From IMG/VR virus record IMGVR_UViG_3300044712_000564, positions 1 through 28,424 of that record: DNA of 28,424 nt, one strand, 5' to 3'. The notes beneath the pieces are model-generated. The model was not told the origin of the DNA, did not search any database, and saw only the letters and a list, made by a program, of their open reading frames with translations. The DNA comes from a virus. Positions within the stretch are counted from its first letter, which is position 1. Every line of letters begins with the position of its first letter. Position numbers and translations under genes: made by a program. Shown piece after piece: positions 1-28,424 of the stretch.

Positions 1-316
1 AGCGCAGCCCGGCGACCGGCACACTGAAGACCTGTTCGACGGCTTCCACGTCCGAGGGCTGGCCCCACCGGGCCACGTAGCCAGCCACCGCAGCCGATGC
101 CACGAGTCCAGCGTCGCGATCGATAGGCATGGGCTTGATGATCTCCCCGCGCCAGATCGATTCCAGCCCGGAGTGTACCAGCGTCCCCAGATCCAGCGCC
201 TCGGAATACTCACCGACTCGCCGCAAGAGCTGGACATACCGGTGCAGGTAGCGCCGCGGACAGGCGCGATAGCACTCGCCGGCGCTATGGGTGAGGGCCA
301 GGACGGGGCGGCTCAT
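1..316 (-). CDS. RecB/Cas4-like PD-(D/E)XK nuclease, N-terminal part (cut by window edge)
   Basis: Only the first 105 codons are visible. The start is the ATG at 316, whose ATGA overlaps the stop of the preceding gene. The visible protein has the usual opening of phage and Cas4-type PD-(D/E)XK nucleases. These are an LTHSAGECYRACPRRYLHRYV segment (residues 7-27, a substrate- or cluster-side Cys next to the CPRRY block), then an LGTLVHSGLE helix carrying the conserved His, and later GYVARWG. The catalytic D-ExK residues would lie beyond the window. Such enzymes process DNA ends during phage recombination or replication. It is the last visible gene of a four-gene operon headed by a ribbon-helix-helix protein. 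The family call is fairly sure; exact role is inferred. Confidence 0.75.
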   Translation of the reverse strand, partial: MSRPVLALTHSAGECYRACPRRYLHRYVQLLRRVGEYSEALDLGTLVHSGLESIWRGEIIKPMPIDRDAGLVASAAVAGYVARWGQPSDVEAVEQVFSVPVAGLR

Positions 317-849
317 GGGGTCACCTCCGGCCACTCGGGCACGTAGTAGCGCAGCCGGTCGGACTGCCACGCCCACGCCGCAGCCCACGCCGCATCCCGC
401 GCCGCATCCCGCGCCGCAGCCCACGCCGCAGCCCACGCCGCAGCCCACGCCGCATCCCACGCCGCATCCCACGCCACATCCCACGCCACAGCCCGCGTCG
501 CATCCCACGCCGCAGCCCGCGCCGCAGCCCACGTCGCAGCCATCTGCTCCGCGGTGTGCGTGCCTGCGGTGTAGCCATGCACGGCGTCCAGGCATGCGAC
601 CGATTCCGGCCGGAGAGTCTCTCCGCGGGCGATCCGTCGCTCGTGATCCCACCGGGCGCAGTCTAGCGCGAAGTGTCGCGGACCCGGGTAGCTCTTGTAA
701 TGGATGGCGTGAAGCGCCCACAGCATCCAGTCTGAGCGGACGCAGAACTGCCACGCCTCGGCCATCGTGGTGCCCTCGGGCAGCGACCGCAGCCAATCCA
801 TGGCCTCGGAGCAAGCGGCGTGCTCGATTCCCCATTGTACGGCGTTCAC
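313..849 (-). CDS. Ala/Trp tetrapeptide-repeat protein of unknown function
   Basis: 178 aa from a GTG at 849 whose GTGA overlaps the stop of the upstream gene. Codons upstream of this GTG in the same frame overlap that gene and look non-coding. The N-terminal half (about residues 1-85) has a segment RSDWMLWAL and several Cys and Trp residues. I associate this pattern with uncharacterised phage proteins. Residues from about 103 to 160 are a run of four-residue units of the form A-A-(W/R)-(A/D), encoded by 14 tandem 12-bp repeats. The run would form a long amphipathic Ala-rich helix with Trp or Arg every four residues. A short tail rich in Tyr, Trp and Pro follows. Function is unknown; a binding or scaffolding surface is possible but not shown. 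Confidence 0.7.
   Translation of the reverse strand: MNAVQWGIEHAACSEAMDWLRSLPEGTTMAEAWQFCVRSDWMLWALHAIHYKSYPGPRHFALDCARWDHERRIARGETLRPESVACLDAVHGYTAGTHTAEQMAATWAAARAAAWDATRAVAWDVAWDAAWDAAWAAAWAAAWAAARDAARDAAWAAAWAWQSDRLRYYVPEWPEVTP
374..541. repeat. 14 tandem 12-bp repeats inside the Ala/Trp-repeat gene
   Basis: The plus strand reads as fourteen consecutive 12-mers close to CACGCCGCAGCC, with changes mainly at unit positions 2, 6-7 and 10. On the minus strand each unit encodes Ala-Ala-Trp/Arg-Ala/Asp, so the array is coding. Such arrays readily gain or lose units by slippage. Confidence 0.9.
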
Positions 850-1073
850 GGCTGCACCCGATTGACTGCCCGGTGGAGGCTGGCCGCCACCACGTCCGGG
901 TTGCCAGCGGCGACGGCTCCGGTCAACAAATACCACATTACCATATCCCACCTACACCCGGGCGTGGACAGTTCGACCCCATCGAGTCGATCGTATTCGA
1001 GCGCAATCTGGACCAGCGCCCGATAGATGTGCTCCGGGACTACTACGGTTCTGGCGAGGCGCTCCGGCTTCAT
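846..1073 (-). CDS. Small protein of unknown function (75 aa)
   Basis: The ATG at 1073 overlaps the stop of the ribbon-helix-helix gene (ATGA), and the stop overlaps the GTG of the next gene (GTGA), so the three are translationally coupled. The N-terminus begins MKPERLARTVVVPEHIYRALVQIALEYDR in three short stretches: a basic start, a beta-like VVV stretch and a helix. The C-terminal half holds a WDMVMWYLLTG helix. The layout (short strand then helix, beside a ribbon-helix-helix gene) might suggest another small DNA-binding or partner protein, but no family is recognised. Confidence 0.6.
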   Translation of the reverse strand: MKPERLARTVVVPEHIYRALVQIALEYDRLDGVELSTPGCRWDMVMWYLLTGAVAAGNPDVVAASLHRAVNRVQP

Positions 1074-1225
1074 CGGCCCACCGCGCTATCCAAGATCCCC
1101 GCGATCTCTTCCGCGATGGTTAGCCCGTCCTGGGCAGCTCGGATCTTCAGTGCCTTGTGCAGCTCGGCATTGATGACGGTTGACACCTTGACGTGAGACT
1201 TCACTTTTTTGGGCTTTGCGGGCAT
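1070..1225 (-). CDS. Ribbon-helix-helix DNA-binding protein (51 aa)
   Basis: Start ATG at 1225 follows an AAGGAGG ribosome binding site with 7-nt spacing; the stop overlaps the next ATG. The protein has a Lys-rich N-terminus (residues 3-9), a strand VKVSTVINAELH, a helix HKALKIRAAQDG, then a turn and second helix LTIAEEIAGILDSAV. This strand-helix-helix pattern with a short basic arm is that of the Arc/MetJ/CopG family, which bind operator DNA as dimers through the strand. As first gene of its operon, next to an AT-rich gap with an inverted repeat, autorepression is likely. Seen: length, fold pattern and site. Inferred: regulation. Confidence 0.75.
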   Translation of the reverse strand: MPAKPKKVKSHVKVSTVINAELHKALKIRAAQDGLTIAEEIAGILDSAVGR

Positions 1226-1248
1226 TGAGTTGTCCTCCTTGTCCGTCC

Positions 1249-1277
1249 TTTGTAGCCTCTCCCGCTGGCAGTTGCAA
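1249..1277 (-). promoter_or_regulatory. Sigma70-like promoter of the leftward operon
   Basis: Minus-strand -35 TTGCAA (1272-1277) and -10 TACAAA (1249-1254) are 17 bp apart. The transcript would start near 1242 and give a short leader containing the AAGGAGG of the ribbon-helix-helix gene. The match is moderate (4 of 6 in each box). Confidence 0.45.
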
Positions 1278-1307
1278 GTAAAAAACGCATTTCGCGCAAA
1301 ATAATCT

Positions 1308-1339
1308 ATACGCGCAAGTGCTTGAATGATCGCGCGTAT
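1308..1339. promoter_or_regulatory. 8-bp inverted repeat, candidate operator in the divergent gap
   Basis: ATACGCGC (1308-1315) and GCGCGTAT (1332-1339) are perfect inverted arms separated by 16 nt, within an unusually AT-rich gap. A further CGCGCAA lies at 1293-1299, repeated directly at 1311-1317. The position between divergent promoters and beside a ribbon-helix-helix gene fits an operator; binding is inferred. Confidence 0.4.
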
Positions 1340-1384
1340 CCTGGACTATGACTAGGGCGATTGCGAATATTTCTTTTTTTCCTC

Positions 1385-1413
1385 TTGACGTGTGACGCGG
1401 GTTGTGGCATAAG
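1385..1413 (+). promoter_or_regulatory. Sigma70-like promoter of the small-gene operon
   Basis: -35 TTGACG (1385-1390) and -10-like CATAAG (1408-1413) are 17 bp apart, just upstream of the first plus-strand gene. Transcription would begin near 1420, leaving a leader of about 30 nt with a GAGGAG ribosome binding site. Confidence 0.5.
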
Positions 1414-1449
1414 TTAGTCATACAGCGGGCGACCGCGAGGAGACAGACC

Positions 1450-1623
1450 ATGAACAACACGAAGCGCACCACCGACCAGATGACTTTCGGCTCTCACCGC
1501 GCGGCGGTTGATTGGGCTGCTGCCAAGACGGCCGCCGGTTGGCGTACCTGCATCTACCAGATTACCCTCCCTGGGTTGTTCGGTATACAGGCATGGAAAG
1601 TGATGGCAGTCATCGCCCACTAG
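1450..1623 (+). CDS. Small protein of unknown function (57 aa), first gene of rightward operon
   Basis: The ATG at 1450 follows GAGGAG with about 8-nt spacing, so it is preferred over the longer in-frame start at 1402, which lies in the promoter. The protein has a polar N-terminus, a helix around SHRAAVDWAAAKTAAGW and a hydrophobic C-terminal half (IYQITLPGLFGI then WKVMAVIAH). No family is recognised. Its TAG stop (1621-1623) lies inside stem II of the hammerhead ribozyme that follows, so ribosomes ending here would cover part of the ribozyme. Confidence 0.65.
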   Translation: MNNTKRTTDQMTFGSHRAAVDWAAAKTAAGWRTCIYQITLPGLFGIQAWKVMAVIAH

Positions 1624-1681
1624 GCGAAAACGGGGCTTCGGCCCCGTCCACCGGGCGCCACCCGGTGCTGATGAGCCAGGC
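1618..1681 (+). ncRNA. Type II hammerhead ribozyme, copy 1
   Basis: All core elements of a hammerhead open at stem II are present in order. Stem II 5' strand GGC is at 1623-1625, G-A-A at 1626-1628 with one extra A, and A1630 pairs with U1647. Stem III is CGGGGC (1631-1636) closed by a UUCG tetraloop and GCCCCG (1641-1646). The cleavage triplet GUC is at 1646-1648. Stem I is CACCGGG (1649-1655), loop CGCCA, CCCGGTG (1661-1667). The core CTGATGA (1668-1674) is followed by the stem II 3' strand GCC (1675-1677). Beyond an A-A mismatch, stem II continues with U1621-G1679 and C1620-G1680. Predicted cut: after C1648. The extra A beside stem III is the only departure from the consensus and could slow cleavage. 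Confidence 0.85.
1638..1681 (+). repeat. 44-nt perfect direct repeat, copy 1
   Basis: Identical to 2454-2497. It covers the 3' side of stem III, the cleavage site, stem I, the CTGATGA core and the stem II 3' strand of the hammerhead. The 5' strands of stem II and III, which overlap the upstream ORF, differ between copies. Recombination between the copies would delete three ORFs. Confidence 0.9.
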
Positions 1682-1700
1682 TACCAGAGGAGAAAAGACC

Positions 1701-1931
1701 ATGAAGACCACGAATCAGGCCACCGAGAGCAAGTTCGACGCCACTATCGAGTACGTGCGTCATGGGCTCGCCATACTGACCCTGACCGACTCCCGCGGCG
1801 AGTGGAGCGGCAGCGGCCGCGTGGAGCGAGGCGACAAGGCCTCTCTCTATGAGCTGGGCTATACCCTGGCGTGCCTCTCCGCTCAGTCCAAGGGCGGCCG
1901 GGTCGAGACCTACCGGTGGATCGATGCGTGA
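1701..1931 (+). CDS. Small protein of unknown function (76 aa)
   Basis: The ATG at 1701 follows AGAGGAGA with about 8-nt spacing. It lies 52 nt downstream of the predicted ribozyme cut, so after cleavage its mRNA would begin with the stem I hairpin. The protein has a polar start, a strand-rich middle (ATIEYVRHGLAILTLTDSRGEW, GSGRVERGDKA) and a helix YELGYTLACLSAQSK near the end. This looks like a small alpha/beta fold, but no family is recognised. The stop overlaps the next ORF by 8 nt, suggesting coupled translation. Confidence 0.65.
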   Translation: MKTTNQATESKFDATIEYVRHGLAILTLTDSRGEWSGSGRVERGDKASLYELGYTLACLSAQSKGGRVETYRWIDA

Positions 1932-2151
1932 CCAGTGCGGGGCCAGGCTCGTGCTGGTCCTGGCCCGGAGGCCTGGCAACGCCCTCAACGTGGAGATCGG
2001 CCAGCCGATTGACCGGTGTCTCAACAAGCGGCCGGCGAACTGGCCCTCGTCAATGACCGGGATCCGGTGGCTGGCGAGCGGTGGTGACCGGCTGATTTTC
2101 GGGTATTGCTGCGAGCCGTGCCCGCTACGTGATGAGGTGGATCGTGAATGA
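1924..2151 (+). CDS. Small Cys-containing protein of unknown function (75 aa)
   Basis: The likely start is the ATG at 1924, overlapping the end of the previous gene; the ribosome binding site is weak, so it may depend on coupled translation. Two Cys clusters are seen: Cys5 in DQCGAR near the start and a CCEPC motif near the end, with an extra Cys between. These could form a small zinc site, which is inference only. No family is recognised. Its stop overlaps the start region of the next gene. Confidence 0.5.
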   Translation: MRDQCGARLVLVLARRPGNALNVEIGQPIDRCLNKRPANWPSSMTGIRWLASGGDRLIFGYCCEPCPLRDEVDRE

Positions 2152-2449
2152 ATACAGGAACTCGGCAGGGGACATCGTGAGTCTGATTCGGCTTTGCCGC
2201 GAGGAGCCGGAGTGGGCGGCGAACGTGATCACCACCTTGAAGGCCAGGCTGACGCTTGAAATCACCGGCCGTGCCTGTCCGATTATGGTGCTCCCGCGCG
2301 GGCCTCTCGCCGTGACTGATTGCCTACAGGTGGCGGCCGTCCGGAAGCTGGTAGAGGCGGCAGACGAGTCCTACATAGCAGACCGCGGACTGGGTAAGCT
2401 GAAAGATGCCCTGGCTCCGTTTCTCGCGGCGATACACCAGGCGAAATGA
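2144..2449 (+). CDS. Small helical protein of unknown function (101 aa)
   Basis: I choose the GTG at 2144, preceded closely by GAGGTGG, but the in-frame ATG at 2132 or GTG at 2129 cannot be excluded. The sequence appears mostly helical: a segment around IVSLIRLCREEPEWAANVITTLKARL, then a Pro/Gly-rich turn, then two more helices (CLQVAAVRKLVEAADES and LGKLKDALAPFLAAIHQAK). No family is recognised. Its last sense codons and TGA stop (2447-2449) are part of the second hammerhead: Ala-Lys-stop reads through the G-A-A-A core and into stem III. Confidence 0.55.
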   Translation: MNEYRNSAGDIVSLIRLCREEPEWAANVITTLKARLTLEITGRACPIMVLPRGPLAVTDCLQVAAVRKLVEAADESYIADRGLGKLKDALAPFLAAIHQAK

Positions 2450-2497
2450 GGCCTCGGCCCCGTCCACCGGGCGCCACCCGGTGCTGATGAGCCAGGC
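2436..2497 (+). ncRNA. Type II hammerhead ribozyme, copy 2
   Basis: Stem II 5' strand CC-A-GGC (2437-2442) pairs with GCC-A-GG (2491-2496) around an A-A mismatch. The core G-A-A is at 2443-2445 and A2446 pairs with U2463. Stem III then has U-G, G-C, an A-C mismatch and GGC (2450-2452) with GCC (2457-2459, offset by one) closed by a CUCG loop. GUC is at 2462-2464. Stem I is CACCGGG (2465-2471), loop CGCCA, CCCGGTG (2477-2483), followed by CTGATGA (2484-2490). The GAAA core matches the consensus exactly, unlike copy 1, but stem III is weaker. Predicted cut: after C2464. In stem II a C-G pair here replaces the U-G pair of copy 1, so pairing is kept. Confidence 0.87.
2454..2497 (+). repeat. 44-nt perfect direct repeat, copy 2
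   Basis: Identical to 1638-1681; the start-to-start distance is 816 nt. See the ribozyme entries for what the repeat encodes. Confidence 0.9.
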
Positions 2498-2517
2498 AGC
2501 AGAAGGAGAGACAAACC

Positions 2518-2799
2518 ATGAAGATCACCATGTCCAACAACTTTCACAATACCTCGATCACCCTGTCCATCCCCGAGGGCGGATGCATCCTTTCCGAGTC
2601 CCAGATGAGGAAGGTAGACCGGCTCTGCGGGTCGCGCGAGTGTACCTGCGGCGGCATCCGAGGCCCGCAGCCGGGCATCCCGGGTGACTACTCGATCGTG
2701 CCGGTGCAGGAGGAGGTCAGCCGGATGCGCTCTGACGGATCCCGCAGGCTCATCAGCACCCTGGATATCAGCGTGTACCCGGACGGCGTGTACCGTTGA
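2518..2799 (+). CDS. Small Cys-rich protein of unknown function (93 aa)
   Basis: The ATG at 2518 follows AAGGAGAG and lies 53 nt after the predicted cut of the second ribozyme. This is nearly the same leader geometry as the gene after the first ribozyme, with a shared ACC-ATG-AAG start context. The protein has a strand-rich N-terminus (NTSITLSIPEGG), a central Cys cluster (LCGSRECTCGG, around residues 37-47) and a strand-rich end (RRLISTLDISVYPDGVY). A metal site is possible but unproven. No family is recognised. Confidence 0.65.
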   Translation: MKITMSNNFHNTSITLSIPEGGCILSESQMRKVDRLCGSRECTCGGIRGPQPGIPGDYSIVPVQEEVSRMRSDGSRRLISTLDISVYPDGVYR

Positions 2800-2972
2800 C
2801 CCGCGTCTGCGCCTGGTGTGACAAGCCCCTGCCCCCGCAGCCCGGGGACGAGGACGAGCCGGACCGGACCTCTCATGGGATCTGCGCGGAGTGTCTGGTG
2901 ACGTTCGACGTGCCGGAGCCTACCCCAGCCACCGATACCAGCACGGGGTCTGCCCCTTCCCATCGACCGTGA
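2796..2972 (+). CDS. Short C4 zinc-finger-like protein (58 aa)
   Basis: A TTG at 2796 overlaps the previous stop (TTGA) and opens a 58-codon frame. It encodes CAWC near the N-terminus and SHGICAEC about 25 residues later. A paired CxxC arrangement with SHGIC is common in short bacterial and phage zinc-ribbon proteins, and this supports the frame being real despite the rare start. The C-terminal 20 residues are Thr/Pro/Ser-rich. The last 53 nt overlap, on the opposite strand, the 3' end of the lysin gene. It is the last gene of the rightward operon. Confidence 0.55.
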   Translation: MTRVCAWCDKPLPPQPGDEDEPDRTSHGICAECLVTFDVPEPTPATDTSTGSAPSHRP

Positions 2973-3633
2973 TCTCGTCCCAGTCGACCTGCAGCCCAGC
3001 CACGGCCGTGGGCAACCCCTGCCGGATGCTCCACCCGCGCGGCAGCGGCTCCATGTATGGCGCCCGCTTCGCCGGGTAGCTGCCCCAGTAGCTCGTGACG
3101 TGCGGTAGGCGGTAGAGTCCCGGCCCGGTCGGCCGGACTGCGTCGTCGCCGACGTACAACCCCGCCTGGTAGCCGGCCTGAACCACGACCGACGACCAGG
3201 TGTCTATGTACGCCCTGGTAGCGGCCTCGCCCGCGGCGTGCGCGCGTGCGCCCTCGACGTCACACCAGAGATGACCCCCTGGAAGCAGGCCCAGGAGTCG
3301 GGCTGACTGCACCGCGGCCTCGCCCCGCTTGCGCCCGAGGTCCGTCCCGAGCATGTCCCCGCGGGCGGGCCCGAACTGCACCGGGATGAGAGCCTTGCCG
3401 GCCGCGCCGATCCACTCGGCCTCCTGCAGGGATAACGACCAGACGCCGGCCCAATCGCCACCTGGCACCACGTGGCCGCGCACCTCACCGTCGAGGCGCA
3501 GGTAGCGGGCGCAGAACACCACCTCCGGGACGGCTGCCAGCCATTCGGGGGTGCAGACGTTGCCGGGGGAGCTGTCGCACCCCGCGGAGTCGATGCCCTT
3601 GCACGGCCACGCTGGCTCGGGGTACCAGGTCAT
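2920..3633 (-). CDS. DUF1906-like glycoside-hydrolase-type lysin
   Basis: 237 aa from the ATG at 3633, which overlaps the stop of the upstream gene. The sequence fits the Rv2525c/DUF1906 TIM-barrel pattern. It opens with KGIDSAGC (Asp15), followed by VFCARYL, then a helix LSLQEAEWIGAAGKALIPVQFG. Next come a G-x3-A-rich helix and LWCDVEGA (Asp125, Glu127 at the barrel mouth), then AGYQAGLYVG, a SYWGSYPAK segment, and AGLQVDWDEI near the end. These features match phage endolysins or tail lysins that act on cell-wall glycans. No signal peptide is seen, so release through a holin is expected. It is the last gene of the late operon and sits with several small membrane proteins. Catalysis is inferred from the acidic residues. 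Confidence 0.7.
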   Translation of the reverse strand: MTWYPEPAWPCKGIDSAGCDSSPGNVCTPEWLAAVPEVVFCARYLRLDGEVRGHVVPGGDWAGVWSLSLQEAEWIGAAGKALIPVQFGPARGDMLGTDLGRKRGEAAVQSARLLGLLPGGHLWCDVEGARAHAAGEAATRAYIDTWSSVVVQAGYQAGLYVGDDAVRPTGPGLYRLPHVTSYWGSYPAKRAPYMEPLPRGWSIRQGLPTAVAGLQVDWDEITVDGKGQTPCWYRWLG

Positions 3634-3956
3634 GCGCCACCCTGTCCGCGGCGGGGCAGCTGCGGATCGTGGACTCCGGAAACGTCCTCCTCCCACGAGC
3701 GGGCCCGGCACCCCTTGACGTGCTCGTCGATCGCTTCCTTGACGTGCGCGACGGTCCACCCCTTCGAGGACTGGTGTTTCGATCGCTCCTCCTCGCGGGC
3801 GTCCCGGGCCACGGCCGCGAGCTGCATCTTGCGGAGCTGCTTGCCGAGGTTCTTCACGTCGGCCCGGAAGCCCCGGAAGCCAGCGGCAGCGGCCAGGAGG
3901 GCGGCGATCAGGGTGGCACCGATACCGGCGAGGGCCGAGGCCCATGAGGCGGTCAT
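3630..3956 (-). CDS. Small membrane protein with coiled-coil tail, lysis region
   Basis: 108 aa. The ATG at 3956 follows AAGGAG and overlaps the previous stop. One membrane helix at residues 7-27 (Ala/Leu/Ile-rich, ending in GFRGF) is followed by a charged helical stretch (about 31-62: Lys, Arg, Glu every few residues). A soluble C-terminus ends in basic residues. The single N-terminal anchor plus charged helix resembles inner-membrane spanins or single-helix holins. Position between holin-like genes and the lysin supports a lysis role; the exact class is not decided by the sequence. Confidence 0.6.
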   Translation of the reverse strand: MTASWASALAGIGATLIAALLAAAAGFRGFRADVKNLGKQLRKMQLAAVARDAREEERSKHQSSKGWTVAHVKEAIDEHVKGCRARSWEEDVSGVHDPQLPRRGQGGA

Positions 3957-4078
3957 CGTTTCCGCTCCTTCTTCTTCGTCGGGTCGTTGACGATGGCGTC
4001 GACGGCCACGGCCACCAGGATCGCGGCCCCGAGGACGGTATCCAGGAGTCGGCGCATCCGGCGGCGGAAGTGGGTCAC
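3953..4078 (-). CDS. Tiny single-helix membrane protein (41 aa)
   Basis: The GTG at 4078 overlaps the stop of the upstream gene (GTGA) and its own stop overlaps the next ATG (ATGA). The basic N-terminus (THFRRRMRR) leads to one membrane helix (residues 11-30, LLDTVLGAAILVAVAVDAIV), then a Lys/Arg-rich tail ending KKKERKR. An internal ATG (residue 8) is an alternative start. A small holin or anti-holin-like role in the lysis region is plausible. Confidence 0.55.
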   Translation of the reverse strand: MTHFRRRMRRLLDTVLGAAILVAVAVDAIVNDPTKKKERKR

Positions 4079-4869
4079 GCCAGCACCTCGAGGAGCCCGC
4101 GCGCCTCGACCGCGGCACCACCGGGATGCGCGACCACTAGCTCCACATCCCATAGACCCGCGGGCGGGGGCTGGTCATCGGCCGCAGCCCACCGCAGGAC
4201 GAGTCGCCCGGCGTTGCCAGCGCCCACCGTGGCGAGCCTGGACCGCTGATCCGGGTCGGCTGTGATCTGGTAGACCCCGCTCGACCCCACGCACTCCACG
4301 AGGCTCGACCGCGTCTGGACGAGGGTCCGGGTGCGCCTGTCGAGAATCCGCATGGTGATCGTCGCCAGGCTGCCCGGGGTCGCCGCGAGGACGTTGTCCA
4401 CTGCGGAGAGTCCGGATACCCCCGGGGAGATCGTGTCCAGCGCGTGCGCCAGCGCAGCCACCGGGCCCGCGATCTGCCGGGTGACCACGAGGTCACGGGT
4501 GAGCCCGGCCGGGATGCTCGACGCGGCGCCGGTCTCCCACAGGCCGTCCACGTCCGCGTGCTTGACCGTGGTCTGTGCCGGGATCACCGTGGCGAGCGTA
4601 CCTGTGAAGGTCGCCGTGGCCGTGCTGTGTGCCCCGAGCGGGATGCCATCCGTGGTGCCCGTGTCCGTGAGGTAGAGCAGGTCGAGCTGGCAGGCCCACG
4701 CGCGGCCCAGGTAGAGCGCCTGACCGCCGGCGGCCTCGAGCAATTCCCGGGTGAGCCGGAGCATCGTCGGGCTCTCGGCGTAGCCGTAGGGCGCGGCGAG
4801 GTCCGTTACCGGGCCTTCCTCGAGGTGGGTCACCAGGATGGACCGCTCCGCGATCGTCTGCGTCGTCAT
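4075..4869 (-). CDS. Virion protein carrying a baseplate-J-type domain
   Basis: 264 aa; the ATG at 4869 follows AAGGAG. The N-terminal part (residues 25-75) looks like the approach to a gpJ domain: helix MLRLTRELLEAAGG, then LGRAWACQLDLLYLTDTGTTDGIPLG. Residues 80-168 align by eye to the central beta module of the window's own gpJ and of the 722-aa protein. Shared landmarks are STATATFTG-TLATVIPAQTTVKHAD, then VAALAHALDTISPGVSGLSAVDNVLAATPG. The C-terminal 90 residues are strand-rich (LVLRWAAAD, DVELVVAHPGG) and may be another beta domain. It is probably a structural or accessory tail protein placed among lysis genes; its place in the particle is unknown. Confidence 0.6.
   Translation of the reverse strand: MTTQTIAERSILVTHLEEGPVTDLAAPYGYAESPTMLRLTRELLEAAGGQALYLGRAWACQLDLLYLTDTGTTDGIPLGAHSTATATFTGTLATVIPAQTTVKHADVDGLWETGAASSIPAGLTRDLVVTRQIAGPVAALAHALDTISPGVSGLSAVDNVLAATPGSLATITMRILDRRTRTLVQTRSSLVECVGSSGVYQITADPDQRSRLATVGAGNAGRLVLRWAAADDQPPPAGLWDVELVVAHPGGAAVEARGLLEVLA
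4366..4632 (-). repeat. gpJ-type beta module within the 264-aa protein
   Basis: Residues 80-168. This is one of three places in the window with the same module; the others are 12851-13126 (gpJ) and the repeat block 8574-9989 (722-aa protein). Similarity is at protein level only. Confidence 0.6.
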
Positions 4870-4918
4870 GGGGGCGGCTCCTTCGTGTGGCCGATCCAGG
4901 GCTGCGGGTTGGGGCCGC

Positions 4919-5332
4919 TCATGGCGTGGAATCCTTCGGCACGAGCGTCACCGGCTTGAGGATGTCCAGAAGCGGGGCCTTTGCCTTGACGGCCTCGGCG
5001 GTGGCTACGGAACCTACAGCCGCCACCAGGGCGGTATTCAGGGCCGGTCGGGTGTACTTGGTCCAGGCGGTTAGCGCCTTGACGCATGGCTCCACGCACG
5101 CGCCGTAAGCAGGCGTGCCGGGCCCGTGGGCCTCGAGGCATCCGACCCGCTTGACCTGGCAGGCATCGGCCAGGGCCTGCTCAGTGGTCGCAGCCGTGGC
5201 GCGCGCCGTGGCGATCCCACGGTATGCGGTCAGGTAGGGCGACGGACACCCCGCATGCAACACGGCCAGGAGCGCCAGCCCCAGGAGTCCGAGTAGCCCC
5301 ACGGCCAGGCGTCGCTTTTCGTCGCGGCTCAT
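4919..5332 (-). CDS. Exported or lipoprotein-like small protein, lysis region
   Basis: 137 aa; the ATG at 5332 overlaps the holin-like gene's stop (ATGA). Basic residues (RDEKRR) precede a Leu-rich hydrophobic segment (residues 9-26) ending LLAVLHAGC, with Cys29 in a loosely lipobox-like site (the -3 residue is His rather than Leu). The mature part has Cys-containing stretches (ADACQVKRVGCLEA, ACVEPC) suggesting exported disulfides. Helical Ala-rich segments follow. An outer-membrane spanin-type lipoprotein is one possibility; a signal-anchored protein is another. The longer upstream frame is a shadow of the esterase gene. Confidence 0.55.
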   Translation of the reverse strand: MSRDEKRRLAVGLLGLLGLALLAVLHAGCPSPYLTAYRGIATARATAATTEQALADACQVKRVGCLEAHGPGTPAYGACVEPCVKALTAWTKYTRPALNTALVAAVGSVATAEAVKAKAPLLDILKPVTLVPKDSTP

Positions 5333-5541
5333 GGCTTCACCGTGGGCCCAGCGGGCGGGTCGGCCGGCTTGTCCGGCAGAGGTCCGAACAGCCCCGCCCG
5401 GAGCGAGCCAGCGACAGCCGCGAGCACGGCGCCAGCGATGACCATCCACTTCGGCGCGGTGGCGCCCGCGGCGACAGCCGATGCCAGCGCGACCTGAAGG
5501 AGCGAGAGGATCCCGACGATGATCTGAAGGATGTTTCCCAT
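5329..5541 (-). CDS. Holin-like protein with two membrane helices (70 aa)
   Basis: The ATG at 5541 follows AGGAGG with good spacing, just after the esterase stop. Two membrane segments are seen, residues 4-24 (ILQIIVGILSLLQVALASAVA) and 31-49, separated by a short turn containing APKW. The Pro-rich polar tail ends VKP. Length, two-helix topology and the downstream neighbourhood (lysin and small membrane proteins) fit a holin, which makes membrane lesions at the end of infection. No family-specific motif is visible, so the assignment rests on topology and context. Confidence 0.6.
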   Translation of the reverse strand: MGNILQIIVGILSLLQVALASAVAAGATAPKWMVIAGAVLAAVAGSLRAGLFGPLPDKPADPPAGPTVKP

Positions 5542-5550
5542 GATGGCCTC

Positions 5551-8013
5551 CTACGGCGTGATCGCCGCGCCGATGGCGTTTCCGAGTTGAGGGAGACCGA
5601 CGAGGCCGGTGTAGTGCCCCGCGGCCCCACCGGTCCCGCAGTCGAACGAGTCGGTGTCGATCACGGTGCAGTCCGCGCCGCCGTAGGCCGACGCATCGCA
5701 CGAATTCTGCGCCGCGATGACGCGCCCGTAGTAGGTCCCGCCCGCGTAGGCGATGCACACGCGCGGCACGATGAGCTGATCGATCTGGTGCCCGATGTCC
5801 GCCGACAGGTGCGTGATGAAGCGGTCGAGCCCGGCCGCGTAGTCCGCACTCGGGACGTCCATGCCGGTGTCGGCCTCGCCCTGGATCCACACCATGATCA
5901 CGGAGCGCGGAACCTGCCCACGGGTCACGGCCGCGTAGTCCGCGACGAGGTAGCTGTACTGGTACATCGCGGTGGTGTCCCCGGTGACCGCCCGGCGGCC
6001 GGCGTCGTCCGTGTAATACCAGGCGTAGTAGAGCGACCTGCCAGAGATGGCCCGCTTGATGATCACCGCCGGTTGCGTCGGGTGCGCGGTGGCGAAGGTG
6101 TGCGCCCACCACGGCTCCGAGCCGAAGTAGGTTCGCACGCCGAAGTTCCCGCCGCGCACAAGGGCGGCCTGCGCCTGTGCGATCCAGTAATCCCAGTGGT
6201 CAGGCAGCGGCAGGTGCGTGGCGTCGAGTTGCGTGGCGGTAACGCCGATGCCTTCCGCGTTGCTCTGCCCGGCCAGGAAGATCACGTCGCTCCCGATGCG
6301 ACTCGCGGACCCCTCGATCTTGAGGCTGGACAGATCCCCCAGGCACTCGGCCCCGAGCTGCCCGGTGATCGCCACCGTGGGCCCGAGGTCGACGCACGCT
6401 GCATCCCCGGTGATGGTGGCAGTATCGCTGTGCTGCCAGTATCGGCCGTCGATGTTGTTGATCTCGATCCGTTGTGCCTGCCCGGCGTAGACGAGATTCT
6501 TCGTGGGGATCACGCTGCGCCCAGCTACCTCGGTGACCGTGGGCATCCAAACCGATGCGTTCGAACCGCTGAACGTGATGTTCACTGCACCTGCTCCGGT
6601 GGCCTTCCATGGCTGGATTTCAGTCACGGCCGGATGCCCGGTGTAAACTTCCGTCCACGCGCTGCCCAGGGTAGTGCTGTCAATCGTCCAGTGTCCCTCA
6701 CCTCCGACATGGGATGCGTCGAGCACGCCGGCCGCGGACATCTTCACCCACAGGCGCGGATGGAGTGCGGCCGAGGCCGTGTAGCTCGTGCCGGCGACCT
6801 TGACTGTCCCGCCCCCCATGGTGATTGCTCCGGCGTCCATGAGTCCGGTCGGACTGGCGGCGAGCGCGATAGTGGCCGTGGTGCAGGTCCAGCCGGTGCC
6901 GCAGATGGGGGCGCCCGAGTAGAGGATCCGGTTCGTGCGGCCAGATTCCATCGTCCATCGGTAGTCCGTCCCGGTCCAGCGGTACGCGGGGCGTCCAGCC
7001 GCCACACACGAGGCCCGCCCCACTCCGGCTGGGTAGCACCGGGCCTGCCCGTATCCTGCCGTGTCGTGGATGCGGTAAACGTCCGCGCTCGCGGCGTGGG
7101 TCCAGTCCACGACCTGCCCGAGCGAGCCGCAAAGGGCCTTGTGATCCGCAAGCGTGGCCGTGGTGTAGTCCACTCGCAATCGCGCGATCGGCCCCGACTG
7201 CGCCCGGCCGATCGTTATCGTACCAGACGAGGCGTAGTCACCAACCCCAGTCATGTCGTGCGAGGCCGGAGTCACGTCGGTCCCGTTGCACCACGCCTTC
7301 GACCCCTCGGCCGCGGTGGTGTCCACGCTCAGGGTGCAGCACCGAAAACCAGAGCCAGCCAACGATGGGTCGGCATACGGGTTCGGCTGCAGCGTCTTGG
7401 TCGCGCTGGCTCCGGTGATGGTGATCCCCAGGACATTAGACGCGCTCGCGGTGATCGACCAGTTTCGCGCAGGAGAAGATCCCAGCCACACCACTTGTCC
7501 GGAGTAGGGCACCGTCTGTGAGGCGGCGTACACGATCGTCACGGATATCTTGGGGTTGTTCGGAATCGACGCGCTCGTCTTCTGGTAGAAGTCGGACGTT
7601 GCAATTCCCTGCGCTGCAAGCTCAGAGGTCCAATCGACCCACCCCGTGGAATCGGCGACGGGGATTCCTGTCACCAGGCCGATTCGCGGCGATCCGCTTG
7701 TGGCAAGGTCCCATTTCGTCGCGTCGGCCGTCTGGTCGGCCACGGTCCCCGACCCGCCGAACTGCCAGCAGTGGTCGGGCGTGCCGAGCGCGCCCATCGA
7801 CCCGCAGAACTGCCCCGCGGCCGTACCCCGGGCCGGGAGGCGGCCGAAGTCGCGCGCCGCGATCAGCTCAAGGCGGAGGGTGAGAGCCGCGGACACAGGC
7901 CGATGCGGGATCAGCGAGGGCGGCCCGCCGAGGATAAGCACCATGGCCACGGTGATGGCCATCACGCCACCCGAAACCGCGCCCCACAAGGTCTGCTTGC
8001 GCTTAAGGTCCAT
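5551..8013 (-). CDS. Tail adhesin with C-terminal SGNH/sialate-O-acetylesterase domain
   Basis: 820 aa, ATG at 8013 right after the fibre gene. The N-terminus has a membrane-like segment at residues 8-30 (GAVSGGVMAITVAMVLILGG), unusual for a tail protein. Residues 75-300 are strand-rich and lectin-like (NNPKISVTIVYAAS, FRCCTLSVDTTA, GTITIGRAQSGPIARLRVDY). About 345-535 is another carbohydrate-binding-like region beginning with ESGRTNRILYSG. Residues 577-820 are an SGNH hydrolase of the SASA type: FLAGQSNAEG (nucleophile Ser584), IKRAISGRSL, VWIQGEAD, and a late GHY (His800) followed by LGNAIG. Such enzymes remove acyl groups from surface sugars, which fits receptor modification during adsorption. 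Domain borders other than the esterase are approximate. Confidence 0.75.
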   Translation of the reverse strand: MDLKRKQTLWGAVSGGVMAITVAMVLILGGPPSLIPHRPVSAALTLRLELIAARDFGRLPARGTAAGQFCGSMGALGTPDHCWQFGGSGTVADQTADATKWDLATSGSPRIGLVTGIPVADSTGWVDWTSELAAQGIATSDFYQKTSASIPNNPKISVTIVYAASQTVPYSGQVVWLGSSPARNWSITASASNVLGITITGASATKTLQPNPYADPSLAGSGFRCCTLSVDTTAAEGSKAWCNGTDVTPASHDMTGVGDYASSGTITIGRAQSGPIARLRVDYTTATLADHKALCGSLGQVVDWTHAASADVYRIHDTAGYGQARCYPAGVGRASCVAAGRPAYRWTGTDYRWTMESGRTNRILYSGAPICGTGWTCTTATIALAASPTGLMDAGAITMGGGTVKVAGTSYTASAALHPRLWVKMSAAGVLDASHVGGEGHWTIDSTTLGSAWTEVYTGHPAVTEIQPWKATGAGAVNITFSGSNASVWMPTVTEVAGRSVIPTKNLVYAGQAQRIEINNIDGRYWQHSDTATITGDAACVDLGPTVAITGQLGAECLGDLSSLKIEGSASRIGSDVIFLAGQSNAEGIGVTATQLDATHLPLPDHWDYWIAQAQAALVRGGNFGVRTYFGSEPWWAHTFATAHPTQPAVIIKRAISGRSLYYAWYYTDDAGRRAVTGDTTAMYQYSYLVADYAAVTRGQVPRSVIMVWIQGEADTGMDVPSADYAAGLDRFITHLSADIGHQIDQLIVPRVCIAYAGGTYYGRVIAAQNSCDASAYGGADCTVIDTDSFDCGTGGAAGHYTGLVGLPQLGNAIGAAITP

Positions 8014-8015
8014 GG

Positions 8016-10184
8016 TTACGCCGTGATCGTCATGCGGGCAGCGCTGGGCGTCCCAGTACTCGCGGTGGTCTGCCAGTAGACGCGGGTGGCGCCCTTGGGC
8101 CAGGTGACCTCAGCGATCCCGCCGAGGGCCTGCGTCGTGTCCGCGGCGATGGCGGCCGGGTTACCGAAGGTGAGCGCCCGGATCGGGTACCAGGCGGCCG
8201 TGGTCGCCAGTGCGTTCCAGTACCAGAGGGTGCCGGTCACGGTCCCGCTCGCGGCGGCCGTGATGGTGCAGGCCAGGGCGATCAGTTCCTTGGCGCCCTG
8301 GCTCGGCAGCGGGAAGCCGTCCGCAACCGTGCTCGGAGCTGAGGCCGCGTCTTTGCACGACGCATCGTTGACCAGCGCGGCGGCCACGTCGCGGGACAGG
8401 GAGACGGATCCGCTTACGGGCTGCGTCCCCGGTCGCATGTTCTCCTGAGCTGCGTCCGCTCCGGTCATGAGCTGGACGTAGATCGAACCACTGCCGAGCG
8501 CCTTCGCTTCGAGGTGGCCGATCGCCCCGTCGAACGGATGGCCGGTCCCGGGCTCGATCACCACGTCCGCGGTCGTACCCTCCTCGGGGTCGGTCCCCGT
8601 GACGGCCGCGAGCGGGTTAGTCACGGACACCAGGCCCACGATGTTCGGGCTCGGGTCGGTGATCGTGTTGGCCAGCGCGGCGTCTGCGCCCACCACGGCC
8701 CGGGTGACGTTGATCGAGCCGGTGTACGCAGCCGCCACTCCCGGGGTCGCTGGCGCGGCGTTGCTCACCGTGACGCCCACCTCGAGGTCCTCGGGATGGA
8801 CGAACGTGTTGAGCGTAGTGCCGAGCGCAGCAACGTCTCCCAGGGTCTGACACGTCACGCCCACAGTGGTCGAGGGCGTCGTGGTCAGGCCGGGCACCGC
8901 GTCCCCTGGGTTGCTCACCGCGGACACCCCAGTCACCGGGGTCGGCAGCGTGTCGAGCGTGCCGGCGGCCGCGGTGATGGCCCCGCGCACCTCGCAGGTA
9001 CAGGCGAGGTCCACCGAGGCGACGATCGGCAGGCCGGCGACGGCCGCGCCAGGGTTCGTGACGCTCGACCACCCGGCCACGGCGTCCACGATCGTGTCGA
9101 TGGCACCCGGAGCCGCAGCGGTGGCGCCACGAGCGGCACAGGTGCAGGTCCGGCTGATCGTCGGGGTCGAGGTGACGCCCACCGTCGCGGCGGCCTCCTG
9201 TTCGACCCCAGTCCATCCGGCGACCGCGTCATGGATCGTGTTGAGCCAGCCGGCGGCGGCGGTTTGTGCCCCGATGGTGGTACAGGTCACGGCCGCGTCG
9301 CAAAAGCCCTCGGCCGGGATCGTGGTCTCGCTGTCAAGGGCCCAGTAGACCGAAGCCGCGGCGTGCTTGACGCGCTTCCCGGCTGCGATCACGGTGCCGG
9401 GAGTGCCCACCACCTCAACGACCGCGGTGGAGTAGGTGGCAGCCGGGGCCACGGCCTCTGCGTCGATGGTCCAGTTTCCAGCCACGGCCGCAACCTTGAC
9501 CGCGGCGCCAGCGGGCACGGTGACGACCCCGGCGCTCGTGTCGAACCCGAGGGTCAGAACGGCCGTGCTCTGCGTGGCCCGCGCGGTCGAGCTCTCGGCG
9601 TCCGTGGCCCACAGGGTCGCCACTGCAGCCTTCTTGACGTGTGTCCCGGCCGGGATGACCACCGCCTGAGCGTCGTTGTCGATGGTGAACCGCTCCGTGA
9701 CCGTGCCGAACGTGGCCTGCGGGAGCGTCTTGGCCGAGTCGGTCTCCCAGAAGGGACCGGTAATATGTTCGCCCGTCTTGCAGATGAGCGTACCCTTGGC
9801 GAAGTGAGCGGATGCCGTGGTCGTGTCCGTGGACGCCAGGGTCACGGTTGCGACAGAAGCCGTCGCGGCGGCCTTCGTCGTGGTCGCATCCGCTGTCCAG
9901 GTGCGATCGAGCGTGTCCTGGAACGCGTGGCCGGTGGGGATCACCACCTCGCCCGCCGTGGTGTCGATGACGTAGTCCAGGGCCGCCGTCGATTTCGTGC
10001 CGGTCCCCGGGGTCTGCCCGGCGGCCTCGGGGTTGTCCTTGCTGGACTCCCTGAGCGCCACGTTGTCCGTGTTCGTAACCGGGTTCCACACGAGTGCCTT
10101 GCCCGCGAGCTTGCGCCCGGCGCCGTCCACGAGCGGGATCTCGGTCGAGGCAGAGTTACTGATCAGATGCGGCTTGACGGCCAT
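8016..10184 (-). CDS. Repeat-built tail fibre or adhesin with gpJ-like modules
   Basis: 722 aa, ATG at 10184 after GAGGTAA. Residues 1-65 are a head domain (SNSASTEIPLVDGAG). Residues 66-298 are about five degenerate repeats of 45 residues with the theme V-I-P-A-G-x-x-V-K-x-A-A, W-x-x-D-A-E and Y-S-T-A-V. Residues 299-537 are five repeats of about 48 residues with the theme G-A-x-x-A-A-x-G-x-L-x-T-I, then V-A-G-W-x-S-V-T-N-P. A C-terminal domain (540-722) is strand-rich with LWYWNALATTAAWYPIRALTFG. The junction of the two repeat types (residues 249-336) closely matches the core of this phage's gpJ. This suggests a long beta-rod fibre built by duplicating baseplate modules. Confidence 0.7.
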   Translation of the reverse strand: MAVKPHLISNSASTEIPLVDGAGRKLAGKALVWNPVTNTDNVALRESSKDNPEAAGQTPGTGTKSTAALDYVIDTTAGEVVIPTGHAFQDTLDRTWTADATTTKAAATASVATVTLASTDTTTASAHFAKGTLICKTGEHITGPFWETDSAKTLPQATFGTVTERFTIDNDAQAVVIPAGTHVKKAAVATLWATDAESSTARATQSTAVLTLGFDTSAGVVTVPAGAAVKVAAVAGNWTIDAEAVAPAATYSTAVVEVVGTPGTVIAAGKRVKHAAASVYWALDSETTIPAEGFCDAAVTCTTIGAQTAAAGWLNTIHDAVAGWTGVEQEAAATVGVTSTPTISRTCTCAARGATAAAPGAIDTIVDAVAGWSSVTNPGAAVAGLPIVASVDLACTCEVRGAITAAAGTLDTLPTPVTGVSAVSNPGDAVPGLTTTPSTTVGVTCQTLGDVAALGTTLNTFVHPEDLEVGVTVSNAAPATPGVAAAYTGSINVTRAVVGADAALANTITDPSPNIVGLVSVTNPLAAVTGTDPEEGTTADVVIEPGTGHPFDGAIGHLEAKALGSGSIYVQLMTGADAAQENMRPGTQPVSGSVSLSRDVAAALVNDASCKDAASAPSTVADGFPLPSQGAKELIALACTITAAASGTVTGTLWYWNALATTAAWYPIRALTFGNPAAIAADTTQALGGIAEVTWPKGATRVYWQTTASTGTPSAARMTITA
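8574..9989 (-). repeat. Two tandem blocks of coding repeats in the 722-aa protein
   Basis: About five units of 45 codons (9291-9989) followed by five units of 48 codons (8574-9290). Units have diverged at protein level, so the duplications are not recent. Confidence 0.65.
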
Positions 10185-10188
10185 TGCG

Positions 10189-11559
10189 TTACCTCACAGG
10201 CTGCGCCAGGCGCCCGGGGAGGGGGCCTCGGTTGACATCGGTCCCGGAGGCGCGCCGGTACAGGCGAGGCTCACGGTACAGGTTGACTCCCACCAGGTCG
10301 GTCCCATCGAAGTACCAGAGCAGCCCGCCGTCGAGAGACGAGTGGGCGATCGCGCCGGGCAGGACCCCGGAGTCACCAGCGACTGCCACGACCGGCTCTC
10401 CGCCGTCGATGGTGAACGCGCCCGCGGCGCCGGTGGACGACGCCATGAGGGCCATGAGCGAGTCATCAACGGAGAGAGCATGATCCAGGTCGCCCGGCAT
10501 GTGGCTGGACGAGATCAACTGTGCCCCGCCATCCCATCCGGGGTAGCTCGGGGACTGCCCCCAAATGAACACGTTTCGATAGTCCGTGCCAGCGGCGGGG
10601 TCCATGTGGAGCCCAGCCGTGTAGATGCGGCGCCCATCGGTAGCGACGGACAGCAGACCGTGATCGCTGGACGTGCTCCACGCGGCTGTGTCCACGGAGC
10701 ACAGCTCGGCAGCGGTGGCCAGGTCGACCACCTTGAGCACGGTGTATGCCGCGCCCGTGCCGTCGATGCCCACCATGACGGCCCAGGTGTCTCCGATGGC
10801 GCAAGCCTTGACCTCGTTCGATGCCCCGGTGGTGTAGTCTAGGGAGCCCACGAGCGCGCCGAACCCGGCACCGGTGTAGGGCCAGATCCTCATCGTGCTC
10901 TTGTTGTCGGTGGCGTTCCAGCCGATGGCCACGAGGTACCCACCGTTGCACGCGATGCCGCCGATCGGCGTGGCCCAGTCCCCGGTCAGCGTCTCCGTGT
11001 CGATGAGTGACCCGTCGAGCGCCGAGAACATCTCGATCTTCGTCGTGTATGGCCCGCCCCCGGAGGTCGAGGAGCAGAAGACGTACTCGCCGTCACAGCA
11101 GACCGACCCGGGAACGTCGTTGACGGTCTCGCTGTGCCACAGGACGGCCCCGGTGCTGGCGTGGTAGGCTCGGAGCGTGTCGACCCCGGCAGCGGCGTTG
11201 CCGATGAAGACCCGCCAGCCGTCGCAGCAGTAGCAGCGCGGGTCGGCCGAGGGTGTGATCGAGAGCATCTCGGAGCCCACAGCCTTCGGATCGTATACCT
11301 GGAAAAGGTCACCCGGGGAGGTGGCCTCGATACCCTCGGCCAGAGTGGCGAACCGGCGCACAGTGCAGCCCTGCAGCCAGTCGGCCACGCGCCCGAGCTC
11401 GCGCTGCGTCCAGTTCCAGGCGGCAGCGGCGGGCTTGTCGTTGGCCGCGTAGCCGTCGTCCTTCAGACTCTCATCGGGCTCCGTGATAGTCTCGGGGCTC
11501 CCGCCGTCGGCCCAGTGCAAGCCCTCGAGGTCGGGAATATCGCGCGGGTACTCGCTCAC
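10189..11559 (-). CDS. Beta-propeller-like tail protein
   Basis: 456 aa from a GTG at 11559 overlapping the previous stop (GTGA). Residues 10-65 have the N-terminal pattern common to tail-fibre base domains: ESLKDDGYAANDKPAAAAWNWTQRELGRVADWLQ in shortened form, meaning K-x-x-G-Y, then N-W then W. Residues 100-440 contain repeated strand motifs like those in PQQ/WD-type propellers. Examples are LRAYHASTGAVLWHSETV, IEMFSALDGSLIDTET, LKVVDLATAAELCSVDT and GRRIYTAGLHMD. Each pairs a strand ending D/S-x-x-T/D-G with a nearby G-x-Y-V/L strand. It is likely a receptor-binding or baseplate-decorating protein. A C-terminal RRASGTDVNRG segment is polar. The propeller call is by pattern, with moderate certainty. 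Confidence 0.6.
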   Translation of the reverse strand: MSEYPRDIPDLEGLHWADGGSPETITEPDESLKDDGYAANDKPAAAAWNWTQRELGRVADWLQGCTVRRFATLAEGIEATSPGDLFQVYDPKAVGSEMLSITPSADPRCYCCDGWRVFIGNAAAGVDTLRAYHASTGAVLWHSETVNDVPGSVCCDGEYVFCSSTSGGGPYTTKIEMFSALDGSLIDTETLTGDWATPIGGIACNGGYLVAIGWNATDNKSTMRIWPYTGAGFGALVGSLDYTTGASNEVKACAIGDTWAVMVGIDGTGAAYTVLKVVDLATAAELCSVDTAAWSTSSDHGLLSVATDGRRIYTAGLHMDPAAGTDYRNVFIWGQSPSYPGWDGGAQLISSSHMPGDLDHALSVDDSLMALMASSTGAAGAFTIDGGEPVVAVAGDSGVLPGAIAHSSLDGGLLWYFDGTDLVGVNLYREPRLYRRASGTDVNRGPLPGRLAQPVR

Positions 11560-12182
11560 TGATTCACCTGTGCAGCTAGGGCGCTAAGCCCTCCCTGGTC
11601 AAACCCGAGAGAGGTGGCCGTTGCGTCCTCGGAGAAGCCGAACCACCCCGCGGTGTCGCCCTCGGTCACCGTCCAGGACACGCCCACCGCGGCGGCCATT
11701 TCCAACGCGGTCTCTATGAGGGCGCGGCGGTCCGCGGTGGTGGGCGTGGCGAGGTCGTAGGACAGAACGAAGTGGGCCAAGCCAGCCTGACGGTAGGACA
11801 CCGAAACCGCCCCCGCCAGGCGCCTGACGATCTCTTGGATGGTGGACGCCTTGCCGTGCGACCCCAGGACCAGGATCCAGCAGAGCAGCATGGCGCGGTA
11901 ATCCGCGTCCGCGAGGCCGAGGCGACTGCATCCCAGACGTCGGCCCCACTGGTCGAGCTGGACGCCCACCGCGGTCGACAGGAGCCGCTCCGTGATCAGG
12001 TCATGGGCGATGGACTCGGCCTGCTGCACTTCTGCACAACAGATCCTGACCAGCTCCTCGAGCTCGCCGCAAACGTAGGTGCGGCCCCCGGTGAACGTCT
12101 GCAGCCGCTTGAACTGGGACAGGATGAGCGCGGCTCCGTCAGCCGGTACATCCGTTCGCTCCGTGATCACTCCGGCCGTCAA
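11556..12182 (-). CDS. Baseplate protein, DUF2612-like (tail protein I role)
   Basis: 208 aa. The start is the TTG at 12182 overlapping the gpJ stop, with an alternative GTG twelve bases later. Landmarks are LEELVRICCAEVQQAESIAHDLITERLLSTAVGVQLDQWGRRLGCSR in pieces, followed by YRAMLLCWILVLGSHGKASTIQEIVRRL. This is the helix-rich pattern of DUF2612 and gpI-type wedge proteins: a helix ending in LDxWGxxLG, then DxxYRxxL, then a K-A-x-x-x-I-Q-x-I helix. The C-terminus holds WFGFSEDATATSLGFDQGG. In contractile tails this protein joins gpJ to fibres, which fits its place between gpJ and the adhesin genes. Confidence 0.7.
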   Translation of the reverse strand: MTAGVITERTDVPADGAALILSQFKRLQTFTGGRTYVCGELEELVRICCAEVQQAESIAHDLITERLLSTAVGVQLDQWGRRLGCSRLGLADADYRAMLLCWILVLGSHGKASTIQEIVRRLAGAVSVSYRQAGLAHFVLSYDLATPTTADRRALIETALEMAAAVGVSWTVTEGDTAGWFGFSEDATATSLGFDQGGLSALAAQVNQ

Positions 12183-13408
12183 GTGGCGCTCACGTTAGCG
12201 GCGATCGTGGTGGCAACCTGCGTCGAGCCGATAACAATCGGGACCGTGTCTCCCCCACCCGGAGCGCCGCCGACCTTCACCCGCACCTCGAGGGCGCGGA
12301 TCCCCGGAATGCCCGGCACGCGCACGCCGGTGGTGGCGTCGACGTAGCCTGCGGTGCAGTACCCGGCGGCGGCCAGCGGAATCACGTCCTGCGCCACCCC
12401 AAGGGTGTTGCCGTAGGCAAGGATCGCGGCCTCGATCAGGTCGAGGCCATCGACCGGGAACGGCTCCGCGGCAGGGTCAACCGGCGTCGTGGTAACGATA
12501 GCAACCCAGTGCAGGACCTGCTCCGTGGCGAGCGAGAAACGGATCGTCTCGCTGTCGCCCTGCTCATCCGTGACCACCACTGCAGTCGTCCCGTCGCAGT
12601 AGATGCCCGCGGGCAGATGATCCCAGATCACGCCAGCGATGGCTTCCTCTTCGTCGCTCGACTGCGCCGGCCAAACGACCACCCGGAACGACTTCCCGGG
12701 GAGCCCATCGGAGTCCGTGACGAGCGCCCTGTTGGTCAACACCACGCACGCGTCCACGCTGTCCAGGGCCAGCACGTTGGCCCGGATGGCGGGCAGGGTG
12801 CAGCGGCCGTCGATGCTTCCGCTCGTGGCCATGCGGGCTCTGAGCGCGGCGTCCGTCTCTTCGTCCGAGCCGAGCACCGCGGCGGCGGGATTCGTGACAG
12901 CGGACCATCCGGCGACCGCGTCCACGATGGTGGTGCAGGCGCCGATCGCGGCTTCCTGCGGGCCGGTAACGGTGCAGGTCGCATCGGCCACAACGGTCGT
13001 CCCAGGTGCGATCGTGACGGCGTGGTCGATTGCGAAAACGGCGCCGTCGGCCACGCGCACGCGCTTGCCGGCCGCGATGACCGTGCTCGTGGTGCCGGTG
13101 CAGATCAGACCTACCGTGGAGTAGGTGGCTGGCTCGCGAGTCATCCCGCGGGCAGCGGCGATGCTGTCGAGCACCACGCCCTCGGCCGCCTCCGGGTCGG
13201 TGCAGTCGTAGGCTGACTGTACCGCTTCGTAAGTCAGGCCGATCTGCTGGGCCACTGGGGCCAGGATCTGACCGAGCGGGGTGTCACCGCCAACGGCCTC
13301 CTCTGGCCCGAACTGCGGAGACGACTGAACCGACTCGACGAGGTTGGCCAGCACATCCTCGGTCCGGAGGAGGGTCAACCCGGTGGCGTCGAGGACGGGC
13401 GTTAGCAT
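12179..13408 (-). CDS. Baseplate J-like protein (T4 gp47 type)
   Basis: 409 aa, ATG at 13408 with no ribosome binding site but with a promoter -10 exactly 6 nt upstream. Residues 1-95 are the helical N-terminus (GDTPLGQILAPVAQQIGLTYEAVQSAY, then LDSIAAARGMTREPATYS). Residues 95-186 are the beta module with VIAAGKRVRVADGAVFAID and TTIVDAVAGWSAVTNPAAAVLG. Then comes the family hallmark SDEETDAALRARMATSG (181-197). A C-terminal part includes DACVVLTNRALVTDSDGLPGKSFRVVVW. gpJ builds the baseplate wedge together with gp25-like and gpI-like proteins, which flank it here. The call is firm. Confidence 0.85.
   Translation of the reverse strand: MLTPVLDATGLTLLRTEDVLANLVESVQSSPQFGPEEAVGGDTPLGQILAPVAQQIGLTYEAVQSAYDCTDPEAAEGVVLDSIAAARGMTREPATYSTVGLICTGTTSTVIAAGKRVRVADGAVFAIDHAVTIAPGTTVVADATCTVTGPQEAAIGACTTIVDAVAGWSAVTNPAAAVLGSDEETDAALRARMATSGSIDGRCTLPAIRANVLALDSVDACVVLTNRALVTDSDGLPGKSFRVVVWPAQSSDEEEAIAGVIWDHLPAGIYCDGTTAVVVTDEQGDSETIRFSLATEQVLHWVAIVTTTPVDPAAEPFPVDGLDLIEAAILAYGNTLGVAQDVIPLAAAGYCTAGYVDATTGVRVPGIPGIRALEVRVKVGGAPGGGDTVPIVIGSTQVATTIAANVSAT
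12851..13126 (-). repeat. Beta module of gpJ shared with two other proteins
   Basis: Residues 95-186. The same succession (Y-S-T, V-I-A-A-G-K-R-V, T-I-x-D-A-V-A-G-W) occurs in the 722-aa fibre at residues 249-336, and a more diverged copy lies in the 264-aa protein. Confidence 0.6.
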
Positions 13409-13414
13409 GGGATC

Positions 13415-13443
13415 ACACTACACGAAACGTGTACTCGTGTCAA
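13415..13443 (-). promoter_or_regulatory. Internal late promoter before gpJ with palindrome
   Basis: A perfect -35 TTGACA (13438-13443), 17-bp spacer and -10 TAGTGT (13415-13420) are followed by GATCCC and the gpJ ATG, so the +1 would fall on the start codon. The spacer holds the palindrome ACACGAAACGTGT (13420-13432). The 74-nt gap is AT-rich compared with its surroundings and carries CGTGTA/TACACG three times (13419, 13428, 13449). Confidence 0.6.
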
Positions 13444-13482
13444 CTGATCGTGTATTTCTTGAATAGTCAAGGGCATTTGAAC

Positions 13483-13821
13483 TCAGACGGTGACGGTCAA
13501 CAGACCTTCGTCCGTGGCAACATCCACCTCGGCTGTGAGGGCGCGGGTGTCAGCGTCGAAGATGATGCCGACCCTGGTGACCCCTGTGACTCCTGTGACC
13601 AGCGACACCTCGGAGCGGATCAAGGACTCGATGAGCGCCAAGTCTGGATCCTTCGTGAAGATGGCCTCAGTGAAGGGCAACCCCTGGTCGGTATCAAAGG
13701 CCCACTCGCCGCGGCGGGTTTTGAGCCTGACGCCCACGGACTGCCGGATCTGCTCGGCCGCGGTGGCCTTGCGGATCGGCGTTGCCAGGTCCCAGGTCGT
13801 TTCATTCAGGAGCAGTGCCAT
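13483..13821 (-). CDS. Baseplate wedge protein, gp25/GPW family
   Basis: 112 aa; ATG at 13821 immediately after the spike gene. The features match the gp25-like fold: EQIRQSVGVRLKTRRGEWAFDTDQGLPF holds the conserved R-L-x-T-x-x-G-E-W-x-x-x-x-x-x-G-L-P region (residues 23-50). It continues with a helix LALIESLIRSEVSLVTGVTGV and a final strand pair (DTRALTAEVDVATDEGLLTVTV). gp25-type proteins join wedge to sheath and hub. A 74-nt promoter-bearing gap separates it from gpJ. Confidence 0.85.
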   Translation of the reverse strand: MALLLNETTWDLATPIRKATAAEQIRQSVGVRLKTRRGEWAFDTDQGLPFTEAIFTKDPDLALIESLIRSEVSLVTGVTGVTRVGIIFDADTRALTAEVDVATDEGLLTVTV

Positions 13822-14406
13822 TCAGCCACACTTCACTTTCGTGCTGGCCACGCTGCCGGGCGCGGTCATAGGCGCAGTAGGGGCCGCCGACACACCGACC
13901 ACCGCGCCGCCAGGGTTGGCGAATGTACCCGGGGGGTGTGTGTGACCGTCGGCCCAGGTCTTGATCGCCTGCAGCTCAGTCAGCACCTTGCTCGCCAGCG
14001 CCACGAAGTCGGTGAGCACCACCGGGATCGGGGACGGGCACCACGGGAGCGCGATCCAGTCCGAGTGAGAGCACGTCCGCGGCGTCGGTGGAGCCTGTCC
14101 GGTGGCCCCGCTCGTGCCCCAGACGCTGATGTCTGCGTCCTGTGGGATTAGCATCACCCAGGCCCCGGGGAGCAGCGGCCACTCGATCTCGCCCCACGCC
14201 ACGAGCACGCCCTGCGTGATGGGCGCCGGGGCGTAGACGCCTGGTGCCTCGGTCGCCACGCCAATCACCGGCTGCACGGTGGCGCGCTTCGTCCCGGCGT
14301 CGTAGCTGATGACCTTCCCCGGGATCGGGCCGTGCGTCCGGTTGACCGCCGACGTACTGGCGATGTCCAGGAGCGCGCCGAGAGTGGGAGTGGCGCCGTC
14401 GATCAT
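13822..14406 (-). CDS. Baseplate central spike, Gp138-like
   Basis: 194 aa, ATG at 14406 overlapping the hub stop. The N-terminal domain (residues 25-105) is OB-fold-like: HGPIPGKVISYDAGTKRATVQPVI, then a loop, then GVLVAWGEIEWPLLPGAWVMLIPQDADISVWG. This matches the Gp138 N-terminal domain of phage spikes. The C-terminal part has the short H-T-H motif followed by PPG and GGAVVGVSA (around residues 156-175), usual in the membrane-piercing tip region of minimal contractile tails. It sits on the hub and pierces the outer barrier. Confidence 0.75.
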   Translation of the reverse strand: MIDGATPTLGALLDIASTSAVNRTHGPIPGKVISYDAGTKRATVQPVIGVATEAPGVYAPAPITQGVLVAWGEIEWPLLPGAWVMLIPQDADISVWGTSGATGQAPPTPRTCSHSDWIALPWCPSPIPVVLTDFVALASKVLTELQAIKTWADGHTHPPGTFANPGGAVVGVSAAPTAPMTAPGSVASTKVKCG

Positions 14407-15227
14407 GTCGTCACCGGCATCCCTTCGACCGAGGTCTCCCAGGTGGCGCCGTCAGAGGTCGCCTTGTGGGCAATCTTGGCCACCTTGAAGATCCCGTTCA
14501 CCCAGCGGCTCTGCACTTGGAAGCCCATCCAAATCTTATTGAAAGCCGGTTGCAACCTGCAGCGGCACTCAATCCAGCCCCGGTCGCGCCGCTTCGGTGA
14601 ACCCATGAGCCCGGTATCCGCGGACAGGATCGGGGTAGTCCCAGCGAGCTGCGGATCGTGCGGGGCGAAGATGTAGACGCGTCCGCCTTGGATCGTCCAG
14701 GTGCCCACGTCCATGGCCACCAGCTCATCCATGCAGTGGCGTGCCTTGCCGCTGAAGGTGTAGCCCATCGGGAATACCAGCGGCGCCAGTCCGGGAGAAC
14801 GGTAGCCGATCGGGAGCTGCATGGCCGAGAGTACATCGGACATGATCAAGTCGCGCGTGGTGCCGGGTGGGTAGCTCCTGGCAAACACGGAGTCGATATA
14901 GCGTCGGAAGCCGTCGCGGGCCTCGAGGGTGGTCACCGTGCCGCCAGAGGCCAGGGACTCGGTGATCACCTGCTTGCGGCGGATATCTCCGATCGCGATT
15001 GGGCTGGCCACGCCCTCGCCTGCGATGACTTGCGCCACCTGCCCCGAGACTTCACACCACGAGATCTCCCCGGGCGATAGGTTGTGGAGCTTGATCTTAG
15101 CTGAGTTGGGTTTTGCGTCGGCCGTGTGCTCGGTCTCCACCTCGATAAAGGTCGGCCACGCGAACCGCATGCCGCCCGTGCCGGACTGGCCCACTGTGAC
15201 CTGTAGGATGCGCTGCGGGACCGGCAT
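14403..15227 (-). CDS. Baseplate hub protein
   Basis: 274 aa. The true start is the ATG at 15227, sharing one base with the stop of the plug gene (TGATG); the in-frame extension upstream is a shadow of that gene. The N-terminal strand pattern (TFIEVETEHTADAKPNSAKIKLHNLSPGEI, around residues 23-55) is the well-known start of phage hub proteins, with the P-N-x-A-x-I-x-x-x-N-L core. It is followed by VAQVIAGEG and IGDIRRKQVI, and then domains resembling gpD/gp44 hubs (GTTRDLIMSDVLSAMQLP, CMDELVAMDVGTWTIQGGRVYIF). It probably forms the trimeric ring between tube end and spike. Confidence 0.75.
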   Translation of the reverse strand: MPVPQRILQVTVGQSGTGGMRFAWPTFIEVETEHTADAKPNSAKIKLHNLSPGEISWCEVSGQVAQVIAGEGVASPIAIGDIRRKQVITESLASGGTVTTLEARDGFRRYIDSVFARSYPPGTTRDLIMSDVLSAMQLPIGYRSPGLAPLVFPMGYTFSGKARHCMDELVAMDVGTWTIQGGRVYIFAPHDPQLAGTTPILSADTGLMGSPKRRDRGWIECRCRLQPAFNKIWMGFQVQSRWVNGIFKVAKIAHKATSDGATWETSVEGMPVTT

Positions 15228-15613
15228 CACGGAGCCTCGAAGGTGAGACCGCCAGTCGATGACGTACTGGCCCTCCAAGCGGAGATGTCCACGGCGGGCA
15301 GGTAGAGCAGTTCGTGGGTCACGTCCAGGCCCGCCAAGGTGCAAGCCTCGGCCGTGCCGTTGATGGACGCTAGCATGAGCGCGCCGCCCGGCCACTGCGT
15401 GCCCTGCCGCCTCAGGAGAGCGGGCGAGGCAGGGCGCAAGGCACAGCCAATGATCAGCGCGCTGCCGCCCTCAGCGTACAGGTCCAGGTACCAGCACGCC
15501 TGCCGCTCCCGCCACGTCAGCACCATACGGAAGGTCTGCCCGTCGAGCTCCACGAGCCGGTCATGTACCGGGGCCGCGTCAACAATGCCGAGGTCGATCG
15601 CTTCGGTGGTCAT
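15227..15613 (-). CDS. Baseplate plug protein, Pam3 gp18-like
   Basis: 128 aa, ATG at 15613 overlapping the previous stop. It carries the pattern I associate with the baseplate plug family: a strand DGQTFRMVLTWRERQACWYLDLYAEGGSALIIGCALRP. In other words L-x-W-x-E-R-x-x-x-W-Y-L-D-L-Y followed by a G-x-x-L-x-x-G-x-x-L strand. A late GGALMLASING segment and LYLPA follow. The gene lies between Dit-like and hub genes, where the plug is found in small contractile baseplates. It closes the tail tube inside the hub. Confidence 0.7.
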   Translation of the reverse strand: MTTEAIDLGIVDAAPVHDRLVELDGQTFRMVLTWRERQACWYLDLYAEGGSALIIGCALRPASPALLRRQGTQWPGGALMLASINGTAEACTLAGLDVTHELLYLPAVDISAWRASTSSTGGLTFEAP

Positions 15614-16194
15614 TTCAACGCCCCGCTCAGTCTGCCGCCGGACGCATCGTCGATCGCCGCCAGCCCGGAGCGGGGTGGCTTCTTGCCTGCGCCCCCGGCG
15701 GCGTTCTTCGCGGTCTGCGGCGACACGGACGGAGCCAGTCTCGAGGCCGGGATGGAGCCGAACGACGGCACAGCCCGGCGCACCTCCTCAGCCTCGATGG
15801 TGATCTCCGCGCTGCCGCCCATGTCCTTGGCTGCTTTCATGCTCACTGTCGTCAGGTAGCCGACCACGGTTGCGAACCGCAGCGCGAGGCACACCGGCTG
15901 CCGGGCGTCCCGCAGCTTGACGAGCGAGTCATAGGCGCGGGTGATACGGCCCAGGCCGTTCGGCTTGTCCCAGGAGATGCCCAGGAGCCCACCCAGGGGA
16001 GTGGCCGTGACTATGCCGGTCATCCGCCACTTCTTCGCGCCGATGGTCACCCCGTCCGAGTAGGTGAACCCGGTGTCGACGGCGTACTCCGTGGCTTTCG
16101 CGGGCGCGGTGTGATCTTCGTCCTGCGTGCAGTCGAAGCTGAAGACCTCAGTTCCCATCGTCGGGATCTCGGTCGGGTAGATGTACGGGCTCAC
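15610..16194 (-). CDS. Dit-like baseplate/tail protein
   Basis: 194 aa, GTG at 16194 overlapping the tape-measure stop (GTGA). Residues 1-120 form a strand-rich domain (EVFSFDCTQDEDHTAPAKATEYAVDTGFTYSDGVTIGAKKWRMTGIV and then RITRAYDSLVKLRDARQPVCLALRFATVVGYL). It has the Dit-like N-terminal layout of tail proteins that act as the adaptor between tube and hub. STVSMKAAKD is absent, but SMKAAKDMGGSAEITIEAEEVRRA closes the domain. The C-terminal 45 residues are Ala/Gly/Lys-rich and probably flexible. The family call is by pattern and place in the operon. Confidence 0.65.
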   Translation of the reverse strand: MSPYIYPTEIPTMGTEVFSFDCTQDEDHTAPAKATEYAVDTGFTYSDGVTIGAKKWRMTGIVTATPLGGLLGISWDKPNGLGRITRAYDSLVKLRDARQPVCLALRFATVVGYLTTVSMKAAKDMGGSAEITIEAEEVRRAVPSFGSIPASRLAPSVSPQTAKNAAGGAGKKPPRSGLAAIDDASGGRLSGALK

Positions 16195-17969
16195 GGCGTC
16201 ACCCCACTAGCTTCGAGGTAGTCATCGTAAGCAGTGCGGACCCGGCGATCGATCTCCTGGGCCACCACGCGTCCGATCTCGTTTGGATCGGCCTCGGTGG
16301 TGACCGGCATGTTGAGCACGATGGACGTGGTGTTGGCCTTGAGCCTGTTCTCGTCCGAGCCCATGCCGGTGTTGCGCTGCAGGTCTGCCAGGCTGGACAC
16401 CGCGCCGAAGTCGAAGGGCGAGGACATCATGCGATCCATGATGCCCTGCGCCTCGCCCAGCACATAGGATCCGCGCACCGTGGCCTCGCCCTCGGGCAGG
16501 CCGAGATCCCGCAGGGTGCGCTGGTTCTCGTTCGCGTTGTAGATGCCGGTCGCCACCGCGTCGTCGATGTCGGTCCTTGCTCCGGTGGTGAGGCCCACCG
16601 CGGTCTCAGGCGTGGTGAGCCCCATGAGCTCGGCCAGCTTCTGCCCGGCCTCGAACGCCTTCTTGAACATCTGGTAGATGCCGTTGAGCAGGCCGTGCAA
16701 GAACCCGAGCCAGCCCTCCTCTTCGCCTGGGGGCTTCGAGATGAACTCCCATAGGTCGCCCATGGAGGCGGCGAGCTTGACGGCCTTGTCGACCGTCCAA
16801 CCGATGGCGGCCGCTGCCCCGCGCCCGAAGGTCTTGACCTTCTCGAGGGCGACGTCCTTCAGGAAGAGCGCGACGTTGTTGACCTGATCCATGAAGTCCC
16901 AGAGCTTCTTACTGGCGTCTGGGCCCAGGATGCGGCCGATAAGCGAGTCCTCGCCGCGGAAGAACCGATACAGGTCCTCGATCGCGAGCGCGATGGCCAG
17001 GAACGCGAGGGGGATCAGCATGAGCTTGATGTTCGCCCACATCGCGGCGGCACCCAACCGGGTGAACGCGATCACCGCGGCAAGGATTTTGGACAGCAGG
17101 ATCCCCCCGAGAGCGATGGCCAGGATCTTCGCCCCGGCCTCGAGGCCCGCCATGATGCGCTTGAGCCCCACGGACTGGGTGATCCACTTCTGAACCGCGG
17201 TAACGGCCTTCACCATGTAGGGCAGCACGGCCGCACCGATGGTGTTCCTCACCCCGAGCATGGCGCCCTGCATGGCCTTCTGCGCCTCGGTGAATTTCTT
17301 CGCATCCTGTAGCGACTTGTCACCGATGATGATGCCGGCCTTAAGCATCCGCCGGCGAAGCTCCTCGACGCCCTTGCTGCCCTTCGTCAGGAACGGAAGC
17401 AGCTTCGTGCCCTGCTCCTCGAAGAGCTTGAGCGCGTAAGCCGTGCGCTGCGGGCCCGCCGGGAGCTTGGCGAACGCGTCGGACACGCGGCCAAGAAGCA
17501 CCTCCATCGAAGCGACCTTGCCGTCTGCCCCCTTCACATCCACCCCGAGGCGCCGGAAGGTGTCGGCCGCCTCGCCCTGGCCCCTGGCCGCCTCGCTGGC
17601 GTTCTTCCCGATCTTGCCGAGGATGGTGTTGAACTGGTCAGTGTCCACGCCCGCAGACCGCGCTGCCGCGCTCCACACCTGATAGGACTCGGCCCCGATG
17701 CCCAGGGCCTCGGAGGACTTCCGGATCTTCTCGGCGTCGGCGGCGAAGTCGAGCGTGAACGACTTCAGCCCGGCCCCGGCCGCGATGCCCATGATCATCG
17801 ACTTGACGCCACCGAACGACGCGCCCATGCGGTCCCGGAATGTCTCGGCGGCTTTCGCCGCGTCCACGAGCTGGGTCTTGGTGGCGGCCACACTGGCGTT
17901 GATCGCGGCGAGCTGCGTGCCGTCGGCCTTGAAGCCGAAGTAGGTGAGGATTCCTCTCAACGTGGCCAT
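16191..17969 (-). CDS. Tape measure protein
   Basis: 592 aa, ATG at 17969, three bases after the frameshifted chaperone product ends. Helical throughout: an N-terminal segment (LAAINASVAATKTQLVDAAKAAETFRDRMGASFGGV) is followed by the tape-measure signature SSEALGIGAESYQVWSAAARSAGVDTDQFNTILGKIGKNASEAARG. The middle has hydrophobic segments (AKILAIALGGILLSKILAAVIAFTRL and LIPLAFLAIALAIEDLYRFFRG) that in other phages insert into the membrane at ejection. The C-terminus has STIVLNMPVTTEADPNEIGRVVAQEIDRR, like tape-measure ends. Its length sets tail length; 592 residues imply a fairly short tail. Confidence 0.85.
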   Translation of the reverse strand: MATLRGILTYFGFKADGTQLAAINASVAATKTQLVDAAKAAETFRDRMGASFGGVKSMIMGIAAGAGLKSFTLDFAADAEKIRKSSEALGIGAESYQVWSAAARSAGVDTDQFNTILGKIGKNASEAARGQGEAADTFRRLGVDVKGADGKVASMEVLLGRVSDAFAKLPAGPQRTAYALKLFEEQGTKLLPFLTKGSKGVEELRRRMLKAGIIIGDKSLQDAKKFTEAQKAMQGAMLGVRNTIGAAVLPYMVKAVTAVQKWITQSVGLKRIMAGLEAGAKILAIALGGILLSKILAAVIAFTRLGAAAMWANIKLMLIPLAFLAIALAIEDLYRFFRGEDSLIGRILGPDASKKLWDFMDQVNNVALFLKDVALEKVKTFGRGAAAAIGWTVDKAVKLAASMGDLWEFISKPPGEEEGWLGFLHGLLNGIYQMFKKAFEAGQKLAELMGLTTPETAVGLTTGARTDIDDAVATGIYNANENQRTLRDLGLPEGEATVRGSYVLGEAQGIMDRMMSSPFDFGAVSSLADLQRNTGMGSDENRLKANTTSIVLNMPVTTEADPNEIGRVVAQEIDRRVRTAYDDYLEASGVTP

Positions 17970-17972
17970 GTA

Positions 17973-18703
17973 TCAGCCCTCCATGGCCCGCGCCAATGCG
18001 ACGTGATAGGAGTGGCGCCACACGTCGAGCAAACTCCACTCCCGGAGCACTTCCGGCAGCGTGGCGGCATCAGAGGCCACGACGGCCCAGACCCGCCAGC
18101 CGTACCAGCCGGGCGACCCGGAAAGAACCCGCGCGGCGGCGTCGGCTCTGCGGGTCCATGAGTGCTCATGCTCGGCACGCTGTCGCGCATCCTTGGCCGG
18201 GCGGGAGATGGCCGCCTTGACCTCAGTTAGGGCGCGCTCCCAGCGGGCCCACTCGCCGCTGAGAAAGGGAGCACGTTCACCTGAAACACCCACCGCAGGG
18301 CCTGCGCTAGTTCGGGCAGGTTGGCCGAATATGCCGAGTCGAACCCGGCCGGCTCGCCCACCTCGAGGTAGCCCTCTGGCCCGCTCTCGCGTTTGAGCCC
18401 GTGGAGCGCACGCCGCGCCAGTTTGGCGCCTCCGCGCTGCACCGCCCGGGAGAAGATGCCTTCGAGCTTCAGCCCGGCCAGGATGCCCTTGCCGGTGCCC
18501 AGGTTGAGCTCTGCGTCCAGCACCTCGTCCGGCACCTCGCCGCCCACCAGGCCCCGAAGCAGCGATGCAAGCGGGCCCTCGGCCACGTCGGCCAGGTCGA
18601 GGGCCAGGTTGATCAGGTGCTCCGTGGGCATGGTGGTTCCAACGTAGCGGTGCAGGACTCCCGCGGCGTCGGGAAGGTTTGTCTCGATGGCCTTGAGTGG
18701 CAT
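17973..18703 (-). CDS. Tail assembly chaperone long form (GT type), by -1 frameshift
   Basis: 243 aa predicted: 147 residues of the short form, then a -1 shift at CCCTTTC (18263-18269), then 96 residues starting Leu-Ser-Gly-Glu-Trp and ending Met-Glu-Gly before the TGA at 17973-17975. The extension has protein-like composition (GEWARWERALTEVKAAISRP, WSLLDVWRHSYHVALARAMEG) and no start codon of its own near its beginning. The order tube, chaperone with overlapping second frame, tape measure matches the lambda G/GT layout, where the long form loads the tape measure. The coordinate span includes the shift; the two parts are 18263-18703 and 17973-18263. Confidence 0.8.
18227..18703 (-). CDS. Tail assembly chaperone short form (G type)
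   Basis: 158 aa; ATG at 18703 follows AAGGAGG, so I do not use the upstream in-frame codons. Helix-rich with a polar N-terminus (LKAIETNLPDAAGVLHRYVGTTMPTEHLINLALDLADV), a Gly/Leu-rich middle (LASLLRGLVGGEVP) and a segment ANLPELAQALRWVFQVNVLPFS near the shift site. The zero-frame product ends at the TAA at 18227-18229. Short and long forms together are needed to assemble the tail around the tape measure in phages with this layout. It is not a virion component. Confidence 0.75.
   Translation of the reverse strand: MPLKAIETNLPDAAGVLHRYVGTTMPTEHLINLALDLADVAEGPLASLLRGLVGGEVPDEVLDAELNLGTGKGILAGLKLEGIFSRAVQRGGAKLARRALHGLKRESGPEGYLEVGEPAGFDSAYSANLPELAQALRWVFQVNVLPFSAASGPAGSAP
18263..18269 (-). promoter_or_regulatory. 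Programmed -1 frameshift heptamer C CCT TTC
   Basis: In the zero frame the codons are Pro CCT and Phe TTC preceded by C, a full X XXY YYZ match; both tRNAs re-pair after slipping (CCC, TTT). A 6-bp stem CAGCGG/CCGCTG starts 1 nt downstream with a 9-nt loop, closer than usual, so its role as a stimulator is uncertain. Confidence 0.75.
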
Positions 18704-18725
18704 GCATTGCCTCCTTCTTTGCGGG

Positions 18726-19130
18726 TTAGACCATGGTGCAGTTGAGCTGGGCCTCAAAGGACCACTCGTGATCCTTGCCCTCGTCGCCCTTGCCGGCGCC
18801 GGCGGGGGTCGTGAACCAGCACACGCCCGACCAGGACTCGCGGAAGAGCGTGTCTGTGTACGTGAACGTCATCACCGGCGAGGGAAGCGCGCGGATGGAG
18901 TTGCGGAGCGCCATGAGCGCCTTGTGTGCCTCGGTGCCGTGGAGCAGGGTGGCCTTCACGTCGTACAGGCTGTTGGGCAGTACAGCCACGGAGAGAGATC
19001 CGTCCGGGCCCTCCTTGGCCTGGTTGTCTGCGCCCTTCGGCGTGATGGTCAGGAAGTCTCCCTTGGCGAAGCCCCGGATCAGGACTCCGTTGATCGAGAG
19101 CATCTGGTAGAGCGGGTTGTAGATGTTCAC
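18726..19130 (-). CDS. Tail tube protein, DUF3277-like
   Basis: 134 aa; GTG at 19130 follows AGGAGCACCACC. It is strand-rich: QMLSINGVLIRGFAKGDFLTITPKG, then GPDGSLSVAVLPNSLYDVKATLLHGTEAHKALMALRNSIRALPSPVMTFTYTDTLF, and a C-terminal strand EWSFEAQLNCTMV. The pattern V-x-I-x-G-x-x-I-x-G-F-x-x-G-D-x-I/L, then D-G-S followed by an N-x-L-Y strand, is that of small tube proteins that accompany DUF3383-like sheaths. Its position between sheath and chaperone supports this. It forms the inner tube through which DNA passes. Confidence 0.8.
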   Translation of the reverse strand: MNIYNPLYQMLSINGVLIRGFAKGDFLTITPKGADNQAKEGPDGSLSVAVLPNSLYDVKATLLHGTEAHKALMALRNSIRALPSPVMTFTYTDTLFRESWSGVCWFTTPAGAGKGDEGKDHEWSFEAQLNCTMV

Positions 19131-19145
19131 GGTGGTGCTCCTAGG

Positions 19146-20222
19146 CTACCCGGCCAGGTAGACGTTGATGGTGATGATCGACGCCGCGCCGGCCTTCTCG
19201 GCCCAGGCGGTCAGGGCGGGAAGGGTGCGCGAGGCCTTCTGCGCCGTAGTGATGTCGTCCTGAGACGGCACGGTGACGCCGATGCTGTTCTGGGTGAAGT
19301 GGCTCTGACGGGCGTCCATGCGGGGCGGGGCACCGCGCTCGAGCACCTCTCGCACCACGCCCTCGATCTCCGCGATGCCCACGTCGTTCATGGGCACCTT
19401 GCGCTTGGCGGCGGCGGCGTCCACGAGGTGCTGGGCCACGGCCTCCTCGATGCGCGACCCGACCCAGCTCGCCGTGATCCGCTCATCGATGAAGTCGCCA
19501 TTGAAGAGCTTGCCAGGGTAGCACACTGGCAAGCCCTTGAAGCTCGTATAGGTGTTGCCGCCGGCCGTCTGGATCGCGGTCAGTTCGGCAGCAGTCATCA
19601 GTGCGGCCGCGCCCTGGGACACGTCCACGCCCACCAGGGTCATGTACGCGCTCGGGAAGGAGCGGATGTCCGGGCCACCACCGCCGAGGGCGGCCGCCAG
19701 CCAGGCGAGGTCAGCCGCGACGGCGTCGTCATCATGGAAGATACCGAACCCGTAGCCGTTCGACAGGGCCTTGATCGTGACGAAGGTGTTACCCGCCACG
19801 TTCGTGAGGATGTCCACGTCCTTCGACTGGATCGCGCACAGGATCTTGTAGGTGGCGCACGTGGCCGCCAGTTCGAGCAGGTTGGCCTTCGTGCGGTCCA
19901 GGGTCGCGACCGCCTTGATCTCCGGGAACGAGGCCAGGATGACCGGCAGCTCCGTCTCGAACGCGGTGTACGCCGTGATCTTCGCGATGCGCAGCGTCTT
20001 CGGGTGGTTCGGCTGGGCGAAGAAGAACGACGCGGCGAGGATGGTCGCGGCGTTCAGCTCCACGTCGGCCGCCACCGCGGTCTGACTGGTGTACTCCTTC
20101 ACGAGCGGGCCGGCGAACGTGGCGCCGGTGCTCAGAAGGCAGATGTTCGTGTAGTCCGCATAGGTCACCCCTGCGGCCTCGCTGTAGACGTTGACGGTGA
20201 CGTTGGTGTCGATGTTGGCCAC
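19146..20222 (-). CDS. Tail sheath protein, DUF3383-like
   Basis: 358 aa; GTG at 20222 follows AGGAGACTTA. It begins with strands (NVTVNVYSEAAGVTYADYTNICLLSTGATF), followed by helices and alternating strands typical of sheath cores (TFVTIKALSNGYGFGIFHDDDAVAADLAWLAAALGG; SAYMTLVGVDV). A conserved-looking QSHFTQNSIGVTVPSQDDIT lies near the end, with a final strand SIITINVYLAG. The length is below that of T4- or P2-type sheaths, as in the small DUF3383 group. Its presence means a contractile tail; the last strand likely exchanges with neighbours in the assembled sheath. Confidence 0.8.
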   Translation of the reverse strand: MANIDTNVTVNVYSEAAGVTYADYTNICLLSTGATFAGPLVKEYTSQTAVAADVELNAATILAASFFFAQPNHPKTLRIAKITAYTAFETELPVILASFPEIKAVATLDRTKANLLELAATCATYKILCAIQSKDVDILTNVAGNTFVTIKALSNGYGFGIFHDDDAVAADLAWLAAALGGGGPDIRSFPSAYMTLVGVDVSQGAAALMTAAELTAIQTAGGNTYTSFKGLPVCYPGKLFNGDFIDERITASWVGSRIEEAVAQHLVDAAAAKRKVPMNDVGIAEIEGVVREVLERGAPPRMDARQSHFTQNSIGVTVPSQDDITTAQKASRTLPALTAWAEKAGAASIITINVYLAG

Positions 20223-20232
20223 TCTAAGTCTC

Positions 20233-20778
20233 CTAGGTCACCGTTGGGGTGACGGCTGTTACGTTGTCGATGCCCTTGGCCCGCAGGTAGTCCCGGCGCT
20301 GCCAGCCGATCCGGTAGACGCGCACGAGCGCATAGGCCCAGCGGTCACCCAGGAGTCGAGTCACATCCTCGATGTCGGCGGGGCCCGGGAACCACGCCAC
20401 GCCAGCGCGCCGCAGTTCGGCCTGTGGGCCCTCGCCGCAGATCCGCGAGTCCATGAGCTCCATCAGCTCAAGCCCGTCGTCCCCTCGGATCTCGACGGCC
20501 ACGACTGCCCGGTGCTCCGCGTCCACGGTCTGCGGGATGTCGTAGGGCGCGGCGGGTGCCGTGCTCGTGCCGGCCTCGCAGGGATAGTCGATGACCGGGT
20601 GGCCCTGCGGGCCCAGGGGAACAAGCGCCACCGCGGCGAACGGCTCGTCTGGCTGCGGGGCGTCTGCCTGGCGCTGGAACGAGCGGATCACCCGGCCCTG
20701 CAGTTCCGGCATGGCCAGCCGCACGGCGCGGATGAAGGCGTCGAGACAGGCGGTGCCGGTGGTATACACCGTGGTCAC
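20233..20778 (-). CDS. Putative tail terminator or neck protein
   Basis: 181 aa; GTG at 20778 overlaps the previous stop (GTGA). Alpha/beta pattern: helix CLDAFIRAVRLAMPELQGRVIRSFQRQ, a middle with strand AVVAVEIRGDDGLELMELM, and VAWFPGPADIEDVTRLLGDRWAYALVRVYRIGWQRRDYLRAKGI. The last part (strand with R-W-x-x-A-L-V-R-V then W-x-x-R) is what I expect from neck terminator proteins that cap the tube and sheath, just upstream of the sheath gene. The family is not certain. Confidence 0.5.
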   Translation of the reverse strand: MTTVYTTGTACLDAFIRAVRLAMPELQGRVIRSFQRQADAPQPDEPFAAVALVPLGPQGHPVIDYPCEAGTSTAPAAPYDIPQTVDAEHRAVVAVEIRGDDGLELMELMDSRICGEGPQAELRRAGVAWFPGPADIEDVTRLLGDRWAYALVRVYRIGWQRRDYLRAKGIDNVTAVTPTVT

Positions 20779-21515
20779 AGGCCTCCCCCGATGAGTGAAC
20801 GACGGATGATCGTCTCACGCCCGGCGCTGTAGTAACGCTGGCCCGGGTGCAGCGCCCGTGCGGCCCGCTGGGCTGCGTTGGCGGCGCGGGAGATCTCGGC
20901 TCGTGCGGCCTTCTGGCCCTGCTCACCGGAGCGGAACTTGGCGCCGAACTGCATCTTGATCTCGTGAAACGACACCGCACGGCGCATCTCGCGTCGACTG
21001 CGGCTGCGCCCTTTGTGGTACGTCTGATAGAGCGCCTGGTTGGCGGTCATGGGCCCGGCCGCCTTGCGCTTCCTGGACCCGCCAAAGCTGGGACGGAACG
21101 CGTGCGTGCGTGTTTTGTAGTCCCCGGCGGCGAGGAGGAGGGCCCCGCTTTCCTTCAGAGCTGCGGCCTCGGCCACCGCGGAGATCATGCCGGCCGTGTC
21201 GCGCCCGATGGCATCGACTACCGCGCCCACGTCCCGGCCCTGACTCGCGGCGATCATCACCTCGTCCGCGCGCATCTTCTCGTAACGGTCGGCTGCGGCT
21301 TTGGCCGTGCCGATCCACTTCGGGGCCTTGCCCTTGGCGCCGGCCTGTGTGAAAGCGTAGGTGGCGATCCGCTCACCGTAGGCGTTGACCGCGTCCTTCG
21401 AGATGCCGGCCAGGATGAAGTGGGTCGCCAGTTCCGCGGTTCGCTCCGTGAACCTCACGAGGCGGCCGTTGTAGTCCTGGACCATCGACGCGCCCACGCG
21501 CGTGGTGACGGTCAC
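20775..21515 (-). CDS. Putative head-tail connection or neck protein (246 aa)
   Basis: GTG at 21515 overlaps the previous stop. Helix-rich with a strongly basic C-terminal half (SFGGSRKRKAAG, KGRSRSRREMRR, QKAARAEISRAANAAQRAARALHPGQRYYS). The N-terminal part is amphipathic (VRFTERTAELATHFILAGISKDAVNAYGERIATYAFTQAG), and HAFRPSFGGSRK is in the middle. It lies where minor neck or HK97 gp10-like proteins lie, but no family motif is clear. The basic part could meet DNA or the acidic capsid interface; that is inference. Confidence 0.5.
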   Translation of the reverse strand: MTVTTRVGASMVQDYNGRLVRFTERTAELATHFILAGISKDAVNAYGERIATYAFTQAGAKGKAPKWIGTAKAAADRYEKMRADEVMIAASQGRDVGAVVDAIGRDTAGMISAVAEAAALKESGALLLAAGDYKTRTHAFRPSFGGSRKRKAAGPMTANQALYQTYHKGRSRSRREMRRAVSFHEIKMQFGAKFRSGEQGQKAARAEISRAANAAQRAARALHPGQRYYSAGRETIIRRSLIGGGL

Positions 21516-21868
21516 GGCATCACCGCCGGATCCTGCCCCGGGTAGATCAGGGTGTAGACTCGGCTGCGCCCGTACTCCTGGACGCCCACGACCGCGAGAA
21601 GCATGTCACCATGGCGTACGCGGTCGCCGCCTCTGGCGTCGTCGCGGCTGGCGATCAGCAGCTCTCGCTCGCCATCGGCGGGAGTGAGTGTCCACGATGC
21701 CGCGGGCGTCGGCGGGCCGTTCGGGTCCATCATCACCATGCGGGGCGAGGTCTGCGCCAACGCGCCCAGGACCTCGAACTCCTCGGAGCGGTAGGCAGGC
21801 TCCCAGTCGCCCGAGTCGGTCCAGCGGCCCCGCGAACGGATCACGGTGTGTAGGTCCTCGCCGGTCAT
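21512..21868 (-). CDS. Putative head closure protein (118 aa)
   Basis: ATG at 21868 overlaps the previous stop. Strand-rich: EVLGALAQTSPRMVMMDPN, SWTLTPADGERELLIASRDD, VRHGDMLLAVVGVQEYGRSRVYTLIY. The repeated short strands and the final G-D-M-L-x-V-x-G-V-x-x-Y-x-R-S-R-V-Y-T strand pair recall small beta-barrel head-closure or stopper proteins. Position directly after the gp6-like connector supports it. Homology is not certain. Confidence 0.5.
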   Translation of the reverse strand: MTGEDLHTVIRSRGRWTDSGDWEPAYRSEEFEVLGALAQTSPRMVMMDPNGPPTPAASWTLTPADGERELLIASRDDARGGDRVRHGDMLLAVVGVQEYGRSRVYTLIYPGQDPAVMP

Positions 21869-22326
21869 GCTGGGATCGCTCCCGAGAGCGTGGCGTCCAG
21901 CAGGTAGCGGCGCCAGTGCCCGCGTGCCACGGCCAGAGGGCGGTAAGACGGATCGTTCGCGGCGTGCTGGGTTAGCCCGGTACCCCCGGCGCCGTTCTGG
22001 TCGCTAATCACGCCCGGCAGCGTGTAGCGCAGGTGGTACGCAACGCGCACATACTCCCAGACCCCGTATCGCACCGGGGCTGGGATGGCGGCAGCAGCCA
22101 GTACCTCATCGGCGGGCGCATCGGACAGGCCCATGCCGGCGATCCACTCCTGGGTGGGAATGGCCGGGTCCGTGAAGTCGCGCCGGCCGATCTCCTCGTG
22201 GCAGGTCTCGACCGCCACGTTGAACAGCTCTTGCAAGATCGGCTCGTCGCCGACCCGGTGACGAACATGGTTCAGGAGCTTCTTGTACTCCGTCGCCCAC
22301 GTCAGGCCCACGAGTACCGTGGTCAC
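21865..22326 (-). CDS. Head-tail connector, gp6-like
   Basis: 153 aa from a GTG at 22326, with no clear ribosome binding site. It is all helix as connectors usually are: YKKLLNHVRHRVGDEPILQELFNVAVETCHEEIGRRDF, then PTQEWIAGMGLSDAPADEVLAAAAIPAPVRYGVWEYVRVAYHLRYTLPGV. A polar loop and a late RGHWRRYLLD helix follow. The place after capsid and before closure protein is that of HK97 gp6-type adaptors, which bind the portal ring. The 97-nt gap upstream carries a strong stem-loop that may affect its expression. Confidence 0.55.
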   Translation of the reverse strand: MTTVLVGLTWATEYKKLLNHVRHRVGDEPILQELFNVAVETCHEEIGRRDFTDPAIPTQEWIAGMGLSDAPADEVLAAAAIPAPVRYGVWEYVRVAYHLRYTLPGVISDQNGAGGTGLTQHAANDPSYRPLAVARGHWRRYLLDATLSGAIPA

Positions 22327-22346
22327 GGCGTCACCCGGGCAAAGGA

Positions 22347-22415
22347 CACCACGAGCCCCCGACTACTCGGGGGAGAGGAGGCGGGCTGCATGGACCCGGC
22401 CGAGGGCTCGTGGTG
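22347..22415 (-). promoter_or_regulatory. Branched stem-loop after the capsid-linked gene
   Basis: Outer arms CACCACGAGCCC (minus strand, 22404-22415) and GGGCTCGTGGTG (22347-22358) pair over 12 bp. An inner 7-bp hairpin CCCCCGA/TCGGGGG (22356-22362 with 22367-22373) has a CTAC loop. The arms share three bases, so the last 3 bp of the outer stem and the inner hairpin exclude each other. There is no U tract, so it is not a standard terminator; an RNA-processing, stability or partial termination element is more likely. Confidence 0.6.
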
Positions 22416-22423
22416 AAGGTGGG

Positions 22424-22618
22424 TCACTGGATCGACGGGCCCCCATCCCGGCGCGACTGCGTGCGCTTGTCGGCCTGCGCCGTGGTGCGCTGTGACTTGA
22501 TCTTGCCGGCGTCGGCATCACTCAGGAGCTTCACGGCCTCCTTGCGAGCGAGCATGCCCCGGGCGACACAATAGGGCCGCCGGGTGATGGTGCCGTCATT
22601 CTCGAGAACGTAGGTCAT
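22424..22618 (-). CDS. Small protein between capsid and connector genes (64 aa)
   Basis: I choose the ATG at 22618 because AGAAGGAGAAG lies just before it; a longer frame from an ATG at 22696 overlaps the capsid stop and crosses a strong hairpin. The protein begins with short strands (TYVLENDGTITRRPYCVARG), then a Lys/Arg-rich, probably disordered C-terminus with Gln, Thr and Ser. Phages often encode a small head decoration or connector accessory here, but no family is recognised. Confidence 0.55.
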   Translation of the reverse strand: MTYVLENDGTITRRPYCVARGMLARKEAVKLLSDADAGKIKSQRTTAQADKRTQSRRDGGPSIQ

Positions 22619-22642
22619 GCGATTCTTCTCCTTCTGGTTGCC

Positions 22643-22660
22643 GGGCCCCCGTGCGGGCCC
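22643..22660 (-). promoter_or_regulatory. GGGCCC hairpin between capsid and 64-aa gene
   Basis: Two GGGCCC arms (22643-22648 and 22655-22660) with a 6-nt loop, upstream of the 64-aa gene's ribosome binding site. No U tract follows. Together with the larger structure at 22347-22415 it brackets the 64-aa gene. Confidence 0.4.
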
Positions 22661-22695
22661 AGCGGGATCGACTGCGGTACACGGCCGCTTGATCA

Positions 22696-24273
22696 TCAGC
22701 CGGCGCTCGGGGCCTCGTCGAACTCACCGATGACGCAGGCGTTGGGGCGCACGATCATGTGTTCCACCATCGTCTCGGCCAGGATGGTCTGCTGGTTGAG
22801 GATGAACTGGTTGCCGGTGTAGCCGACCACCACGCGGTCCATGTTCGTGTTGCGAACGACCTTAGAGAAGAGGTCGTGCTGCACCACGAAGAAATCGCCC
22901 TGGGTGACCTCCCAGCAGGGGTGGATCGTGCCGAAGGCCGTCACGATCGAGCCGTCGATCGCGCGGTATCCGTCGATGCTGCCGCCCATGAGCGGGAAGA
23001 CGTAGGCACCACCGCCGGCGGCGGCGACCTTGGCCTTGCTCATGTTGCGGAGGTCGATCGGGTTGACGTGGATCGTCGCGGCAGCGGGGAACCGCAGCGA
23101 GGCGGTCGCCATCGCGATCGCGTCGAACATGGTGTCACCCACCTCGCCGTCACTCCACGCGTAGGTGGGGCTCGTGGTCGAGGACACCACGCCATGGATC
23201 GAGCCGGCGTAGATGGTGCTCGGGGCGGTGCCGAGTCCGGATACGAGCTGCTGGGAGAGCGTGTAGCGCAGACCGGACAGGAGCCGCGAGGAAAGCTCGG
23301 CCTCGAGGCCGGGCACCGTAGCGAGCGCCTGGACCGAGAGCGGGATGTAGTGAGCGAGCACCCGCAGGGTCACGGAGTCGCTCTCGTAGCCCCAGAGGGC
23401 GGCGGGCTTCGTGTAGCCCTCGGCCGTGGTGCCCACGTCCACCGAGGTCACCGACTGCGCGGTCTCGACCGTGGCGCCCATGGTAGCGGTGCAGGTGATC
23501 TGCGTGCCGCTGTCGACGGTGAGGATCGTCCGCTCGATCATGCCACCGCCGTCGTGGATGCGGATCACCATGCCGGGGAACGCGCCGGCCGTGTTGTCGA
23601 CCGTGAGCACTGCGGAGCCGCTCTCGGTCTGCGCCGTGAGCTTCGTGTGGAAGCCGAGGGCCCCGCCGCCCACCGCGGTCTCGCGGATGAACGGGTAGAC
23701 GGCCACGCCGATCGGCGGCAGCTCGGGGACGAAGTCCACGAAGGACCGGGGGCGGTTGTGGCCCTGGTCGAGCGCCAGGTACGGCTGCACCGTGGACTGC
23801 GGGATCATCAGGCTCGTGTCCAGGGTGGTCACGGCGCGGGCGCTGATGTCCAGGGGTCGGTTGATCTCGATCTGTTTGTCCCGGCTCCACGAGCCGCGCG
23901 AGGCGTGCTCCACGACGCCCGCCTTGACCATCGCGTCCACGAGGTCGGCGTTGGCGCTGCGCCGGTCGGTGGCACCGGCGGGGGCGGCGGTGCGGGCGGC
24001 CATCGCGTCGAGGCTGGCGCGAAGCGCGGCGTTGTCATTCTTCAGCTCGGCCAGCGCGGCCACGGTCTCGTTGATGCGCTTCTCGGCGGCATCGCGGCTC
24101 GACGTGTCGGGCACGGCGTGCTGGGCGCGGGCCTGCGCCTCGGCCTGCATGGCGTCGATCTGCGACTTGAGACCGGCCACATGGCCGTCCATCTCGCTAC
24201 GCACCAGCGCGGCGATGTCCTGGGGGTTGAGCTGCGGAGCGCCCGCTGGCTCGGTTCGGGTCGTCATGGTCAT
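22696..24273 (-). CDS. Major capsid protein, HK97 fold with scaffold-like N-terminus
   Basis: 525 aa; ATG at 24273 follows AAGGAG and overlaps the protease stop. Residues 15-95 are an Ala/Glu/Lys/Arg-rich helical region (a likely delta/scaffold domain that the protease removes). The capsid fold follows: FVDFVPELPPIGVAVYPFIRETAVGG (residues 178-203), then FHTKLTAQTESGS. Later come GYTKPAALWGYESDSVTLRVLAHYIPLSVQALATVPGLEAELSSRLLSGLRYTLSQQLVSG, and near the end FVVQHDLFSKVVRNTNMDRVVVGYTGNQFILNQQTIL. Residues 218-280 look like a beta-domain insertion near the E-loop (VLTVDNTAGAFPGMVIRIHDGGG). About 5 copies per capsomer face are expected in a T-number lattice. The call is firm. Confidence 0.9.
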   Translation of the reverse strand: MTMTTRTEPAGAPQLNPQDIAALVRSEMDGHVAGLKSQIDAMQAEAQARAQHAVPDTSSRDAAEKRINETVAALAELKNDNAALRASLDAMAARTAAPAGATDRRSANADLVDAMVKAGVVEHASRGSWSRDKQIEINRPLDISARAVTTLDTSLMIPQSTVQPYLALDQGHNRPRSFVDFVPELPPIGVAVYPFIRETAVGGGALGFHTKLTAQTESGSAVLTVDNTAGAFPGMVIRIHDGGGMIERTILTVDSGTQITCTATMGATVETAQSVTSVDVGTTAEGYTKPAALWGYESDSVTLRVLAHYIPLSVQALATVPGLEAELSSRLLSGLRYTLSQQLVSGLGTAPSTIYAGSIHGVVSSTTSPTYAWSDGEVGDTMFDAIAMATASLRFPAAATIHVNPIDLRNMSKAKVAAAGGGAYVFPLMGGSIDGYRAIDGSIVTAFGTIHPCWEVTQGDFFVVQHDLFSKVVRNTNMDRVVVGYTGNQFILNQQTILAETMVEHMIVRPNACVIGEFDEAPSAG

Positions 24274-24806
24274 CTCGGATCTCCTTGAGCGGCCGGAGCC
24301 GCGACTGTTGCTGTCCCGGGCTCCGGGCTCCCGTCGTCGTATTCCTCGGTTTCTATCCAGGCGCGCGTGGCTCGGTAGGCTGGCGACCCGGTGATCGCCC
24401 CGCCGGTCAGGTCGGCGGCCGTGAGCACGCGCCGGTTCTGCTTGTTCAGTGGCTCGTACTTGGCCGACTCGGTCGACCAGGTCGCGGACATTCCCCGGAG
24501 TGCCCCGGAGCGGATGGCCTCCACCACGTCCTGAGCGTCCTGGGACTGGTGGGGCCGGATGTCCACGAGCAGGCCCGTACGGTCTTCCTTGGCTCCGACG
24601 ATGATCCCGATCGGCACCCGACGCGGGCCGTTCAGGCCGATCGAGTCATGTTCGAAGTCGAGGGGCAGCGGGTTGGCCTCGCTCACCCGGGCCACCGACT
24701 CGGCAAACGCGCCGCGCCGGGGCTGTTCCATGGTGCCGTCCGGGAGTCGGGCGAGGTCGCCCCAGGGCACGAGGTATCCGCGAATCAGCGTGCGGGTGGC
24801 CTTCAC
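24270..24806 (-). CDS. Prohead maturation protease, HK97/S78 type
   Basis: 178 aa from the GTG at 24806, which overlaps the portal stop (GTGA). The start MKATRTLIRGYLVPWGDLARLPDGTMEQPRRGAF is typical (I-x-G-Y-x-x-P-W). The catalytic His53 lies in PLDFEHDSIG and Ser107 in GALRGMSATW, the usual herpesvirus-type Ser-His arrangement. LTAADLTGGAITGSPAYRATRAWI forms the last core part. It cuts the N-terminal scaffold domain of the capsid protein during maturation. Gene order portal-protease-capsid supports it. Confidence 0.9.
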   Translation of the reverse strand: MKATRTLIRGYLVPWGDLARLPDGTMEQPRRGAFAESVARVSEANPLPLDFEHDSIGLNGPRRVPIGIIVGAKEDRTGLLVDIRPHQSQDAQDVVEAIRSGALRGMSATWSTESAKYEPLNKQNRRVLTAADLTGGAITGSPAYRATRAWIETEEYDDGSPEPGTATVAAPAAQGDPR

Positions 24807-26143
24807 TCCATCACCTCTGGGTCTTCGGCGTCGTCTTCGTCGGCGTCGTCCGCTGCGGGCTCGGGGGTCTCGGGCATCGGCTCTCGGCCGGCGATCACCT
24901 GCGCCTGGTTCGGCTGGTCTAGTTCCGGACGGTTCGGCATGTCGAGCTGTACCCGCTCGGCTGCGTCGTTCGGGGAGTAGCCCATGGTCACGAGTTTCTG
25001 GCCGACCGAAGCGCGGCGGTCGAGAAGCGCCAGGGCCACGTCGGAGCCGCTAAGGTCATACCAGAGCCGCACCTTGCCAGCCTGATCCGCGGGGACGATC
25101 TGCGCCGTTAGCTGGGAGTAGATATCCCGTGACAGGCCGAATAGGGTGCGCTCCCACCAGCTGATCCGCCGCTCTGCCTGAGAGGATCGGTCGGCCTCGA
25201 CGGTGGTAACCATGGACTCCGGGCAACCGACCACTGCCAGGATCTCCCGGCGGGCCTCGACGCGCGCCGGGTTGGCCCCGGTCTCGCCCGCGTTCGGCGG
25301 GGGCGCCAGGAGTTGCCAACCCTCGCCGCCAACCATCGGGGTCCCGTCCTGCGTGGACAAGCCTACCTGCTCGCGGATGGCGGCCAGGGTGGCGCGCTGT
25401 TTCTCCGGGCTGATCGTGTCGTAGCCCTTGACCGCGATGAGCACGCCGGGGGCGATCCGGTTGTTTAGGTTCGCTTGGACTCGCTGCCGCGCGATGGCGT
25501 CGATCTGGATCGAGGGCAGGGCGGCCCGGAACACGCTCATCGACTGAGTGAACGACGTGGGGTGCGCCTTGCGGAGATGCACCACCTGATCGGCGCGGTA
25601 GGTGCCCTCTGACCCGTGGCGGTAGTATGCCGGCCAGTGCTGCGGGGTCTCGTCGATCGAGAGCGCCTCGAAGATGAGCGGCCACAGGGCCACCGGCCAG
25701 GGGTCGGACAGGCCCGAGGCGATGCGGGCCACAAAGCCCACGTCGGCCATCTGCAGGTGAATCGCGGCGACCTTGAGCCAGTCTGACCAGCTCCAGTTCG
25801 GTGGCGAAGAGGTCGAGCCGAGTGGAGCCGTGATCAGCTTGTTGAGCGGGTGGTTCTCATCGCGCACCCACTGGTTGCCCTTGCGGACTTGCACCACCGG
25901 GGGGAGCTCCGCGATCGCTTCGGCGTTCGCTGTGATCCCCAGGTACGCCCACGCGCACGCCTGCAGGGTGCGCTGCATGTCCCCGAGGTTCATGCTCAGG
26001 GTGACGGTCGGACCGATGTTCCCAAAGTTGACGTTGGCGATCAGAGGCGGACCCGCCCACCCGGGCAAGGGGTCATAGGACGCACGCGCCTGTAGATCCG
26101 CGGGAGCGGACTGCCGGCCGAACATGCGGGACCAGAGACCCAT
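24803..26143 (-). CDS. Portal protein, HK97 family
   Basis: 446 aa. The ATG at 26143 (MGLWSRMFG) is preferred over the upstream in-frame GTG because a -10 box ends 6 nt before it. The fold starts with LQRTLQACAWAYLGITANAEAIAELPPVVQVRKG, the usual portal N-terminal helix with A-x-A-x-A. It continues with LNKLITAP, WLKVAAIHLQMADVGFVARIAS, VVHLRKAHPTSF, and the clip/stem region APPPNAGETGANPARVEARREILAVVGCPESMVTTVEADRSSQAERRISWWERTL. The last 40 residues are acidic and Pro-rich (EPAADDADEDDAEDPEVME). It forms the dodecamer through which DNA is packed. Call firm. Confidence 0.9.
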   Translation of the reverse strand: MGLWSRMFGRQSAPADLQARASYDPLPGWAGPPLIANVNFGNIGPTVTLSMNLGDMQRTLQACAWAYLGITANAEAIAELPPVVQVRKGNQWVRDENHPLNKLITAPLGSTSSPPNWSWSDWLKVAAIHLQMADVGFVARIASGLSDPWPVALWPLIFEALSIDETPQHWPAYYRHGSEGTYRADQVVHLRKAHPTSFTQSMSVFRAALPSIQIDAIARQRVQANLNNRIAPGVLIAVKGYDTISPEKQRATLAAIREQVGLSTQDGTPMVGGEGWQLLAPPPNAGETGANPARVEARREILAVVGCPESMVTTVEADRSSQAERRISWWERTLFGLSRDIYSQLTAQIVPADQAGKVRLWYDLSGSDVALALLDRRASVGQKLVTMGYSPNDAAERVQLDMPNRPELDQPNQAQVIAGREPMPETPEPAADDADEDDAEDPEVME

Positions 26144-26149
26144 GCACGG

Positions 26150-26178
26150 ATCATACACGATCCGTTAACGATTGTCTA
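26150..26178 (-). promoter_or_regulatory. Late promoter before portal, overlapping a palindrome
   Basis: -35 TAGACA (26173-26178), 17-bp spacer and -10 TATGAT (26150-26155) lie in the 45-nt gap after the large terminase. The portal ATG is 6 nt after the -10. A 7-bp inverted repeat ACGGATC/GATCCGT (26146-26152, 26159-26165) covers the -10. CGTGTA occurs twice on the minus strand (26154-26159, 26177-26182). Confidence 0.6.
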
Positions 26179-26188
26179 CACGTTACGT

Positions 26189-27787
26189 TTATCTCCGCAG
26201 CGGCACCACGTTGTCACGATCTTCTGCTCCGAGCGACCGCGGGACGCAGACCCCGAGGTCAAACCGCTTGGAGAAAAGAAGGGCTTGACTTGTGGCGTCG
26301 ACCTGATCGTCATGCGTGCCGTTGGGAAAGGCGAACAGCTCGGCCAGGTAGGCTGCGCTCCACGTCCACGCCCCGCCCGCTGGGGTGGGCACCATGACCA
26401 GCCCGTCCTCGAACTCGCCCGCCACGGCCGCCAGTCGTTCGCCCTTCTGCGTGCCCTGCACCTCGAAATCAGCCACATTCGGGAGTGTCTGCCGCAGGTA
26501 CTCCGCGACGTTCGGCCCACTCGCTTTGGCTTCGATCACGGTCTGCGTGTGATGGTAGCCCGCGCATCCGCCCCACTCGGCCTCGAGGCGAAGCACGGCC
26601 TGGGCCATGCGTTGCGGCAGGCACCGCTCGCGGAACTGCGCCAGGAGCACACGGAGGCAGCGGGCCCCCGGGCGGTCGAGGATCCCCCAGACCTGCACCA
26701 CTGCATAGTCAGAGTCGGTGGTGCGCTTCCAGGTGCCGTCCACGCTGATGACGATGCACTCCCAGGGCTTAGCCCCGGGCTCCTCGAAGCGGGCGAGCTC
26801 GGGGATCAACTTGCCGGGGCAGAGCGCGGAGTGTTCCCCGTCGCCCCAGTACCGGAGCCAGTGGCGCTGGATCATCGCGCCTCCAGCGGGAGCAGGCACT
26901 TGGTTATACTGTGTCTGATACCCGATCTCTGAGAGGTTCAAGCGGGCCGACTCAAGGACCTTCGGCGTCAACAGCCGGTCGTCAAGTAATTCGCCCTTCT
27001 CCTTCCGCCAATCGACCCACCCTAGCGATGTAGGGGCGTGGCCCTCTCCGTCGTACTCGGCCGGAAGACACAGGTGATCCCACCCGCCCTGAACGAGCGC
27101 CATGCCCGGTGGGTCGCCCTCGGCTAGGCGCTGTGCAATGATGCACTCGGCCGTTGGGACGCCGAGGGTCAAGCGCGTGGTGGCAACAGTGGAGTACCAG
27201 TCCCAGGCGCGGGCGACGGTGTCCAGGTTGCGGCCGGCAAGGATTTCCTTGGCGTCCACGAGGTCATCCGCGAGGATGCGCGGGGCACGCATGCCGATTA
27301 GGTTCGAGCCCGTGGACTGCGACCAGCGCGCGCCGCCGGCTGTGTTTTCGAAGTAGCTCTTCGTGTCCTGGCTGCGGCTGAACTGCCACGAGGGGCGGAA
27401 GGTCCGTTGGTACCACTCCGAGGCGATCAGCTCGTGCATCCGGTTCGCGCCGATGAGCGCAACCCGTGGGTTGGCCGAGAGACAAATCGCCCGCATGGTG
27501 GGGTCCCAGGTCCACGCCCATGCCATCCCATAGATCGATGCGAACATGGACTTCGCGGTGCCGGGGGGCTGGCAGATGAGCAGCCTGGGGATCTGTCCGC
27601 GCCACCACGCTTCGACGTGGGTTGCTACCGCGTCCTGCATGGGGCCCCAGTGCAGCACCTGGCCCGGGTGTAGCGACGCCCAGCCGCGCCGAATGAAGTC
27701 GGATAGGGACTCACGGCACAGCCGCGCCTCGGCCGCGCGCCGCACCTCGGAGGCGGGTAGACCGGCCACTGTCTCGAGTGCGATCAT
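26189..27787 (-). CDS. Terminase large subunit
   Basis: 532 aa, ATG at 27787 overlapping the small terminase stop. The ATPase has a Walker A-like LLICQPPGTAKSM (residues 69-81) and a Walker B ILADDLVD (171-178). YQTQYNQVPAPAGGAMI (290-306) leads into the nuclease. The RNase-H-like nuclease has Asp350 in ISVDGTWKRT, Glu419 in VIEAKASG, and Asp493/Asp494/Asp497 in THDDQVDATSQAL. These are the catalytic carboxylates of headful or cos-cutting terminases. The enzyme cuts and packages DNA through the portal, which is the next gene. Complete and intact. Confidence 0.92.
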   Translation of the reverse strand: MIALETVAGLPASEVRRAAEARLCRESLSDFIRRGWASLHPGQVLHWGPMQDAVATHVEAWWRGQIPRLLICQPPGTAKSMFASIYGMAWAWTWDPTMRAICLSANPRVALIGANRMHELIASEWYQRTFRPSWQFSRSQDTKSYFENTAGGARWSQSTGSNLIGMRAPRILADDLVDAKEILAGRNLDTVARAWDWYSTVATTRLTLGVPTAECIIAQRLAEGDPPGMALVQGGWDHLCLPAEYDGEGHAPTSLGWVDWRKEKGELLDDRLLTPKVLESARLNLSEIGYQTQYNQVPAPAGGAMIQRHWLRYWGDGEHSALCPGKLIPELARFEEPGAKPWECIVISVDGTWKRTTDSDYAVVQVWGILDRPGARCLRVLLAQFRERCLPQRMAQAVLRLEAEWGGCAGYHHTQTVIEAKASGPNVAEYLRQTLPNVADFEVQGTQKGERLAAVAGEFEDGLVMVPTPAGGAWTWSAAYLAELFAFPNGTHDDQVDATSQALLFSKRFDLGVCVPRSLGAEDRDNVVPLRR

Positions 27788-28332
27788 CCTTCGGCCGGAG
27801 CGCCGTCACCCAGGCCACCCAGAAGGGCCCGGAGCGCGTCCAGGTCCATGCGATCGGTGACCCGCTCGGCCAGAACCCGCGCGGAGCGAAGCGGATCGGC
27901 TGGGTCGAGCTTGGGACGGGATAGCTTCGTGAGGCCGGCGACCTCCATCAGGGCCAGGTTCGCAGCCAGTTTCAGGTGAGGCTTGAGGTCATCCGAGGCC
28001 GCGAGGTCCTTCACCCGGCGCACGCAGGCCAGTAGATCGGCCTGGGCGATGGCACGGGCGGCCATGATCGGGTCCTCGATCCCGCTGATGTCGGGTTCCG
28101 GGGCCTCGCTGGGGACCTGGGCACCAGCCTGGACAGCGTCCCATGAGGCCGCTCGCGCGTCCCATGCGTGCTTCGTGCGCCAACGCCGGAGGTTCGAGTT
28201 GCTGTCCACCCCGGCGGCCACGAGCACTGGGATGCCGCGGGGCCGGTTCGGCATCGCACACCACGCCCGGAAGGCCGCGTGGGCGGCCGGGGTCTCCTTG
28301 GGTAGCGCCTTGGGATAGGGTCGGTCGGCCAT
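27784..28332 (-). CDS. Terminase small subunit-like protein
   Basis: 182 aa. I place the start at the ATG at 28332 rather than the in-frame TTG at 28338, because a TATGAT box ends 6 nt before this ATG and no ribosome binding site is seen. Residues 15-60 hold a helix-turn-helix-like region (KETPAAHAAFRAWCAMPNRPRGIPVLVAAGVDSNSNLRRWRTKHAWDARAASWD), which fits terminase DNA binding. It is followed by a helical core (ADLLACVRRVKDLAASDDLKPHLKLAANLALMEVAGL) and a C-terminal helix (RMDLDALRALLGGLG). Position directly before the large subunit is the main support. It recognises the packaging start. Confidence 0.75.
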   Translation of the reverse strand: MADRPYPKALPKETPAAHAAFRAWCAMPNRPRGIPVLVAAGVDSNSNLRRWRTKHAWDARAASWDAVQAGAQVPSEAPEPDISGIEDPIMAARAIAQADLLACVRRVKDLAASDDLKPHLKLAANLALMEVAGLTKLSRPKLDPADPLRSARVLAERVTDRMDLDALRALLGGLGDGAPAEG

Positions 28333-28411
28333 GCCCAAATCATAACCGAAATGGGCAACCGCGGCTATCTATCGTTGTAAGCGTGGGCACTTATTGCCGA
28401 TTTTTTGGGCA
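28332..28411 (-). promoter_or_regulatory. Promoter region of the late operon with TGGGCA repeats
   Basis: Minus-strand TATGAT (28339-28344) lies 6 nt before the terminase ATG; no good -35 is visible 17 bp upstream. On the plus strand TGGGCA is repeated at 28352-28357, 28384-28389 and 28406-28411, with an inverted TGCCCA at 28332-28337 across the -10. The spacings 32 and 22 nt are close to whole helix turns, as expected for binding sites of an activator or repressor. Confidence 0.45.
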
Positions 28412-28424
28412 AACCGCTCCCGAG

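Follow-up and report, generated by a model that had tools for sequence, protein, structure and literature searches.

The window analysed here, 28,424 bases long, is the entire IMG/VR record IMGVR_UViG_3300044712_000564 and belongs to an uncharacterised myovirus. Its reverse strand encodes the myovirus structural genes (terminase, portal, head, sheath, tape measure, and baseplate); the tail sheath matches distant phages only, at 26-36% identity. At the left end, on the plus strand, the list of open reading frames (ORFs) and the sequence delineate a short operon of small ORFs, A to E and probably F:

1450-1623, plus strand: gene A, a 57-aa ORF, whose stop codon TAG (1621-1623) reaches one base into stem II of the ribozyme described below (ORF list, sequence)
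1701-1931, plus strand: gene B, a 76-aa ORF starting with the ATG at 1701 and overlapping gene C (ORF list)
1924-2151, plus strand: gene C, overlapping genes B and D at junctions without a ribozyme (ORF list)
2129-2449, plus strand: gene D, an ORF of about 100 aa, whose stop codon TGA (2447-2449) lies within stem III of the second ribozyme (ORF list, sequence)
2518-2799, plus strand: gene E, a 93-aa ORF beginning 20 nt past the tail of the second ribozyme (ORF list, sequence)
2796-2972, plus strand: inferred gene F, a Cys-rich 58-aa ORF starting from a TTG and overlapping the stop codon of gene E (read by eye)

The junctions B/C, C/D, and E/F are overlaps; A/B and D/E are gaps of 77 and 68 nt, respectively, and each is filled by a ribozyme on the plus strand. 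No convincing match in Pfam or PHROG was obtained for genes A to E, nor a tblastn relative of gene B among named phages, and a search of IMG/VR for relatives of gene B, the tail sheath, and the lysin-like protein mentioned below confirmed none. No promoter passed a consensus scan upstream of the operon, and the promoter/terminator scan of the plus strand gave nothing useful.

Genes A, B, and E have in common a 31-nt stretch around ACCATGAA at their starts (1445-1475, 1696-1726, and 2513-2543), the B and E copies being 81% and 65% identical to the gene A copy; of these three genes, only B and E come after a hammerhead. The operon is convergent with a reverse-strand gene (2920-3945), the end of which overlaps the inferred gene F and which encodes a lysin-like protein with an Rv2525c-like glycoside hydrolase domain (PF08924, E 3e-11). 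Also on the reverse strand, positions 313-951 harbor a 212-aa ORF with many Ala-Trp repeats (AAWDAAWAAAWAAAW...) that matches PHROG 18326 (E 8e-8).

Structure and classification of the two ribozymes

The elements of copy 1, at the A/B junction, and the location of copy 2, at the D/E junction, are as follows:

1622-1685, plus strand: type II hammerhead, copy 1 (RF02276, 39.0 bits, E 9.2e-5, above the gathering score)
1623-1625, plus strand: 5' strand of stem II, GGC, pairing with 1675-1677 (sequence, fold)
1626-1630, plus strand: core GAAAA, one A beyond the consensus GAAA (sequence)
1631-1646, plus strand: stem III hairpin CGGGGC-UUCG-GCCCCG (strands 1631-1636 and 1641-1646, UUCG loop 1637-1640, pair probabilities 0.98), predicted 3' end of the upstream message
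1648-1649, plus strand: predicted cleavage site after C17 of the GUC (U16.1 = 1647, C17 = 1648), by the hammerhead rule applied to the sequence
1649-1667, plus strand: stem I hairpin CACCGGG-CGCCA-CCCGGTG (strands 1649-1655 and 1661-1667, loop CGCCA 1656-1660, pair probabilities 0.94-1.0), predicted 5' end of the downstream message
1668-1677, plus strand: core CUGAUGA (CTGATGA in the DNA, 1668-1674) and 3' strand of stem II, GCC (1675-1677) (sequence, pattern scan)
1679-1681, plus strand: tail GGC, proposed to form a 3-bp pseudoknot with the GCC of loop I (1657-1659), covarying in contig L123 and in other arrays
1686-1692, plus strand: Shine-Dalgarno-like AGAGGAG, preceding the gene B ATG by 8 nt (sequence)
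2439-2505, plus strand: type II hammerhead, copy 2 (RF02276, 41.6 bits, E 1.9e-5; normal GAAA)

The initial annotation had described copy 1 as a type II hammerhead between two phage genes. Direct reading recovers all elements it named (the stems, the core, and the GUC), with a 6-bp stem III carrying a UUCG loop, a 7-bp stem I, CTGATGA, and both halves of stem II, and the ORF list places them between genes A and B. The elements follow in the order GGC-GAAA-stem III-GUC-stem I-CUGAUGA-GCC; in both copies stems I and III are closed and stem II is open, a topology that fits neither type I nor type III. In a cmscan of the window against all of Rfam, the kind of scoring that the annotation had suggested, copy 1 like copy 2 passes the RF02276 gathering score of 37, with per-genome E-values of 2e-8 and 5e-9 for the RF02276 matches. 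RF02276 is the sole family to exceed its cut-off in the window; type I and type III hammerhead families do not appear among the Rfam matches even up to E = 1, and 14 control genomes gave no RF02276 match above the cut-off. A third RF02276 match in the window (27538-27589) scores 15.4 bits, far under the cut-off, and was rejected. The sequence CTGATGAGNC is found three times in the window versus 0.23 expected. Rfam model, core, topology, and covariation with relatives agree on the type II identity, a class that is indeed known from bacteria and phages and was published in 2011 (PMC3088659).

For the 67-nt copy 1 element the hammerhead is the predicted fold, stems I and III being near certain in the ensemble and the nested hammerhead structure lying 1.2 kcal/mol above the minimum. 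Since the folding-energy z-score is unremarkable (-1.28, not distinct from shuffled sequence), folding energy is not used here, and the evidence consists of the core and the covariance-model score. The invariant core is intact in copy 2, and in copy 1 save for one A inserted in the GAAA. This fourth A after the G, to which attention had been drawn at the outset, is real and, within a set of 252 non-redundant type II elements that includes copy 1, peculiar to this copy. Since a natural hammerhead whose GAAA segment likewise contains an insertion (U13a) is reported to be active (Perreault et al., 2011; PMC3088659), copy 1 is expected to have genuine activity, though at a reduced level.

The two copies are 88% identical over 66 nt and have one and the same sequence from the 3' strand of stem III through the tail. 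On the downstream side their likeness continues beyond the Shine-Dalgarno site and covers the initial codons of the following gene; the upstream gene does not share it. At the place of the copy 1 TAG, the ORF upstream of copy 2 reads CAG and stops later, at the TGA within stem III. Both irregular pairs of this stem, one U.G and one A x C, lie inside that TGA, so that the weakness of stem III in copy 2 is due to the stop codon of gene D. The nested fold of copy 2 lies 8.5 kcal/mol above the minimum, i.e. a competing fold is better; the Rfam score is higher for copy 2, but copy 1 folds better. Cutting may be slow in copy 1 (core insertion) or in copy 2 (mismatched stem III, competing fold).

The contact between loop I and the tail, 3 bp GCC:GGC in the window copies, is a pseudoknot already known from earlier work (Perreault et al., 2011). 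The IMG/VR contig L123, the one contig found with the exact stem I sequence of copy 1, preserves the fold with stem II swapped to GCC/GGC, and its loop I and tail read GUC:GAC; a looser form of the stem I sequence gave no match among the genome contigs searched. Across 163 distinct loop/tail pairs, the longest run of pairs averages 3.69 bp versus 2.74 with tails shuffled (500 shuffles, maximum mean 2.93), and across arrays the stems, the pseudoknot, and the core are kept through compensating changes. On another viral contig of 67.6 kb (L134), eight type II pattern matches with stem II GCC/GGC fall within 4 kb (890-4792), and the whole record holds ten RF02276 matches. The window copies resemble the published RF02276 elements (PMC3088659) in the 3-bp open stem II, the closed stems I and III, the CUGAUGA/GAAA core, the GUC cut site, the pseudoknot from loop I to the 3' tail, and the phage intergenic setting. 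They differ in the GAAAA of copy 1, in the mismatched stem III with the upstream TGA of copy 2, and in having a pseudoknot of only 3 bp, where Perreault et al. give at least four potential pairs for the majority of type II hammerheads.

Placement relative to stop codons and gene gaps

The overlap of the upstream stop codon with the ribozyme escaped the initial annotation. Judged by sequence comparison, the stop codon of the upstream gene at the ribozyme is the most regular feature of the type II class in phages. Two pattern scans of IMG/VR, filtered for paired stems, yielded the 252 type II elements with non-redundant upstream sequence mentioned above. A stop codon ending an open frame of at least 40 codons lies at -15 to +10 relative to G12 in 74% of set A (n = 123) and 83% of set B (n = 120), compared with 18% and 17% for randomly chosen positions of these contigs, a control that leaves some effects of shared ancestry. 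The most frequent stop positions are -6 and -5, immediately preceding the stem II strand; the copy 1 stop is at -5 and that of copy 2 at +4, within stem III. A Shine-Dalgarno-like site with a start codon follows at most 40 nt after stem II in about 61% of cases (9% in the control).

A second regularity concerns the gaps between genes. In four annotated phages, VieEnRose, Diane, and Triumph of Streptomyces and CRP-212 of Roseobacter, 25 of the 28 gaps measuring 55-160 nt contain a type II match, as opposed to none of the 50 that measure 30 nt or less. One of the three empty gaps (VieEnRose, L242 7632-7742) contains a hammerhead with a long stem III, read by eye, and two more matches, one in VieEnRose and one in Diane, lie on annotated gene starts or ends, outside gaps. 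The window obeys the same rule, with hammerheads in its 77- and 68-nt gaps and overlaps elsewhere. In twelve array loci, mostly picked by the type II pattern, all 63 matches over the cut-off are of type II.

Two annotation issues emerged alongside. In VieEnRose, the start annotated for gene 72 coincides with a weak type II match (30.2 bits; L242 5616-5684; ON526983), and the start codon of this gene was probably called too early. In Diane (L245 8276-8483) and Triumph (L246 9047-9244), two hammerheads flank about 200 nt devoid of annotated genes, which might contain a small gene overlooked in annotation or be excised as a small RNA.

Hairpins at the cut in three topologies

According to the initial annotation, cleavage would leave both new RNA ends capped by structure. 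This is true of copy 1; the comparison of hammerhead types, however, supports selection for the 3' hairpin of the upstream message only. In types I and II, stem III is the last structure of the upstream product, whereas the type III topology leaves none there. A separate GC-rich hairpin is found directly upstream of type III elements in 69% and 65% of cases (two pattern sets) and in 23/42 (55%) after strict dedupe, versus 12% each in shuffled sequence and at places 13-38 nt after stop codons; in types I and II such a separate hairpin occurs in 6-8%. Taken together, the upstream product ends in a hairpin in 80-83% of type I, 94% of type II, and 59-75% of type III elements (controls 7-16%), and is thus mostly hairpin-ended in all three topologies.

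The loops point the same way: UNCG or GNRA sequences make up about two thirds of the four-base stem III loops (59/84 and 49/77 in two sets), compared with 9% of control hairpins (180/2067). The tetraloops and the hairpin added in type III suggest selection for an upstream message with a 3'-terminal hairpin. Alternatively, the added hairpin could stack on the short stem III of type III elements and help folding. The idea that the downstream product is selected to have a 5' hairpin was discarded, as type I lacks one and adds none (3-10% vs 8-12% in controls). The stem I hairpin at the downstream 5' end follows from the type II topology, and the 5' cap looks, from these sequences, like a by-product.

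Separate hairpins right upstream of type III hammerheads are seen in L334 (reverse strand), L335, L285, L295, L305, L367, and L408. A recurring version is built on GTGTCTTCAAAGACAC; the GGGGCTTCGGCCCC and GGGAGGAGCAATCCTCCC versions are unrelated in sequence. In the open-licence papers searched, no report of this added hairpin or of the stop-codon rule was found, and priority is claimed for neither; a text search of the 2011 description (PMC3088659) for stop codon, ribosome binding, exonuclease, and tetraloop came up empty.

Proposed operon punctuation and alternative readings

Copies 1 and 2 probably cut the myovirus operon into units with hairpin-ended upstream messages. This reading builds on sequence, structure model, position, and comparative regularity, from which we infer transcription, cleavage in this phage, and the effect on stability. 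During transcription of a junction, the stem III and stem I hairpins would form and stem II would then close, whereupon the RNA would cut itself after C1648 (copy 1) or C2464 (copy 2). The upstream message would retain its stop codon and have as its 3' terminus, only slightly further on, the stem III hairpin (UUCG-capped in copy 1), which would slow 3'-to-5' exonucleases; the downstream message would carry a 5'-OH at the stem I hairpin and have its Shine-Dalgarno site free. Through these two cuts the operon would be divided into A, B-C-D, and E-F, with overlapping starts and stops joining the genes inside the units. The element would thereby offer a way to make mRNA 3' ends without a promoter or terminator.

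The regular placement of the stop codon could also mean that the element senses translation instead of merely punctuating the message: a terminating ribosome would cover stem II and delay folding, and cleavage would occur only when the upstream gene is untranslated. In most elements the stop does overlap or abut stem II, copy 1 included (copy 2, at +4, has it further in), and a ribosome footprint would cover the 5' strand. Such a switch is nevertheless unlikely, as tightly packed phage genes would put stops there anyway, the stop of type III elements lies further upstream with the hairpin in between, and the cut falls 25 nt past the stop, so that the upstream gene keeps its stop codon regardless of cleavage. 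It is likewise improbable that hammerhead, leader, and start codon travel as the border of shuffled accessory genes, with self-cleavage secondary or lost. The similarity of the copies, which enters the next gene and spares the upstream one, and the neighbouring genes without recognised families would agree with this, but shuffling alone would not account for the compensating changes that keep stems, pseudoknot, and core across arrays, and the elements within an array are, for the most part, not duplicates of each other (L244).

Irregularities within the window raise the question of whether both copies have lost useful activity and persist as relics. The unique extra A of copy 1, together with the stem III mismatches and the disfavoured fold of copy 2, lends itself to this view; yet the copies do not differ at all from the 3' strand of stem III through the tail, each passes the Rfam cut-off, stem III of copy 1 is very stable, and the U13a insertion is tolerated in an active hammerhead (PMC3088659), which makes decay an improbable account as well. 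Chance resemblance of a GC-rich double hairpin, to which the weak z-score might be taken to point, has a negligible probability: the 28 kb of the window contain two copies that exceed the curated cut-off and the control genomes none, both copies sit correctly between genes, and they have covarying relatives.

Operon cutting by self-cleavage is not a new idea. Type II hammerheads, their clusters around prophage genes, and a proposed role in mRNA processing were published in 2011 (PMC3088659), and the window elements therefore belong to an already known kind; a review of 2017 lists the role of prokaryotic hammerheads as an open question (PMC6155905). In the clusters of Agrobacterium, Azorhizobium, and Clostridium scindens, for which mRNA processing was proposed too, several hammerheads likewise flank single genes or short gene blocks (PMC3088659). 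Those clusters were assayed for cleavage: natural polycistronic RNAs of about 2 kb were cleaved in vitro, and an Agrobacterium array was cleaved when cloned in E. coli (PMC3088659). The window array, in contrast, is short, with two copies that are predicted to cleave.

The arrays of VieEnRose, Diane, and Triumph, which are of type II only, resemble the window in that nearly all gaps of 55-160 nt in one operon are filled and most other genes overlap or abut. They differ in copy number (nine to ten scored copies per phage vs two), and no close kinship was found between these Arquatrovirinae and the window phage. Host RNases, too, process phage mRNA at gene junctions (RNase III in T7, RNase E in T4). 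There, too, a polycistronic message is cut between genes and the new ends are structured, but a host protein does the cutting, whereas the window RNA is predicted to cut itself.

More broadly, it is possible, though put forward tentatively, that phage hammerheads of all three topologies represent one mRNA 3'-end device, a hairpin plus a self-cut near the stop codon, for which types I and II would use stem III and type III would add a separate upstream hairpin, and which would replace terminators and internal promoters. In some phages, nearly every non-overlapping gene junction carries a hammerhead. Taken by itself, the window copy is unremarkable; comparing it with other elements yields measurable rules, i.e. 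a stop codon at stem II, stable stem III tetraloops, and an extra hairpin only in the topology that needs one, and these rules point to 3'-end formation. They are open to testing in isolated, culturable Streptomyces phages, e.g. VieEnRose, Diane, and Triumph. If the proposal is true, these phages punctuate their operons by self-cutting RNA in place of terminators.
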